Source: Kordiimonas sp.
GTDB lineage: Bacteria > Pseudomonadota > Alphaproteobacteria > Sphingomonadales > Emcibacteraceae
Length of the DNA stretch: 64,000 nucleotides
Assembly: GCA_002700365.1 (NCBI GenBank)
Contig: PADB01000012.1
Coordinates: 496,001 to 560,000, forward strand
Reading direction: 5' to 3'
In this document: positions 1-64,000 of the stretch, in pieces
How the letters are laid out: every line of letters begins with the position of its first letter
How positions within the stretch are numbered: the first letter of the stretch is position 1
Program-made: the position numbers and the translations under genes
The notes under the pieces: generated by a model
What the model saw: the letters and a program-made list of their open reading frames with translations, nothing else
What the model was told of the DNA's origin: nothing
Databases searched by the model: none

Positions 1-370
1 CCCTCTCCACGGCCGCATTGCAGCAGGCACACCCATTGAAGCCCTGGAACAAGTTGAAACCATTGATGTGCCGGCAAGCATGATTGGCAGCGGGCCTCAT
101 TATGCACTAACCGTCGATGGTGACTCTATGGTCGAAGCCGGCATTTTGGATGGTGATACTATTGTCATCCGTCAATGTAATACGGCCAACGATGGCACTA
201 TTATCGTTGCCTTGGTCGATGGCGAAGAAGCAACTCTTAAAACTCTTCGCCAGTCAGATGGACGTATCTTATTAGAACCGGCCAATCGTGACTACCAAAC
301 ACAAATTTACCGCCCTGAGCAGGTGCAAATCCAAGGGAGACTTGTTGGTCTGCTTCGCCAATATCACTAG
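1..370 (+). CDS. lexA: LexA repressor, C-terminal part (5' end outside window)
   Basis: LexA represses SOS genes and inactivates itself by cleavage when stimulated by RecA-ssDNA. The reading frame is open from base 2, and about 122 codons of the C-terminal S24 peptidase domain are present; the DNA-binding domain lies upstream of the window. The self-cleavage Ala-Gly bond is visible in the motif RIAAGTP (Ala at 23-25, Gly at 26-28). The catalytic serine is in GDSM (codon 125-127) and the catalytic lysine in EATLKTL (codon 239-241), so the fragment is enzymatically intact. The neighbour comEC is convergent, as in many Rhodospirillales-like genomes. The family assignment is secure; only the N-terminal part is unknown. 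Confidence 0.95.
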
Positions 371-426
371 CTTACTGGCAAAAACCCCACCTGAACATTT
401 TCGTTTCGCAGCCATAATACGAAATA

Positions 427-2538
427 TTAATAACGGTGATTAGCCCATGGCCAATCACCGCGGGTGTCCTTCACCGTTTTCCACTCTATATGGTATGGCC
501 CTTTGGGCGTGTGCGTTATCCATAAAGCATATGAGCCGTTTTGGCGAAAATCATTGAGACCCAAAACCAATTGCGGCTGCTGACACAATTCCTTTGGAAC
601 ATAGAAAGAGGCAATGACAACCGCTGTTTTTGCACAATCTTCCACCATGCCATCCATCTCTGACGTAAAAGCCACGGATACTCCTTTGACATTCATGATG
701 CAGCCCAGGTTATCGCAACGATAACCATTATTATGAACTAATTGCGCAGGCTCCTCTTGTCCCGCCTTACGCACCCAATCGCGTACTACTCTCTTCTGTC
801 GGGCCGCCTGCGGTGAAAATTCTAGGGCTCCTGTCCCATCTCGCACAGCATAAAGTGTTCCTTTTGTTCCTATCAGGATATCGCTTGCATGCTTTTTTGG
901 CAGTAGAGCTAACACTGTTAAAGCAACAACACACCCTAAATAGCGCGCTTTCCCTCGCCATAAACACAGCCATAAACCCGCAAAAATAATAATCAAAAAT
1001 GTTATGAAAGACGGACTTTCATAAACCCCGGTTGCCCCGGGAAGCCCCGCAACCCAACTTGCCGTACTTATAATGATCTCAATACCGAATTTCAGAATGG
1101 GTATAATTACCCCTTCCATCTGCAGGGGATATAACAAACACAACATAAGAAGGCATGGCATAACCCAAAACACCATGATGGGCATCGCAATCGCATTTGC
1201 CAATAAACCGTAATGTGCCAGAATGTTAAAGTGATACAGCGTGATGGGGGCCAGCGCCATTTCCGCGACAATTGTCGTACCTAAAACAGCCAGCACATAA
1301 AACGCAAGCTTATCCCCCCACCCCCGGCCAAGCCACCATGACTTCATCCGACGCTCAAATTGGCTATAGATTGCTATCAGGGCTGTCACTGCTGCAAATG
1401 ACATTTGAAAACTGACCGATAAGATGGACTCCGGCCAGATAAGCAGTATCACAGTAGCGGCAACTGCCACGAGCCTTAATGTCATTGCCCGACGATCCAG
1501 GACCACAGCGCATAGAACAATGCCTGCCATAATAAAAGCCCGAACCGTTGGCAAGGAGGCTCCACTGACTAACAAATATGCCAACCCACCAGCCATAGCC
1601 ACTATCGCAGCAACTTTTTTAATATGTAAAGTGAGAGCTAATGAAGGAAGTGCTGCCATCGCTGCCCTAGAGGCAAAAAATATTGCGCCAACCATAAGCC
1701 CCATATGCAAACCTGATATCGCTAATAAATGCGCCAACCCCGCATGACGTAAATCAGTCACCACATATTGTGGTATCTCACCCCGCAATCCTGTTAGCAA
1801 TGCCACCATAACAGTTCCGGCAGTAGAACCGCCCGCCTGTGCCAGTAATCGTGCTGATATATCTAATCGCCACTGATATAAACGCGGCCTAAAATTATGA
1901 TTTGGGGCGGATGCCATGATCTCTATAGGTGCTTTTGCATAGCCCACGCCCCCTACTCCAGAAAACCACAGCGCACGGGCATAGTCATATCCACCGGGCA
2001 TGGAAGGGGCGGGCAAGGAATGCAGCCCCGCTGCTAGTCTGACCTTGTCCCCTATCCGTAGTTCATCCCTTATCCACTGCGGGCGAACACGTATCCTCAG
2101 TGCCTCTAACCCGCTTTGATAAGTATCTCCTTTATGTGATGAAAACGCAGGAGATCGTATATACAAATGCTGCCCCCCATCTTCATAACGCACAATCTTT
2201 TCGACTATTCCATGAACAATCACATGGGGCATATCCCGGGCTAGAATAGGGGTTGCCAACACAGCAACCCGGATGTGAGCGGCTAAAGCCCCTAATATCA
2301 TCAACATTATTGCCAGCAACAGATAACCGCATGGCTGCGACCAAAGACGTCCCCGCAGCAGCCAACCTATTGCTGCACCCGCGAATAATAACACTGATAG
2401 TATGGCAAAAACATAAAGAGGCGGTCCCCCGCCGCTAAGGAAAAAGCAGCCAATACCCGCTGCGATAAAAACAGGAATCCATAAAACAAATGATGTACTG
2501 CTATCCGCAAAGAAAGCTCTGATTCTCGCGTAAGGCAT
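427..2538 (-). CDS. comEC: ComEC/Rec2-family competence membrane protein
   Basis: ComEC forms the inner-membrane channel for single-stranded DNA during natural transformation. The 703 aa protein starts with membrane segments and a DUF4131-like region, followed by the Competence domain (about residues 230-500, with the conserved stretch HLLAISGLHMGL) made of many hydrophobic helices. The C-terminal 150 residues sit where the metallo-beta-lactamase-like domain lies in long ComEC proteins, but no HxHxDH zinc motif is present, so this part looks degenerate or unrelated. The ATG at 2538 is preferred over the GTG just upstream. It is convergent with lexA and divergent from gltX. Whether the organism is transformable cannot be judged from this gene alone. 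Confidence 0.9.
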   Translation of the reverse strand: MPYARIRAFFADSSTSFVLWIPVFIAAGIGCFFLSGGGPPLYVFAILSVLLFAGAAIGWLLRGRLWSQPCGYLLLAIMLMILGALAAHIRVAVLATPILARDMPHVIVHGIVEKIVRYEDGGQHLYIRSPAFSSHKGDTYQSGLEALRIRVRPQWIRDELRIGDKVRLAAGLHSLPAPSMPGGYDYARALWFSGVGGVGYAKAPIEIMASAPNHNFRPRLYQWRLDISARLLAQAGGSTAGTVMVALLTGLRGEIPQYVVTDLRHAGLAHLLAISGLHMGLMVGAIFFASRAAMAALPSLALTLHIKKVAAIVAMAGGLAYLLVSGASLPTVRAFIMAGIVLCAVVLDRRAMTLRLVAVAATVILLIWPESILSVSFQMSFAAVTALIAIYSQFERRMKSWWLGRGWGDKLAFYVLAVLGTTIVAEMALAPITLYHFNILAHYGLLANAIAMPIMVFWVMPCLLMLCLLYPLQMEGVIIPILKFGIEIIISTASWVAGLPGATGVYESPSFITFLIIIFAGLWLCLWRGKARYLGCVVALTVLALLPKKHASDILIGTKGTLYAVRDGTGALEFSPQAARQKRVVRDWVRKAGQEEPAQLVHNNGYRCDNLGCIMNVKGVSVAFTSEMDGMVEDCAKTAVVIASFYVPKELCQQPQLVLGLNDFRQNGSYALWITHTPKGPYHIEWKTVKDTRGDWPWANHRY

Positions 2539-2652
2539 CACACTTTCAGTTCTTACTCTGCATTTTGTATAAAACCCCCATAAACAGACATAACCTTATC
2601 CGTTGATACTCTATCATAATACCGAAACAAATCAGTTGAACAGCGTTAAGAA

Positions 2653-2681
2653 TTGACAGCCGCCCCCCCAGTTTCTATGTT
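2653..2681 (+). promoter_or_regulatory. Candidate sigma-70-type promoter of gltX
   Basis: TTGACA at 2653-2658 and TATGTT at 2676-2681 are separated by 17 bp, inside the 190 bp divergent comEC/gltX gap. The -35 box is a perfect match and the -10 box matches 4 of 6. Transcription would start about 40 bp before the gltX ATG. Confidence 0.5.
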
Positions 2682-2729
2682 GCAGTGCAAGCAACAAAGT
2701 AAAAAATAATAAAAGGCAACGCGATAAGC

Positions 2730-4151
2730 ATGACCCCAGTGCCCACAAAAATGATTACACGTTTCGCACCGTCTCCTACGGGTTTTCTGCATATTGGGGG
2801 CGCGCGCACTGCACTTTTCAATTGGCTTCTGGCCCGTCATTTTGGTGGTCAATTTCTATTACGCATAGAAGATACTGATCGCAAAAGGTCAACGCAGGAA
2901 GCTGTGGATGCCATATTAGAAGGTATGTCGTGGCTAGGTTTGGACCACGATGGGGACATCGTCTACCAATATAGCCGCCGCGAACGCCATGTAGAAATAG
3001 CTGAACAGCTTTTGGCAATGGGCCACGCCTACTATTGTTATTGTACACCGGAAGAGCTAACGGAAATGCGTGAAACCGCACGCGCAGAGGGACGACCGAT
3101 CCGTTACGATGGGCGTTGGCGGGACCGTTCCCCAGCCGACGCGCCCCCCAATACACCTCCCGTTATACGTTTCAAGTCACCACGTGATGGAGAAACCCTT
3201 ATTACCGATCTGGTTCAGGGGGATGTTCGTGTTAACAACAATGAATTGGATGACATGGTACTGCTGCGGGCCGACGGCAGCCCGACTTACATGTTATCTG
3301 TTGTTGTCGATGACCATGATATGGGCATAACCCACATTGTTCGTGGCGACGATCATCTCACAAACGCCTTCCGGCAAAAGCAGATATTCATCGCTCTGGG
3401 CTGGGATATTCCCGAATATGCCCATATTCCTTTGATTCATGGCAGTGACGGCGCAAAACTATCCAAAAGACATGGTGCACTTGGTGTGGACGCCTATCGT
3501 GATATGGGCTACCTCCCCGAAACACTCCGTAATTACCTGCTAAGGCTCGGCTGGGCCCATGGCGATGACGAAGTTATTACCAAAGAACAAGCAATTGAAT
3601 GGTTTTCAGTTGAAGGAATTGGCAAATCACCATCACGCTTTGATATGGCCAAACTGGACCATCTTAACGGGCTTTACATGCGTGACATTGCCAGCAATCA
3701 CAGATTGTTGGATGTTATGCTCCCAAAAATTGAAGCTATTGTTGGCCATAATCTGTCCGCCGCGGATAAAGAATTAATCATAAAAGCAATTGATGGCTTG
3801 AAACTCAGGGCCAAAAACATCAATGAACTTGCACAAAGTGCCGCATTTTATGTCGCGAAACGCCCTCTTGTGATGAATGAGAAAGCGCTAAACCTACTAG
3901 ATAAAGAAGACTCCCGCCTAAATCTCGCAACCTTATTGCCTGTATTGGAACGTCAGGCTGATTGGCAGGAAGGTGCTATAGAGGCTGCTGTTAAAGATTT
4001 TGTAGAAAAAGAGGCACTTAAACTGGGTAAAGTTGCCCAGCCTCTCCGTGCTGCACTTACAGGGTCGAATTCATCGCCGGGAATCTTTGAAGTCCTTGAA
4101 TTACTTGGCAAGGAAGAGAGCATCGCCAGAATTAAGGACCAATTATTGTAA
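2730..4151 (+). CDS. gltX: Glutamyl-tRNA synthetase
   Basis: This class I aminoacyl-tRNA synthetase charges tRNA-Glu (and possibly tRNA-Gln, if the organism uses the amidotransferase route). The 473 aa length is normal. The Rossmann-fold signature HIGG is at residues 21-24 in [13 protein letters not shown], and the KMSKS-type loop is KLSKR at 243-247. The C-terminal anticodon-binding helical domain is complete. The ATG at 2730 is used, but the ATG at 2751 (MITRFAPSP) is closer to the usual start of the family and is an alternative. It lies upstream of gltA in the same direction with a 152 bp gap, so gltA probably has its own promoter. Many alphaproteobacteria carry a second GltX copy; this one cannot be classified as discriminating or not by eye. 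Confidence 0.97.
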
Positions 4152-4186
4152 TTTTGAATTATTTTAAACAGTAGCCAAATTATCAA

Positions 4187-4216
4187 TTGCCTGAACAGGA
4201 CAACAGGCCTTATAAA
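4187..4216 (+). promoter_or_regulatory. Possible promoter of gltA
   Basis: TTGCCT (4187-4192) and TATAAA (4211-4216) are 18 bp apart in the gltX-gltA gap. The match to consensus is moderate. It would give a leader of about 80 nt before gltA. Confidence 0.35.
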
Positions 4217-4303
4217 GTAGCCAACGTAAACAGACTTCGGCAGATAAACAAAAAAGCCATACGGCATAGAAAACTGCCCTAAGCGTAGAAAGGATGCGGA
4301 TTC

Positions 4304-5617
4304 ATGACAACGACTGGAAAGACGACCTCCTCGGATGTTGCAAAACTTACCATAGGAGACAAAACAGCCGAATTTCCCATCTACAAAGGAGTCGCTGGCG
4401 AAGATGTTATAGACGTCCGTACATTATACAAAGAAACCGGGATGTTCACCTATGATCCTGGCTTCACTTCTACAGCAAGCTGTGATTCAGATATTACATA
4501 TATTGACGGTGAAAAAGGTATTCTCCTTCACCGTGGCTATCCTATTGAACAACTCGCAGAAAAAAGTGACTTTATGGAAGTCTCCTATTTGTTGCTTCAC
4601 GGCCATTTGCCTAATGCCGCTGAAAAAGACAAATTTGTACGCGACATCACATACCACACTATGTTGCATGAGCAACTCAACCGCTTTTTCTCCGGTTTCC
4701 GTCGTGATGCACACCCGATGGCCATTATGGTCGGCGTCATGGGGGCGATGTCCGCCTTCTATCATGACAGCACAGACGTCACCGACCCGCAACAGCGTAA
4801 GGTTGCCTCTTATCGCATGATTGCGAAGATCCCAACGATCGCCGCAATGGCCTATAAATACTCTGTCGGTCAGCCCTTCGTTTATCCGCGAAATGACCTC
4901 AGCTACGCGGAAAACTTCTTGTATATGACGTTTGGTGTGCCGCAGTGCGAAGAATGGGTTAACAACCCGATTATCGCTGATGCAATGGATAAAATATTTA
5001 TCCTCCATGCAGACCACGAACAAAATGCGTCAACCTCTACTGTACGCCTTGCCGGTTCATCTGGCGCCAACCCTTTTGCATGTATTGCTGCTGGTATTGC
5101 CTGTCTTTGGGGGCCTGCCCATGGTGGTGCCAATGAAGCTTGCCTGAATATGCTGCAAGAAATTGGAAGCACAGAGAACATTCAGGAATATATCGCCAAA
5201 GCAAAAGACCCGAATGACCCGTTCCGTCTCATGGGCTTTGGTCACCGTGTGTATAAAAACTTTGACCCACGGGCTACCGTCATGCGCAAAACAGCACATG
5301 ATGTTCTTGCTGAACTAGGCATCACCAACGATCCTCTACTTAACGTAGCAATGGAACTGGAAAAAATCGCACTGGAAGATGAATACTTCATCTCCAAGAA
5401 GCTTTATCCCAATGTGGACTTCTATTCTGGCATTATTTTAAAAGCTATTGGCTTCCCAACAGAAATGTTCACTGTTCTGTTCGCTCTTGCGCGTACTGTA
5501 GGCTGGATCGCACAGTGGAACGAAATGATTAGCGACCCATCGCAACGCATTGGTCGCCCTCGTCAGCTATATACCGGTAATGCAAAGCGCGACTTTATAC
5601 CCCTAGAAGATCGCTAG
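4304..5617 (+). CDS. gltA: Citrate synthase (type II)
   Basis: Condenses acetyl-CoA and oxaloacetate in the TCA cycle. The 437 aa protein aligns end to end by eye with hexameric Gram-negative citrate synthases. The catalytic residues are His273 ([10 protein letters not shown]), His314 ([13 protein letters not shown]) and Asp372 (NVDFYSG). A good ribosome-binding site (AGAAAGGATG) lies about 10 bp before the ATG. The gene ends in a strong terminator shared with convergent gloA. In related genomes lpxB-lpxI-lpxA follow next to gltA on the opposite strand; here gloA and fabZ follow instead. Confidence 0.98.
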
Positions 5618-5642
5618 AACACAGATAGACATACTAAAATTA

Positions 5643-5674
5643 AAAAGCCCGGCAATATAGAATGCCGGGCTTTT
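5643..5674. terminator. Bidirectional intrinsic terminator between gltA and gloA
   Basis: A perfect 12 bp stem (AAAAGCCCGGCA at 5643-5654 and its complement at 5663-5674) encloses an 8 nt loop. It has T runs on the plus strand and A runs ahead, so it can serve gltA and the convergent gloA. Confidence 0.92.
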
Positions 5675-5708
5675 ATTTTATTACCTATTCTTGCAGACTT
5701 TGAAATAT

Positions 5709-6110
5709 CTAGCGACGCTCAATTAACTCGATAGCATAGCCATCTGGATCACGGACAAAAGCAATCACGGTCTGACCATGCTTCATTGGCCCCGGCTCGC
5801 GTGTGATCTCCACGCCGTCCGCCTTCAACTCTTCACATATATTATAAATATCATGCACCCCTAATGCGATATGACCATAACCATTACCCAGCTCATAATC
5901 TTCTGTCTGGTCCCAATTGTATGTTAATTCGATCACGGTATTGTTTTCCTCTGCACCATAACCGATAAACGCCAGCGTAAATTTCCCTCCCGGGTAATCT
6001 TTCTGGCGCAATAGTTTCATCCCCAGCTTATTGCAATAAAAGTCCAGTGATCTTTGTAAATCGCGCACACGTAACATCGTGTGCAAAAAACGAAATTTTT
6101 CATCGGGCAT
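5709..6110 (-). CDS. gloA: Glyoxalase I (lactoylglutathione lyase)
   Basis: Converts the hemithioacetal of methylglyoxal and glutathione to S-lactoylglutathione, detoxifying methylglyoxal. The 133 aa sequence is very close in pattern to Escherichia coli GloA ([45 protein letters not shown]). The four metal ligands are expected at His10, Glu61, His80 and Glu128, and all are present. It stands alone between two terminators: the fabZ terminator upstream and the gltA/gloA terminator downstream. It occupies the place where lpxB or lpxI is found in relatives. Confidence 0.95.
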
Positions 6111-6130
6111 CTATTTTCCCTTCATCAAAA

Positions 6131-6154
6131 AAAGCCGTTACGAAGAACGGCTTT
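6131..6154 (-). terminator. Intrinsic terminator after fabZ
   Basis: The 9 bp stem AAAGCCGTT (6131-6139) / AACGGCTTT (6146-6154) has a 6 nt loop and is followed on the minus strand by an uninterrupted T run. It ends fabZ transcription before gloA. Confidence 0.88.
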
Positions 6155-6185
6155 CTATCACTATCACAGATGTAAATAGCTGCTA

Positions 6186-6647
6186 TCATACTGCTATCAT
6201 TGCTGAAAACGTAGCCTCTGTTGCGACCGCGCCATCGACCCGGCCTTCTCCTTTGAAACGCCAGACATTACCGCGTTGACGTTCTTTGGTGACATGCAAT
6301 TCTAATTGGTGTCCCGGCTCAACGGGTTTACGAAAGCGCACCCCGTCTACAGACATAAAGTAAACCAACTTACCTTCTGCTTCTTCACCTAAGGTATGCA
6401 CAACTAAAGTTGCCGCTGCCTGTGCCATCGCTTCTACGATCAACACACCAGGCATAATGGGACGTTCAGGAAAATGCCCTTGAAAGAAAGGCTCGTTAAT
6501 AGTGACATTTTTAATGCCAACGGCTGATTCCCCAGGAACAATATCAACCAGGCGATCTATCAATAACATTGGATAACGGTGCGGAATTAATTCCATAATT
6601 CGCATCACATCTAATGTATCAAGATCAGTTTTCACTTCCTCTGTCAT
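6186..6647 (-). CDS. fabZ: 3-hydroxyacyl-ACP dehydratase FabZ
   Basis: Dehydrates 3-hydroxyacyl-ACP in fatty-acid elongation. The 153 aa protein has the hot-dog fold pattern IPHRYPMLLIDR, then FFQGHFPERPIMPG with catalytic His58 and VEAMAQAAA with catalytic Glu72. In most Gram-negative bacteria fabZ lies between lpxD and lpxA, because 3-hydroxyacyl-ACP is shared by fatty-acid and lipid A synthesis. Here neither lpx gene is present. Upstream are a hairpin and the skp terminator, and downstream its own terminator, so the gene appears to be a single transcription unit. Confidence 0.97.
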   Translation of the reverse strand: MTEEVKTDLDTLDVMRIMELIPHRYPMLLIDRLVDIVPGESAVGIKNVTINEPFFQGHFPERPIMPGVLIVEAMAQAAATLVVHTLGEEAEGKLVYFMSVDGVRFRKPVEPGHQLELHVTKERQRGNVWRFKGEGRVDGAVATEATFSAMIAV

Positions 6648-6668
6648 AAACTTTACCGCCTCTTATTT

Positions 6669-6699
6669 TCATAAGCCTTCCTCTCACAGGGGCTTATGA
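6669..6699 (-). promoter_or_regulatory. Hairpin/dyad in the fabZ leader
   Basis: A perfect 9 bp inverted repeat, TCATAAGCC (6669-6677) and GGCTTATGA (6691-6699), with a 13 nt spacer, ends 21 bp before the fabZ start. There is no T run after it on the minus strand, so it is more likely an operator or 5' UTR structure than a terminator. Confidence 0.45.
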
Positions 6700-6752
6700 G
6701 CATTTCCAAGCTTATCTTCTAACTAAATAACAGGAAAACAAAAGAATACCAA

Positions 6753-6785
6753 GGCCATAACCCCAAAGTTTCTGGGATTATGGCC
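6753..6785 (-). terminator. Terminator-like inverted repeat after skp
   Basis: A 13 bp stem (6753-6765 with 6773-6785) with one G-T wobble and a 7 nt loop lies about 50 bp downstream of the skp stop. It is followed on the minus strand by a T-rich but interrupted stretch. It probably ends the long pyrH-to-skp transcript and separates it from fabZ. Confidence 0.7.
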
Positions 6786-6837
6786 AAATAATCACTGCGC
6801 TTCTTCTGTTATCCAAAGTCAAAGGTCCAGAAAACGC

Positions 6838-7395
6838 TTATTCAATAACTTCTACTTTAACCGTTGGCAAAACCTGGTCTAGCTGCTCGATAACCTCTGT
6901 CGTCACGTCTAAGCCAGGGGCCTGCTCAATCACCAGGCTTTTATCCATAATCAACGTGGCTTTATGTTTTGCCAGAATTTTTTGATAAATAGGCTTCAAA
7001 GCACGTTGTAATTCAGCACTCGCTTTACGTAAGGCAACTTCCAGTCGACTGTTTTTTTCCTGAATTTCCCGCTGTACCGCCATAACCTTTTGACGCCATG
7101 CTTGCTCCTGCGCCTTAAACGCATTTGGTTCCATCACAGGACGCTTTGTCTGCAGGTCCTGTTCTTCCTGACGTAGGCTTTCCTCTTTTTTTGTCACCTG
7201 CGCTTGGAATTCCTGACGAATAGCATCCAGTTGCCGGGTGATATCTTTACCCGCGGCTGAATCACGCCGGATTTTTTGTGTATCAATTGTGGCAATAACT
7301 GCACTTGGGAGAGCCTGAGCTTCGGCAGAATATAATGTTGTCACGGCCATAACCATGGCCATTAAAGCTATAATTTTTTTCATCTTACGTTCCAT
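6838..7395 (-). CDS. skp: Periplasmic chaperone Skp/OmpH family
   Basis: Skp holds unfolded outer-membrane proteins in the periplasm and delivers them to the BAM complex. The 185 aa protein has a signal peptide (MKKIIALMAMVMAV, likely cleaved near residue 27) followed by long charged helices (about residues 45-150) that would form the tentacle coiled coils. Its start overlaps the bamA stop by one base (TAATG), showing translational coupling. An ATG at 7383 with the same signal peptide and a nearby GGAACG is an alternative start. In relatives lpxD follows directly; here a terminator follows. Confidence 0.9.
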   Translation of the reverse strand: MERKMKKIIALMAMVMAVTTLYSAEAQALPSAVIATIDTQKIRRDSAAGKDITRQLDAIRQEFQAQVTKKEESLRQEEQDLQTKRPVMEPNAFKAQEQAWRQKVMAVQREIQEKNSRLEVALRKASAELQRALKPIYQKILAKHKATLIMDKSLVIEQAPGLDVTTEVIEQLDQVLPTVKVEVIE

Positions 7396-9755
7396 TAAAA
7401 TCTTGTTCCGATGTTAAATTGGAAGAATTCAGTTTCATCCGTATCTTGTTTTTTAAGTGCCTTTGCAAAATCAAGGCGGAATGGCCCAAATGGCGAACTC
7501 CATGAAATTCCCACACCCACAGATACACGTGGCGATGCTGTATCTCCGCGGATGACATGCGTCACGGCAGGATTAAAGTCATCCGGTAAGGAATCTGGTT
7601 CATCAAGGGTGAATAATGCCCCCACATCAACATAGGTACTCACCTCAATACCCAGCTCTTTCGCCCCGGAACCTAACGGCACAAATAACTCAGCACCACC
7701 TTTGTAATAACTATTGCCCCCTAAGGATTCCAGAGGATCATCTGCCAAGGCCAGACTGGTATTACGGTCCTTCGGACCAACGCCAGCCTGACTAAAGCCA
7801 CGCATACGCGGGCCACCCAGGAAAAAGCGATCATTAATACGAATATCTTTGCCAATCCCCAGAAGATGACCGCCTTGCGCATTAAAATTCAATACCCATT
7901 CACCAAAAACAGGGATATAGAAATCATATGTCAGGCTGTTGCGTAAATAACTTACATTACCGCCTACACCTGCAAAATCCTGATTGAAAACAATACGTTG
8001 TCCCGAAGATGGTCTCTGGCGATTATCTAACTGATCGAACACCAGGCCATAGCCAACGGAAGAGGTGGTAAAGCGGCCCTCTGAATCATTAAGATAAGGG
8101 CTTGTGCGTTGAAAGGCACTTTCCACCTTATCACGCCGCAAATTATAGCGCAGGCTCATCACAACATATTCTGTGACCGGGAACGCTCCTCGAACACCGA
8201 AGCCATATGATTCCTGCTTGTAACCGCTTTCTTCATATTCTGTCTCACGGGCATATAAATCAATACCCGCAACAACTGGCTTATCCATGAAATACGGCTC
8301 TGTAAAACCAAGGTCGACTTCAGTACGCTCGCTGGACAATCTAAAGCCCAATCTTAAATCCTGGCCGCGTCCCAATAAATTACGTTCACGAATGCTGAAA
8401 TCAAATAAGAAGTTTTCATTACTGGAAAAACCTGCGCCTACAGACAATTCACCCGTTGATTGTTCTTCAACAGTGACATTAATGACAGTCTTATCATCAG
8501 AAGAACCCTCAACCTGCTCCAGTTCTGCCTCTTTAAAGAAGCCGAGTGCTTTTACACGTTGGCGTGAGCGGCGCATGTGTGCTGTATTAAAAGCATCACC
8601 TTCAACCAGTCTCATCTCCCGCCGGATAACCTCGTCCAATGTTCTTACATTGCCCTGAATATCGATGCGTTCAACATAGACGCGCGGGGCCTTATCAATA
8701 ATATAGGTTAGGTTAACAAGCCGCTCTTTACGGTCGCGACGCACACGTGGGCGAATATCAACGAAGGCATACCCTTTTAAGCCCGCCACATCGGTTAAAC
8801 GTTCAACCGTGTTGTCTATCATCTTTGCATTGTATTTCTTGCCAGTCTTTGTCGTCACCTTATCCATTAGCTCATCTGCTTTCAGGTCACGTATCTGGCT
8901 TTCAATCTGGACCTCACCAAACTTATAAAGCTCACCTTCTTCCACACTAATATTGATGAAGAAATGCTTCTTATCCGGTGACAATTCCGCAACGGCAGAG
9001 GTAATACGAAAATCTGCATATCCGCGTTCACGATAAAATTCGCGCAACAACTGCTTATCGTAGGCTAACCGGTCTGGATCATAGGTATCTTCTGAGGTAA
9101 AAAACCGCCACCAGCGAGATTCGCGCGTTGCAACAACACTCCGCAAATCACCATCGCTAAACTTACGGTTACCGATGAAATTAATCATACTAACTTTGGT
9201 TTTCGGGCCTTCTCCAATTTCAAAAACCAAATTCACCCGGTTTTGTGGCAACTGGATAACCTTAGGCTCTACGGTTGCTGAAAAACGCCCGGCGCGGCGA
9301 TAAATTTCGATAATTCGTTGTGAATCGGCCCGTACTTTGGCCCGCGTATACACAATACGCGGCCGCAATTGTATCTCTTCATATAATTTCTCATCATCTT
9401 TGAATTTATTTCCTTCAAAGACAATGCGATTGATAATCGGGTTTTCTACAACCTGCACCACCAAAATCGTACCATCACGCCCGATACGAACATCAGCAAA
9501 AAGACCCGTAGAAAAAAGCCGCTTCAATGAGGCATCGACTTTCTCTTCAGAGAAAGCATCGCCCTCGGCGACCAATAAATATGACCGGATTGTGTCTGCC
9601 TCAATTCGCTGATTGCCGATCACACGAATGTTACTGATTGGCGCAGTGAAAACCGCACTTTGGGCCCATGAGGGAGCGACATGCGTAAGGGGAACTGCGG
9701 CAACTGCCAAAAAGCTACAAAAAATTAATTTTAGAAAATTCTGCCTCAGGAGCAT
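7395..9755 (-). CDS. bamA: Outer membrane protein assembly factor BamA
   Basis: Core Omp85 component of the BAM complex that inserts beta-barrel proteins. The 786 aa protein has a signal peptide ending near PSWAQS, POTRA repeats over about residues 35-420, and a C-terminal Omp85 barrel with the conserved loop-6 motif PRMRGF; it ends in aromatic Phe (FNIGTRF), as outer-membrane barrels do. The ATG at 9755 is preferred to the TTG two codons upstream. It lies 42 bp after rseP and is coupled to skp. Presence of an intact bamA shows that an outer membrane exists even though the neighbouring lipid A genes are absent. Confidence 0.97.
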   Translation of the reverse strand: MLLRQNFLKLIFCSFLAVAAVPLTHVAPSWAQSAVFTAPISNIRVIGNQRIEADTIRSYLLVAEGDAFSEEKVDASLKRLFSTGLFADVRIGRDGTILVVQVVENPIINRIVFEGNKFKDDEKLYEEIQLRPRIVYTRAKVRADSQRIIEIYRRAGRFSATVEPKVIQLPQNRVNLVFEIGEGPKTKVSMINFIGNRKFSDGDLRSVVATRESRWWRFFTSEDTYDPDRLAYDKQLLREFYRERGYADFRITSAVAELSPDKKHFFINISVEEGELYKFGEVQIESQIRDLKADELMDKVTTKTGKKYNAKMIDNTVERLTDVAGLKGYAFVDIRPRVRRDRKERLVNLTYIIDKAPRVYVERIDIQGNVRTLDEVIRREMRLVEGDAFNTAHMRRSRQRVKALGFFKEAELEQVEGSSDDKTVINVTVEEQSTGELSVGAGFSSNENFLFDFSIRERNLLGRGQDLRLGFRLSSERTEVDLGFTEPYFMDKPVVAGIDLYARETEYEESGYKQESYGFGVRGAFPVTEYVVMSLRYNLRRDKVESAFQRTSPYLNDSEGRFTTSSVGYGLVFDQLDNRQRPSSGQRIVFNQDFAGVGGNVSYLRNSLTYDFYIPVFGEWVLNFNAQGGHLLGIGKDIRINDRFFLGGPRMRGFSQAGVGPKDRNTSLALADDPLESLGGNSYYKGGAELFVPLGSGAKELGIEVSTYVDVGALFTLDEPDSLPDDFNPAVTHVIRGDTASPRVSVGVGISWSSPFGPFRLDFAKALKKQDTDETEFFQFNIGTRF

Positions 9756-9797
9756 TCCCAATCTCTTTTTTCTTTATATATCTCTTTGGGCAGACCG

Positions 9798-10904
9798 TTA
9801 TCCAGTCAATCCCACAATATCGTTAACCGTCACAAAAACCATCAAGGCCAACACCATGGCCAAACCAATTTTAAAACCAAATTCCTGTGTCTTATCGCTT
9901 AACTTGCGCCCTAACACTGCCTCGCAGCCATAATATAAAAGATGACCACCATCTAGCATCGGAATTGGCAAAACATTTAAAATGCCCAAATTAATAGAAA
10001 TCATTGCCATAAAGGATATTAATGCCATGAGCCCATCCTGGGCATGTTGGCCGGCAAATTTAGCAATCTTAACTGGCCCCCCCAACTCCTTTGCGGAACG
10101 GTCACCGACAATAATTTGTCCCAACCCCGTAAAAGAAGCATCAATAATATTGCCTGTCTCTATAACCGCGTGCCAAATTGCGGAAAATGGGTCACGCTTA
10201 ATATATTCCGCCCCTGCCCGGGCAACCCCAATACGGGCAATCCGCTGAACATTGCCATGGCGGTCTTCAAATTCGACCATTTTAGGAGCAATACGATAAG
10301 ACAAAGTCTCCGCCCCCCGCTCCAATGTTAATTCGACCGGCTTGCCCGGATTAATCGCCATTAAACGCTGGATGTCTTCAAACCGATCAACAGTCTCCCC
10401 ATCTATGGCGATAATTTTATCATTAACTTGTAAGCCAGCCTCTGACGCCGCACTATCTTCCATAACCGCGCCCACTACGGCCGGGGAATACGGCTGCCCA
10501 ATGAACATAAAGAAACCAGCCAGTATTAATATGGCAAAAATAAAATTCGCCATCGGCCCTGCCGCAACAATCGCAGCGCGCTGACCTAGGGGCTTATAAT
10601 GAAAGGAAACATCCTTTTCCTCTTGTGTCAGGTGATTAATTCGAGCATCCGGTGTGCTCGCTGAATTTGCATCCCCAAAAAATTTGACATATCCACCTAA
10701 CGGAACAGCACTAATCTTCCATCTGGTCCCATTTTTATCGGTGCGTCCCCAGATTTCAGGCCCAAAGCCAATGGAGAAGACCTCAACCCGCACACCATAA
10801 CGGCGCGCCACGTAGTAATGTCCCCATTCATGGATAAAAACCAAAATGGTCAAGACAAAAACAAAAGCAAAAATCGTCTGGGTTAATGTAAGAATTGTGT
10901 CCAT
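9798..10904 (-). CDS. rseP: RIP zinc metalloprotease RseP
   Basis: Site-2 intramembrane protease; the family cleaves anti-sigma factors and leftover signal peptides. The 368 aa protein has the zinc motif HEWGH near residue 25 in the first membrane helix, a central PDZ domain (about residues 120-200) and the C-terminal motif PMLDGGHLLYYG carrying the third metal ligand. One PDZ domain is visible. ATG at 10904 with GAGG upstream is chosen over a TTG one codon earlier. It sits 7 bp after dxr in the pyrH-to-skp operon, the usual order. Confidence 0.96.
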   Translation of the reverse strand: MDTILTLTQTIFAFVFVLTILVFIHEWGHYYVARRYGVRVEVFSIGFGPEIWGRTDKNGTRWKISAVPLGGYVKFFGDANSASTPDARINHLTQEEKDVSFHYKPLGQRAAIVAAGPMANFIFAILILAGFFMFIGQPYSPAVVGAVMEDSAASEAGLQVNDKIIAIDGETVDRFEDIQRLMAINPGKPVELTLERGAETLSYRIAPKMVEFEDRHGNVQRIARIGVARAGAEYIKRDPFSAIWHAVIETGNIIDASFTGLGQIIVGDRSAKELGGPVKIAKFAGQHAQDGLMALISFMAMISINLGILNVLPIPMLDGGHLLYYGCEAVLGRKLSDKTQEFGFKIGLAMVLALMVFVTVNDIVGLTG

Positions 10905-10911
10905 CAAAGCC

Positions 10912-12123
10912 TCAGCGTGAAAGCTTCTCCATTAATGACTGCGCAATAACACGTGCATTGTCATCTATATCATGCACGTCCTGAATTCGACTTATGTTAT
11001 GGCTTCCCATAACGGCTAAGGTTTCTTCCACAATGGCCGCAATATCAAGCAAACCTATTTGGCCTTTTAAAAATCCCTGCACAGCAATTTCATTCGCTGC
11101 GTTGAGGATAGTAGGTGCCCCGCCGCCAGTTTGCAAGGCTTCCCTTGCTAGTCGGATCGCAGGAAAGCGAATTTCATCTGGGGCTTCAAAATCTAACCGC
11201 GAAATTTCGACAAGATTAAGGCGTTTTGCCGGTATCGTGAGACGTTTTGGCCATTTTAGAGCATATGAAATCGGGGTCCGCATATCCGGCGTGCCTAATT
11301 GCGCCAATACTGATCCGTCATGATAAGAAACCATACTGTGGATTACCGACTGCGGATGGACCAAAATGTCTATTTGGTCCTGACGAACAGGAAAAAGGTG
11401 ATAGGCCTCAATATACTCCAACCCCTTATTCATCATCGTGGCGGAATCCACAGATATTTTTGCGCCCATATCCCAATTCGGGTGAGCCACGGCCTGCGCT
11501 GGGCTCATATGTGCCATTTCTTCACGTGTACAGGTTCTGAACGGACCGCCAGATGCTGTCAGAATAATTTTTTCGACACTATCGGCATTATTGAAGTCAA
11601 AGACCTGAAAAATGGCATTATGCTCAGAATCAACGGGCAGTAAAACCGCCTGATGTTTTGCCACCTCTTCCATAAAAAGTGCCCCGGCACAAACCAGACA
11701 TTCTTTATTGGCTAGCGCGATTGTCGCGCCACGGCGCACAGCCGTCATGGTCGGGCGAAGACCCGCTGCCCCTACAATCGCCCCCACAACAATATCCGCA
11801 TTACGCGCAGCCGCCGCGATCACCGCTTCCGGCCCCGCAGCAACTTCGGTAGCGGTCCCCGCAAGTGCATCCTTTAATTCGGAATAACCGCTGTCATCTG
11901 CAAGGGCAACAAAAGGCACATTGTATTCTCGTGCCTGTTCCGAAAGAAGTTTGACATTACTATGCGCTGTCAGGGCTTCAATCTGGAATTCACCCTTTGA
12001 CCGACCAATGACATCTAAGGTATTTCGCCCAATGCTACCCGTTGACCCCAATATGGTTACTCGCCGCCTATCGTGACTCAGATCAGCCGTATCGGCAGTG
12101 GAAAGTATCTTTTCCTCTATCAT
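10912..12123 (-). CDS. dxr: 1-deoxy-D-xylulose 5-phosphate reductoisomerase
   Basis: First committed step of the MEP isoprenoid pathway, forming 2-C-methylerythritol 4-phosphate with NADPH. The 403 aa length is normal. The NADPH-binding motif GSTGSIGRNTLDVI is at about residues 26-39. The metal/substrate motifs VDSEHNAIFQ, ASGGPFR and SVDSATMMNKGLE are all intact. It starts immediately after the cdsA stop (TAGATG). Its product feeds UppS, encoded two genes upstream, and thereby peptidoglycan synthesis. Confidence 0.97.
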   Translation of the reverse strand: MIEEKILSTADTADLSHDRRRVTILGSTGSIGRNTLDVIGRSKGEFQIEALTAHSNVKLLSEQAREYNVPFVALADDSGYSELKDALAGTATEVAAGPEAVIAAAARNADIVVGAIVGAAGLRPTMTAVRRGATIALANKECLVCAGALFMEEVAKHQAVLLPVDSEHNAIFQVFDFNNADSVEKIILTASGGPFRTCTREEMAHMSPAQAVAHPNWDMGAKISVDSATMMNKGLEYIEAYHLFPVRQDQIDILVHPQSVIHSMVSYHDGSVLAQLGTPDMRTPISYALKWPKRLTIPAKRLNLVEISRLDFEAPDEIRFPAIRLAREALQTGGGAPTILNAANEIAVQGFLKGQIGLLDIAAIVEETLAVMGSHNISRIQDVHDIDDNARVIAQSLMEKLSR

Positions 12124-12957
12124 CTAAAAGTCCCCAATGGGACGTAAGGCTAGATATGCGGCGACCACAGGCGCTACAAACACGATAGCATCCACCCGGT
12201 CCAGTATACCGCCATGTCCCGGGATAAGAGCCCCGGAATCCTTGACATTGAACCTTCTTTTCAGGGCAGATTCTGTAATATCACCAATTTGCCCCCACAC
12301 CGCCATACATGCCCCTGCCAAAGCCAAAAGCCAAAGGGGGTGATAATCAAAAAAAGCAGAAACACAGTAGCTTGCTACAGCAGCACAAGCCATACCACCA
12401 ATGAGGCCTGCCCATGTTTTTTTAGGGCTAATGCGCGGGGCCAGCTTGGGGCCTCCAATTGTTTTTCCCGCAAAATACGCCCCAGTATCTGTACACCATA
12501 CCGTAGCCATGAGCCAACAAATTGCCCCAAGTCCGATTTCTGGCTGCTGGCGCACCCATATGAGAGAGGCCGCAAAGAAAAGGGCATAAACAGGGCCACA
12601 AATAACCCATAATATATAACGCCTTGCGAGTAATAATGTAATGACCGCTAATGCAACTATCCCCAAGATCATGACCATAAAAGCCATATAAATATCATAC
12701 GTACCGATAAGTATAGAGACAGCCGCGATCAAAATGGCCTGACATGCGAAAATCCCCCGCACAGCATCACGCATACAGATACTGTTCCATTCATACATCA
12801 TAAGCAGGGCAAGGATTATGATCGCCACGACAAATGCAAAACCACCAAGATATATCACCCCTAAAGCTACGGGGATCAAAACCAATGCGGATAGCACACG
12901 TTTCATAAGGTTAGATGCCTGCCCCGTCTTCGCAGGACCGTCTGATGCAGAATTCAT
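12124..12957 (-). CDS. cdsA: Phosphatidate cytidylyltransferase
   Basis: Makes CDP-diacylglycerol from phosphatidic acid and CTP, the precursor used by PssA (also in this window). The protein has about eight hydrophobic helices. The CdsA signature is clear near the C-terminus: SALKRRFNVKDSG followed by PGHGGILDRVD. Three starts are possible (GTG 12984, ATG 12972, ATG 12957); 12957 is chosen because it directly follows the uppS stop and gives the usual N-terminus, for 277 aa. It sits between uppS and dxr, the standard order. Confidence 0.95.
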   Translation of the reverse strand: MNSASDGPAKTGQASNLMKRVLSALVLIPVALGVIYLGGFAFVVAIIILALLMMYEWNSICMRDAVRGIFACQAILIAAVSILIGTYDIYMAFMVMILGIVALAVITLLLARRYILWVICGPVYALFFAASLIWVRQQPEIGLGAICWLMATVWCTDTGAYFAGKTIGGPKLAPRISPKKTWAGLIGGMACAAVASYCVSAFFDYHPLWLLALAGACMAVWGQIGDITESALKRRFNVKDSGALIPGHGGILDRVDAIVFVAPVVAAYLALRPIGDF

Positions 12958-12958
12958 A

Positions 12959-13705
12959 TTATCTCGCGCCATAACGTCTATCACGCTGGCTAAAATCTGT
13001 GACCGCTTCTATCAGACTTTCTTTGGTAAAGTCAGGCCACAAAACGTCTAAAAATGCAAACTCCGTATATGCGGCTTGCCAAAGCAGAAAATTACTTAAT
13101 CTTTTTTCTCCGCTTGTACGTATGATCAGATCCGGATCAGGCATGCCATTTGTATAAAGGTACCGCGCGACACATTCCTCATTGATATCGTCATCACTGA
13201 CTTTCCCGTCCTTCGCATCACGCACCAGTTGCTTAACTGCATGAACAATTTCCGCCTGCCCACCGTAATTGAGAGCCAATGTGAGCTGCAGCTTCTTGTT
13301 ATTCTGGGTCTTTTTTTCCGCCTGCACGATCAACTCCACAATATCTGGAGCCAATCGGCTGCGATCACCTATTGTGGTTATGTAGACCCCATTTTTATCA
13401 AGATCATCTATCTCACGTCGCAGATACAGGCGCAGTAAGCTCATAAGGTCGCTGACTTCTTCCGTAGACCGTTTCCAGTTTTCTGAAGAAAACGCATATA
13501 ATGTCAGATAACGTATCCCTAAATCCAAACTGGCTTCTACACAGTCCCGCACGACATCCGCCCCGCGTTTATGACCAGCAAAGCGAGGCAAATGACGCTT
13601 CTTTGCCCAACGCCCGTTACCATCCATGATGATGGCAACATGGGCGGGGACCTTAAGCTTCGGCAGCGACGTTGCGCTTTTTTTACCTGCTTTAAGCTTT
13701 AACAT
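12959..13705 (-). CDS. uppS: Undecaprenyl diphosphate synthase (cis-prenyltransferase)
   Basis: Extends farnesyl diphosphate with isopentenyl units to C55, the lipid carrier for peptidoglycan and surface glycans. The 248 aa protein has the first conserved region HVAIIMDGNGRW with catalytic Asp28 and the downstream RTSGEKRLSNFLLWQ and ELxF-like region. The short basic N-terminal extension (about 20 residues) precedes the catalytic domain. It lies 15 bp after frr and abuts cdsA. Confidence 0.97.
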   Translation of the reverse strand: MLKLKAGKKSATSLPKLKVPAHVAIIMDGNGRWAKKRHLPRFAGHKRGADVVRDCVEASLDLGIRYLTLYAFSSENWKRSTEEVSDLMSLLRLYLRREIDDLDKNGVYITTIGDRSRLAPDIVELIVQAEKKTQNNKKLQLTLALNYGGQAEIVHAVKQLVRDAKDGKVSDDDINEECVARYLYTNGMPDPDLIIRTSGEKRLSNFLLWQAAYTEFAFLDVLWPDFTKESLIEAVTDFSQRDRRYGAR

Positions 13706-13720
13706 AAGATGATTACGCCC

Positions 13721-14281
13721 TTATATTTGCATAATTTCCTGTTCTTTTTTCGCCCCCAACGTATCAATCTCTTTGACTTTCGCATCTGTCAGTTTTTGTA
13801 CATCATCACCATAGGACTTCTGTTCGTCCTGACTGATCTCACTGTCTTTCTCAAGCTTTTTAAGTGTGTCCATGGCATCACGCCGGACATTACGCACAGA
13901 AATACGGGCCTGCTCAGCATATTTACCTGCAATCTTCGTCAAATCGCGGCGGCGTTCTTCATTCAGTTCAGGTATAGGAATACGCACAACATCACCATCC
14001 ACAACAGGGTTCAGCCCAAGGCCAGCATTACGGATAGCTTTTTCAACGGCAGATACCATGCCCTTGTCCCACACCTGCACACTAATCAATCGTGCCTCCG
14101 GCGTTGAAACAGTCCCGACCTGATTCATCGGCATTTTTGATCCATATGCTTCAACAGTGACCGGATCCAGCAAATTAACAGATGCACGCCCTGTGCGCAG
14201 TCCTGACAGTTCCACCTTAAAATGTTCTACGGCCCCATCCATGCGCAGTTCAAAATCATCAATATCAAATTCAGAAGACAT
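13721..14281 (-). CDS. frr: Ribosome recycling factor
   Basis: Splits post-termination ribosomes together with EF-G. The 186 aa length and the pattern ([15 protein letters not shown] near the N-terminus, [18 protein letters not shown] in the middle, [14 protein letters not shown]) are those of RRF. It follows pyrH by 8 bp; the frr-pyrH pairing is nearly universal. Confidence 0.98.
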
Positions 14282-14289
14282 CTCTCATC

Positions 14290-15036
14290 CTACTCCTGGC
14301 AAATTTTTGTAAATTGTCCCTGCCCCTGCATCACCCGCGCAAACTCCCCCTCTTCATGAAGTGAGAAAACGACGATTGGGATATTATTCTCACGGGCGAG
14401 CGAAATAGCAGATGCATCCATTACTTTTAGGTCGTTTTTCAAGACATCCATATATGATAGCGTATCATATTTAACCGCATTAGGGTCTTTCTTAGGGTCT
14501 GCTGAATAGACGCCGTTGACCTGCGTACCTTTTAGAAGACAGTCACACCCTATCTCCGCAGCACGAAGGGCAGCGGCAGTATCCGTGGTAAAATACGGAT
14601 TACCCGTTCCCGCGGCACAAATTACGACACGGTTCTTCTCAAGATGACGAATCGCACGGCGGCGAATATACGGCTCACAGACTGTTGATATGGGAAACGC
14701 TGATAGTACCCGCGTTTCAACATCCATTTCTTCCAATGAATTTTGCAACGCCAACGAATTCATTACAGTCGCCAGCATGCCCATATAGTCCGCAGAAGTC
14801 CGATCTATACCTGCGGCAACACCCGCAACGCCACGAAATATATTTCCGGCTCCTACAACGACAGAGACCTGTACTCCCATATCCCGTACTCGCTTAATTT
14901 CGGAACAAATACGTTCCACCATTTCAATATCAATACCGTAGTCCAGTTTTCCCATCAGGGCTTCCCCAGACAGCTTTAACAAGACGCGCTTATATTGAGA
15001 TTGTGAGGGCATGATATCGGATGGTGTTTGGGACAT
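14290..15036 (-). CDS. pyrH: Uridylate kinase (UMP kinase)
   Basis: Phosphorylates UMP to UDP; hexameric and usually controlled by GTP and UTP. The 248 aa protein shows the amino-acid-kinase fold: [14 protein letters not shown] at the N-terminus, [11 protein letters not shown], and the substrate region [22 protein letters not shown]. It is the first gene of the pyrH-frr-uppS-cdsA-dxr-rseP-bamA-skp unit, since the tsf terminator lies upstream of it. A promoter is expected in 15037-15162 but no clear box was found. Confidence 0.97.
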
Positions 15037-15162
15037 GGCTGCGATGCACTCTGTGTAATTGTGTTATTTGTCAGCGGGCTTTCTACTGACCGAGGTCAAC
15101 ATACTACAGTGAAAAACAATAACAAATTTTTTTCTGTCATAATTCAGCCGTAGCATAAAAAA

Positions 15163-15199
15163 TAAGGGCCTGAAGAATTCTATTTCTCTCAGGCCCTTA
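15163..15199 (-). terminator. Intrinsic terminator after tsf
   Basis: An 11 bp perfect stem, TAAGGGCCTGA (15163-15173) / TCAGGCCCTTA (15189-15199), with a 15 nt loop, is followed on the minus strand by six T. It ends the rpsB-tsf transcript. Confidence 0.92.
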
Positions 15200-15242
15200 A
15201 CTATTAAAGCAAAATAGTCTTTTTTCTTAAACGTGCCGAAGC

Positions 15243-16172
15243 TTAGTTACCAGACGCAACCGCTGCAACTTCCGCCGCAAAGTCTTCTTCTTCTTTTTCG
15301 ATGCCTTCACCAAGAACCATACGCACATATCCGGCCAATTTGATTTCTTCACCGGCCTCTTTACCCGCGTTCTCAATAACTTTCTTGATCTGCGTCTCAC
15401 CATCAATCACAAAAGTCTGCTCCAATAGCACGACTTCCTGATAATATTTACGCATACGACCTTCGATCATTTTTTCAATGATATTGTCAGGCTTACCAGA
15501 TTCACGAGCCTGTTCGATTAAGACTGTGCGCTCACGCTCTACCGCCTCTTGATCTAGTTCATCCACGGTCAATGCTGCAGGAGCCGCCGCGGCAACATGC
15601 ATCGCCAATTGCTTACCCAAAGCCGCGAGGACAGTTGTATCCGCCTTAGACTCCAAAGCAACCAATACAGCAATCTTGCCCTGATTTTCCACAACCACAT
15701 TATGGATGTAACTGGCAACGACACCGTTCTCTACCGTAAGTCCCGCAGAACGACGGAACGTCATATTTTCGCCAATTGTGCCTACCGCATCTTTGACCTG
15801 TGCTTCAACGGTGTTCTCTGTTCCTGGATAATTTGCGTTATTGCTCGCATCAAAATCACCGCCATTTGCCAACGCAACATCAGCGATAACTTTCACCATT
15901 TCCTGAAACTGTTCGTTACGCGCGACAAAGTCTGTTTCAGAATTAACTTCCACCGCTACGGCTGTTGTATCGTTAGCTGCTACAGCCACAAGGCCTTCAG
16001 CCGCCACACGACCAGCTTTTTTAGCAGCCTTGGCAATTCCTTTTTGACGCAGCCAATCAATAGCCGCCTCCAAATTCGCATCATTCTCAGCCAGTGCTTT
16101 TTTGCAATCCATCATGCCCGCACCGGTCTTCTCGCGGAGTTCCTTAACAAGAGCAGCAGTAATTTGAGCCAT
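15243..16172 (-). CDS. tsf: Elongation factor Ts
   Basis: Guanine nucleotide exchange factor for EF-Tu. The start is ATG at 16172 ([17 protein letters not shown]), preceded by AAGGAAG, not the longer open frame upstream; this gives 309 aa, normal for the family. The N-terminal UBA-like region and the signature [15 protein letters not shown] are intact, as is the core TDFVARN motif. It is the second gene of the rpsB-tsf operon, and an attenuator-like hairpin lies between the two. Confidence 0.97.
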
Positions 16173-16219
16173 TGTTCTTCCTTGAAGATTAAATTCAAAC
16201 CAAAAAATCAAAAAAGGAA

Positions 16220-16241
16220 AGAGGTCGCAACTACAACCTCT
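16220..16241 (-). terminator. Attenuator-like hairpin between rpsB and tsf
   Basis: The 6 bp stem AGAGGT (16220-16225) / ACCTCT (16236-16241), extendable by G-T pairs, is followed on the minus strand by TTCCTTTTTT. It lies between rpsB and tsf and could give partial termination, lowering tsf relative to rpsB. Confidence 0.45.
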
Positions 16242-16256
16242 CCCCGATATAAAACC

Positions 16257-17066
16257 TTAAGACGCGGCTTCCTCAACAGGTTCCGCTGTCTCAGTTACTT
16301 CTGCATCCGCTGCAATTTCTGCTGGTAGCTCTTCGGCCACGTCTTCAGCTGCGCCTACATCCACGCCGGCAGCACTTAATTCGGCCTGCAATCCGTCCAG
16401 AACGGAATCTGCAATTAAATTACAGTATAACTGAATGGCACGGCTAGCGTCGTCATTCCCAGGTATCGGCAGATCAATATTTTCTGGATTACAGTTCGTA
16501 TCCACAACCGCCACAACCGGGATTCCCAATTTGCGGGCTTCGCCAATGGCCAGTTCTTCTTTATTCGTATCAATCACAAAGATAATGCTGGGCAAACCGC
16601 CCATATCTTTGATCCCGCCCAATGAACGCTCCAGTTTGTCACGCTCACGTGTCAATTGCAGGATTTCTTTCTTTGTTAAACCGATATGCTCTTGTGAAAG
16701 CTGCTCATCGAGTGCTTTCAGGCGCTTAATAGAATTTGAGATGGTTTCCCAGTTTGTCAACATCCCGCCCAACCAGCGGTGATTAACAAAATACTGACCG
16801 CAACGTTGTGCGGCCTCTGCAATCGGACCAGATGCCTGACGCTTAGTACCAACAAACAAAACCCGGCCACCAGAAGCCGTTACGTCGCGTACTTCCTGAA
16901 GTGCGCGTTGCAACATTGGGACCGTAACGGACAAATCAATGATATGCACTTTGTTGCGCACACCAAAGATGTACTTACCCATACGTGGGTTCCAACGATG
17001 TGCTTGGTGACCAAAATGAACCCCAGCTTCTAAAAGCTGACGCATAGAAAAATCGGGCAATGCCAT
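16257..17066 (-). CDS. rpsB: 30S ribosomal protein S2
   Basis: Small-subunit ribosomal protein uS2. The 269 aa protein begins [19 protein letters not shown] and contains [19 protein letters not shown] and the [10 protein letters not shown] signature. A C-terminal acidic, Ala/Glu/Val-rich tail of about 40 residues extends beyond the conserved core, as in many alphaproteobacterial S2 proteins. The ribosome-binding site AAGGAATT precedes the ATG. It is followed by tsf, the usual operon. Confidence 0.98.
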
Positions 17067-17165
17067 AATATAATTCCTTTTCCGGTTATGCCGCCGCAGA
17101 TGTGTGATTTACCAGGCTCATCCCAGAAAACACCGGATGGACCCCAAAGGCCCTGATCTGCGTGT
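17067..17165 (-). promoter_or_regulatory. Structured 5' leader of rpsB (candidate autoregulatory region)
   Basis: The 170 bp upstream of rpsB holds a long-range perfect pairing, CGCAGAT (17095-17101) with ATCTGCG (17156-17162), closing a 54 nt interior that itself contains a small hairpin around GGACCCC/GGGCC (about 17139-17153). Leader regulation of rpsB by S2 is known in enterobacteria; whether this leader is homologous is not established. Confidence 0.4.
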
Positions 17166-17236
17166 GAAGTGGCGCTGTCTTACGATGAAATCATAAGAAA
17201 TACAAGCCCCAATAGACGAAGTTTCTACATTCTACG

Positions 17237-18067
17237 TCATTTTATTTTTAAATGTAATCCGGTCTGATCCACCATCTCATATCCCGCATCATCTCTTATG
17301 CGACGAAATGTACCTGCCTCACCGCTTACAACTTCTGGAATCACAGTCTTTATCGGTGTTCTACGAAGCTGAAATAACGCTTCTTCTACTGTTTGTGCGC
17401 GCGACAATTTCTGAAGATTCATCATGGTCGGAAACATGAGGTCTTTCCAGTACTGTTCCAATATATCAATTGGGCGCGCCCATAAACACGCTGTAATTTC
17501 ATGTCCGTCTGGTGTTGCCTTTTGACCGTGTGGAGCCACACAAAGAAAAAACGCGGTATCAAAACGCCTTCTATGCGTAATGGGCGTAATCCAGTGGGCA
17601 AAAGGAAGGAATTGATCCACATTCAATAAAAGGCCTGTCTGTTCTATAAAGTGCCGCAATGACATATGCTGCTGCAGAAAACGCCATCGATACAAGCGTG
17701 CGACCTGTTGTTGCTGGGGTGGCTCAATAGAAACACCTCTCGCCCCGACTTTCTGCGCTAACAGCAATCCTGTTTCCTCGAACGTTTCCCTAAACGCGGT
17801 CAGCCGTGCTTGTTCGAAAAACTGTGAGGTGCGTACACGAGTACCCATGTTTATATATGGCAATGCATTACGGTCTTTGCCATCAACCTTACCTCCTGGA
17901 AAAACATATGCTCCGCCACCTACGCCAATTTTCACATGCCGCCTGACCATCAGCACTTCCAACCGTCCAAACCCATCACTACGCGGGCGACCGTTACGTA
18001 TCAGTATGACTGACGATGCGGGTGTCGCTGCAACGGGGGCTGGTCCTTTTGGGAACGGAGGGCTCAT
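17237..18067 (-). CDS. NUDIX hydrolase, NUDT19-like
   Basis: Probable pyrophosphohydrolase of a nucleoside-diphosphate derivative or CoA ester; the substrate cannot be named. The 276 aa protein has FPGGKVD at 56-62 and the NUDIX-box core RETFEETG at 93-100, separated by a longer insertion than in short NUDIX proteins, as in the NUDT19 group. The glycine that opens the classical box is displaced by this insertion. It lies 30 bp downstream of dnaE, probably co-transcribed, and upstream of rpsB. Confidence 0.85.
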   Translation of the reverse strand: MSPPFPKGPAPVAATPASSVILIRNGRPRSDGFGRLEVLMVRRHVKIGVGGGAYVFPGGKVDGKDRNALPYINMGTRVRTSQFFEQARLTAFRETFEETGLLLAQKVGARGVSIEPPQQQQVARLYRWRFLQQHMSLRHFIEQTGLLLNVDQFLPFAHWITPITHRRRFDTAFFLCVAPHGQKATPDGHEITACLWARPIDILEQYWKDLMFPTMMNLQKLSRAQTVEEALFQLRRTPIKTVIPEVVSGEAGTFRRIRDDAGYEMVDQTGLHLKIK

Positions 18068-18097
18068 CTCTATGACGTTACTGCCTCCCAGAGGCCT

Positions 18098-21000
18098 TTA
18101 TATCTCCCGGGCATCGTCGACCCCCTCCGCCAAAGAGATGGCATTGCTTAACGCGGGTGTAATGGAATATTTTCCGGGCAGGGCAACATCCACATCATAT
18201 TCCCCATCATCCAGAGTTAATTTCAAAGTGACATTTCCCCGTCCGCCTTTCGCGTCTTCAAGTAACGCCTTAACTTCCTCCAGAACCTTTATATCTGCTA
18301 TTTCAATAACAAGACCTGTTGCAGAACGCGCGGCCACCTGATCCAATGTTTCAATACTTTGTGCCGTCAGGCGGATATTATCCTCATGCAATTGCACTTC
18401 CACATTCATTACCACCGATTGCCCCGCCGTCAGAAAGGGGCGTGCCTTCAGCAGCGTTTCAGAGAACAATGTCACTTCAAAAGCCCCCGCACTATCAGAA
18501 AGTGATACAAAGGCATAGGCATTACCACGCTGCGATTTACGTTCACGTGCCGCCTGAATAGTCCCCGCCAATTTCAACGTCCCACCACTACGGGCTTTCC
18601 GTTCAATTTCCGAAGACGGTGAGACACGGGCACGCTGTAAGATCAGGTCATAGGCATCTAGTGGATGCGCAGACAAATAAAATCCAATGGCTTCCTGTTC
18701 ATATTTCAGGCGTTCGATCAGGTGCCAATCTTTCGCTGCTGGCAACTCCAAAGCTTGGACATTTTCATCAGCCGCAAACAGACTTTCTTGTGCGCTATTA
18801 CGCTGCGCTGTCGCGGCACTCGCCTGACGAATAATATTATCCGCCCCCAGGAAAAGCTGGGCACGATTGGGGCACAGACTATCGAACCCACCCGCCTTCG
18901 CTAGATTCTCAATAAGTCGACGGTTCATTTGCTGGGCATCAACCCGCTGAGAGAAATCGGCCATATCTTTATACGGACCATTCTTTTCACGCTCCTCAAC
19001 AACACGTGCCACGGCTGCTGAACCTACATTCTTGACTGCCGCTAATCCATAACGCACACCCCGCACGACACCATCGTGATCTATGGAAAATTCTGCTTCT
19101 TCACTTTCTTTGGCGTCCGGCATCACCTCAACAGAAAAAACCACCTGTGATTTATTGATATCTGGCGGTAAAATCGGAATACGGAGATTATTCAATTCCT
19201 GCTTAAAAATATTAAGTTTATCTGTATTGGTAATATCCAGAGTCATCAACGCCGCCATGAACTCAACAGGATAATTTGCCTTCAGATAGGCTGTATGATA
19301 CGCCACCACCGCATAGGCGGCTGCATGACTTTTATTAAAGCCATACCCCGCAAACTTGGCAACCAGGTCAAAGATATTACCCGCCTGTTTGGCATCAACC
19401 CCCTTATTTTCCGCCCCTTCCATGAAACGTACGCGCTGCTTATCCATTTCCGCAGGGATCTTCTTTCCCATTGCCCGGCGTAGCAAGTCAGCTTCCCCCA
19501 AGCTATAATCCGCCAGGATCTGCGCAATCTGCATAACTTGCTCTTGGTAAATAATTACACCATATGTTTCAGTCAGGATTTCTTCCAGCAAGGGATGTAA
19601 ATAATCTGGTTTTTCAGTGCCATGCTTACACGCAATATACCGCGGAATGTTATCCATTGGCCCCGGGCGATAGAGGGCAACAATCGCAATAATATCTTCC
19701 AAGCTATCTGGCTTCATGCCCATAAGCACACTGCGCATGCCCGTACTTTCCAATTGGAAAACGCCAACCGTATTGCCGCTCCCCAATAATTCAAAGGTCG
19801 CCGGATCATCAAAAGGCACTTTATCTAATTCGATGTGGATACCGCGCTCGGCAATTAACGCGCAGGCTTTATCCAATACCGTAAGCGTTTTCAGCCCCAG
19901 AAAATCGAATTTGACCAGCCCTGCCTGCTCGACCCATTTCATATTAAACTGCGTCACTGGCATATCCGAACGGGGATCACGGTAAAGGGGCACCAATTGA
20001 TCCAATGGACGGTCTCCAATCACTACCCCCGCAGCGTGGGTAGAGGCATGACGATTAAGCCCCTCCAGCTGCATCGCCAATTCAATAAGACGCGCAGTTG
20101 TCGGATCAGAATCCCTCTCCTGTCGTAACCTCTCCTCCGTCTCTAATGCTTCGGACAAAGTAATGGGGTTTGCCGGGTTAGAAGGAATGGCCTTTGATAT
20201 CCTATCCACCTGGCCGTAAGGCATTTGCAATACACGGCCGACGTCTCGCACAACGGCACGGGCTTGCAACTTCCCAAAGGTTATGATCTGCGCAACCTGG
20301 TCGACGCCGTATTTTTCCTGAACATAACGGATAACCTGGTCGCGTTTTTCCTGACAGAAATCAACATCAAAATCGGGCATTGAAACCCGTTCAGGATTTA
20401 AGAACCGCTCAAACAGAAGTCCAAAACGTAATGGGTCAAGATCAGTAATTTTCAAGGCCCAAGCCACAACAGAGCCCGCCCCCGAGCCGCGTCCGGGCCC
20501 CACCGGAATATCGTGATCTTTCGCCCACTGGATAAAATCGGAAACGATCAGGAAATAACCCGGAAAGTCCATACGAATAATAATATCCAACTCATAATCA
20601 AGGCGCTCTAAATACGACTTCGCCCTATCCGCACGGGTATCGGCATCATCATCTGCCCTATACACATGCATTTCCAATCTCTCCTGCAATCCTTCCATCG
20701 CCACCTGTCGCAGGGAATCAGCCTCGCTCATCCCCTCACCAATGGTAAATTTAGGCAAAATCGGATCGACAAAAGGCACCTTATAGGCACAACGCTGTGC
20801 AATAACTACAGTGTTTTCAATGGCCTCAGGTAAGTCTGAAAACAGCTCCTGCATTTCCTCAGCAGACTTGAAATAATGATCGGGGGTTAAATGACGGCGC
20901 TCTTCCTGTTCTACGTAAGTTCCATCCGCAATACAGAGAAGAGCATCATGAGCATCATACATTTCCCGTGTCGGGAAAAAGACTTCATTAGTAGCGACTA

Positions 21001-21607
21001 ACGGCAGATCCATTTCATAAGCCAATGTTATAAAGTCTTCTTCCGTTACTTCCTCATCCTCCATTTCATGCCGCAATATCTCCACATATAAACGACCAGG
21101 AAAAAGAAGCTTCAGCTGCCGCAAAACATTGCGTGCGTCTTTTTCTCGCCCCTCCAGTAATAAACGCCCCACAGGCCCACCCGGGCCTCCAGTCAGACAG
21201 ATGAGCCCCTCAGTATCACCCTCCAGATTTTCTAGCGAAACCTGAGGCGTCAACCCACTATCAGTTTCTAAATGAGCACGGCTCACCAGCACCATAAGGT
21301 TTTTATAGCCCTGTTCATTCTGTGCTAATAAAACAATCCATCCCGGCGGTAATACTTTACCCTGCCCTGGACCGGCCTCTTTTTGCTCATGTGTAATTGC
21401 CAACGCACAGCCGATAATTGGCTGTATACCTGCCGATGATAACGTTGCCGACGCCTCAAGCGCCCCAAACATGTTGTTTGTATCTGTAATGGCCACCGCA
21501 GGCATATCAAACTGCTGACATAAGTCCGGCAGTTTCTTTATATGCACGGCACCTTCTGAAAGCGAATATGCCGAATGAACTCTCAAATGAATAAATCTAT
21601 TATTCAT
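18098..21607 (-). CDS. dnaE: DNA polymerase III subunit alpha
   Basis: Replicative polymerase. The 1169 aa protein has the N-terminal PHP domain (HLRVHSAYSLSEGA), the catalytic palm with the DxD motif at Asp412 and Asp414 (MPDFDVDFCQEKRD) after the GPGRGSGAGS loop, the helix-hairpin-helix region and a C-terminal OB domain (about residues 1000-1080). This is the DnaE1 type expected for the main replicase. The N-terminal MNNRFIHLRVHSAYS is standard. DUF1761 lies 37 bp upstream, so the gene may be part of the lolCD transcript or use a local promoter. Confidence 0.98.
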   Translation of the reverse strand: MNNRFIHLRVHSAYSLSEGAVHIKKLPDLCQQFDMPAVAITDTNNMFGALEASATLSSAGIQPIIGCALAITHEQKEAGPGQGKVLPPGWIVLLAQNEQGYKNLMVLVSRAHLETDSGLTPQVSLENLEGDTEGLICLTGGPGGPVGRLLLEGREKDARNVLRQLKLLFPGRLYVEILRHEMEDEEVTEEDFITLAYEMDLPLVATNEVFFPTREMYDAHDALLCIADGTYVEQEERRHLTPDHYFKSAEEMQELFSDLPEAIENTVVIAQRCAYKVPFVDPILPKFTIGEGMSEADSLRQVAMEGLQERLEMHVYRADDDADTRADRAKSYLERLDYELDIIIRMDFPGYFLIVSDFIQWAKDHDIPVGPGRGSGAGSVVAWALKITDLDPLRFGLLFERFLNPERVSMPDFDVDFCQEKRDQVIRYVQEKYGVDQVAQIITFGKLQARAVVRDVGRVLQMPYGQVDRISKAIPSNPANPITLSEALETEERLRQERDSDPTTARLIELAMQLEGLNRHASTHAAGVVIGDRPLDQLVPLYRDPRSDMPVTQFNMKWVEQAGLVKFDFLGLKTLTVLDKACALIAERGIHIELDKVPFDDPATFELLGSGNTVGVFQLESTGMRSVLMGMKPDSLEDIIAIVALYRPGPMDNIPRYIACKHGTEKPDYLHPLLEEILTETYGVIIYQEQVMQIAQILADYSLGEADLLRRAMGKKIPAEMDKQRVRFMEGAENKGVDAKQAGNIFDLVAKFAGYGFNKSHAAAYAVVAYHTAYLKANYPVEFMAALMTLDITNTDKLNIFKQELNNLRIPILPPDINKSQVVFSVEVMPDAKESEEAEFSIDHDGVVRGVRYGLAAVKNVGSAAVARVVEEREKNGPYKDMADFSQRVDAQQMNRRLIENLAKAGGFDSLCPNRAQLFLGADNIIRQASAATAQRNSAQESLFAADENVQALELPAAKDWHLIERLKYEQEAIGFYLSAHPLDAYDLILQRARVSPSSEIERKARSGGTLKLAGTIQAARERKSQRGNAYAFVSLSDSAGAFEVTLFSETLLKARPFLTAGQSVVMNVEVQLHEDNIRLTAQSIETLDQVAARSATGLVIEIADIKVLEEVKALLEDAKGGRGNVTLKLTLDDGEYDVDVALPGKYSITPALSNAISLAEGVDDAREI

Positions 21608-21644
21608 ATATAGTTGAAATACCTTCTTAAGAGACTAAATTAGG

Positions 21645-22046
21645 TTATATGGCTGCAATAATCGCGCCCATAAGTGGCAGAGAAATAATGTATTCCCCAC
21701 AGTAAATCATATAGAGCTTTCCCGATCGCCCCTCAAATGCAAACTGTGGTGCTAAAGTCGCAGCAACAAAGCCCAACGCCAGTATGATACCTAACGCGCC
21801 CCCTTCTAACCATGACATTGTTATTTGGCTAAAAAAGACACCCAAGGCAAAAGCAATTAAGACAGCAGATAACATGGAAATCATTAGCGGCTTTAAAGGC
21901 GGCACCAAATCATCCTCGCTCAATTGCGCTTCTCGCATCCACAACGGGCCAAACCCTATAGACGAATACCATATAGCCCCAATGACCATCTTCAGGATTG
22001 CCGCGGCCGCGATCCCTCCGTAATTCAATAACGACAAATCTTCCAT
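21645..22046 (-). CDS. DUF1761-like small membrane protein
   Basis: A 133 aa protein with four hydrophobic helices (about residues 8-28, 52-75, 80-98 and 110-130). The motif IGAIWYSSIGFGPLWMRE near the N-terminus is what identifies DUF1761 proteins. No function is established for the family. It is in the same direction as lolD, which ends 18 bp upstream, and dnaE follows. Assignment is by sequence pattern only. Confidence 0.75.
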   Translation of the reverse strand: MEDLSLLNYGGIAAAAILKMVIGAIWYSSIGFGPLWMREAQLSEDDLVPPLKPLMISMLSAVLIAFALGVFFSQITMSWLEGGALGIILALGFVAATLAPQFAFEGRSGKLYMIYCGEYIISLPLMGAIIAAI

Positions 22047-22064
22047 GCTAGCCTCCTGTGCCCA

Positions 22065-22745
22065 TCAGACGATTTGAAGAATGCCATCTTCTATCTTAAC
22101 ACAACGATCCAGTTGCCGCGCCATTTCTCTGTCATGCGTCGCAATCAATGTCGCCACGCCTTCTTCTCTGGCCAGACGCAGCAATTCAGACAAAACCGTT
22201 GCCGATGTATTTACGTCCAGATTACCTGTAGGCTCATCCGCCATAAGCACCTTTGGTTTATTGGCAAGTGCCCGCGCCATGGCTACCCGTTGTTGTTCGC
22301 CGCCGGAAAGTTGTGCTGGCCGGTGGTGCAACCGCTGTGACAGTCCTAACCTCCCTAGTAAATCCTCTGCACGCGCTCGCGCTGAAGTCTTTGATGCACC
22401 TGCTATCCGTAATGGCAACATCACATTCTCGATAGCAGAAAACTCCGGTAATAAGTGGTGAAACTGATAAACAAACCCCATAAAATGCCGGCGCAATCTT
22501 GTGCGTTTCTGTTCCGATAACCGCCACCCGGATTCCCCATTTATCAATACCTCCCCTTCATAGGGGCGTTCTAATAAACCTGCGATATGCAGCAGTGTCG
22601 ATTTACCTGCACCTGATTGGCCAATGAGGGCAATAACCTCCCCCGGTTTAATGTCCAGATTGACACCTTTCAAGACGTGAAGATCAACCCCGCCCTGGAC
22701 AAAGTGCTGATGAACATTCTTAAGACTGAGCGCTACATCCGCCAT
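22065..22745 (-). CDS. lolD: Lipoprotein-releasing ABC transporter ATPase LolD
   Basis: ATPase of the Lol system that extracts outer-membrane lipoproteins from the inner membrane. The 226 aa protein has Walker A GQSGAGKST at 42-50, the signature LSGGEQQRVAMARAL, Walker B VLMADEPTGNLD and the H-loop THD. The pattern after Walker A (HIAGLLERPYEGEV) is typical of LolD rather than other MacB-type ATPases. It starts 6 bp after lolC, and the two certainly work together. Confidence 0.95.
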   Translation of the reverse strand: MADVALSLKNVHQHFVQGGVDLHVLKGVNLDIKPGEVIALIGQSGAGKSTLLHIAGLLERPYEGEVLINGESGWRLSEQKRTRLRRHFMGFVYQFHHLLPEFSAIENVMLPLRIAGASKTSARARAEDLLGRLGLSQRLHHRPAQLSGGEQQRVAMARALANKPKVLMADEPTGNLDVNTSATVLSELLRLAREEGVATLIATHDREMARQLDRCVKIEDGILQIV

Positions 22746-22751
22746 CAGAGC

Positions 22752-24002
22752 CTACTCATATCTCAGTGTTTCGACAGGGTCTAATCGTGCGGCCCGCCAT
22801 GATGGATAAATCGTGGCTAAAAAAGACAGAAGTAACGCCATTAATAGCACCGCCATGACCTCTCCCGGTTCCATAATTGCTGGTATTTCAGCCAGAAAGC
22901 GTATTTCAGCCGACCATAGCTCCGTACCTAAAATACTTTCCAGTCCCTGTTGTATTCCCTGAATGTTCTGGCAAAACAACACCCCCAATACAAACCCTAT
23001 CAGCGTCCCTGTAATGCCGATGCTGGACCCCGCAATCATAAAGATATGCATTATAGATCGGCGGCTCGCCCCCATTGTCCTCAAAATAGCCACATCGCGG
23101 CCCTTGTCTTTGACCAACATAATCAGGCTGGAAATAATATTAAATGCTGCCACGATGATAATGAGCGTCAAAATTAGAAACATCACATTGCGCTCTACTT
23201 GTAAGGCATTAAAAAAACTAGAATTCAACCGTTGCCAATCAATTAGGCGGCCGCCAACACCCAATTCATCTATACGCCTCACTAACGCAGGATAGACTCG
23301 CGGCACATCGTCTGGATGACTTAGAATAATTTCCAAAGCACCGATCGCTTCACCGTATTGAAAATATTTTTGCGCAACGTCCAACGGCATAAAAATATAA
23401 CTACTGTCATAGTTATATTCTCCAACCTCAAAAATCATCCCGATTTTATAATTTCCAATGCGAGGCACCATGCCAAATGGCGTCGCACGGCCTTTGGGTG
23501 TAATCAAGGTCACACTATCGCCTATTTGTAAGCCGTTCTTTTCAGCGTATCTGACGCCGATGGCCACAGCTTGCTGCGTCTCATAGTTTTCTAATGATCC
23601 TGCAACAATATTATCCGCAATAAGTGACTGCTTACGAAGGTCATCCGCGCTAATCCCTCTCACCAATGCCCCTGTCGCATTGTTACGGACAGAAGCCATG
23701 ACCTGCCCTTCAATGATCGGACTCACCCGTACAACATGGTCTTCCTCGGAAAATGACTTCACGACCCGCTCGAAATCTGTCATTCGGCCACCGTAAGGCT
23801 GGTAAAGAATATGTCCGTTAAAGCCGATAACACGCCCCAACAATTCCGCACGAAACCCGTTCATGACCGCCATAACAATTATTAAAGTCGCCACACCCAG
23901 CGCGATCCCCAATAATGAAAAGCCGGCAATAATCGATATAAAGCCTTCCTCCCGTCGGGCACGCAGGTACCGCAACGCTATAATCCATTCAAAGGATTTC
24001 AC
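22752..24002 (-). CDS. lolC: Lipoprotein-releasing permease LolC/LolE family
   Basis: Inner-membrane permease partner of LolD. The 416 aa protein has an N-terminal helix (about 20-45), a large periplasmic domain and three C-terminal helices in the FtsX-like region, with the motif MNGFRAELLGRVIGFNGH near the start. Only one permease gene is present, so the complex is probably a homodimer, as in lineages with a single LolC/E-type protein. Translation starts at a GTG at 24002 preceded by the strong site AAGGGGAAG. It follows proS by 28 bp. Confidence 0.94.
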   Translation of the reverse strand: MKSFEWIIALRYLRARREEGFISIIAGFSLLGIALGVATLIIVMAVMNGFRAELLGRVIGFNGHILYQPYGGRMTDFERVVKSFSEEDHVVRVSPIIEGQVMASVRNNATGALVRGISADDLRKQSLIADNIVAGSLENYETQQAVAIGVRYAEKNGLQIGDSVTLITPKGRATPFGMVPRIGNYKIGMIFEVGEYNYDSSYIFMPLDVAQKYFQYGEAIGALEIILSHPDDVPRVYPALVRRIDELGVGGRLIDWQRLNSSFFNALQVERNVMFLILTLIIIVAAFNIISSLIMLVKDKGRDVAILRTMGASRRSIMHIFMIAGSSIGITGTLIGFVLGVLFCQNIQGIQQGLESILGTELWSAEIRFLAEIPAIMEPGEVMAVLLMALLLSFLATIYPSWRAARLDPVETLRYE

Positions 24003-24030
24003 TCTCTTCCCCTTGGCGTCTAAAGCACCT

Positions 24031-25341
24031 CTACGCCTTCAATTTATCCACAATGGCGTCCACGCTTAATTCCTGCCGCTCGCCCGTTGCACGCTCTTTA
24101 ACCTCAACAATGCCTTTTTCCAAACCTTTGGGCCCAACAATCAGCTGCCACGGCAGCCCGATTAAGTCCATATTCGCAAATTTAGCCCCGGGCCGTTCTG
24201 TCCTGTCATCATAGAGTACTTCAATACCAGCTTCTTGCAATTTTTTGTATATATCATCGCAAGCCTTTGTGCATTCTGCATTTTTCGCTTGCAGGTTAAT
24301 TAAGCCAACTTGATAGGGGGCCACGGACTGTGGCCAAATTATCCCATCTTCATCGTGGTTCGCCTCAATCAATGCCGCCACAAGGCGTGAAACACCAATA
24401 CCATAAGAGCCCATCTCCACTTCAACCTGCTGGCCATCCTGATCCAGGACCCGCGCTCCCATGCTCGCAGAATATTTTTGACCAAAGTTGAAAATATGCC
24501 CGACTTCGACCCCCTTTGCCGTTTTCAAATTTTCTGGCGCAACAGGGCAATTGTCCGGATCATGCTTCTCTTCCTCAGCCGCATAAAGGGACTGCAGTTT
24601 TTCAACGATGCCCTCGTTATTTTCCAGATCTGCCAGCTTTTCCAACATCTCTTGTGTCTCAAGGGCTTTATCATAGTAAAGCGTACTTTCCCCAGTTTCC
24701 GCCAGTATTTGAAATTCGTGACTTAGGTCCCCCCCGATTGCACCCGTATCAGCCCGTACAGGAATAGCCACCAGCCCCAAGCGGGCAAATGTGCGTAAGT
24801 AAGCCACATACATACGATTGTATGTGTCCCGGGCACGCTCCTTGTCGATATCAAAAGAATACGCATCTTTCATAAGAAACTCACGTCCACGCATAACACC
24901 AAAACGAGGACGAATTTCGTCACGAAACTTCCACTGTATATGATAAAGAAGTGCCGGTAGCTGTTTATAGCTCTTGATATTATGGCGAAAAATATCCGTG
25001 ACCATTTCTTCATTCGTTGGGCCATATAACATTTCGCGCTCATGCCGGTCTGTTATGCGGAGCATTTCCTTACCATATGCATCATAACGCCCGCTTTCCT
25101 GCCATATTTCTGCAGGCTGGATGGTCGGCATCAGAATTTCCTGCGCGCCTGCGCGGTCTTGCTCTTCCCGCACAATTTTTTCAATATTTCTAAGAACCTT
25201 TAACCCCAATGGCAGCCAGCTATAAATTCCCGCACTGGATTGACGGATCATGCCCGCCCGCAACATCAGACGATGCGATGTAATCTGTGCCTCACTTGGA
25301 TTTTCTTTTAATGTCGGCAGAAAATAGCGGGATAATCTCAT
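24031..25341 (-). CDS. proS: Prolyl-tRNA synthetase, compact alphaproteobacterial form
   Basis: Class II synthetase that charges tRNA-Pro. The 436 aa protein is well short of the about 570 aa bacterial form with the INS editing domain; the gap between class II motifs 2 and 3 is small, so the YbaK-like editing insert is absent. Motif 2 ([21 protein letters not shown]) and motif 3 ([16 protein letters not shown]) are intact, as is the C-terminal anticodon domain. ATG at 25341 with AGGA upstream is preferred to GTG at 25356. A separate trans-editing protein would be expected elsewhere in the genome. Confidence 0.95.
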
Positions 25342-25439
25342 AAGTCGTCCTGTCACTTATAATATGTCATCATCTTGCGCTCGAAAGCACGCACAAAAAT
25401 TCATATATCTGTTCTTAACAGGCTTTACCGTAACTGCAA

Positions 25440-25883
25440 TTATCTTTTCTGCATCTCACGTCTTTCCAGCTTATGGCAAGCTTCCGTTAATTGCGCTCTC
25501 GATGCAGAATCTATTGCATATCCATTGTAAAAAACATCATTGCCGATCACCTTAATTTCCCCCAATGGCATCTCCATCAATACCCCCCCAACATTATGCT
25601 CTTCAGAGCCGGCTCTTTTCTGCAGATCTATTTCTATGGGAATCTTCACTGTTTCAGGTATCCACAAACCATCATCTTTCGGCAAATCCGCCGGAACCAC
25701 AGCCTGTCCATGCACATCTTTCCCTGGACGGTATGTCACGTCATCTTGTGGCAAATGTGCCACAAGTTCAGCACATTTGGCCTCATCCAGGGTTACGACA
25801 ACACTTTCTGCCAACGCATGGCAGGTCGTCATCAAAACGAAAAAGGTACTAAAAACAACTCTTTTCACGGTTTTATGCTCCAA
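25440..25883 (-). CDS. Small exported protein of unknown function
   Basis: A 147 aa protein with a good signal peptide (basic start, VVFSTFFVLMTTCHALA, cleavage near residue 25) and a mature part of about 120 residues, including the phrase PGKDVHGQAVVPADLP and a charged C-terminus. It has no membrane helix after the signal, so it should be periplasmic. I do not recognise a characterised family. The frame opens with TTG at 25883, which has GGGGGAAG upstream; GTG at 25868 with GGAG upstream is equally possible. It lies between proS and the DUF1467 gene, interrupting an otherwise very conserved cluster. Confidence 0.75.
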   Translation of the reverse strand: MEHKTVKRVVFSTFFVLMTTCHALAESVVVTLDEAKCAELVAHLPQDDVTYRPGKDVHGQAVVPADLPKDDGLWIPETVKIPIEIDLQKRAGSEEHNVGGVLMEMPLGEIKVIGNDVFYNGYAIDSASRAQLTEACHKLERREMQKR

Positions 25884-25950
25884 GATGACTTCCCCCTCAC
25901 CCGAATGTGACTATTTTGCAACATATCCTAAGATTTTAATTATATTGTCA

Positions 25951-26131
25951 TTTTCTATGATGACATAACGCAAAAGCTTAAGTAACCTGATCTGCATCAA
26001 ATGAGGAGCGAGTAGCCCAAGTTTGGGGAGGGAGAGCATCCTAATAGATGAAAATAAAAATGTCTATGGTATGCTCATAAAAATAAGATCAATAAGATCA
26101 CGCAAGGTTCACGCGAACCTTGCTTTTTTTT
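25951..26131 (+). ncRNA. Candidate small RNA ending in a strong intrinsic terminator
   Basis: A plus-strand terminator (9 bp perfect stem GCAAGGTTC at 26102-26110 and GAACCTTGC at 26115-26123, loop ACGC, eight T at 26124-26131) has no plus-strand gene before it; the flanking genes are both on the minus strand. Upstream is an extended hairpin: GAGCAT (26034-26039) with ATGCTC (26071-26076), then CC/GG, then ATAGA (26044-26048) with TCTAT (26063-26067), with small bulges. A short CCCA-AGTT-TGGG hairpin lies near 26016-26027. TTGCAA at 25916-25921 with an AT-rich -10 region near 25939-25946 is a possible promoter. The 5' end is a guess. No match to 6S, tmRNA or SRP RNA was seen. The stretch 25884-26222 holds nothing else except the repeat listed next. 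Confidence 0.55.
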
Positions 26132-26134
26132 GTC

Positions 26135-26187
26135 GTTTACGTAAGCACGCCCCCCACGTCATGCTTTTTCCGAATAACAACGTAAAC
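26135..26187. repeat. Nested inverted repeat between the small RNA candidate and the DUF1467 gene
   Basis: GTTTACGT (26135-26142) pairs perfectly with ACGTAAAC (26180-26187), and inside it AAGCA (26143-26147) pairs with TGCTT (26162-26166), leaving an asymmetric interior loop. On either strand this would form a long stem. It lies 36 bp beyond the DUF1467 stop on the minus strand and may end or protect that transcript, or belong to a second small RNA. Confidence 0.4.
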
Positions 26188-26222
26188 CCGAAATATTATA
26201 CGCTTGCTTTTTTAGCAACGAC

Positions 26223-26465
26223 TTAGCTGATTGTGATGAGCTCATATTTATTTACCAACCAGAAAAGTCCCCACACAATAATTGTAAGCCCTGTTGTTAT
26301 CAGAACCTTTTGTTTCAATTTAGGATTATGGGGAGCTCCTGCTTCTAACCCTTCATCGTACTCCTCTTCCACTTCGTGTAAAGAGCGTACCCCCCACGGC
26401 AAAACCATAAAAAATAACAGCCACCAGGCCACCACAAATACAACTATATGACTGACGATGCTCAT
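26223..26465 (-). CDS. DUF1467 family membrane protein
   Basis: An 80 aa protein with two membrane helices: residues 5-28 (HIVVFVVAWWLLFFMVLPWGVR) and about 52-72. The PWGVRSLHE and ...GAPHNPKLKQKVLITTG motifs are those of DUF1467, a small alphaproteobacterial family found next to methylmalonyl-CoA epimerase. Function is unknown. It lies 32 bp after mce and is probably the last gene of the nuo-birA-coaX-rnj-mce transcript. Confidence 0.85.
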   Translation of the reverse strand: MSIVSHIVVFVVAWWLLFFMVLPWGVRSLHEVEEEYDEGLEAGAPHNPKLKQKVLITTGLTIIVWGLFWLVNKYELITIS

Positions 26466-26497
26466 CTATAATATCGGCCTTCACGCAATATCTTGCT

Positions 26498-26902
26498 TTA
26501 CACTTCTTCTAATTCAACAAGAGTGCCATTAAAATCTTTTGGGTGCAGAAATAATACGGGCTTGTCGTGCGCACCTATTTTAGGCTCCCCATCCCCCAAA
26601 ACTCGCAACCCGTCCGCGACCAGTTTGTCCCGTGCCGCAATGATATCATCCACTTCATAGCAAACATGATGAATGCCACCTGCCTGATTACGGTCCAGAA
26701 AGCCCTGAATAGGTGATTTATCCCCCAAAGGATAAAGCAATTCAATTTTTGTATTCGGCAATGTGACAAACACCGTCACCACACCATGATCCGGCTGATC
26801 GACAGGGGAAGACACATCTGCGCCCAAACTGTCCCTATATAATTTTACCGCTGCATCTAAATCCGGCACCGCAATGGCCACATGGTTTAACTTTCCGATC
26901 AT
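26498..26902 (-). CDS. mce: Methylmalonyl-CoA epimerase
   Basis: Interconverts (R)- and (S)-methylmalonyl-CoA in propionate metabolism. The 134 aa VOC-fold protein shows KLNHVAIAVPDLDAAVKLY at the start and GGIHHVCYEVDDI in the second half. Metal ligands are expected at His7, His79 and Glu130, with the intervening IELLYPLG strand; all are present. It lies 20 bp after rnj. The mutase partner is not in this window. Confidence 0.92.
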   Translation of the reverse strand: MIGKLNHVAIAVPDLDAAVKLYRDSLGADVSSPVDQPDHGVVTVFVTLPNTKIELLYPLGDKSPIQGFLDRNQAGGIHHVCYEVDDIIAARDKLVADGLRVLGDGEPKIGAHDKPVLFLHPKDFNGTLVELEEV

Positions 26903-26922
26903 CCGACTACTCCTGTATCAGT

Positions 26923-28587
26923 CTACACTCTGATAATATTCACTGTAACCTGCGGACCGGGACTCTTTCCACTAAATTGTCGACAAATGCGCCGTACGGC
27001 CACACGCATAGCTTCTGCAATATTACGATCACCTTTACCTGCTTTTACAGTGATGTGATCTGTTTCCTTTTTAATAGCTGCGATTATCATCTGCGTGAGT
27101 TCCTGCTCCTCACTATCCGCAATGCCCAATAAAGTCACAGCGACTTGACCAGATATTTTATGACCCTGATCAAGTGCTACTGTCACCACGGCCGCACCAT
27201 TATACATAATCCGCCGTCGCATAACGATAGCATCATCATCTTCCGGTAAAACAAAATTGCCATCTAAAGCAAGGCGCGCACTATATACCTGATCTACTAT
27301 TTCCGGGATACCGGGGGCTAATCTAATCAGGCTACCGTTCACTGGTACTATCTGATGTTCAACGCCCCATTTTTTAGCCAATTCCGCTTGCAAAGTCATG
27401 TGCCGCAATTCCCCATGAACGGGCACTGATATCACCGGACGCAACCATTTATACATCTGGCGCAATTCTTCTTGTCCGGGATGCCCTGAAACGTGCACAA
27501 AATGATCTTTCTCGGTCAAAACATGCACCCCGTGTTCCGTCAGCATGTTATGCAATCGTGCAAGCAACAATTCATTTCCGGGTATGATTTTCGATGAAAA
27601 TACCACCGTATCTTCACGACTTAGCGATATGTAACGATGCTGGTTTGTGGCAATACGCATCATTGCTGCCCGGGCTTCGCCCTGACAACCTGTGCAGATG
27701 TACAGTATTTTGTCTTTCGGTATATGCTCGGCATCTTCTTCACTAACCACCTGGGGAAAATCCTGCAGATAACCGCATTTTTTTGCGGCCTCAACATTGC
27801 GTTTTAACGACCGCCCCACCAAACAAACATGACGGTCCAGCGCATCTCCTACTTTGGCTAAGGTCTCCACTCTGGCGATGTTAGACGCGAACGTTGTTAC
27901 AAACAGTCGCCCATTGTGGCCGTCTAGTAAAGCTTTCAGGCTTTCTCTTACATCCTGCTCAGACCCAGAAGACTTTTCATTAAAGACATTTGTAGAGTCA
28001 CAAACAATTGCCAGCACCCCCTCATGCCCCAAAGACTTGAGTGCGCCAATATCACTTGCTTCCCCCACCAAAGGATGTGGGTCGAGTTTCCAGTCACCAG
28101 TATGAAAAATATTTCCCAACGGCGTAGAAATTTTTAAGCCGTTTCCTTCCAATATGGAATGTGTCAAAGACACATAGGTAATATCGAACTCACCTAACGT
28201 AATCGATCCCCCCAAGGGAACGGTATGTAGCGGAACCTGACCAGCCAGTCCTGCTTCTTCCAATTTACTTTCCAGCAATGTCATCGTGAACGGCGTTGCA
28301 TAAATGGGGCACCGCAATTCTGGCCATAAATGCGCGACGGCCCCAAGATGATCTTCATGTGCATGGGTCAAGACCAACCCCAGCAGATCATCTTTCCGTT
28401 CTCCAATATATTCCGGGTCAGGCATAATCAGGTCAATCCCCGGCAGATAAATATCGGCAAACGATATACCACAATCCACCATTAACCATTTACCTCCATA
28501 AGCATAGAGGTTTAGATTCATACCAATCTCGCCCGCCCCACCTAAGGGCAGAAAATAAAGCTCTTCCGGCTTAATATCTATCGCCAT
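26923..28587 (-). CDS. rnj: Ribonuclease J
   Basis: Metallo-beta-lactamase/beta-CASP nuclease that matures and degrades RNA with 5'-3' exo- and endonuclease activity. The 554 aa protein has the zinc motif HAHEDH at residues 75-80 (LTHAHEDHLGA), further ligands in FHTGDWKLDP, and the beta-CASP motif VHVSGHPGQEELR. The C-terminal domain is short, as in RNase J. It lies between coaX and mce, a typical alphaproteobacterial neighbourhood. Gammaproteobacteria usually lack this enzyme. Confidence 0.95.
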   Translation of the reverse strand: MAIDIKPEELYFLPLGGAGEIGMNLNLYAYGGKWLMVDCGISFADIYLPGIDLIMPDPEYIGERKDDLLGLVLTHAHEDHLGAVAHLWPELRCPIYATPFTMTLLESKLEEAGLAGQVPLHTVPLGGSITLGEFDITYVSLTHSILEGNGLKISTPLGNIFHTGDWKLDPHPLVGEASDIGALKSLGHEGVLAIVCDSTNVFNEKSSGSEQDVRESLKALLDGHNGRLFVTTFASNIARVETLAKVGDALDRHVCLVGRSLKRNVEAAKKCGYLQDFPQVVSEEDAEHIPKDKILYICTGCQGEARAAMMRIATNQHRYISLSREDTVVFSSKIIPGNELLLARLHNMLTEHGVHVLTEKDHFVHVSGHPGQEELRQMYKWLRPVISVPVHGELRHMTLQAELAKKWGVEHQIVPVNGSLIRLAPGIPEIVDQVYSARLALDGNFVLPEDDDAIVMRRRIMYNGAAVVTVALDQGHKISGQVAVTLLGIADSEEQELTQMIIAAIKKETDHITVKAGKGDRNIAEAMRVAVRRICRQFSGKSPGPQVTVNIIRV

Positions 28588-28597
28588 ATAATCCTGC

Positions 28598-29377
28598 TTA
28601 ATCCGCTTTCGCGATATTATTATGATAAATCTGGAACAGTCCCCGTGTGGTTAATTCCTGATCAACAATTTCAATTTTTGAAACTTCGTCTTTGAATAAT
28701 GGGGCCAGCCCACCAGTGGCAATAATCTTCATGTCTGTGCCATACTCTTGGCGAATACGCATCAGCATGCCGTCTATCATCGCCGCGTAGCCATAGTATA
28801 TACCTGACTGTATGGCCGCCACAGTAGAAGTCCCAATAATTTTGGCCGGTTTTTCAACGGCCACACGCGGCAGCTTTGCCGCGGCCATATGCAATGCCTC
28901 AACTGACAAATTAACCCCGGGGGCAATGACGCCGCCCAAATAGCTACCATCCCGATCCACGACGTCGAAGGTCGTCGCCGTACCAAAATCTATAATAACC
29001 AATGGCCCACCATAACGTTCATGGGCTGCAATCGCGTTCACCAACCGGTCTGCACCGACCTCCTTGGGGTTATCCAATTTAATCTGAACGCCCAATTCAA
29101 TGTTGGGATCACCGACAACCATTGCCTCCACATTAAAATAACGACGACAAAGCAGCTGAAGAGGAAACAGCGTCTGCGGAACAACTGTTGCAATGATCGC
29201 GCCGTCAACATCTTTGGGAGATAAATTTTCCAAACGCATTAACTGGGTCAGCCAGACCATGTATTCATCTGCTGTACGCTGGTCTGTGCTAGAAATGCGC
29301 CATTTCTGCAAAAAACTTTGCCCGTCGTGCAAGGCAAAGACAATATTCGTATTTCCCGCATCTATAGCTAGTAGCAT
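28598..29377 (-). CDS. coaX: Type III pantothenate kinase
   Basis: First step of coenzyme A synthesis, phosphorylating pantothenate; the type III enzyme is not feedback-inhibited by CoA. The 259 aa protein belongs to the ASKHA fold: DAGNTN at residues 6-11 (phosphate loop), the GADRLVNAIAA motif and IDFGTATTFDVV with the catalytic aspartate region. It lies 30 bp after birA and 10 bp before rnj, so it is co-transcribed. Confidence 0.96.
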   Translation of the reverse strand: MLLAIDAGNTNIVFALHDGQSFLQKWRISSTDQRTADEYMVWLTQLMRLENLSPKDVDGAIIATVVPQTLFPLQLLCRRYFNVEAMVVGDPNIELGVQIKLDNPKEVGADRLVNAIAAHERYGGPLVIIDFGTATTFDVVDRDGSYLGGVIAPGVNLSVEALHMAAAKLPRVAVEKPAKIIGTSTVAAIQSGIYYGYAAMIDGMLMRIRQEYGTDMKIIATGGLAPLFKDEVSKIEIVDQELTTRGLFQIYHNNIAKAD

Positions 29378-29407
29378 GACCGCCTCTTTCTTGCTGCTTG
29401 GTCTATT

Positions 29408-30196
29408 CTAAGCCTGCTTATTTTTAGCAGAAAAGAAAATATCACCCGCCGTTATTTTTCTGCGTCCCGACAGCATTTGTAACACCAACGCTCCATCCGG
29501 ATCCAGTTCCACAAAACACCCTTTTAGTGTTTCCGTTGGCAATCTTACGGTAATCTCTTCCCCAAGACCTGCCGCACGACTTAACCAGGCACGGCGAATA
29601 ACATTAAATCCCATTGTCTGCCATTTCCCGATCCATCCGTCCATATTATGCGCCAATACTTCCATTGCATATGAACGCGCGGGTTCAATTTGGGAATGCA
29701 CACGGATAGCTGTAGCAGGAAATGGCGTATCTGCAGGAAAAGATTTAAGATTAATACCAATTCCAATCACAACCCAGGCCGGCACATCCACTGTTGCCGC
29801 CGTTTCCATTAATATGCCGGCAACTTTCTCGCCTGAAATCAGAACATCATTGGGCCATTTACAGTGCACGGGGACCTCAACCTCCTTGGGAAGTAGTGCC
29901 CTTACAGTGTCAGCCACGGCCAAAGCCGTAACAAAGGATAATTCTGATGTTTTCTGCAAACCGTATGGCAGGCGCAACATCAATGAACAATAAAGGTTCC
30001 CGGTCTGCGATACCCATTCACGACCACGCCGACCACGTCCCGACGTCTGCTCCGCGGCCATGATCCATTGGTGACTTATGGCCCCGGCCTCAGCCTGACG
30101 ATATGCTTCCTGGTTCGTGCTATCTAAACGTGAAAATGCCTGAAGGATATAACCCTCAGGCATTTTGATGTTTTTTTCTATGGGCACGTTAGCCAT
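29408..30196 (-). CDS. birA: Biotin-protein ligase, catalytic form without HTH
   Basis: Attaches biotin to the carrier protein of acetyl-CoA carboxylase and related enzymes. The 262 aa protein has the biotinyl-AMP binding loop GRGRRGR at residues 53-59, then KWPNDVLI with the catalytic lysine, and the C-terminal SH3-like domain (about 215-255). The N-terminal helix-turn-helix of E. coli BirA is absent, so it should not repress bio genes. It starts 5 bp after nuoN, co-transcribed with the complex I genes. Confidence 0.95.
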   Translation of the reverse strand: MANVPIEKNIKMPEGYILQAFSRLDSTNQEAYRQAEAGAISHQWIMAAEQTSGRGRRGREWVSQTGNLYCSLMLRLPYGLQKTSELSFVTALAVADTVRALLPKEVEVPVHCKWPNDVLISGEKVAGILMETAATVDVPAWVVIGIGINLKSFPADTPFPATAIRVHSQIEPARSYAMEVLAHNMDGWIGKWQTMGFNVIRRAWLSRAAGLGEEITVRLPTETLKGCFVELDPDGALVLQMLSGRRKITAGDIFFSAKNKQA

Positions 30197-30201
30197 ATAT
30201 C

Positions 30202-31653
30202 TTAGTGCAATAACGCCTGCGCTGCGGACTCCGCAGTATTGCGTAACGGCGCAGGCAAAAAGACAAATAAGACAATAAAGATAGCACTGGCCATCATAAT
30301 CATACTCATCACCGGTGCTTTCAGCGGTTCGAATGCTCCGACAGGCTCGTCAAAGTACATGATTTTAACAATACGCAGATAGTAATAAGCACCAATGACA
30401 CTAGCCAACACCCCTAAAATAGCGAGCGTATAATACCCAGCATCAATTGCGGCACTAAATACGTAAAATTTACCAAAGAAACCTGCTAAAGGCGGGATAC
30501 CTGCCAGTGACAGCATGAAGATCGCCAAAGCCGCTGCCATTGCTGGTTGCGTACGCGATAGTCCGGCTAATTCATCTATATCGTCAACCAGCCCCTGCTC
30601 CCGGCGCATAGACAAAATACAAACAAATGCCCCCACATTCATCACCAGATATATTGCCATATAAATCAACATGGCTTTAATCCCCGCAGGACTTCCCGCT
30701 GCAATCCCGACTAATGCAAAACCAACATGACCAATTGAGCTGAACGCCATCAGTCGCTTGATATTCGTTTGAATAACCGCGGCTATAGACCCCCAGAACA
30801 TCGACGCAATGGCCATAAAGATTACAATCTGCTGCCAGGACCCCGCCATATCACCGAAAGGCACAAACAATGTCCGTGTCAACAGTGCCAAGGCCGCCAC
30901 TTTGGGCGCCACAGCGAAAAACGCTGTCACTGGTGTTGGCGCACCTTCATACACATCAGGTGTCCACATGTGGAACGGCACGGCCGAAATCTTAAATGCC
31001 AGACCGGCTGCCACAAAAACAAGGCCAAAAATCACACCTAAGGACGGCCCATGTCCTTCATGTCCATGTAGCACATTGGCTAAAACAGTGAAATTCGTTG
31101 TGCCCGTAAAGCCATAAACCAGTGATGCACCGTAAAGAAGCATTCCTGATGACAAAGCCCCTAACACAAAATACTTAAGTCCGGCTTCCGTTGACTGTGC
31201 GGTATCACGGCGGAAAGCTGCCATCACATACAAGGCTAAGCTCTGCATTTCTATTCCCATATACATGGTCATCAGATCATTTGCAGACACCATCACCATC
31301 ATGCCTAATGTCGCAAGCGCAATTAAAATAGGGTATTCAAAACGCTCAATATTTTCAGCACGCAAATACGGCAATGACATCAATACCGCTAATGCAGATG
31401 CCAGCAACACCAACACTTTCATAAAAATAGTGAAACCATCGACAACAAACATATCGCCAAAGGTTGCGATTTTATCATTCTCCGCACCGGCAACAATAAC
31501 CATGACAACAAGCATAAGTACAGCCGCTAACCAAGACACCTGACCGGTTGATTTGTTGCCGCGAAACACACCAAGCATCAACAATGCCATAGCCCCTACC
31601 GCCATGATCATTTCCGGTAATGCCGGTACTAAATTCGGAAGTACTGTAGTCAT
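30202..31653 (-). CDS. nuoN: NADH-quinone oxidoreductase subunit N
   Basis: One of the three antiporter-like membrane subunits of complex I, translocating protons. The 483 aa protein has about 14 helices; conserved charged residues appear in the motif [15 protein letters not shown] (helix 5 Glu) and [26 protein letters not shown] (Lys and His). It is the last nuo gene in the array and is followed by birA with a 5 bp gap. Confidence 0.97.
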
Positions 31654-31673
31654 TAAATTTGTCTCCCTACCGA

Positions 31674-33179
31674 TTACCGCGCGGCAGTCACATGCACAGC
31701 AGCCGTTGCGGCCTGATGCTGTTGAACAAGGTTATCAACGGATATATGCATAAAATCCATGAAGGACGCCGGGTAAATTCCCATCCATAATGTCAGGACA
31801 ACCAATGGCGCAAAGATCCACACTTCACGTTTATCCAAATCCAGAATACTTTTCAGATCTTCTTTTGTTAACTCACCGAAAACAACTCGGCGATACAGCC
31901 ACAGCATATAGGCCGCACCCAGAATAATACCTGTCGTTGCAAAGAACGCCGCCCATGTACTCACTTTAAAAATGCCAGCGAGAACTAGTATCTCTCCGAC
32001 AAAGTTTGCCGTACCAGGAAGCCCTACAGACGCCATCGTAAAGAACAAAAAGAATAAGGCGTATTTAGGCATACGATTAACAAGCCCGCCGTAACGCTCG
32101 ATTTCGCGGGTATGCATACGGTCATAAATCACGCCAACACAGAGGAACAAGGCCCCAGAGACAAGACCATGCGCCAGCATAACCATAATCGCCCCTTCAA
32201 TACCCTGCGTATTGGCGGCAAATATTCCTAATGTCACAAACCCCATATGCGCCACAGAAGAATAGGCAATCAGCTTCTTCATATCTTTTTGCATCAACGC
32301 CACAAGCGATGTGTAGACCACTGCAATGCAACTTAATGTGAAGACCATCGGTGCTAGTTCTACGGAAGCCACAGGGAACATCGGTAAAGAAAAACGCAAG
32401 AAACCGTAGCCCCCCATTTTCAATAGCACGCCTGCCAAAATAACAGATCCTGCAGTGGGCGCCTCAACGTGTGCGTCAGGTAACCACGTATGAACAGGCC
32501 ACATGGGCATTTTCACCGCGAAGGACGCAAAGAATGCCAACCACAACCATGTCTGCACATCCGCGTCAAAACGATAGGACAGCAATGTCGGGATGTCAGT
32601 CGTACCTGCCACATAATACATATACAGCATCGCGAGCAGCATCAGTACCGACCCAAGCAGCGTGTACAAAAACAATTTAAACGCGGCGTAGATCTTACGC
32701 TGTCCGCCCCAAACACCGATAATAAGGAACATCGGAATGAGACCACCTTCAAAGAACAGGTAGAATAGAACTAAATCCAACGCACAAAATACGCCGATCA
32801 TTAATGTTTCTAACAGTAGAAACGCCAGCATATATTCTTTGACACGGTTTTTGACGGCATCAAAGCTGGACAATATGCAAATCGGCATCAGGAAAGTTGT
32901 CAGCAGCACCAATAATACTGAAATACCATCAACACCCATATGGTAATTAATGGTGCCTTCCAGCCAACTGGCTTTCTCCACAAACTGGAAATCCGCAGTT
33001 GTTTTATCAAAACCGAACCAAAGGCTCAACGATGCAAGGAACGTAACAACGGTTGTTAGCAACGCCACATGGCGGGCATTACGGTCTGCTACCTCCTTTT
33101 CACCACGGATAAGCAGGATAAATAAGGCCCCGACTGCGGGCAGAAACGTAATAATCGAAAGAATTGGCCACTCAGTCAC
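31674..33179 (-). CDS. nuoM: NADH-quinone oxidoreductase subunit M
   Basis: Antiporter-like proton channel of complex I. The 501 aa protein has 13-14 helices, the [18 protein letters not shown] motif with the key glutamate, and [25 protein letters not shown] with the lysine-containing helix. The start is GTG at 33179 with GGGAG eight bases upstream. It follows nuoL by 3 bp. Confidence 0.97.
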
Positions 33180-33182
33180 GGT

Positions 33183-35108
33183 TTAACTCCCACTAACCAT
33201 AAACCAGGTGGCAAGACCCGCCACCCCAATCAGCATGACAAAGGCATAATGGTAGAGATAGCCTGTCTGCACGGCCCGCAGTTTACGCGCAGCGGCCACG
33301 ACTGTTGCTGAAATACCATCAGGACCATAACGATCAATAATGCCTAAATCCCCCCGCTGCCATAGCTGATATCCAACCCACTTGGCAGGCCGCACAAACA
33401 GGAAGTCATACAGCTCATCCACATACCACTTATTCAGCAGAAAATTGTAAAGTGGAGCTTGGCTGCGTGCGATTTGTCCCGGGATCTCGGGATGACGAAT
33501 ATAGAATAACCACGCAAGCAATAGTCCCAATGCTCCCATAACAATAGGCAAGGCTTTCACCCAGCCCGGCACATGATGCGCTGCTTCCAAAACATTATCC
33601 CCGCGAAGGAATAAGGCACTTCCCCAGAAGTCAGCATAATGATGACCGATAAAGCTTTCAGCGAAAACGCCACCAGCAAATATCGCCCCGAGTGCAAGAA
33701 TAAATAATGGAACAGTCATCACCGCCGGTGATTCATGCACGTGCTTCATCACCGATGCACTGGCACGTGGCGCGCCGTGGAATGTCATAAAGACAAGCCG
33801 CCATGAATAAAACGCCGTAAAGAATGCTGCAACGATACCCATCCAGAAGGCATATTGTCCAACCTCTGTGTGCGCTGCATATGCGGCTTCAATCACCATA
33901 TCCTTAGAGAAGAACCCCGACAGCAGCGGGAAACCGGTCAATGCCAGTGTCCCAATTAACATCACAACGTATGTCTGGGGTATCATTTTCCAGACGCCGC
34001 CCATCTTACGCATATCCTGTTCATCTGACATCGCGTGGATGACAGAACCCGCCCCTAAGAACAGCAGTGCTTTAAAGAAGGCGTGTGTGAACAGGTGGAA
34101 GACACCGGCACCATAGGCGGAAACACCTAACGCAAAGAACATATATCCCAATTGTGAACAGGTTGAATAGGCAATCACCCGTTTAATATCATTTTGTGTC
34201 AGACCAATAGTTGCGGCAAAGAACGCCGTACTGGCTCCAACGATCGCCACGACATCCAATGCCAGCGGAGAATATTCAAACAGATAAGAGCATCGTGCGA
34301 CCATAAAGACACCCGCTGTTACCATGGTCGCGGCATGAATCAGCGCGGAAACCGGTGTCGGGCCCTCCATCGCGTCTGGTAACCATGTATGCAGGCCCAG
34401 CTGCGCCGATTTACCCATGGCCCCAACAAATAACAGCAGGCAGATTGTCGTAATGATATCAAACTCCTGCCCCAGGAAGACAAAAGACTGGCCTTCAAAT
34501 TCGCTTACCCGCGCAAATACAGCGTCGAATTCTAACGTGCCAAAGACCATAAAGATCGCAAAGATACCAAGCGCGAAACCAAAGTCGCCAACCCGGTTTA
34601 CCACAAAAGCTTTGATCGCCGCTGCACAGGCCGTTGGTTTTTTATACCAAAATCCGATCAGTAAATAAGACGCCAGGCCAACACCTTCCCAGCCAAAGAA
34701 CATCTGGATGAAGTTATCCGCTGTCACCAACATCAACATCGCAAATGTAAACAGGGACAAATAAGCCATAAACCGCTGTACGTGCGGGTCATGCGACATA
34801 TAACCAATCGAATAAATATGCACTAACGAAGAAACACCCGTCACAACCACCAACATAACGGCCGTAAGTGTGTCGACTTTGAACGCCCAGGAAAGCTCAA
34901 AATCACCGGATTTAATCCACGGCAGCACTTCCACATGGACAACCCCATGGCCCAACGCAATATTATAAAAAGCCACCATTGATAACAGTGCAGAAATGAC
35001 CAGAAAAGAACTGGTAATCAGTTGCGCCCCACGTTTCCCAATAGCATGGCCGAAGAAACCTGCGATTATGGACCCCAGCAGAGGCAGAAAGACAATAGCG
35101 TGAAACAT
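33183..35108 (-). CDS. nuoL: NADH-quinone oxidoreductase subunit L
   Basis: The distal antiporter-like subunit of complex I. The 641 aa protein carries about 15 helices plus the long C-terminal amphipathic helix that braces the membrane arm (around residues 530-560) and a final transmembrane helix. The motifs FFGWEGVGLASYLLIGFW and GKSAQLGLHTWLPDAMEGPTPVSALIHAATMV are fully conserved. It lies between nuoK (8 bp) and nuoM (3 bp). Confidence 0.97.
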   Translation of the reverse strand: MFHAIVFLPLLGSIIAGFFGHAIGKRGAQLITSSFLVISALLSMVAFYNIALGHGVVHVEVLPWIKSGDFELSWAFKVDTLTAVMLVVVTGVSSLVHIYSIGYMSHDPHVQRFMAYLSLFTFAMLMLVTADNFIQMFFGWEGVGLASYLLIGFWYKKPTACAAAIKAFVVNRVGDFGFALGIFAIFMVFGTLEFDAVFARVSEFEGQSFVFLGQEFDIITTICLLLFVGAMGKSAQLGLHTWLPDAMEGPTPVSALIHAATMVTAGVFMVARCSYLFEYSPLALDVVAIVGASTAFFAATIGLTQNDIKRVIAYSTCSQLGYMFFALGVSAYGAGVFHLFTHAFFKALLFLGAGSVIHAMSDEQDMRKMGGVWKMIPQTYVVMLIGTLALTGFPLLSGFFSKDMVIEAAYAAHTEVGQYAFWMGIVAAFFTAFYSWRLVFMTFHGAPRASASVMKHVHESPAVMTVPLFILALGAIFAGGVFAESFIGHHYADFWGSALFLRGDNVLEAAHHVPGWVKALPIVMGALGLLLAWLFYIRHPEIPGQIARSQAPLYNFLLNKWYVDELYDFLFVRPAKWVGYQLWQRGDLGIIDRYGPDGISATVVAAARKLRAVQTGYLYHYAFVMLIGVAGLATWFMVSGS

Positions 35109-35116
35109 GTCTGCCG

Positions 35117-35425
35117 TTATCCCTTCATTTGGTTAATGTCTTCAACGGCAATGGTGCCGCGATTACGGAAATAGATGACCAATATCGCCAACCCGATAGC
35201 CGCTTCACCCGCAGCAACCGTAAGGACAAACATTGCAAAAATTTGCCCCACCATGTCCTGAAGCTGAACAGAAAAAGTCACTAAATTGATATTAACGGCC
35301 AATAACATCAACTCAACAGACATCAAAATAATGATGACGTTTTTACGATTCAGAAAAATACCGAAGATACCTAACGTAAACAGAATGGCCGCAACAGTCA
35401 GATAATGTGCAATACCGACGTCCAT
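35117..35425 (-). CDS. nuoK: NADH-quinone oxidoreductase subunit K
   Basis: Small membrane subunit of complex I (102 aa, three helices). The conserved glutamates in helices 2 and 3 are seen in [15 protein letters not shown] and [20 protein letters not shown]. It is 13 bp after nuoJ. Confidence 0.97.
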
Positions 35426-35438
35426 GTCCCTACCCCTC

Positions 35439-36050
35439 TTACACGCCCTGACCAGGCTTAATATCGACTAATTCATAGGCTTCGTCACGACGGCGGCGTA
35501 CCTGTTTTGAAATATTCTGGCGTTTAACGCCCGGCCGCTGACGATGCGTCAATACAATGGCGCCGATCATAGCCGTTAACAACACCATCCCCGCGCATTG
35601 GAACAAAAACACATAATCCGTATAGATGAGTTGTCCCAAGGCTCTTGTATTTTCCGTCTCCGCAATATCTGGCGTTGCTGATGCCACAACAGCCGTCATT
35701 TCCGGGGCTAAAACCCAGCCCCCAAAGACCATCATCAGTTCAACAACCAAAATCAGCCCAATCAGTGCGCCCATCGGCAAATATTGTAAAAAACCCTGCC
35801 GTAGCTCGACAAAATCAATATCCAGCATCATCACCACAAACAGGAATAATACTGCCACGGCCCCGACATAAACGATAACCAAAATCATTGCGAGGAATTC
35901 AGCTCCCAGCAGGACAAATAGTCCTGCGGAATTAAAAAACGCCAAAATCAAGAACAGTACAGAATGTACCGGATTGCGTGAGGCAATTACCATAAAGCCC
36001 GAAAGCACGGTAATCGCTGCAAATAAGTAAAAGCACAGGCTCTCTATCAT
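35439..36050 (-). CDS. nuoJ: NADH-quinone oxidoreductase subunit J
   Basis: Membrane subunit of complex I, 203 aa with five helices. The third-helix motif [20 protein letters not shown], including the tyrosine that forms part of the proton path, is intact. A charged C-terminal tail of about 35 residues follows the last helix. A 75 bp gap with a small hairpin separates it from nuoI. Confidence 0.97.
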
Positions 36051-36060
36051 TTATTTTCCT

Positions 36061-36077
36061 CAACCATTATTTGGTTG
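36061..36077 (-). promoter_or_regulatory. Small hairpin between nuoI and nuoJ
   Basis: CAACCA (36061-36066) and TGGTTG (36072-36077) form a 6 bp hairpin just upstream of the nuoJ ribosome-binding site (GAGGAAAATAA then ATG). With the 75 bp gap it is the only sizeable break inside the nuo array, and may be an mRNA processing or stability site. Confidence 0.3.
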
Positions 36078-36125
36078 TTTATCCTTGTCTTTTCACAGGC
36101 GTTCAATTTAGCCAACCTAAACGGT

Positions 36126-36614
36126 CTAACGATACGGTGCATCAGCAGCAATATTCGCGGCAATTTCCCGTTCCCAACGCTCGCCATTGGCCAATAATTT
36201 ATCTTTGTTGTAAATCAACTCTTCACGATTTTCGGTCGCAAATTCAAAATTAGGTCCCTCTACGATTGCATCCACAGGACACGCTTCCTGACAATAACCG
36301 CAATAAATACATTTCGTCATGTCAATGTCGTAACGCGTTGTCCGGCGGCTGCCATCATCACGCGGCTCCGCCTCAATGGTGATCGCCAATGCCGGACAAA
36401 TCGCTTCACACAGCTTACACGCAATACAACGCTCTTCCCCATTCGGGTAGCGGCGTAAGGCGTGCTCGCCTCTGAAACGAGGGCTAAGAGGTCCTTTTTC
36501 ATAAGGGTAGTTAATCGTTGCCTTAGGCCTGAAAAAATACTTCAACGTTAGCCACATGGCTTTAACGAATTCGATCAGGAAAAAAGAGCGGATCGTGTGA
36601 TGAAGAAAAGTCAT
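36126..36614 (-). CDS. nuoI: NADH-quinone oxidoreductase subunit I
   Basis: Peripheral-arm ferredoxin-like subunit that carries clusters N6a and N6b. The 162 aa protein has the two 4Fe-4S motifs [12 protein letters not shown] and [12 protein letters not shown], all eight cysteines present, and an N-terminal helix that anchors it to the membrane arm. It follows nuoH by 17 bp. Confidence 0.98.
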
Positions 36615-36631
36615 CTTTATTCTTTTCCTTC

Positions 36632-37714
36632 CTAAGCCGGGAGCCAGTCAAACAGGACTAATGTACCTGCTGTGAGAAACACCCATGCCAATGACAGCGG
36701 TAAGAAAACTTTCCAACCTAAACGCATCAATTGGTCATAACGATAACGGGGAACTGCCGCTTTTACCCATGCAAAGACAAAGAAGAAGAAGCAGATTTTC
36801 AAAATGAGCCATAACGGTCCGGGTATCCAATATAATGGTGCCCAGTCAATTGGTGGTAGCCAGCCCCCAAAGAAAAGTAATGACGTCATAGCACACATCA
36901 ACAGAATGTTGGCATATTCCCCAAGGAAGAACAGCGCAAAAGCCATTGACGAATATTCGACCTGATAACCTGCAACCAATTCCGCCTCTGCTTCCGGCAG
37001 ATCAAACGGAGGCCGGTTTGTCTCTGCCAAAGCAGAAATAAAGAACACAACAAACATTGGAAAGAGTGGCGTAAAAACAAATCCGAAAGGAACGCCTAAT
37101 TCCAACAATTCTTTCTGTTTATTCACAATGTCCGTCAGGTTTAAGGACCCAACGCACAGCAGGACCGTCACAATAATAAAGCCAATAGAAACTTCATATG
37201 ACACCATCTGTGCTGAAGAACGCAGCGCACCAAGGAACGCATAACGAGAGTTACTCGCCCATCCTGACATGATGATGCCATAGACTCCTAAAGACGAAAT
37301 CGCAAACAGATAAAGCACACCAACATTAATATTGGCAATGGCCATATTCTCATCCCAGGGGATTACCGCCCAGCCGATCAGGGCCAAGGTAAAGGTAATC
37401 ATTGGGGCCAACAGGAATATGCCTTTATTAGCCCCAGCGGGAACAATGGTTTCTTTCAAAAATAGTTTCAGGCCATCCGCAAACGATTGTAATAACCCAA
37501 ACGGCCCCACCACATTAGGGCCACGTCGCATTTGCATGGCTGCCCAAATTTTACGATCCGCATAAACGGACATCGCAACAGCAATAAGCAACGGCAATGT
37601 CACAACTAAAATAGCAACAATAATGCCAATCAAATGCGCTAACCACGCTGACGGCTCAACACCAAAGAGCCATGTAGATAAGGCAACAACAAGGCCTGTA
37701 AACAAATCAACCAT
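36632..37714 (-). CDS. nuoH: NADH-quinone oxidoreductase subunit H
   Basis: Membrane subunit of complex I that forms part of the quinone chamber. The 360 aa protein has eight helices, the motifs [22 protein letters not shown] and [22 protein letters not shown] with the conserved charged residues of the E-channel. It overlaps the end of nuoG by 8 bp. Confidence 0.98.
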
Positions 37715-39776
37715 GGGTTCCTGTTGCCTCCTCTAACGCGACACCAACCTGAACAAACTCCGCGCTACATGCCGCCATCGTCTTAGACGCCCTTGCAATC
37801 GGATTGGTCTGATAGAAATCTGTAACAGGGCTTATTAATGCTCCTGCCGCAACATCACCCTCAACACCAAAATCACCCCAGGCAGCTTGTGGTTTCACAT
37901 CTACCACATCCACTAAGTGCAATTCATTGACCAGCTTTTCATTCAATTCTGCGGCCGTATCAAAAGGCAATACGTGACCCACTACTTCGGACAACGCCCG
38001 TAAGATCGTCCAATCTTCACGTGCATCCCCTGGGGGCACATTCGCTTTCACAGCTTTCTGTACGCGCCCTTCTGTATTGATATACGTGCCGTCTTTTTCC
38101 GTATAAGCCGCACCTGGCAGGATAACATCAGCGACGCTGACCGCCGCATCACCATGTGTGCCTTGATACACAACAAAGCTATCCTTTAATTTGCTAACAT
38201 CAAATTCATCTGCACCTAACAGGTAGACAAATTCAATCTCGCCAGCTTCCGCACGACCCAACAGGCTGTTGATGTTCTGACCATTCTCAGCCACCAGGCC
38301 AAGATCCAGACCACCAACACGTGCCGCTGCCGTATGAAGGACGTTGAAGCCGTTCCAGTGTTCGCTGACCATACCCGCTTTATCTGCCAGATCACGGGCC
38401 AGCTTCAGAATGACTGCGCCGTCTTCACGGGCAAGTGCACCTTGGCCCACAATCAGCATTGGCTTCTCAGCCGCCTGCAGTGCTTTGAAGATATCACCCT
38501 TGCCTGCTGCCAACTCAGCCAGCACGCTGGCGTCTTCACCCAGATGTTCAACATCATAAGTCAGGTCAGCCTCGGCCCCGATACTGGCTACTTTCAGGCC
38601 ACGGGCACGCACATTTTCCAAAATACGGGCATTTAACACCGCCGCTTCAAGACGTGGGTTTGTCCCCACCAGCAAAATCAGGTCTGCCTCGTCAATACCA
38701 GCGATACCAGAGTTAAACAGGTAAGATGCCCGTTCACTTGCATCCAGATTTGCACCATCTTGGCGACATTCAATATTTTTTGACCCCAGCGACGTCATAA
38801 GCTGTTTAAGGGCATACATGCTTTCCATGTCCTGCATGTCACCAACAAAGGCCGCCATCTTCTCACCGCTCAGGCCGGATGTTTTCGCGGCGATTGCCGC
38901 AAAGGCGTCCTGCCAGCTAGCCGGTTGCAATTCGCCATTTACGCGGACATAAGGCTGGTCTAACCGACGATATTTCAAACCATCAACCGCATGGCGCGTT
39001 TTATCCGAAATCCATTCTTCATTAACGTCTTCATGGACCCGCGGCAGCGCCCGCATCACTTCACGACCACGCACATCAATACGGATATTGCTTCCCACTG
39101 CATCATGAACGTCAATGGTTTCCGTATGTTTTAATTCCCACGGCCGCGCACTGAATGCATAAGGCTTCGAAGTCAAAGCACCTACCGGACATAAATCCAC
39201 GACATTACCTGACATTTCTGAGGCCAGAGAATGTTCCAGGTAGGTCATGATTTCTGTATTTTCGCCGCGGTTGATCGCCCCCAAGTCCGGTACACCGGCC
39301 ACTTCCTCGGCAAAGCGCACACAACGCGTACAATGAATACAACGGGTCATTTCTGTTTTAATCAGAGGCCCCATATTCTTTTCGCGAACTGAACGCCTAT
39401 TCTCATCATAGCGTTGCTGACCAATACCATAAGCCATAGACTGGTCTTGCAAGTCACATTCACCACCCTGGTCGCAGATAGGACAATCCAGAGGATGGTT
39501 TATCAACAGAAATTCCATCACCCCTTCGCGGGCTTTTTTCACTTTTTCCGTATTGGTATGGATGACCATGCCATCGCCGGCGGGCATTGCACATGACGCC
39601 ACAAGCTTCGGGGCTTTCTCCATTTCCACCAAACACATACGACAGTTACCCGCAATAGATAACCGTTCATGATAGCAGAATCTTGGCACCTCAATTCCTG
39701 CAACCTCACAAGCCTGCAAGACGGTAGTACCGTTTTCTACTGTTACTTCATTACCATCAATGGTCAGCGTTGGCAT
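37707..39776 (-). CDS. nuoG: NADH-quinone oxidoreductase subunit G
   Basis: Largest peripheral-arm subunit. The 689 aa protein has an N-terminal 2Fe-2S domain ([18 protein letters not shown]), the His-Cys3 motif for cluster N5 followed by [14 protein letters not shown], and the [10 protein letters not shown] motif of N4. The rest is a molybdopterin-oxidoreductase-like domain without the cofactor. Cysteines for cluster N7, seen in E. coli, are not obvious. It follows nuoF by 9 bp. Confidence 0.97.
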
Positions 39777-39785
39777 ATTCTACTC

Positions 39786-41063
39786 CTACGCGGCCCGTGC
39801 TTTATATTCTTCAATACGACGCTCCAGCTCAGGACGGAAATGTCGGATCAAACCCTGAATAGGCCAGGCTGCCGCATCCCCCAGTGCACAAATCGTGTGC
39901 CCTTCAATCTGTTTCGTCACCTCTAGCAGCATGTCAATCTCTGACATATCCGCATTACCTGCAACAAGCCGTTCCATCACTCGCCACATCCAACCTGTCC
40001 CTTCACGGCAAGGCGTACACTGCCCACAGCTTTCATGCTTATAAAATGCCGAAAGCCGCGCAATCGCCTTAACGATATCCGTAGATTTATCCATCACGAT
40101 AACAGCCGCAGTGCCTAAGCCAGACTGCACCTCACGTAAACTGTCAAAATCCATCAGGACGCTATCGCAAACAGATTTGGGCAGCAAAGGAACTGATGAC
40201 CCGCCAGGAATCACCGCGAGCAAGTTGTCCCAACCGCCTCGAACTCCACCAGCATGCTTTTCGATCAGCTCTTTCAGCGGGATCCCCATTTCCTCTTCAA
40301 CATTGCAGGGATTATTGACATGGCCAGAGATACAGAAAATCTTTGCCCCCACATTGTTTTCACGCCCGAGCCCTGAGAACCAGGCAGCTCCACGGCGTAA
40401 AATCGTCGGTGCAACAGCAATCGACTCAACATTATTTACTGTTGTTGGGCAACCCCACACACCTACATTGGCAGGAAAAGGAGGTTTAAGTCGTGGCTGA
40501 CCTTTTTTACCTTCCAGACTTTCAATTAACGCTGTCTCTTCACCACAGATATAAGCCCCCGCACCACGATGCACATAGACATCGAAGTCGTAGCCACTGC
40601 CGCACGCATTCTTACCCAAAAGTCCCGCTGCACGGGCTTCTTCAATTGCCTCTTCCAGCACATCCGCTTCGTGAAAAAACTCACCACGGATATATATGTA
40701 AGCCGCCACAGCGCGCATCGCGAAACCCGCTAGCAAGCATCCCTCTATGAGCTTATGCGGATCATGGCGCATAATATCACGGTCCTTACAAGTCCCCGGC
40801 TCTCCCTCATCAGCGTTGACGACAAGGTATGACGGACGGCCATCACTCTCTTTGGGCATGAAAGACCATTTGAGACCAGTTGGGAAACCCGCACCGCCCC
40901 GGCCGCGAAGCCCAGACGCTTTCATCTCATCAATGATCCAGTCTTGCCCCTTGGCCATCAGCTCTTTGGTGGAATCCCAGTCACCACGTGACTTTGCCGC
41001 GTCCAGCTTCCATGACTGAAGCCCATACAGATTTGTAAAGATACGATCTTTATCTTGAAGCAT
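39786..41063 (-). CDS. nuoF: NADH-quinone oxidoreductase subunit F
   Basis: NADH-binding subunit with FMN and cluster N3. The 425 aa protein shows the NADH motif [13 protein letters not shown], the FMN motif [19 protein letters not shown] and the iron-sulfur motif [12 protein letters not shown]. Its start overlaps the nuoE stop by one base (TAATG). Confidence 0.98.
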
Positions 41064-41668
41064 TATGCATCGCCTCCCTGCACATTTAAGCTCGTCAGGC
41101 CAGCAGCAGGCTCAGACGATTTACGTCCCACCCGCGAACCACAGGCCGGCTTCGCACCGCTTTTAATCGCCTCAATAATTTCTTTTGTGCTTTTACCGTC
41201 CAGGTCTTCATAAAACCCTTCCTCATACACAAGCACTGGCGCATTAACACATGCCCCTTGACACTCAACCTCAAGCACTGTGAATTCACCGTCCTCGGTT
41301 GTCTCCCCCAGACCGATGCCCAACTCTTCACGTATGGCACTAACCACGTCATCAGAACCGCGCAGCCAACATGGTGTTGTCGTGCAGACTTCGATCAAAT
41401 GCTTACCTATAGGTTTGAGGTTATACATACTGTAGAAACTAGCTACTTCATAAACCCGCATCTTCGGCATTTCCAGCATGTCTGCAATATAGTCAATCGC
41501 AGACATAGGCAGCCATCCACCATTTTGCTTTTGCGCCTGATGTAAAAGAGGCATAACAGCCGATGCCTGACGTCCTTCTGGATACTTGGCAATCTGGCCT
41601 TTCGCCCATTCAAGGTTCTCGGACGTAAAGACAAATGTCTCTGATGTTTGTTCTGTTGTCATGTTCAT
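41063..41668 (-). CDS. nuoE: NADH-quinone oxidoreductase subunit E
   Basis: Thioredoxin-like subunit with 2Fe-2S cluster N1a. The 201 aa protein has the four cysteines as CTTTPC and CQGAC. A C-terminal extension ([14 protein letters not shown]) beyond the core is characteristic of alphaproteobacterial and mitochondrial-like NuoE. Start overlaps the nuoD stop (ATGA). Confidence 0.97.
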
Positions 41669-42843
41669 CGGTCCACTTCTCCGAACACGATATCCATTGA
41701 CCCAATCAGGGCCGGAATATCAGCCAGCATATGGCCTTTAGCTAAGAAATCCATTGCCTGCAAATGCGCATATCCTGGTGCGCGGATTTTACAGCGATAC
41801 GGCTTATTCGACCCATCAGATACCAGATAAACGCCGAATTCACCCTTTGGCGCCTCAACCGCCGCATATACCTCGCCTTCAGGCACTTTGAAGCCTTCAG
41901 TGTACAATTTAAAATGCTGAATCAGCGCTTCCATGGAATTTTTCATATCACTGCGCCGTGGCGGTCCAACCTTACGGTTTTCCGACATCACAGGACCAGC
42001 GGGTAATTCTTCGATACACTGCTTAATTATGCGAACGCTTTGACGTATCTCTTCCAGACGCAGGATATAACGGTCATAGCAATCACCATGCTTGCCCACG
42101 ACAACATCAAAATCCAGTTTCTCATAAACTTCATAGGGCTGCGATTTACGCAAGTCCCAAGGAACGCCAGACCCCCGAAGCATCACACCCGTAAAGCCCC
42201 AATCCAGGCATTGCTCTGCGGTAATTAAGCCAATATCAACATTACGCTGTTTGAAAATACGGTTTTCAACCAGCATGGTTTCCATATCCTCAACCGACTG
42301 AATAAAAGGATCGAGGAAATCGTAGATATCCTGAATCAGATCAGGCGGCAAGTCCTGGTGCACACCACCGGGCCGGAAGTAATTTGCATGAAGTCGGGCC
42401 CCACAAGCGCGCTCATAAAACACCATCATTTTTTCACGCTCTTCGAAACCCCAAAGAATCGGGGTTAAGGCACCCACATCCAAACCGTGCGTTGTCAGAT
42501 TCAACAGGTGGTTTAGCAACCTGCCAATTTCCGCAAATAAAACACGGATATACTGCCCCCGCTCCGGCACCTCCAAGCCCAACAGCTTCTCGATTGCCAA
42601 GGCAAATGCATGCTCCTGATTCATCGGCGCGACATAGTCCAACCGATCAAAATAAGGAATGGCCTGAAGATATGTTTTTTGTTCGATCAGCTTTTCGGTA
42701 CCACGGTGCAACAGGCCGATATGTGGATCCGCACGATCTACAACCTCACCATCCAATTCCAGCACCAAACGTAACACACCATGCGCAGCCGGGTGCTGCG
42801 GGCCAAAGTTAAGACTGTAATTTTTAATATCGACTTCAGCCAT
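41665..42843 (-). CDS. nuoD: NADH-quinone oxidoreductase subunit D
   Basis: The 49 kDa-type subunit at the quinone-reduction site. The start at 42843 ([22 protein letters not shown]) is chosen because AGGAGG lies about 10 bp upstream and the ATG follows the nuoC stop by 4 bp; an earlier frame start at 42879 adds a basic leader that is not typical. The resulting 392 aa protein has the quinone-site motif PQHPAAHG and the C-terminal DIVFGEVDR end typical of NuoD. NuoC and NuoD are separate here, unlike the fused E. coli form. Confidence 0.97.
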
Positions 42844-42847
42844 ACGA

Positions 42848-43465
42848 TTACGCCTCCTGCCCTTCTGCTTTTTCATCACCGGGCAGAATATATTTTACCC
42901 CCTCCCAAGGAGACATAAAATCAAAACTGCGGAATTCCTGTGTTAATTTCACTGGCTCATAAACAACGCGTTTCTGCTCTTCGTTGTAACGCACCTCCAC
43001 ATAGCCAGTGAGCGGAAAATCTTTACGCAGCGGAAAGCCCTGAAAACCGTAATCAGTTAAAATACGGCGCAAATCCGGGTGTCCCTCAAACATGATTCCG
43101 TACATGTCCCAGGCTTCACGCTCAAACCAGTTGGCTGTGCTAAAAATATTAACAACTGAAGCCACAGGCGTGTCTTCGTCTGTCTGAATTTTTACCCGAA
43201 CGCGCTGATTGTGCTTAACACTCAGCAAATGGTAAACCACATCAAAACGGCACTCTCGCTCCGGGAAATCAACCCCGGCAATGTCCGTCAACTGCTTAAA
43301 TTGGCAATTGCTGTCATCCCGCAAAAATAGCAAGACCTTTTCAATCTGGTCAGCTCGTGCGCAAATGGTCAACTCGCCAAAAGAAACCACCGTCTCACTG
43401 ACTTCGTTCTCAAGTGCCGCACTTATGTGCTCTCCAAGCTCATGCAATGTTGCCTCACTCGCCAT
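42848..43465 (-). CDS. nuoC: NADH-quinone oxidoreductase subunit C
   Basis: The 30 kDa-type peripheral subunit. The 205 aa protein has the signature [22 protein letters not shown] and [16 protein letters not shown], both diagnostic. It contains no cofactor and bridges NuoD to NuoI. Confidence 0.97.
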
Positions 43466-43497
43466 ATCTGTGATGCCCTGCTACCTTAAATTTACGT

Positions 43498-44049
43498 CTA
43501 TCGATCAATGGAAGCCGTACGCCGGATCTTCTTTTGCAATTGCAAAATCCCATACAGCAATGCCTCTGCGGTTGGAGGGCAGCCCGGCACGTATATATCC
43601 ACAGGAACAATACGATCGCAGCCACGCACCACAGAATAAGAATAATGATAATAACCACCGCCATTGGCACAACTGCCCATCGAAATGACATAGCGGGGCT
43701 CTGGCATCTGGTCATAAACCTTGCGAAGTGCCGGAGCCATTTTATTTGTCAACGTACCGGCAACAATCATCACATCTGACTGACGCGGGCTCGCCCGCGG
43801 TGCGATGCCAAAACGCTCAAGGTCATAGCGTGGCATGCTGCTATGCATCATCTCTACTGCACAACACGCCAACCCAAAGGTCATCCACCATAAAGACCCT
43901 GTCCGCGCCCACGCAATAAGATCATCCAAAGACGTGACAAGAAAGCCTTTATCGCTCAATTCGTCTGAAATGGATTTAAAGTAAGCATCCTGATCCACAG
44001 CAGGCACTGCGGCTGTTTCCATTTGTGCCCCTGCGGCGGCATTATCCAT
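43498..44049 (-). CDS. nuoB: NADH-quinone oxidoreductase subunit B
   Basis: Holds cluster N2, the last iron-sulfur centre before quinone. The tandem cysteines appear in [11 protein letters not shown] and the others in MGSCANGGG and [13 protein letters not shown]. The ATG at 44049 (MDNAAAG) is preferred: it follows the nuoA stop by 5 bp and has AGGA in front. Earlier starts would overlap nuoA by 10-30 bp. The result is 183 aa. Confidence 0.97.
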
Positions 44050-44054
44050 CTTTC

Positions 44055-44423
44055 CTACTCCCATTCCAAAGCCCCTTTCTTCCACTCATAGACAAAGCCT
44101 ACGGTCAAAATCAGAAGAAAAACCACCATGGACCAGAAGCCGAATAAACCGATATCTCCTAGCGCCACAGCCCAAGGAAACAGAAACGCTACTTCCAGAT
44201 CAAAAATGATAAACAGGATTGCCACAAGATAGAAACGCACGTCAAATTGACGACGCGCCCCTTCAAACGCCTCAAATCCACACTCATAAGCGGATAATTT
44301 TTCCTGATCCGGGGCCTTAGGGGCAATTAACATCGCCGCACCCACAAAAACCACAGAAAGAACGATAGCAATTCCTAAAAATATTAAGATAGGAAGATAC
44401 TCGAGCAGCAATGCATCCATCAT
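44055..44423 (-). CDS. nuoA: NADH-quinone oxidoreductase subunit A
   Basis: Small membrane subunit (122 aa, three helices) of complex I. The motif [37 protein letters not shown] contains the conserved loop cysteine. It is the first gene of the 14-gene nuo array, with AGAGGTG upstream of the ATG, and the promoter is expected in 44424-44930. Confidence 0.97.
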
Positions 44424-44481
44424 GCGCTCTCACACCTCTTTGATGCGCCTGCAAGGCAGACTAGGTTCCACCCACTTCATC

Positions 44482-44506
44482 CAGAATGTAATCAGATTAC
44501 ATCCTG
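44482..44506. promoter_or_regulatory. Operator-like palindrome upstream of nuoA
   Basis: ATGTAAT (44486-44492) and ATTACAT (44496-44502) flank a CAG centre, and outer CAG/CTG (44482-44484 and 44504-44506) extend the symmetry with one mismatch. It lies about 60 bp before the nuoA start, a good position for a regulator binding site or a leader hairpin. Confidence 0.45.
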
Positions 44507-44872
44507 AACCCTCATAACCGATAGTAACAAACTTCTATGGTTCCTATGGAATTTTAGGCCGTATTCATGACACGATCATCACAACAATGATATCTGCACA
44601 AAAAGAACCACCTATCCATAAAAAGTTGCGTTCTCTACACGCCTGTTAATAGACTGAAGCCCTATGAAATGCCAATGCTTTTTTCAAAAAAACGCACAGA
44701 TACTAATAGTGACTTTCACTCTTAACTAGTGAGGCAATAGTACAATAGGGCCTTAACACTTCGCATCTGCACAATAATTAACCTGTCACATCGCTCTACC
44801 ACGCCAAAAGACATCGCGGGTTAACAAAATTTTCAATCCACAATTTGCAAAGAAATCATCGTGATGAAAATG

Positions 44873-44891
44873 TCATATAAAAATTATATGA
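44873..44891. promoter_or_regulatory. AT-rich dyad downstream of tRNA-Asp
   Basis: TCATATAA (44873-44880) and TTATATGA (44884-44891) form an 8 bp hairpin with a 3 nt loop, 40 bp beyond the tRNA-Asp 3' end on the minus strand. The stem is weak and has no strong T run, so its role as a terminator is uncertain. Confidence 0.3.
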
Positions 44892-44930
44892 TGTTTCAGT
44901 CAGCATAAGTATGAGGAATCTAGTAAGAAA

Positions 44931-45007
44931 TGGCGGGAGTGACGGGGCTCGAACCCGCGACCTCTGGCGTGACAGGCCAGCGCTCTAACCAACTGAGCTA
45001 CACCCCC
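44931..45007 (-). tRNA. tRNA-Asp (GTC)
   Basis: A 77 nt cloverleaf reads on the minus strand. The anticodon stem CTGGC/GCCAG encloses the loop CTGTCAC with anticodon GTC. The T arm contains GGTTCGAGCC, the acceptor pairs GGGGGTG with CACTCCC, and the CCA end is encoded. It lies downstream of tRNA-Val. Confidence 0.97.
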
Positions 45008-45120
45008 CCGGGTGTGACGCTTGTTTAAGACAAGCTTAATATCGTGTCAAGACGATATGTATTTTTTATTTGATGAAGATATTGATCACAAAGGATAATT
45101 TCCATTCAAACAAAAAATCA

Positions 45121-45196
<76 letters not shown>

Positions 45197-45280
45197 CCAA
45201 AATCACCTTGATAACACTTACGTCCTCGCGGTGTGAGGCACTTTCTATACGCTCTGAATGAGGATGTAAAGCAAGAAAAA

Positions 45281-45308
45281 GGGTGATTGAAAAAAAAATC
45301 AATCACCC
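45281..45308 (-). terminator. Intrinsic terminator after hupB
   Basis: A 10 bp perfect stem GGGTGATTGA (45281-45290) / TCAATCACCC (45299-45308), with an 8 nt A/T loop, is followed on the minus strand by TTTTTCTT. It is 17 bp beyond the hupB stop. Confidence 0.88.
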
Positions 45309-45324
45309 TCATCAGAAAACGATT

Positions 45325-45600
45325 TTAGCTGTTCACAGCGTCTTTCAAGGCTTTACCAGCTTTGAATTTAGGCTGCTTAGAGGCTGGAATCTGAATTTTC
45401 TCACCAGTGCGTGGATTACGGCCTTCAGTCGCTGCACGTGAGGCAACGCTAAATGTACCGAAACCAACCAGACGAACTTCACTACCGCCAGCAAGTTCAC
45501 CTGAAATAGCACCGAATACAGCATCTACTGCTTTAGAGGCGTCCGCTTTTGAAAGTTCGGCTGTGTCCGCAACGCGTGCGATCAGATCATTTTTGTTCAC
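45325..45600 (-). CDS. hupB: HU-family DNA-binding protein
   Basis: Nucleoid protein that bends DNA as a dimer. The 91 aa protein starts at GTG 45600 (reads [18 protein letters not shown] after initiation), with AAGGGGAAG just upstream; the open frame continues 26 codons further but this leader is not HU-like. The flexible arm [20 protein letters not shown] and the core FGTFSV are standard. It lies downstream of lon with its own terminator. Confidence 0.96.
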
Positions 45601-45762
45601 TATCTTCCCCTTCTCGTAAATAAACGTTGTGTCATTTTTTTTAAAAAGTGACCGCAGTGTAGACCGGACTTTATACATCCGTCAAAAGGAAAAACCGCCC
45701 AAAATGGTGGTTTTCCAACAAAATATCACCTTGACAGTGAAAAACTATATTTCCAGTTACAA

Positions 45763-48159
45763 TTAATGCGTAATTACACTTTTTGGTTTAGGTCCCTTAC
45801 CCGCTTCAGCAATCCCCGATAACGCCTCTTCATCTTCATTTTCCGCCAAAGGCACAAGAGCCGATACCAGAGCACGCTCCAACACTTCATCCAGTGTATT
45901 CACAGGAATTATCTCTAACCCGCGCCTTACGTTATCCGGGATATCTTTCAGATCTTTCTCATTTTCATGAGGAATCAGAACCGTTTTGATCCCACTTCGC
46001 AATGCGGCTAACAGCTTCTCTTTTAAGCCGCCAATAGGCATCGCCCGGCCACGTAAACTTATTTCCCCTGTCATCGCCACATCACGGCGTACAGGATTAC
46101 CCGTCAGAATCGACACAATAGATGTCGCCATAGCAATACCTGCTGAAGGGCCATCCTTTGGTGTTGCCCCTTCTGGCACGTGAATATGGATATCATTTTT
46201 TTCAAAGGCTTCTGGAGCAATGCCAAATTCATGACAACGACTATGGACATATGTCTTGGCCGCCTGCACTGATTCCTGCATGACGTCTCCCAACTTACCC
46301 GTAGACTTGATCTGCCCTTTACCTGGAACCACTGCCGCTTCAATAGAAAGAATATCACCGCCCACTTCAGTCCATGCCAGGCCTGTGGTGACACCAACCA
46401 TATCTTCTTCATCCATCTCCCCATAACGGAAACGTTTGATACCGGCATATTTTTCCAAATTTCGTGCCGTCACCTGGATTTTCTTATGTGTACCCAGCAC
46501 TATTTCTTTTGTCGCCTTACGAATAAGATTCGCAATTTCACGTTCCAGATTACGTACACCCGCCTCTCGGGTGTAATAACGGATCAAATCGCGTGCGGCA
46601 GCTTCGGAAATACTCCACTCTTCGGCAGAAAGCCCATGCTCCTGAACCTGTTTGGGTATCAAATGACGCTTGGCAATCTCAACCTTTTCGTCTTCTGTGT
46701 AACCGGAAAGGCGAATAACCTCCATCCGGTCCAACAGGGGTTGCGGCATATTTAATGTATTTGCTGTTGTCACGAACATGACGTTGGATAAGTCGTAATC
46801 AACTTCCAGGTAGTGATCGTTAAATTTGCTGTTTTGTTCTGGATCCAGAACCTCTAGCAACGCAGATGATGGATCACCACGAAAATCCGCGCCCATTTTG
46901 TCAATTTCATCCAGAAGAAACAGCGGGTTTACTGCATCCGCTTTTTTCATACTCTGTATGACCTTACCGGGCATGGAACCTATGTATGTGCGTCTGTGCC
47001 CGCGTATTTCAGCTTCATCCCGCACACCACCAACAGAAATGCGCACAAAATTACGACCTGTCGCCTTCGCAACGGACTTACCCAAAGATGTTTTTCCGAC
47101 ACCCGGAGGCCCAACAAGACATAAGATAGGGCCACGCACCTTGTCAGCACGTTGCTGAACAGCAAGATATTCCAAAATGCGCTCTTTAACTTTTTCCAGC
47201 CCATAATGATCCGCATTGAGGATTTCTTCCGCCTTGCGCAGGTCAGCCTTAATCTTGCTTTTCTTGCCCCAGGGAATACCTAATATCCAATCCAGGTAAT
47301 TACGCACCACCGTTGCTTCCGCAGACATCGGACTCATGTTGCGTAATTTCTTCAATTCCCCGGTAGCCTTTTCGCGGGCCTCTTTGCTTAGCTTGGTTTT
47401 TTTGATTTTTTCTTCAAGCTCAACAAGCTCATCCTTACCTTCGTCAGCCTCTCCCAGTTCTTTCTGAATGGCCTTCAGCTGTTCATTCAGGTAATACTCA
47501 CGTTGCGTTTTTTCCATCTGTCGCTTTACGCGACTGCGAATTTTCTTTTCAACTTGAAGAACGCCGATTTCATCTTCCATAAAGGAGAATATTTTCTCCA
47601 AACGTTGGGACAAATCTTCCGTTTCCAGCAAATCCTGCTTTTCGGAGATCTTAATAGAAAGATGTGACGCAACCGTGTCCGCTAACTTACTGCCATCTTC
47701 AATCTGATTAACCGATGCCAATACCTCTGGCGGTATTTTCTTATTCAGCTTTACATATTGCTCAAACTGCGACGTCACCGATCTTTCCAGTGCCGTCAAT
47801 TCCTGATTGCTGCTATCCACCTCAGGCTGTAACAATGCTTCGGCCTCGAAAAAGTCTTCACGGTCAGTAAAGGCGGAAATTTTTGCGCGCTCCAACCCTT
47901 CTACAAGTACCTTTACCGTTCCATCCGGCAGCTTCAGCAATTGCAATACTTTTGCCAGCGTCCCCACCCGGTATATGTCATCAACAGTAGGGTCATCCAT
48001 GTTGGCATCTTTTTGTGCCACAAGAAGAATCTTTTTATCATTCTCCATGACATCTTCCAGGGCCTTCACAGATTTGTCACGCCCGACAAACAACGGCACA
48101 ATCATGTGAGGAAAGACAACAATGTCACGGAGCGGTAATACAGGATAAATCGTGTCCAT
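45763..48159 (-). CDS. lon: ATP-dependent protease Lon
   Basis: AAA+ serine protease that removes misfolded and regulatory proteins. The 798 aa protein has an N-terminal substrate-binding domain ([14 protein letters not shown]), an AAA+ module with Walker [14 protein letters not shown] and Walker [11 protein letters not shown], and the protease domain with catalytic Ser672 (PKDGPSAG) and the Lys about 43 residues later ([11 protein letters not shown]). A heat-shock-type promoter lies about 75 bp upstream. Between clpX and hupB, as in other alphaproteobacteria. Confidence 0.98.
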
Positions 48160-48232
48160 ACTGAACCCAAATAAATGAAATTAAATTGCACGCAATAGCA
48201 ACTTCACCAGTGCTACTCTTTACTTACTTTAG

Positions 48233-48260
48233 AGATAACCTTTAAGGCGATATTTTCAAG
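48233..48260 (-). promoter_or_regulatory. Candidate RpoH (heat-shock) promoter of lon
   Basis: On the minus strand CTTG (48260-48257) is followed after 17 bp by GTTATCT (48239-48233), close to the alphaproteobacterial RpoH form CTTG-N17/18-CYTATNT. It would give a leader of about 66 nt before lon. Confidence 0.6.
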
Positions 48261-48338
48261 TATCCCCAACATTTGGGATCAGAAAATCAGGGAAGCAGGC
48301 TATTACAAATTCCCCCCATCCTTTGACAGGGTTGAAAA

Positions 48339-48366
48339 AGCAGAACGGGGCCCTTAGGCCCCTGCT
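48339..48366 (-). terminator. Intrinsic terminator overlapping the clpX stop codon
   Basis: Inner stem GGGGCC (48347-48352) / GGCCCC (48357-48362), with an outer AGCAG/CTGCT pairing, is followed on the minus strand by TTTTT. The clpX stop codon sits in the loop, so the hairpin includes the last clpX codons. Confidence 0.75.
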
Positions 48367-49628
48367 CCAACCTCTTCTTTTTTCTTATCGGCATAGATAT
48401 ACAGTGGCGTCGATCCACCATCGACTACGTCACCATTAATCACAACCTCTTCAACACCTTCAAGACCCGGAAGTTCAAACATTGTATCCAGCAAGATGTC
48501 TTCCATAATCGACCGCAAGCCACGCGCGCCCGTCTTTCGTTCAATGGCTTTGCGTGAAATGGCATGCAGCGCATCCTCTGTGAAGCTGAGCTCCACATCT
48601 TCCATGGCGAATAAGCGCTGATATTGCTTAACTAACGCATTCTTCGGCTCGCTTAATATCCGAACCAAAGCGTCTTCATCAAGGTCCATCAATGTTGCCA
48701 GGACGGGCAAGCGCCCTACGAATTCAGGAATCAGCCCAAATTTCAACATATCTTCGGGCTCGACATCCGCCAAAATCTCACCGATACGTCTTTCTTCTGT
48801 CGCATCGACATTGGCACCAAACCCAATGGATTTCCCTTCAAGCCGGCTTGCAATAATTTTATCAAGACCCGCAAAAGCACCCCCACAAATAAACAGGATG
48901 TTAGTTGTGTCGACCTGCAGAAATTCCTGTTGTGGGTGTTTGCGTCCGCCTTGTGGTGGCACACTCGCCACGGTCCCTTCCATAATTTTCAACAGGGCTT
49001 GCTGTACGCCCTCACCTGAAACATCACGCGTAATGGACGGGTTATCTGACTTGCGGCTGATTTTATCAACCTCATCAATGTAGACAATGCCGCGCTGTGC
49101 GCGCTCAACATTGTAATCTGCCGCCTGTAAAAGCTTGAGAATAATATTCTCAACATCTTCACCAACATACCCGGCTTCAGTGAGCGTTGTCGCATCAGCC
49201 ATGGTAAAGGGAACATCCAAAATGCGCGCTAACGTCTGCGCCAACAAAGTCTTACCGCAACCCGTCGGTCCCACCAGCAGAATATTTGATTTTGCCAATT
49301 CAACGTCTTCGCCACTGGTTGTCAAATGCTCAAGCCGCTTATAATGGTTATGCACAGCGACAGATAAAACCTTTTTCGCCTGAGCCTGACCAATAACATA
49401 ATCGTTTAGAACTTCCAGGATCTCCAGCGGGGTTGGTACACCATCCCCCGTCTTTGCCAATGAAGATTTACTTTCCTCGCGGATAATATCCATGCACAGC
49501 TCAACGCATTCATCACAAATGAAGACTGTTGGCCCCGCAATCAGTTTCTTCACTTCGTGCTGACTTTTGCCGCAAAAGGAACAATACAACGTATTTTTAG
49601 AATCGTTGCCATCGTTGGATTTCGTCAT
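48354..49628 (-). CDS. clpX: ATP-dependent Clp protease ATP-binding subunit ClpX
   Basis: AAA+ unfoldase that feeds ClpP. The 424 aa protein has the N-terminal zinc-binding domain with CSFC and CDEC, Walker A GPTGCGKT, Walker [10 protein letters not shown] and the IGF-type loop region (KSIGFGA is present, but the ClpP-binding loop must be confirmed by alignment). It follows clpP, with its own 280 bp upstream region holding a heat-shock-type promoter and a UTR hairpin. Confidence 0.98.
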
Positions 49629-49727
49629 GAAGTTCCCTAACTCTCACTCACTATCAAATAGCTTTCACCTCTATATGCTACTCCGACCTTACCGTACTTC
49701 TCAATGCTTTTTCTGCATTGAAACCAC

Positions 49728-49755
49728 ATAGAAGGGCTAAAATAGCCGAAACAAG
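49728..49755 (-). promoter_or_regulatory. Candidate RpoH (heat-shock) promoter of clpX
   Basis: On the minus strand CTTG (49755-49752) precedes CTTCTAT (49734-49728) by 17 bp; this matches CYTATNT at six of seven positions. Transcription would start at about 49721, immediately at a hairpin formed by CAATGC (49702-49707) and GCATTG (49715-49720). Confidence 0.5.
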
Positions 49756-49860
49756 GCAAAAAACAGTTCTATAACGCCTGTAACGTCACACATAATGTTA
49801 CAAGAGTTACAAAATACAGTTCAATATATGATTAACAAAAACGTCTACTTTAAAAAAACG

Positions 49861-49885
49861 GGCCGGAAACATAAGATTCCCGGCC
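49861..49885 (-). terminator. Intrinsic terminator after clpP
   Basis: The stem GGCCGG (49861-49866) / CCGGCC (49880-49885) is followed on the minus strand by CGTTTTTTT. It ends clpP before the clpX promoter region. Confidence 0.85.
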
Positions 49886-49908
49886 TGCACTGAATATCAT
49901 CACAAAAA

Positions 49909-50532
49909 CTAATCGTCTTTGACTTCGCGTTTTTCAACAACAACATCAATAAGACCGAAGTCCTTTGCTTCTTCAGCAGACATGAAATTATCACGCTCCA
50001 ACGCCTGCTCGACCTTTTCCAGCTTTTGTCCAGTATGCTTCACATAAATACCATTAAGACGTTCACGCAGAGAAAGAATTTCTTTGGCCTGAATTTCAAT
50101 ATCTGTTGCCTGGCCTTGTGCGCCACCAGAAGGTTGGTGAACCATAATACGTGAATTAGGAAGTGCAAAACGCTTCCCTTCAGTGCCTGCGGCCAACAAC
50201 AAAGATCCCATTGAACAGGCCTGGCCGATACATAACGTCGCCACATCCGGACGTATATATTGCATCGTATCATACATTGCCAAACCTGATGTCACGACAC
50301 CACCCGGCGAATTGATATAAATGGAAATGTCTTTTTTGGGGTTTTCAGCCTCTAAAAACAAAAGCTGCGCACAAACGACGCTGGAGACAGCATCATTGAC
50401 CTGACCCGTCAAAAAGATAATCCGTTCTTTCAGAAGACGCGAATAGATATCATATGAACGCTCACCCCGACTGGTTTGTTCAACCACCATAGGGACTAAT
50501 GTACTCATATAGGTATCGTATGCGTCGCTCAT
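49909..50532 (-). CDS. clpP: ATP-dependent Clp protease proteolytic subunit
   Basis: Serine protease that forms the tetradecameric chamber used by ClpX and ClpA. The 207 aa protein has the catalytic triad Ser107 (GQACSMGS), His132 ([11 protein letters not shown]) and Asp181. The start [34 protein letters not shown] is standard, with GGGAAGAAG in front. It lies between tig and clpX; its promoter appears to overlap the tig terminator. Confidence 0.98.
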
Positions 50533-50562
50533 CTGCTTCTTCCCTGTTAATCTAAAGCGTAA

Positions 50563-50591
50563 AGATAAAAGCCGGGCATCCTTTATTCAAG
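50563..50591 (-). promoter_or_regulatory. Candidate RpoH (heat-shock) promoter of clpP, inside the tig terminator
   Basis: On the minus strand CTTG (50591-50588) is followed after 18 bp by TTTATCT (50569-50563), matching the alphaproteobacterial heat-shock consensus at six of seven -10 positions. CTTG lies in the loop of the tig terminator. The leader before clpP would be about 24 nt. Confidence 0.55.
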
Positions 50592-50604
50592 ATCACCCGG
50601 CTTT
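50568..50604 (-). terminator. Intrinsic terminator after tig
   Basis: The 9 bp stem AAAGCCGGG (50568-50576) / CCCGGCTTT (50596-50604), with a 19 nt loop, begins 4 bp after the tig stop and is followed on the minus strand by TATCTTT. Confidence 0.8.
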
Positions 50605-50607
50605 ATT

Positions 50608-52116
50608 TTATTCAGCTTTATCAGTTTTTTTTGTCGTTTTCTTGGCCGCAGTTTTCTTTGGAGCCGCCTTCTTCGCATCAGCGTCTTTTGCTGCAGGCTT
50701 TTTCGCGGCAGCTTTTTTCTTTGGTGCTGCCTTCTTCTTGGCCGCAGCTTTTTTCTTCGGAGCTGCCGCTTCCTCATCTGCTTCCATCGCTGCAATAAGC
50801 TGCTCGCGATTTGTTGATTTCTCCGTCACTGTCGCCAGTTCCAGAATATAATCAACAACCTTGTCTTCAAACAACGGCGCCCGCAATTGTGCCAAAGCCT
50901 GAGGGTTTTTCTGATAATATTCAAAAACCTGCTGCTCCTGCCCTGGATAACGCCGAGCTTCTTCAGCAACCATACGGCTCACTTCTTCCTGTGCCACTGT
51001 GATTTCTTTAGATTGACCAATTTCGGCTAACAACAGACCCAAACGTACACGGCGCACGGCAATAGCCATATACTCATCCCGCAAAGATTCGTCTGGCTCC
51101 CCGACATCATCTGGCTTCAACTCAGGATTATCTTCTGAGGCCTCACGGTACATGTCGAATTTCAACTGCTGCCAAATTTGTTCAAATTCCATTTCGACCA
51201 TGCCTTCCGGCACATCGAAAGTCACCTTCTCTGCCAACACGTCCAACAACGCACGCTTCAACTGGGTACGGCTCAGATTGTCATTCTCTTTACCGATTTG
51301 CTCCTTGACCGCCTCTTTCAAGGCTTCAAGGTTTTCCATCCCCATACGTGTCGCAAGTTCATCATTGATTTCAACAGGGGCTGGCTTCCGAACTTCTTTA
51401 ACAGTCACGTCAAATACAGCTTCTTTGCCCGCTAAATCCTTATTGCCGTATTCCTCCGGGAATGTCACGGTCACAGCGACTTCCGCACCAGTTTTCTGCC
51501 CGACAAGCTGATCTTCAAAACCAGGAATAAAGGTGTTAGAGCCTAACTCCAGCTCAAAATCTGTCCCTTCACCGCCGTCAAAGGCTACGTCATTGATTTT
51601 CCCTAGGAAATCAATCAAGACCGCATCGCCTTCTTTCGCCTTATAAGTCTTGGCAGCCTTGGCAAAATTCTTTTGCTGCTCTGTCATTTTAGACAGGAAT
51701 TCTTCGACTTCTTTGTCTTCAATTTCGACGACATTTTTTTCTAGGGTAATGTCAGAGAAATCAGGCAGTTCAAAGTCAGGAATGATTTCCACTTCAATGG
51801 TATATTCCAGATCAGCGCCATCTTCATAGGATGCAATTTCCACTTTCGGCTGCATTGCCGGGCGGACCTTTTGTTCATCCAGTGCATTTTGCGAAGTTTG
51901 CTGAATAGTCTCTTCCAGAATCTGCCCCATTAAGCGGGGACCATGCAGCTTCTTCAGCAGAGAGGCCGGCGCTTTGCCGGGACGGAAACCTGGCATTTTG
52001 ATTTGATCTTTGAGCTTATCCAGCTCTGTATCCAACCGCTCATCAATATCCTGTGCCGCGACAACAACTTTATATCCGCGCTTCAGGCCCTCAGAAAGTG
52101 TCTCTACTACTTGCAT
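50608..52116 (-). CDS. tig: Trigger factor with a Lys/Ala-rich C-terminal tail
   Basis: Ribosome-bound chaperone and peptidyl-prolyl isomerase. The 502 aa protein has the ribosome-binding motif GFRPGKAP at about residues 43-50, the PPIase domain (about 150-240) and the C-terminal chaperone arms. The last 53 residues (about 450-502) are almost only Lys, Ala, Pro and Thr (blocks like APKKKAAAKKKAAPKKK), giving a very basic tail. This is beyond the roughly 430-450 aa of E. coli-type trigger factor. Adjacent to clpP. Confidence 0.95.
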   Translation of the reverse strand: MQVVETLSEGLKRGYKVVVAAQDIDERLDTELDKLKDQIKMPGFRPGKAPASLLKKLHGPRLMGQILEETIQQTSQNALDEQKVRPAMQPKVEIASYEDGADLEYTIEVEIIPDFELPDFSDITLEKNVVEIEDKEVEEFLSKMTEQQKNFAKAAKTYKAKEGDAVLIDFLGKINDVAFDGGEGTDFELELGSNTFIPGFEDQLVGQKTGAEVAVTVTFPEEYGNKDLAGKEAVFDVTVKEVRKPAPVEINDELATRMGMENLEALKEAVKEQIGKENDNLSRTQLKRALLDVLAEKVTFDVPEGMVEMEFEQIWQQLKFDMYREASEDNPELKPDDVGEPDESLRDEYMAIAVRRVRLGLLLAEIGQSKEITVAQEEVSRMVAEEARRYPGQEQQVFEYYQKNPQALAQLRAPLFEDKVVDYILELATVTEKSTNREQLIAAMEADEEAAAPKKKAAAKKKAAPKKKAAAKKPAAKDADAKKAAPKKTAAKKTTKKTDKAE

Positions 52117-52271
52117 AGATGGCTCAACTTTTTATTCATGGGCAGCCCATACTGCCATTTTTGTCCTATTCCGCTCCCCGTGATTGCAACCTTGTAACGA
52201 CTCTACCGGGCAAAGCCTCTGGCATGTCATATGCGTTAAAATACGACCAGAACAGAATGTTTTAATTATGA

Positions 52272-52357
52272 TGGTGCGGGCGGAGGGACTTGAACCCCCA
52301 CGTCGCAAGGACACTAGAACCTAAATCTAGCGCGTCTACCAATTTCGCCACGCCCGC
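52272..52357 (-). tRNA. tRNA-Leu (TAG)
   Basis: An 86 nt class II tRNA on the minus strand with a long variable arm. The anticodon stem CTAGA/TCTAG encloses TTTAGGT with anticodon TAG. The acceptor pairs GCGGGCG with CGCCCGC, and CCA is encoded. The 203 bp between it and nnr holds no gene or clear structure. Confidence 0.96.
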
Positions 52358-52560
52358 ACAGCCCGAAAGTTCATTCCTTCCGAACGACACAGGTCATTTA
52401 CAAAGCAAACAACACCCTCGTCAACCGGTAAATACGCTCTTGGATCATTTTACCTCGAAAAAGTCCGGAAAACCTCTTTAATGGCCTGATAATAATGACG
52501 ACACACTGAAATACGTCGCTCCTTTTCACACACACCCTCCAAAAGGCACTGTAAAAAATC

Positions 52561-54069
52561 TTAATTTTTTAATTTTCTCAGCAATGGCGGCAATTGTTTT
52601 TCAATATCCTCCGCGATGAGTCCGGGACCAAAACGCTTAGCCGCCTCGCCATGAAGCCATACTGCGGCACATGCGGCATCAAATACCTCCATGCCTTGTG
52701 CTAACAATCCCGTTATCATGCCCGCCAACACATCCCCTGACCCGGCTGTTGCTAATGCAGGCGGCGCATTTGCAGCAATAACAGCCTCTCCTGTCGGCGC
52801 AGCAATAACTGTGTCGCCCCCTTTAAAAACCACAACCGCACCGCTATGAGCAGCCGCACTTATGGCCATTTCGCATTTACCAATTGGCTGTGCCGCAATA
52901 TCAGGAAAAAGTCGCCGGAACTCCCCACCATGAGGCGTAAGCACAACCCCTGAATTTTCACGTTGTTTTATGGCCGCAAAGAGATCATCTGGACTTTCTT
53001 CGAAAATCGTTAAGGCATCTGCATCCAACACGCAAAGATGCCCACTCTTTAATGTCGCCAAAACACGCATTTTAGTTTGCATCGTAACACCGTTGGCGGG
53101 CCCGACACACCACGCGTTTCGTCTATCATCCTGCAACAATAATTCATATTCGTCCTGATTGACGAAACTTTTTATCATCACGGCACTCAATTGCGAAGCC
53201 AGAGGAACAATAGCCCCGCTGGGGGCCGCAACAGTCACTAATCCTGCCCCAATTCGCAAAGCGGCCCTCGCCGCCAACCGGGCGGCTCCCGTATGCATTT
53301 CATCGCCGCTAACGACAACGGCATGACCCCGGCTATACTTGTGCCCCATAACCATTGGCCATGGATATTTCCCTACCCACAAAGTCGGGTTATTAAGAGT
53401 TATGCTTTGGGTTAAACGATCAATGAAACGTTCAGGTATTCCAATATCCACAACACGGAGCTGACCACTATAACACCGCCCTGGCAACAGAACATGCCCG
53501 CGCTTCGGTCGGCAAAAGGTCACCGTCATATCTGCCTGAAAAGCAATTCCCGCAACATGGCCCGTATCGCCGTTAATACCCGATGGTATATCAATAGCAA
53601 TCCTGGCACACCGCCACGTGTTGACGGTCTTAATGACAGCCGCGGCCACGCCTTCTATATCACGTGCAAGTCCCGCCCCAAATAGCCCATCGACCACAAC
53701 ATCTGGCGGACGACATGATGTGACCTCAGAAAGAGGCATCAATGTCCCCTGCCATTTGTCCGCCATCAAGGCCGCATCACCTTTTAAGGCATCGCGATCA
53801 CCTAATAAGCCTACACTAACGTCCCAGCCCTGGTTTTGTAGTTCACAGGCAACAACAAAACCATCACCGCCATTATTCCCGGGACCACACAATATGATGG
53901 CCGTACCCACCCCGTATTTTTCCGAGATACACCGGGCAACACCACCGCCCGCCGCAGCCATGAGTGTCTCACCTGAAATGCCGCTTTTTATAGTTAGGCG
54001 GTCCAATTGATACATTTGTTCGACCGAAAGCAAGAGTCCTTCTCCGCCCAACGATTTGTCGTATATCAT
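52561..54069 (-). CDS. nnr: Bifunctional NAD(P)H-hydrate repair enzyme (epimerase and dehydratase)
   Basis: Repairs hydrated NADH/NADPH: the N-terminal YjeF-like domain epimerises NAD(P)HX and the C-terminal ribokinase-like domain dehydrates it with ADP or ATP. The 502 aa fusion has CGPGNNGGDGFVVA in the first half and GSGDVLAGMITGLLAQG near the end. The ATG at 54069 is chosen because GGGAGGAAAAGG lies just upstream; an earlier ATG at 54090 extends the frame by seven residues. It is divergent from glnB with tRNA-His between them. Confidence 0.94.
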   Translation of the reverse strand: MIYDKSLGGEGLLLSVEQMYQLDRLTIKSGISGETLMAAAGGGVARCISEKYGVGTAIILCGPGNNGGDGFVVACELQNQGWDVSVGLLGDRDALKGDAALMADKWQGTLMPLSEVTSCRPPDVVVDGLFGAGLARDIEGVAAAVIKTVNTWRCARIAIDIPSGINGDTGHVAGIAFQADMTVTFCRPKRGHVLLPGRCYSGQLRVVDIGIPERFIDRLTQSITLNNPTLWVGKYPWPMVMGHKYSRGHAVVVSGDEMHTGAARLAARAALRIGAGLVTVAAPSGAIVPLASQLSAVMIKSFVNQDEYELLLQDDRRNAWCVGPANGVTMQTKMRVLATLKSGHLCVLDADALTIFEESPDDLFAAIKQRENSGVVLTPHGGEFRRLFPDIAAQPIGKCEMAISAAAHSGAVVVFKGGDTVIAAPTGEAVIAANAPPALATAGSGDVLAGMITGLLAQGMEVFDAACAAVWLHGEAAKRFGPGLIAEDIEKQLPPLLRKLKN

Positions 54070-54304
54070 ACCTTTTCCTCCCAAAAGCATGGTGTCACGA
54101 CAGCAAAGCCATGTCTATCCTCATTACGGCATTGACCTTTTCAATTCGCAACGCGCAAATTCAGCGCCGTAAAAATATAAAAAAATATCCCCATTACCCT
54201 CATACCTCTCCAAAACAATAAAGATAAGAAGGCATCCTGCACCACGCCCCACAAGCATGAGACGGTTGAAATTTCAGGAAGTGAGAGTAAAATTTAGGGA
54301 AGGA

Positions 54305-54382
54305 TGGGGCGAGTGACCGGTTTTGAACCGGCGACCTCCAGAGCCACAATCTGGCGCTCTAACCAACTGAGCTACACCCGCC
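54305..54382 (-). tRNA. tRNA-His (GTG)
   Basis: The anticodon stem CCAGA/TCTGG encloses TTGTGGC with anticodon GTG. The acceptor has the extra G-1:C73 pair of tRNA-His (GGCGGGTG against CACTCGCC), and CCA is encoded. It lies between nnr and the glnB promoter region. Confidence 0.97.
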
Positions 54383-54564
54383 ATCATTTGAACAGCGCTC
54401 TTGTACTTTTCTGAATCAATTCCGTCAAGCTATGTTTTTCATCAACCGTTTTTTTGCTACGATCGCAGAAGATAAGCACATAATGTCTAATTATTATTCA
54501 CCGTGCTCATTAATTAATCAATTTGTGCTAACATTTTCATCGAATTCACGGTAAGAGATTAAAA

Positions 54565-54590
54565 AAACCTTTATAAATTAAAGAAGGTTT
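54565..54590. promoter_or_regulatory. Inverted repeat next to the sigma-54 promoter
   Basis: AAACCTT (54565-54571) and AAGGTTT (54584-54590) are perfect inverted arms separated by 12 bp, ending 5 bp before the -24 GG box. It may be an operator. Confidence 0.35.
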
Positions 54591-54593
54591 GAA

Positions 54594-54611
54594 TTGGCAC
54601 GCAGTGTGCTT
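54594..54611 (+). promoter_or_regulatory. Sigma-54-type promoter of glnB-glnA
   Basis: TTGGCACGCAGTGTGCTT at 54594-54611 has GG (54596-54597) and GC (54608-54609) exactly 10 bp apart, as in the -24/-12 consensus. The TSS would be near 54621, about 78 bp before glnB. This fits nitrogen control of glnB-glnA. Confidence 0.75.
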
Positions 54612-54683
54612 AAGACTCTACCACCAGTCGTCACACGCCTGAGCATTAGAATGCTGTCAGAGGCAACGCTAAAGGACTTTTAA

Positions 54684-55037
<354 letters not shown>

Positions 55038-55043
55038 TATTCC

Positions 55044-55065
55044 TGTATAGTCAATGCACTATACA
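55044..55065 (+). promoter_or_regulatory. Intercistronic dyad between glnB and glnA
   Basis: TGTATAGT (55044-55051) and ACTATACA (55058-55065) form a perfect 8 bp inverted repeat with a 6 nt loop just after the glnB stop. No T run follows, so it is more likely a regulator site or a processing/stability hairpin than a terminator. Confidence 0.45.
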
Positions 55066-55114
55066 TAATACCTAATCTAACTTCTTAATAACTAACTTAC
55101 GGGAAGAAACTAAC

Positions 55115-56524
55115 ATGTCAGACGTTAAAAGCCTCCTTGAAATGATCAAGGAAAAAGAAATTCAGTCTGTTGACCTTCGCTTCACCGACCCTCGTGGTAA
55201 GTGGCAGCACCTGACGATGGACGCTGGTGTTGTAGACGAAGAAATGTTCGAAGAAGGCGTCATGTTCGATGGCTCCTCTATTTCAGGTTGGAAAGCCATT
55301 AATGAATCCGACATGATCCTGAAGCCTGACGCCTCAACAGCGACTATGGACCCCTTTATGGCACAACCAACTGTTGTCGTGTGCTGTTCCATTGTTGAGC
55401 CTTCAACAGGCGAAGGGTATAATCGTGACCCACGTTCAACAGCCGAACGTGCAGAAGCCTACCTGAAATATAGCGGCGTCGGTGACACAGCCTATTTCGG
55501 GCCTGAGCCTGAATTCTTCATGTTTGACCATGTAACATTCGACGTCAGCTATAATGGTGCCAGCTATGAACTGGACGATGTCGAAGGACCTTATAACAGC
55601 AAGCGTCAATATGAAGGCGGCAACATCGCGCACCGTCCTGGCGTAAAAGGCGGATACTTCCCTGTTGCCCCTGTTGATTCCTGCTCTGACATTCGCGGTG
55701 AAATGGTTGCCATTATGAAAGAGCTTGGCCTGCCAATGGACAAGCACCACCACGAAGTGGCACCGTCACAGCATGAACTGGGAATGATGTTCGGCACATT
55801 GTTGCAAACAGCCGACCGCGTACAGCAGTATAAATATGTAGTGCACCAGGTGGCTCACGCCTACGGTAAAACCGCAACATTTATGCCAAAGCCTGTTGCT
55901 GAAGATAACGGCTCCGGTATGCACACACACCAATCAATCTGGAAAGATGGTGAGCCATTATTTGCTGGTTCTGGCTATGCTGATCTGTCTGAAACCTGCC
56001 TGTACTATATCGGCGGTATCATCAAACATGCAAAAGCCCTTAACGCGTTCACAAACGCGTCGACAAACAGCTACAAGCGTCTTGTCCCTGGTTTTGAAGC
56101 ACCTGTTCTGCTGGCGTATTCCGCACGTAACCGTTCTGCATCTTGCCGTATTCCTTATGGCACAAGCCCGAAAGCAAAACGTGTTGAAATTCGCTTCCCG
56201 GATCCAACAGCGAACCCATACCTCGCCTTCTCTGCCATGCTGATGGCTGGCCTTGACGGCATTGAAAACAAAATCCATCCTGGTGAAGCAATGGATAAAG
56301 ACCTTTATGCGCTTCCACCGGAAGAGCTGGCACAGGTTCCAACTGTTGCAGCTTCATTGGATGAAGCTTTGAATGCGCTTGATAATGACCGTGAATTCCT
56401 GAAAAAAGGTGGCGTGTTCACTGATGACCAGATTGACGGTTATCTGGATCTTAAGCGCGAAGAAGCGCAAGCCGTGAACATGGCTCCACACCCAATGGAA
56501 TTCCAGCTGTATTATTCTGTATAA
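55115..56524 (+). CDS. glnA: Glutamine synthetase type I
   Basis: Main ammonia-assimilating enzyme. The 469 aa protein has [10 protein letters not shown] and [17 protein letters not shown] in the catalytic core and the adenylylation site Tyr398 ([10 protein letters not shown]), so it is expected to be controlled by GlnE. The ribosome-binding site GGGAAGAAAC precedes the ATG. It follows glnB by 77 bp and ends in a strong terminator. Confidence 0.98.
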
Positions 56525-56551
56525 TCAGATAGCTATTTCCAGAAGAACACG

Positions 56552-56578
56552 AAAGCCCCCGCCTGCTGCGGGGGCTTT
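56552..56578 (+). terminator. Intrinsic terminator after glnA
   Basis: An 11 bp perfect stem, AAAGCCCCCGC (56552-56562) / GCGGGGGCTTT (56568-56578), with loop CTGCT, is followed by T. It ends the glnB-glnA unit. Confidence 0.95.
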
Positions 56579-56763
56579 TTTATGTGATCACACGAAATTC
56601 CAATGATGCCACCGCCACATAAAAATTGGGGTAAAAATAAAGGGGAAGGTCAAATTATTCCTTCCTTAACCTTAAACTGTCATAGTTATCCATAACTTAG
56701 AAACTCATCTTACTCCCCTTAGATGGCGACAGAAGATAGACACAGAAGATAAACAAGGACGTT

Positions 56764-57348
56764 TTGAACAAGATGAAAGAGCAGGCCGACATCTTCGCAC
56801 AGGTAAAAGGGAAGAATATTAATGAACAGACCCTGCTCGCCACAGATTACCTCAATCACTTCAACGAAATTGTTATGTTGATTGAAATGGTCCCGGACAT
56901 GCCAGAATGCCTTGATGACATACTGGAATGGACCCCAAAAAGTTATACCCAGCATTTTGAAGACAGCAGTTTTACAGAAAAAGAGCTCGCCATTACGGCC
57001 TACGCCCATGTCCCGGAAGAGTTTCTAAATCCTTTTGAAACATGTGTCGCAAATATGGACCGCCTGGTGCTGGCTGCTATGGAAAACCTTGAGGGAGCAC
57101 TCATGGCCGAAGCTAATAACCGCGTCAGCCTTATTGCTGCCCAAACATCTAATGCCTTACGAAAATTGATTGATACATGCGGGGCGATCATCAATGGAAC
57201 GACGCTCACCGTTCATCAGGAAGACATTGATCAATATTTTGCCTTGGAATCCTCTGATGGCACCCCACCGGATACAAGTATAGATGTTCCGGCTGCCCCT
57301 CCTACAAACGACCTGGCTCAAGACGACATTGACGCCCTGTTCAATTAA
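56764..57348 (+). CDS. Unrecognised helical protein with two FliM-N-like DID motifs
   Basis: A soluble, acidic, mainly helical protein with no signal peptide or membrane helix. Two similar short motifs stand out: HQEDIDQYF at residues 151-159, and AQDDIDALFN at residues 185-194, the very C-terminus, joined by a Pro-rich linker (about 165-182). The second resembles the CheY-binding N-terminus of FliM (SQAEIDALLN in E. coli). The rest (about 20-145) is not a family I can name, although the phrase DYLNHFNEIVMLIEMVPDMP looks conserved. The start may be TTG at 56764 (AAGGA 4 nt upstream, 194 aa) or ATG at 56773 (191 aa). It lies downstream of the glnA terminator and appears monocistronic. An alternative is a general adaptor unrelated to motility. 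Confidence 0.7.
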   Translation: MNKMKEQADIFAQVKGKNINEQTLLATDYLNHFNEIVMLIEMVPDMPECLDDILEWTPKSYTQHFEDSSFTEKELAITAYAHVPEEFLNPFETCVANMDRLVLAAMENLEGALMAEANNRVSLIAAQTSNALRKLIDTCGAIINGTTLTVHQEDIDQYFALESSDGTPPDTSIDVPAAPPTNDLAQDDIDALFN

Positions 57349-57584
57349 CTCGTCGATAAATTCGACCAGAGCACTATATTTTTACACTCCTATCTGATAG
57401 TAATACCCCTGTTTGGGGAGCGCATTGAGAAAGATTAATCCTCTCATATTCTAATTGCGTACATATCCACGAGTAACTTCCAATTTCACTTTATTAAAAA
57501 TTACTTATTTAACCGCATAGACATCATCTATATGATAACTAATAAATATAATATATTTCATTCAGAATATACGCAGGCTGCTTG

Positions 57585-58661
57585 ATGAAAAAATCGTATC
57601 TCATTGCTTTTGTTTTTGTAATTGTATTAAGTGTATGGATTTTTTCGGGACAAAGTTCCACGACAACAGAAACTGTAGACTTACCCACGACCATAGCGGA
57701 ACAAAGAGGTGGGAGCACCTTCGTCAAAGTTGAAGCCAGTCTCGCCCAGCCGCATAAAGTACAAATAACTTTACGGGGACGGACGGAAGCCATTCGTACC
57801 GTACACTTGCGCAGCCAAACAGACGGCCAGGTGGCAAAGGTCCTGGGGCAACAAGGTGACAGGGTCAAAGAAGGAGACCTCATCTGTCAGCTAGACGTCG
57901 ATGACCGCGCCGCAAAACTTGATGAAGCAAAGGCTTTACGTGCTCAGCGTGCCCTTGAATATGCCGCTGCACAGAAACTATCGGATAAAGGGCACCGTTC
58001 CGATACGCAAACCGCTGCGGCAAAGGCACTATATGATGCGGCAAAAGCAATGGTCACTCAAATGGAAATCAATTTGGGGCACGCAGAGATCACGGCAGCC
58101 TTTGATGGCATTATCGACCAGCGCCCTGCTGAAGTCGGTGATTATCTGCGCAAGGGTGATGTATGCGCCGTACTCATGGATGAAAATCCGTTCTTAGTGG
58201 TAGGGTATATTTCCGAACAAAACGTGGCACCCGTTGAAATAGGAATGCCCGCGGATGTTCGTCTGGTTACAGGTGAACAACTAACAGGAACGGTTAGATA
58301 CATCTCTAAAATAGCGAATCCTAATACCCGCACTTTCCGCATTGAAGTTTTGGTCAACAACCCGGACGCCAAATTGCGTGATGGTATTACCACAGAAATC
58401 AATATGGGACTTTCTGAAACTTACGCCCATCACATAACACCAGGTGTCTTAGTCCTAAACGAAGCAGGGATTATCGGCCTGCGTCTCGCTGATGAAAATA
58501 ACACTGTTATTTTCGCCCCTGTCGAAATAATTGATAGCGACGACAAAGGGGTCTGGGTCAAAGGGTTACCGGAAAAGGCTCGCATCATTACCGTGGGGCA
58601 AGAATTTGTCGCGGCAGGACAAAAAGTCCGCCTCACTAATACCGCAGAACTCCAGCACTAA
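57585..58661 (+). CDS. RND efflux periplasmic adaptor (membrane fusion protein)
   Basis: Bridges an RND pump to an outer-membrane channel. The 358 aa protein has an N-terminal membrane anchor (LIAFVFVIVLSVWIF), paired biotinyl-lipoyl halves (GQQGDRVKEGDLICQLD and VGDYLRKGDVCAVL), a short coiled hairpin between them, and a beta-barrel domain (about 200-290). The ATG at 57585 follows an in-frame TTG. Its stop is 10 bp before the pump gene, so they are one operon. No outer-membrane channel gene is present here. Confidence 0.92.
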   Translation: MKKSYLIAFVFVIVLSVWIFSGQSSTTTETVDLPTTIAEQRGGSTFVKVEASLAQPHKVQITLRGRTEAIRTVHLRSQTDGQVAKVLGQQGDRVKEGDLICQLDVDDRAAKLDEAKALRAQRALEYAAAQKLSDKGHRSDTQTAAAKALYDAAKAMVTQMEINLGHAEITAAFDGIIDQRPAEVGDYLRKGDVCAVLMDENPFLVVGYISEQNVAPVEIGMPADVRLVTGEQLTGTVRYISKIANPNTRTFRIEVLVNNPDAKLRDGITTEINMGLSETYAHHITPGVLVLNEAGIIGLRLADENNTVIFAPVEIIDSDDKGVWVKGLPEKARIITVGQEFVAAGQKVRLTNTAELQH

Positions 58662-58671
58662 GGGCTTATAA

Positions 58672-61600
58672 ATGGGACACATTATTTCTGCGGCCATCAA
58701 CAATTATCGCATGGTCTTACTGACAATTGTTGTTATCTTTTTTGCGGGTTCGCAGGCTTTGGTGAATATTCCCAAGGAATCTGAACCTGACATCACCATC
58801 CCCGTCTACTATGTGAATATTCACCATGACGGCATTTCACCGGAAGATGCCGAAAGACTATTGGTGAAGCCAATGGAAAAAAACCTTCGCACGTTAGAAG
58901 GTCTCAAAGAAATGAAGTCATTTGCCTATGAAGGCGGGGCAAGCATTGTCGTAGAATTCGACTTTGGTGTAGATCCGGATAAAACACTTCTAGAAGTCCG
59001 TGAAGAAGTCGATAACAGTAAGAAAGACCTTCCCGAAGACACGGACGAACCATCCGTTGAAGAAATCAATGTCAGTTTATTTCCTGTTCTTGATGTCGTC
59101 CTTTATGGCGAAATGCCACAACGCGAGATGTTAAAGGCCGCACGCGACTTACAGGACGACCTCGAATCATTAAGCGGGGTTCTGGAAGTCAACCTGAAGG
59201 GAGACCGCGAAGAATTACTGGAAATCATTATCGATCCATTGCGTCTGGAAAGTTATGACATTTCCTATGAAGAATTAATCGCAACGGTCGTACGGAATAA
59301 TAAACTCGTCGCCGCAGGTGCCTTGGACCCGGATGAAGGCCGTTTTTCCATTAAAGTTCCCGGCCTCTTTGAAACCGCACAGGACGTTTATAATCTTCCC
59401 ATCAAAATTGATGGCGACAGTATCGTAACATTAGCAGACATCACTGAAATTCGACGCACCTACAAAGATGCCGAAACCATTTCCCGCTATAATGGGCAAC
59501 CTTCACTGACTCTCATGGTCACGAAAAAAATCGGGGAAAATGTAATAGAAACAGTCGATAGCGTCAAAGAGCGCGTCGCCGAACGCACACGTTATTGGCC
59601 TGAAAGCTTGCAAATTGCCTATACACGTGACAAATCCGTATATACTAAAGATGATCTCAGCACCCTGCAGAATAGCGTCATTTCTGCTGTACTGTTGGTG
59701 ATGATTGTTGTCATTGTGGCCTTAGGCACCAGATCCGCTATGCTTGTTGCCATCACGATACCGGGCTCCTTTCTGCTTTCCATTCTCCTGCTGAATACTT
59801 TGGGTATGTCATTCAACGTGACAATTATGTTTGGTCTGATTCTATCTGTGGGCCTCTTGGTAGACGGGGCTATTGTTGTAACTGAATTCGCAGACCGCAA
59901 AATGCACGAAGGTATCGATCGCAAAACAGCTTATCGTGAGGCGGCTACCCGTATGTCGTGGCCCATTCTGGCGTCCACAGCAACAACACTGGCCGCTTTC
60001 TTGCCGCTTCTATTCTGGCCCGGCATTGTAGGCGAATTTTTATTCTATCTGCCCATCGCGGTCATCACGACATTATTATCTTCTTTTCTTATGGCTATGA
60101 TCTTCATGCCTACCCTTGGTGCCCTATTTGGCAAGGCAGACACATCAATATCTTCTGCTGTGAATATGTTAGGCGGCGACCACGAAATCGATCCTCAAAA
60201 ACTACCGGGATTAACTGGTCGATATGCGCGCTTTATCCACTATGTTGCCACCCACCCGTTTCGGTCTGTAGTACTGATTTTTGCGCTACTAATCAGCATA
60301 CTTTTCACCTATCTTTCCAATAACAATGGTGTTGTTTTCTTTCCCGACACCTTTGCGCAAACAGCCCTTTTGCAGGTCCATGCCCGTGGAAATATGTCTA
60401 TCAAGGAGCGCGATCAAATCATCATTGAGGTTGAAAATGCAATTGCAGACATTGATGGTATCAAAGGCTACCTTGGTCTCACAGATAACAGTCCTAAATT
60501 CGGGCAGGACATGGCCGAAGATGTCATAGGTCTTATCGCCGTAGAATTCGAAGACTGGCATACGCGCCCGCCCACAGAGAACATCACTGCAGAAATTCGT
60601 GCAAAAACTTCAAAAATTCCCGGCATTTATGTTGAACCAACACTGGCTCGTGACGGCCCCGTACAGGGTAAGGACATTCAAATTGAAATTCAGTCCAATT
60701 TCCCGGAACTTCTCGCACCAGTAACACGTAAAGTCAGACACTTTATGGAAACTGAGCTCACAGGCTTAGAAGATATTGAAGATAGCCTGCCCTTACCCGG
60801 CATTCAGTGGGAATTAATCGTTGATCGCGCTATGGCCGGACGTTTCAACACCGATATCTTAAGCGTGGGCAATGTTGTGCAGCTCGTCACGAATGGCATC
60901 AAAATTGGCGAATACCGCCCCGATGATACAGACGATGAAGTTGATATTCGTGTTCGTTTCCCGGAAGAATACCGCAACCTCACGCAATTAGACGAACTAC
61001 GTGTTCAGACCCCGCATGGACAGGTGCCCGTTGGTAATTTTGTTAAACGCATAGCCTCCCCCAAGGTCAGTACAGTCGAACGCGTAGATACCATCCGTAC
61101 CATGCGCGTAAAATCTAACGTAATTGATGGGGAAAATGTTAATGAACGGGTACAGAAATTGCGCGAATGGCTCGAAGTCCAGGAAATAGACGAACGCGTC
61201 TCTGTAAACATTGTCGGGCAGGATGAAGATCAGAAGGAATCGGAAGAATTTCTTAAATCTGCGTTCCTCATGGCATTATTCCTTATGATGCTTATCCTGG
61301 TGACACAGTTTAACAACTATTATCGGGCCTTCCTGATTTTATTAGCTGTCGTATTGTCCACTTTTGGAGTGCTTTTCGGACTGCTGATTACCGGGCGAAG
61401 TTTTATTGTCGTCATGACAGGCATCGGCATCATTTCATTGGCCGGGATCGTCGTGAATAATAACATCGTTCTGATTGATACCTACGCCGTGTTGCGACGT
61501 CGCGGGGAATCGGCACTTGATGCTATTGTACATACCGCAACACAACGGTTACGTCCGGTCATTTTAACGACGATTACAACCGTTGCTGGTCTACTTCCAA

Positions 61601-61815
61601 TGGCGTTTCAGATAAATATCGATTTTATCCACCGGGAAGTAACCTTTAAAAACCCGGCTTCATATTTCTGGGTAGATCTGGCGATTTCTGTTTGTATGGG
61701 GCTCACCTTTGCTACCATCCTGACACTTGTTTTGACACCGGCAATGTTAGCGGCACAAGTAAAAGTTATGGACAGTTTGCACCGCTTCAAAGGGGCACGA
61801 CGAAAAACGGTATAG
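58672..61815 (+). CDS. RND efflux pump, HAE1/AcrB-like permease
   Basis: Proton-driven inner-membrane transporter. The 1047 aa protein has 12 expected helices and two large periplasmic loops. In helix 4 the usual Asp-Asp pair of AcrB is Asp398-Gly399 (GLLVDGAIVV), and the Lys of helix 10 is replaced by Asn929 (GIVVNNNIVLID), both seen in several related RND subgroups. Substrate cannot be predicted. A local TolC-like gene is missing. Operon with the adaptor upstream; convergent with pssA. Confidence 0.92.
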   Translation: MGHIISAAINNYRMVLLTIVVIFFAGSQALVNIPKESEPDITIPVYYVNIHHDGISPEDAERLLVKPMEKNLRTLEGLKEMKSFAYEGGASIVVEFDFGVDPDKTLLEVREEVDNSKKDLPEDTDEPSVEEINVSLFPVLDVVLYGEMPQREMLKAARDLQDDLESLSGVLEVNLKGDREELLEIIIDPLRLESYDISYEELIATVVRNNKLVAAGALDPDEGRFSIKVPGLFETAQDVYNLPIKIDGDSIVTLADITEIRRTYKDAETISRYNGQPSLTLMVTKKIGENVIETVDSVKERVAERTRYWPESLQIAYTRDKSVYTKDDLSTLQNSVISAVLLVMIVVIVALGTRSAMLVAITIPGSFLLSILLLNTLGMSFNVTIMFGLILSVGLLVDGAIVVTEFADRKMHEGIDRKTAYREAATRMSWPILASTATTLAAFLPLLFWPGIVGEFLFYLPIAVITTLLSSFLMAMIFMPTLGALFGKADTSISSAVNMLGGDHEIDPQKLPGLTGRYARFIHYVATHPFRSVVLIFALLISILFTYLSNNNGVVFFPDTFAQTALLQVHARGNMSIKERDQIIIEVENAIADIDGIKGYLGLTDNSPKFGQDMAEDVIGLIAVEFEDWHTRPPTENITAEIRAKTSKIPGIYVEPTLARDGPVQGKDIQIEIQSNFPELLAPVTRKVRHFMETELTGLEDIEDSLPLPGIQWELIVDRAMAGRFNTDILSVGNVVQLVTNGIKIGEYRPDDTDDEVDIRVRFPEEYRNLTQLDELRVQTPHGQVPVGNFVKRIASPKVSTVERVDTIRTMRVKSNVIDGENVNERVQKLREWLEVQEIDERVSVNIVGQDEDQKESEEFLKSAFLMALFLMMLILVTQFNNYYRAFLILLAVVLSTFGVLFGLLITGRSFIVVMTGIGIISLAGIVVNNNIVLIDTYAVLRRRGESALDAIVHTATQRLRPVILTTITTVAGLLPMAFQINIDFIHREVTFKNPASYFWVDLAISVCMGLTFATILTLVLTPAMLAAQVKVMDSLHRFKGARRKTV

Positions 61816-61893
61816 GAAACTACATTATTCTGCCTTGTCCCTGCTGTCGCTTGCAAAAAGATTATAGCGTCATGCCATCCACAACTGCTGACT

Positions 61894-62667
61894 CTAATCA
61901 GAGCTTTGTTGCGTTTTCCGTGCGCGTTTCACACTAACCGGAATTAACAGCAAATAAATAACGCCAAACAAAGACATCACCCACCAAAGATAACTGACCA
62001 ACAAAGCAGCCAGTAACGTAATCCCAAGCAGGGCTGGTAGAACATATTCGCGACGCACGCCAATGCGCTTAAAGGAGAATGTCGGAATACTGCTGATTGT
62101 CAGGAAGGAAATCAGTGCTAAATGTACGGCACATAACACGGGGCTACGCAAGAACTCTGCGTCTATTTCAAAAGATAGGATAAGCGGCCATAAGGCCAAG
62201 GCCGCAGCAGCTGGCATTGGTACACCAACAAAATAATCTGACCCAGGTTTGCGTTCATGGTCCCCGTCAATAGCCGTATTAAAACGTGCCAGGCGCAGGG
62301 CACTACAGATAATAAATATCAACGCCATGACCCACCCCATGCCGCCGATTGTCTCTAAAGTCCACATATACAAAACCAGCGCGGGGGCAACACCAAAACT
62401 AACCACATCCGACAATGAATCTAATTCAGCCCCGAATTTTGTTGCCCCTTTTAATAAACGGGCCACACGCCCATCAAGGCCATCAAAAATCCCCGCCACC
62501 AGAATGGCTGCAACGGATGCTTCCCAGCGCCCCTCCATGGCAAAGCGAATAGCAGACATACCTGCGCATAAAGCCAGTACCGTCAGTACATTGGGTGCTA
62601 AACTCCGGGCTGGCAACACTGGAAAACGGTATGAGCGTGGTGTCTTCATATTCTGACCTATAGTCAT
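61894..62667 (-). CDS. pssA: CDP-diacylglycerol-serine O-phosphatidyltransferase
   Basis: Forms phosphatidylserine from CDP-diacylglycerol and serine. The 257 aa membrane protein has the full CDP-alcohol phosphotransferase motif: Asp65-Gly66, Ala69-Arg70, Gly79, Asp83 and Asp87 (DGRVAR then GAELDSLSD). About seven to eight helices are visible. This is the membrane type, not the soluble E. coli form. It is 6 bp downstream of psd. Confidence 0.95.
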   Translation of the reverse strand: MTIGQNMKTPRSYRFPVLPARSLAPNVLTVLALCAGMSAIRFAMEGRWEASVAAILVAGIFDGLDGRVARLLKGATKFGAELDSLSDVVSFGVAPALVLYMWTLETIGGMGWVMALIFIICSALRLARFNTAIDGDHERKPGSDYFVGVPMPAAAALALWPLILSFEIDAEFLRSPVLCAVHLALISFLTISSIPTFSFKRIGVRREYVLPALLGITLLAALLVSYLWWVMSLFGVIYLLLIPVSVKRARKTQQSSD

Positions 62668-62673
62668 AATCCT

Positions 62674-63369
62674 TTAGCGAATGATGCCTTCTCTGGGGGG
62701 AGCCTCACTACCATCCAAAGCAATAACCGTCTCACCGGCGATGGCTTTTTGTCCCACGCATACAATCGGGGTCATCCCCTCGTCCAAATATACATCAACA
62801 CGACTACCAAACCGGATCAGGCCGAAACGTTCGCCCGCCTCTACCGGCTGATCATCAGACAGCCAACATAATATCCGACGTGCAACCAGGCCTGCTATTT
62901 GTACAAAGGCAACGTCTTTACCGCTTTGCGTTGTCATGCGAACGGCCTGACGTTCATTATCAATGCTTGCTTTTTCCAACGATGCATTGAGAAATAGGCC
63001 CGGGGTATAAACCAGTTTTGTTACTGTCCCCGCAATAGGAATGCGATTTACATGAACATCAAAGACATTCATAAAAATACTGATCCGCATACGGGCAGCT
63101 TCTCCCATTTCTAACTCTGCTGGCGGCACAGCCAACCCTACGCTCTGCACCAACCCGTCCGCAGGACTTATCATTAGGTCGTCCTGGGTCGGTGTTACCC
63201 GGTCCGGATCACGGAAAAAATAGGCACACCACAGTGTTAAAATCACGCCAACCCACGCAAATGGTGTCCAGCCCAATAAAAAGAGCCCTAATGTGACAAG
63301 GGCAAATACAAATATGAATTTATGACCTTCACGGTGGATGGGCACAAAAATACTGGTGATCGTTTCCAT
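62674..63369 (-). CDS. psd: Phosphatidylserine decarboxylase proenzyme (short type)
   Basis: Makes phosphatidylethanolamine. The 231 aa protein is the short, archaeal/alphaproteobacterial-like form. Two hydrophobic segments lie near the N-terminus (about 18-50). The self-cleavage site that yields the pyruvoyl group is Gly188-Ser189 in RFGSRVD. Together with pssA it forms a short operon. Confidence 0.93.
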
Positions 63370-63444
63370 TAATGGACCTCGGTTTACTCAATGCCTAATG
63401 CGCAGAAAAATATAATCTTCTTCTACCCGCCCTGCGCCGTTCTA

Positions 63445-64000
63445 TCAAACCTTTTTGGGCGTATCTTCCACGACAGTTTGCGGCATAGCATTTTCCAGGT
63501 CCGCAAGATGCTCACGCATAACAGCAGCTTCCTGTTGTTTTTTCCACATGGCCGCGTATTTTCCATCCAATGCCAATAACGCCTGATGCTTGCCGCGTTC
63601 AACCACTTGCCCTTTTTCCAGTACAAGTATTTCATTCGCATCCACCACAGTTGACAGTCGGTGCGCAATGACCAATGACGTTCTTTCCTTTGCGATGGAT
63701 TTAAGGGAAGATTGTATCTCTCGTTCCGTATGGGTGTCCAATGCGGATGTTGCTTCATCCAACAATAGAATACCTGGATTCTTCAATATGGTTCGGGCAA
63801 TGGCGACTCGTTGTTTTTCGCCTCCCGACAATTTCAGTCCCCGTTCTCCGACCATGGTCTCATATTGATCGGGTAATTGAGCCACAAATTCATGTATGTG
63901 CGCCATCTTGGCCGCACTTATTACTTCTTCATCGCTCGCATCGGGACGGCCATAGCGGATATTGTACATTATCGTATCGTTGAACAGCACTGTATCCTGA
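63445..64000 (-). CDS. ABC transporter, Atm1/HMT1-type ATPase domain (5' end outside window)
   Basis: The C-terminal part of a fused permease-ATPase transporter; the frame continues past base 64000. The ATPase domain shows [10 protein letters not shown], the signature [15 protein letters not shown], Walker [14 protein letters not shown] and the H-loop AHRLST. The phrase [19 protein letters not shown] is typical of the Atm1/ABCB7-like group, which exports a glutathione-linked compound or confers metal tolerance. Walker A is outside the window. A charged tail of about 55 residues follows the ATPase core. It lies 75 bp upstream of psd. Confidence 0.88.

Follow-up and report, generated by a model that had tools for sequence, protein, structure and literature searches.

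Few small RNAs are as widespread in alphaproteobacteria as alpha-r8, which in the handful of species studied so far influences catabolite repression, carbon storage, and transporters of the outer membrane. In Caulobacter crescentus, the RNA CrfA has been described as a sponge that takes up four alpha-r8 RNAs (SisA-D) and depends on Hfq; it pairs with the 10-mer UUUCCUCCCU of SisA-D and lowers SisA in an Hfq-dependent manner (Vogt 2025, PMC12559287). The same source also names QrrX, AgvB, AsxR, SroC, and 3'ETS-leuZ as sponges (PMC12559287). The start of crfA has been placed at 3781500 on the minus strand of strain NA1000 (PMC5988900), and SuhB of Sphingopyxis granuli is active, together with Hfq, when the growth rate is high (PMC6563040). 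Within the literature searched, the coverage of which is incomplete, CrfA is the only published alpha-r8 antagonist, and no proS-linked alpha-r8 sponge was found (most subscription papers lie outside this coverage).

Here, we describe a locus of Kordiimonas sp. located within a 64,000-nucleotide stretch of contig PADB01000012.1, hereafter the window. A sequence-only reading of the window had proposed a new stand-alone small RNA on the plus strand, a proposal now supported by a conserved position, a promoter, a conserved core, and a terminator with compensatory changes. The conserved unit, its promoter, the covariation of its terminator, and its complementarity to the genome's own alpha-r8 were all established computationally, and on this predictive basis the RNA is very probably a chromosomal sponge (antagonist) of alpha-r8 that resembles CrfA in its action. 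The features of the locus are as follows.

25440-25883, minus strand: conserved gene without a Pfam match, upstream of proS
25906-25923, no strand: imperfect palindrome TGTGACTATTTTGCAACA, a copy of TGTTGC-N6-GCAACA
25960-25965, plus strand: -35 box, ATGACA
25983-25988, plus strand: -10 box, TAACCT, after a 17-nt spacer
25995-26131, plus strand: predicted small RNA of about 137 nt, its start inferred from the -10 box and its end given by the T-run
26014-26035, plus strand: core AGCCCAAGTTTGGGGAGGGAGA, antisense to alpha-r8 and near-invariant in an alignment of 24 sequences
26034-26076, plus strand: bulged hairpin of the predicted fold, private to the window's genome and absent in relatives
26077-26101, plus strand: A-rich linker ahead of the terminator, also A-rich in aligned relatives; a plausible Hfq contact (function inferred)
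26102-26131, plus strand: intrinsic terminator GCAAGG..CCTTGC-T8 (stem 26102-26123, T8 26124-26131)
26223-26465, minus strand: DUF1467 gene

Anatomy and conservation of the unit

The plus-pointing intrinsic terminator with eight T residues is exactly as first described, and both neighboring genes lie on the minus strand, as had also been stated. Its stem comprises nine pairs closed by a 4-nt loop, and it has both the longest stem and the longest T-run among the plus-strand sites of a 4-kb scan, in which seven terminator-like sites were found on the two strands against 3.3 expected. A possible promoter, suspected earlier without being located, corresponds to the ATGACA and TAACCT boxes listed above. 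The earlier size estimate of about 180 nt is not supported: the RNA likely measures about 137 nt and starts near 25995 instead of 25951. The fold of this 137-nt RNA is more stable than that of shuffled sequences with a z-score of -4.70, and that of the 181-nt stretch (25951-26131) also exceeds its shuffles (z -2.58). The conserved part of the RNA is the core, with the consensus G(G)CCCAAGUUU(A/G)GGGAGG at window positions 26014-26035.

Conservation of both stems in relatives had been named as the check on the initial proposal, and the two stems fared differently. In the alignment of 24 sequences, the terminator shows compensatory changes in six of eight stem pairs. The hairpin at 26034-26076 is present in the DNA, and the fold prediction includes it, but it has no counterpart among the aligned relatives, and it was rejected as a functional element. 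Across the whole structure, 92.8% of cells are paired, and the covariation score is 0.268 against 0.152 for shuffled alignments (0/500), while a short CCC..GGG helix varies so little that no verdict on its covariation is possible. Novelty with respect to Rfam, left earlier as a further check, was borne out, as the RNA belongs to no Rfam family: a search of Rfam 15 against the window and its relatives returned no match above the gathering score at the locus, only unconvincing ones below threshold. Elsewhere in the window, a marginal match to RF01815 (the rpsB sRNA family) was observed at 17066-17166 on the minus strand (41.2 bits, cut-off 40). The neighboring gene at 25440-25883 encodes a conserved protein of 147 aa with a TTG start and, judged by eye, a signal-peptide-like N-terminus; it stays adjacent to proS in many alphaproteobacteria.

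DNA similarity searches in the genomes of 60 relatives recovered only the window's own copy, and gene position and covariance models were therefore used instead. The promoter-core-terminator unit lies between DUF1467 and proS in all 14 alignable loci of the family, which share the pattern RTGACA-N17-TANNNT, CCCAAGUYUGGG, an A-rich linker, and GCAAG..CUUGC followed by a U-run. The promoter pattern RTGACA-N17-TANNNT occurs exactly in 46 of 71 loci (mean 0.1 and maximum 2 in 200 control sets) and loosely in 61 (controls: mean 3.0, maximum 8). These results bear on the view that the site is a mere terminator, bidirectional and serving DUF1467, or the leader of a short peptide. In several relatives, A-runs before and T-runs after the hairpin could indeed serve both strands; nevertheless, we consider this view barely credible, given the weak minus-strand tail in the window, the conservation of an upstream promoter and core, and the lack of a conserved start codon. 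A leader peptide was rejected, with an ATG no more than 20 nt after GGGAGG in only 6 of 71 loci.

At a threshold of E up to 0.002, a covariance model built from the family loci (R1) found the unit in 27 of the 32 genomes of the family, each time adjoining the conserved gene and/or proS; the misses were G017 (99% complete) and four genomes that are 53-67% complete. A weak match on contig C63 of G017 was set aside. Families f4, f5, and f7 contributed further members of the unit, located upstream of proS. With a wider model of 24 sequences (R2, E up to 0.05), matches were obtained in 66/196 genomes of the order and 48/385 of the class, and named organisms that carry the unit include Thalassospira (L038, L039, L049, L054) as well as an uncultured Sphingomonadales bacterium (L080). 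Among the class loci inspected, 19 of 29 adjoin proS, DUF1467, or the conserved gene, and the other 10 were set aside, one of which (L172) is an RF00519 match seen in antisense. In a phylum-wide control of 200 drawn genomes, 10 contained a match at E up to 0.01, including the window's own genome. Five others belong to the same class; G697, G704, G718, and G475 have both core and proS, and G612 has neither. The remaining four, outside the class, reach a best E of 7.5e-5 without core or proS, so that E-values alone are insufficient and gene position is needed beside the score. Weak model matches away from proS were likewise set aside (L141, L143, L146, L148-L150, L154, L156-L158), among them L158, which has a CCCAAGTTTGGGGGAGG stretch without proS; this stretch is overlapped on the opposite strand by an RF00519 match that, at 32.6 bits, stays below the cut-off. 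Weak antisense R2 matches on true alpha-r8 genes (e.g. L037, L103) were excluded from the 71 loci.

Predicted pairing with alpha-r8

The window's genome carries a single alpha-r8 over the cut-off (RF00519, comprising MmgR/SuhB/SisA; G000 C4:188698-188774, 58.1 bits, cut-off 41). It adjoins an N-formylglutamate amidohydrolase gene (FGase, PF05013), a neighborhood given as the usual alpha-r8 location in PMC12559287. Core positions 26015-26034 are complementary to GUUUCCUCCCUAAACUUGGGCC of this alpha-r8 over 20 contiguous pairs, 17 of them Watson-Crick and three G-U, and an Hfq gene is present in the genome. Some features count against a sponge: the predicted duplex contains a 3-nt bulge in genus g5 of the window's family and, in most genomes of f5, one C-C mismatch, and in one or more of 1000 trials a monomer-shuffled sponge reached the energy of the real duplex.

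In three proS-linked loci (L173, L178, L182), RF00519 matches the strand opposite to the unit with 36.6-47.9 bits. In G534, the antisense match spans 59 aligned bases and takes in the alpha-r8 terminator, which suggests an origin as an inverted copy. The opposite-strand matches at L173, L178, and L182 could also speak for a functional RNA on the other strand, an alpha-r8 paralogue viewed in antisense. This is very unlikely, and for the window it was rejected, because RF00519 matches neither strand there at E up to 10; the scanned family loci likewise lack a match, the plus strand is the one that bears the promoter as well as the terminator, and the true alpha-r8 is located elsewhere both in the window's genome and in G534. 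On the RNA's own strand, RF00519 membership could not be upheld, and some distant relatives match on the antisense strand only.

The two RNAs are not always found together. Two genomes, G017 (99% complete) and G039 (95%), possess neither the proS-linked unit nor a significant alpha-r8, a co-absence that rests on these two events only. Conversely, alpha-r8 is present without the proS-linked unit in G043 and G038. In f6, none of the seven genomes searched has a proS of this type, and alpha-r8 was found in all five that were searched for it; such cases indicate that the sponge is not obligatory. As a separate observation, certain g3 genomes (L003, L004, L014, L016) have their alpha-r8 gene just downstream of DUF1467, in the place of the sponge in other genera. 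Their sponge is on another contig, where it adjoins the conserved gene, and also proS whenever that is in range; both RNAs are thus linked to parts of one gene neighborhood. Two tandem RF00519-like RNAs below the cut-off were also seen in the window's genome (L237, G000 C4:201466-201544 and 201815-201894). They contain GAAGCCUCCCUAUAUUUU and a GGCCGGG..CCCGGCC terminator, and possibly represent a second, uncatalogued family.

Covariation between the two RNAs was analyzed in 62 genomes that carry both cores. The per-position table covers 58 of these, four being left out for having fewer than 17 pairs in the ungapped register; the pair set omits G020, G022, and G024, since the best match to RF00519 in each is another, below-cut-off type (that of L237), and the core table omits G028, since the regular expression missed its alpha-r8. 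Compensatory Watson-Crick changes were identified at core positions 6, 9, 10, and 11. Position 6 is A-U, or G-C in f36, f114, and f133; position 9 is U-A, or C-G in f5; position 10 is U-A, or C-G in part of g3, f49, f77, and f163; and position 11 is U-A, or C-G in f5, f7, and f8. As a forward test, five further sponge cores were read before the corresponding alpha-r8 sequences were fetched. New compensatory changes then emerged at positions 5 and 7: position 5 proved to be A-U in G045 and G032, G-C in G055, and C-G elsewhere, and position 7 was G-C in G052; G050 aligned poorly without gaps (10 + 4 of 22), and pairing with a 1-nt bulge was discerned by eye.

Cognate partners form on average 16.87 Watson-Crick pairs of 22, compared with 15.63 when partners are shuffled (0/10000), and the result also stands for the 52 distinct combinations. 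When one genome per family was taken (14 families, 20 draws), 0/2000 shuffles were as high as the observed value, whichever draw was used. The window's family taken by itself gave no such advantage, cognate partners being no better than shuffled ones (15.30 vs 15.17, 1960/10000). Because shuffling ignores the tree, the compensatory changes in separate lineages outweigh the p-value. Judged from these comparisons, the two RNAs changed in step across many alphaproteobacteria, without support inside the window's family alone. Like the shared upstream palindrome discussed below and the presence of the Hfq gene, this intermolecular covariation across families is a computational observation.

Two further explanations have to be weighed against this evidence. 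The RNA might be a trans-acting small RNA of the usual kind, in which GGGAGG targets C/U-rich mRNA stretches and the match to alpha-r8 is incidental. In keeping with this idea, the core is conserved, in part unpaired, and resembles a seed; the idea is nonetheless improbable, as the complementarity of 20-22 nt reaches beyond the anti-Shine-Dalgarno 10-mer and compensatory changes occurred in several lineages. Alternatively, the pairing may be real and the direction wrong, the RNA being a regulated target or decoy of alpha-r8 that leaves alpha-r8 levels unaffected. Pairing and covariation are silent on direction, and SisA also lowers CrfA in Caulobacter (PMC12559287); we allow this only a slim chance, since no conserved reading frame follows GGGAGG (the 6 of 71 loci mentioned above), leaving nothing obvious for alpha-r8 to regulate. 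As the core is antisense to the working part of alpha-r8, the RNA most likely sequesters alpha-r8, and a sponge remains the preferred reading.

Upstream palindrome and regulation

Of the 71 loci, 57 have TGTTGC-N6-GCAACA, with up to three mismatches, ahead of the unit; controls average 8.6, with a maximum of 15 in 50 trials. The conservation of this palindrome suggests regulation. It sits 96-137 nt before the core in 41 of the 57; the remaining 16, placed elsewhere, may be due to chance. The distance from the palindrome to the -35 box is 54 nt in f1 and 65-67 nt in f4, f5, f7, and f8, a difference of about one helical turn. From its position, an activator can be suggested by inference; the regulator reading the palindrome and the inducing condition are likewise only inferred.

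The exact palindrome appears once in the window's genome, 116-133 nt before its own alpha-r8 (L306, C4:188890-188907). Allowing three mismatches, it precedes alpha-r8 at -127 to -136 in 23 of 26 f1 and 3 of 4 f4 genomes and is missing in most genomes of f5, f7, and f8, giving 32/65 over all genomes (control 6.3, maximum 10). Other exact copies were noted before a gene resembling clpB (L307, L316) and between genes resembling ntrC and ntrY (L314, L315), the names being assigned by eye.

A broader hypothesis, which we hold only tentatively as possible rather than probable, is that the two RNAs form an old pair shared by the whole class. The proS-linked RNA would be an inverted alpha-r8 copy turned dedicated antagonist, the two having since coevolved base by base, and one transcription factor would read both genes in the window's lineage via TGTTGC-N6-GCAACA. 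If this were true, one regulator over a small RNA and its sponge would form a single circuit in that lineage.

Proposed function and comparison with known systems

In the proposed mechanism, the sponge would be transcribed from the RTGACA-N17-TANNNT promoter and end at the T8 terminator. Its core G(G)CCCAAGUUU(A/G)GGGAGG would pair with alpha-r8 along 20-22 nt, forming a duplex predicted to cover the 10-mer UUUCCUCCCU, used by alpha-r8 to block ribosome-binding sites, and to continue into the 5' arm of the alpha-r8 terminator stem. Alpha-r8 would thereby be masked and destabilized, probably on Hfq, and its target mRNAs might be freed when conditions change; the example of CrfA in Caulobacter suggests, by analogy, a shortage of carbon or energy. 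Expression of the RNA, Hfq binding, the sequestration or decay of alpha-r8, and the lowering of alpha-r8 with derepression of its targets are inferences.

If a conserved antagonist does lie beside proS, alpha-r8 and its sponge would constitute a general circuit of the class and a clean example of two small RNAs coevolving through compensatory mutation. The list of genomes carrying the pair would offer ready material for testing, and the shared palindrome makes control of the sponge directly testable.

Toward alpha-r8 (RF00519) itself, the window RNA is complementary and shares the upstream palindrome in this genome; being of opposite sense, it is an antisense mirror rather than a member of RF00519. 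SuhB, to judge by its name an alpha-r8 RNA, represents a candidate target type for such a sponge and not a relative of it. In NA1000, proS presumably lies far from crfA (3781500). The proS-linked locus is accordingly taken to differ from that of crfA, and it is far more widely conserved; the likeness proposed for the two RNAs is one of action. QrrX, AgvB, AsxR, SroC, and 3'ETS-leuZ are likewise RNAs that sequester another small RNA, but they come from other bacteria and have other targets. Both CrfA and the window RNA are stand-alone genes, the latter with its own promoter and terminator as read from the DNA, and both pair with the alpha-r8 10-mer UUUCCUCCCU through a G/A-rich stretch, which for the window RNA is a computed result. 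CrfA pairs via G49-C63 (15 nt) of its second stem-loop (PMC12559287), whereas the pairing predicted for the window RNA extends over 20-22 nt and enters the alpha-r8 terminator stem.
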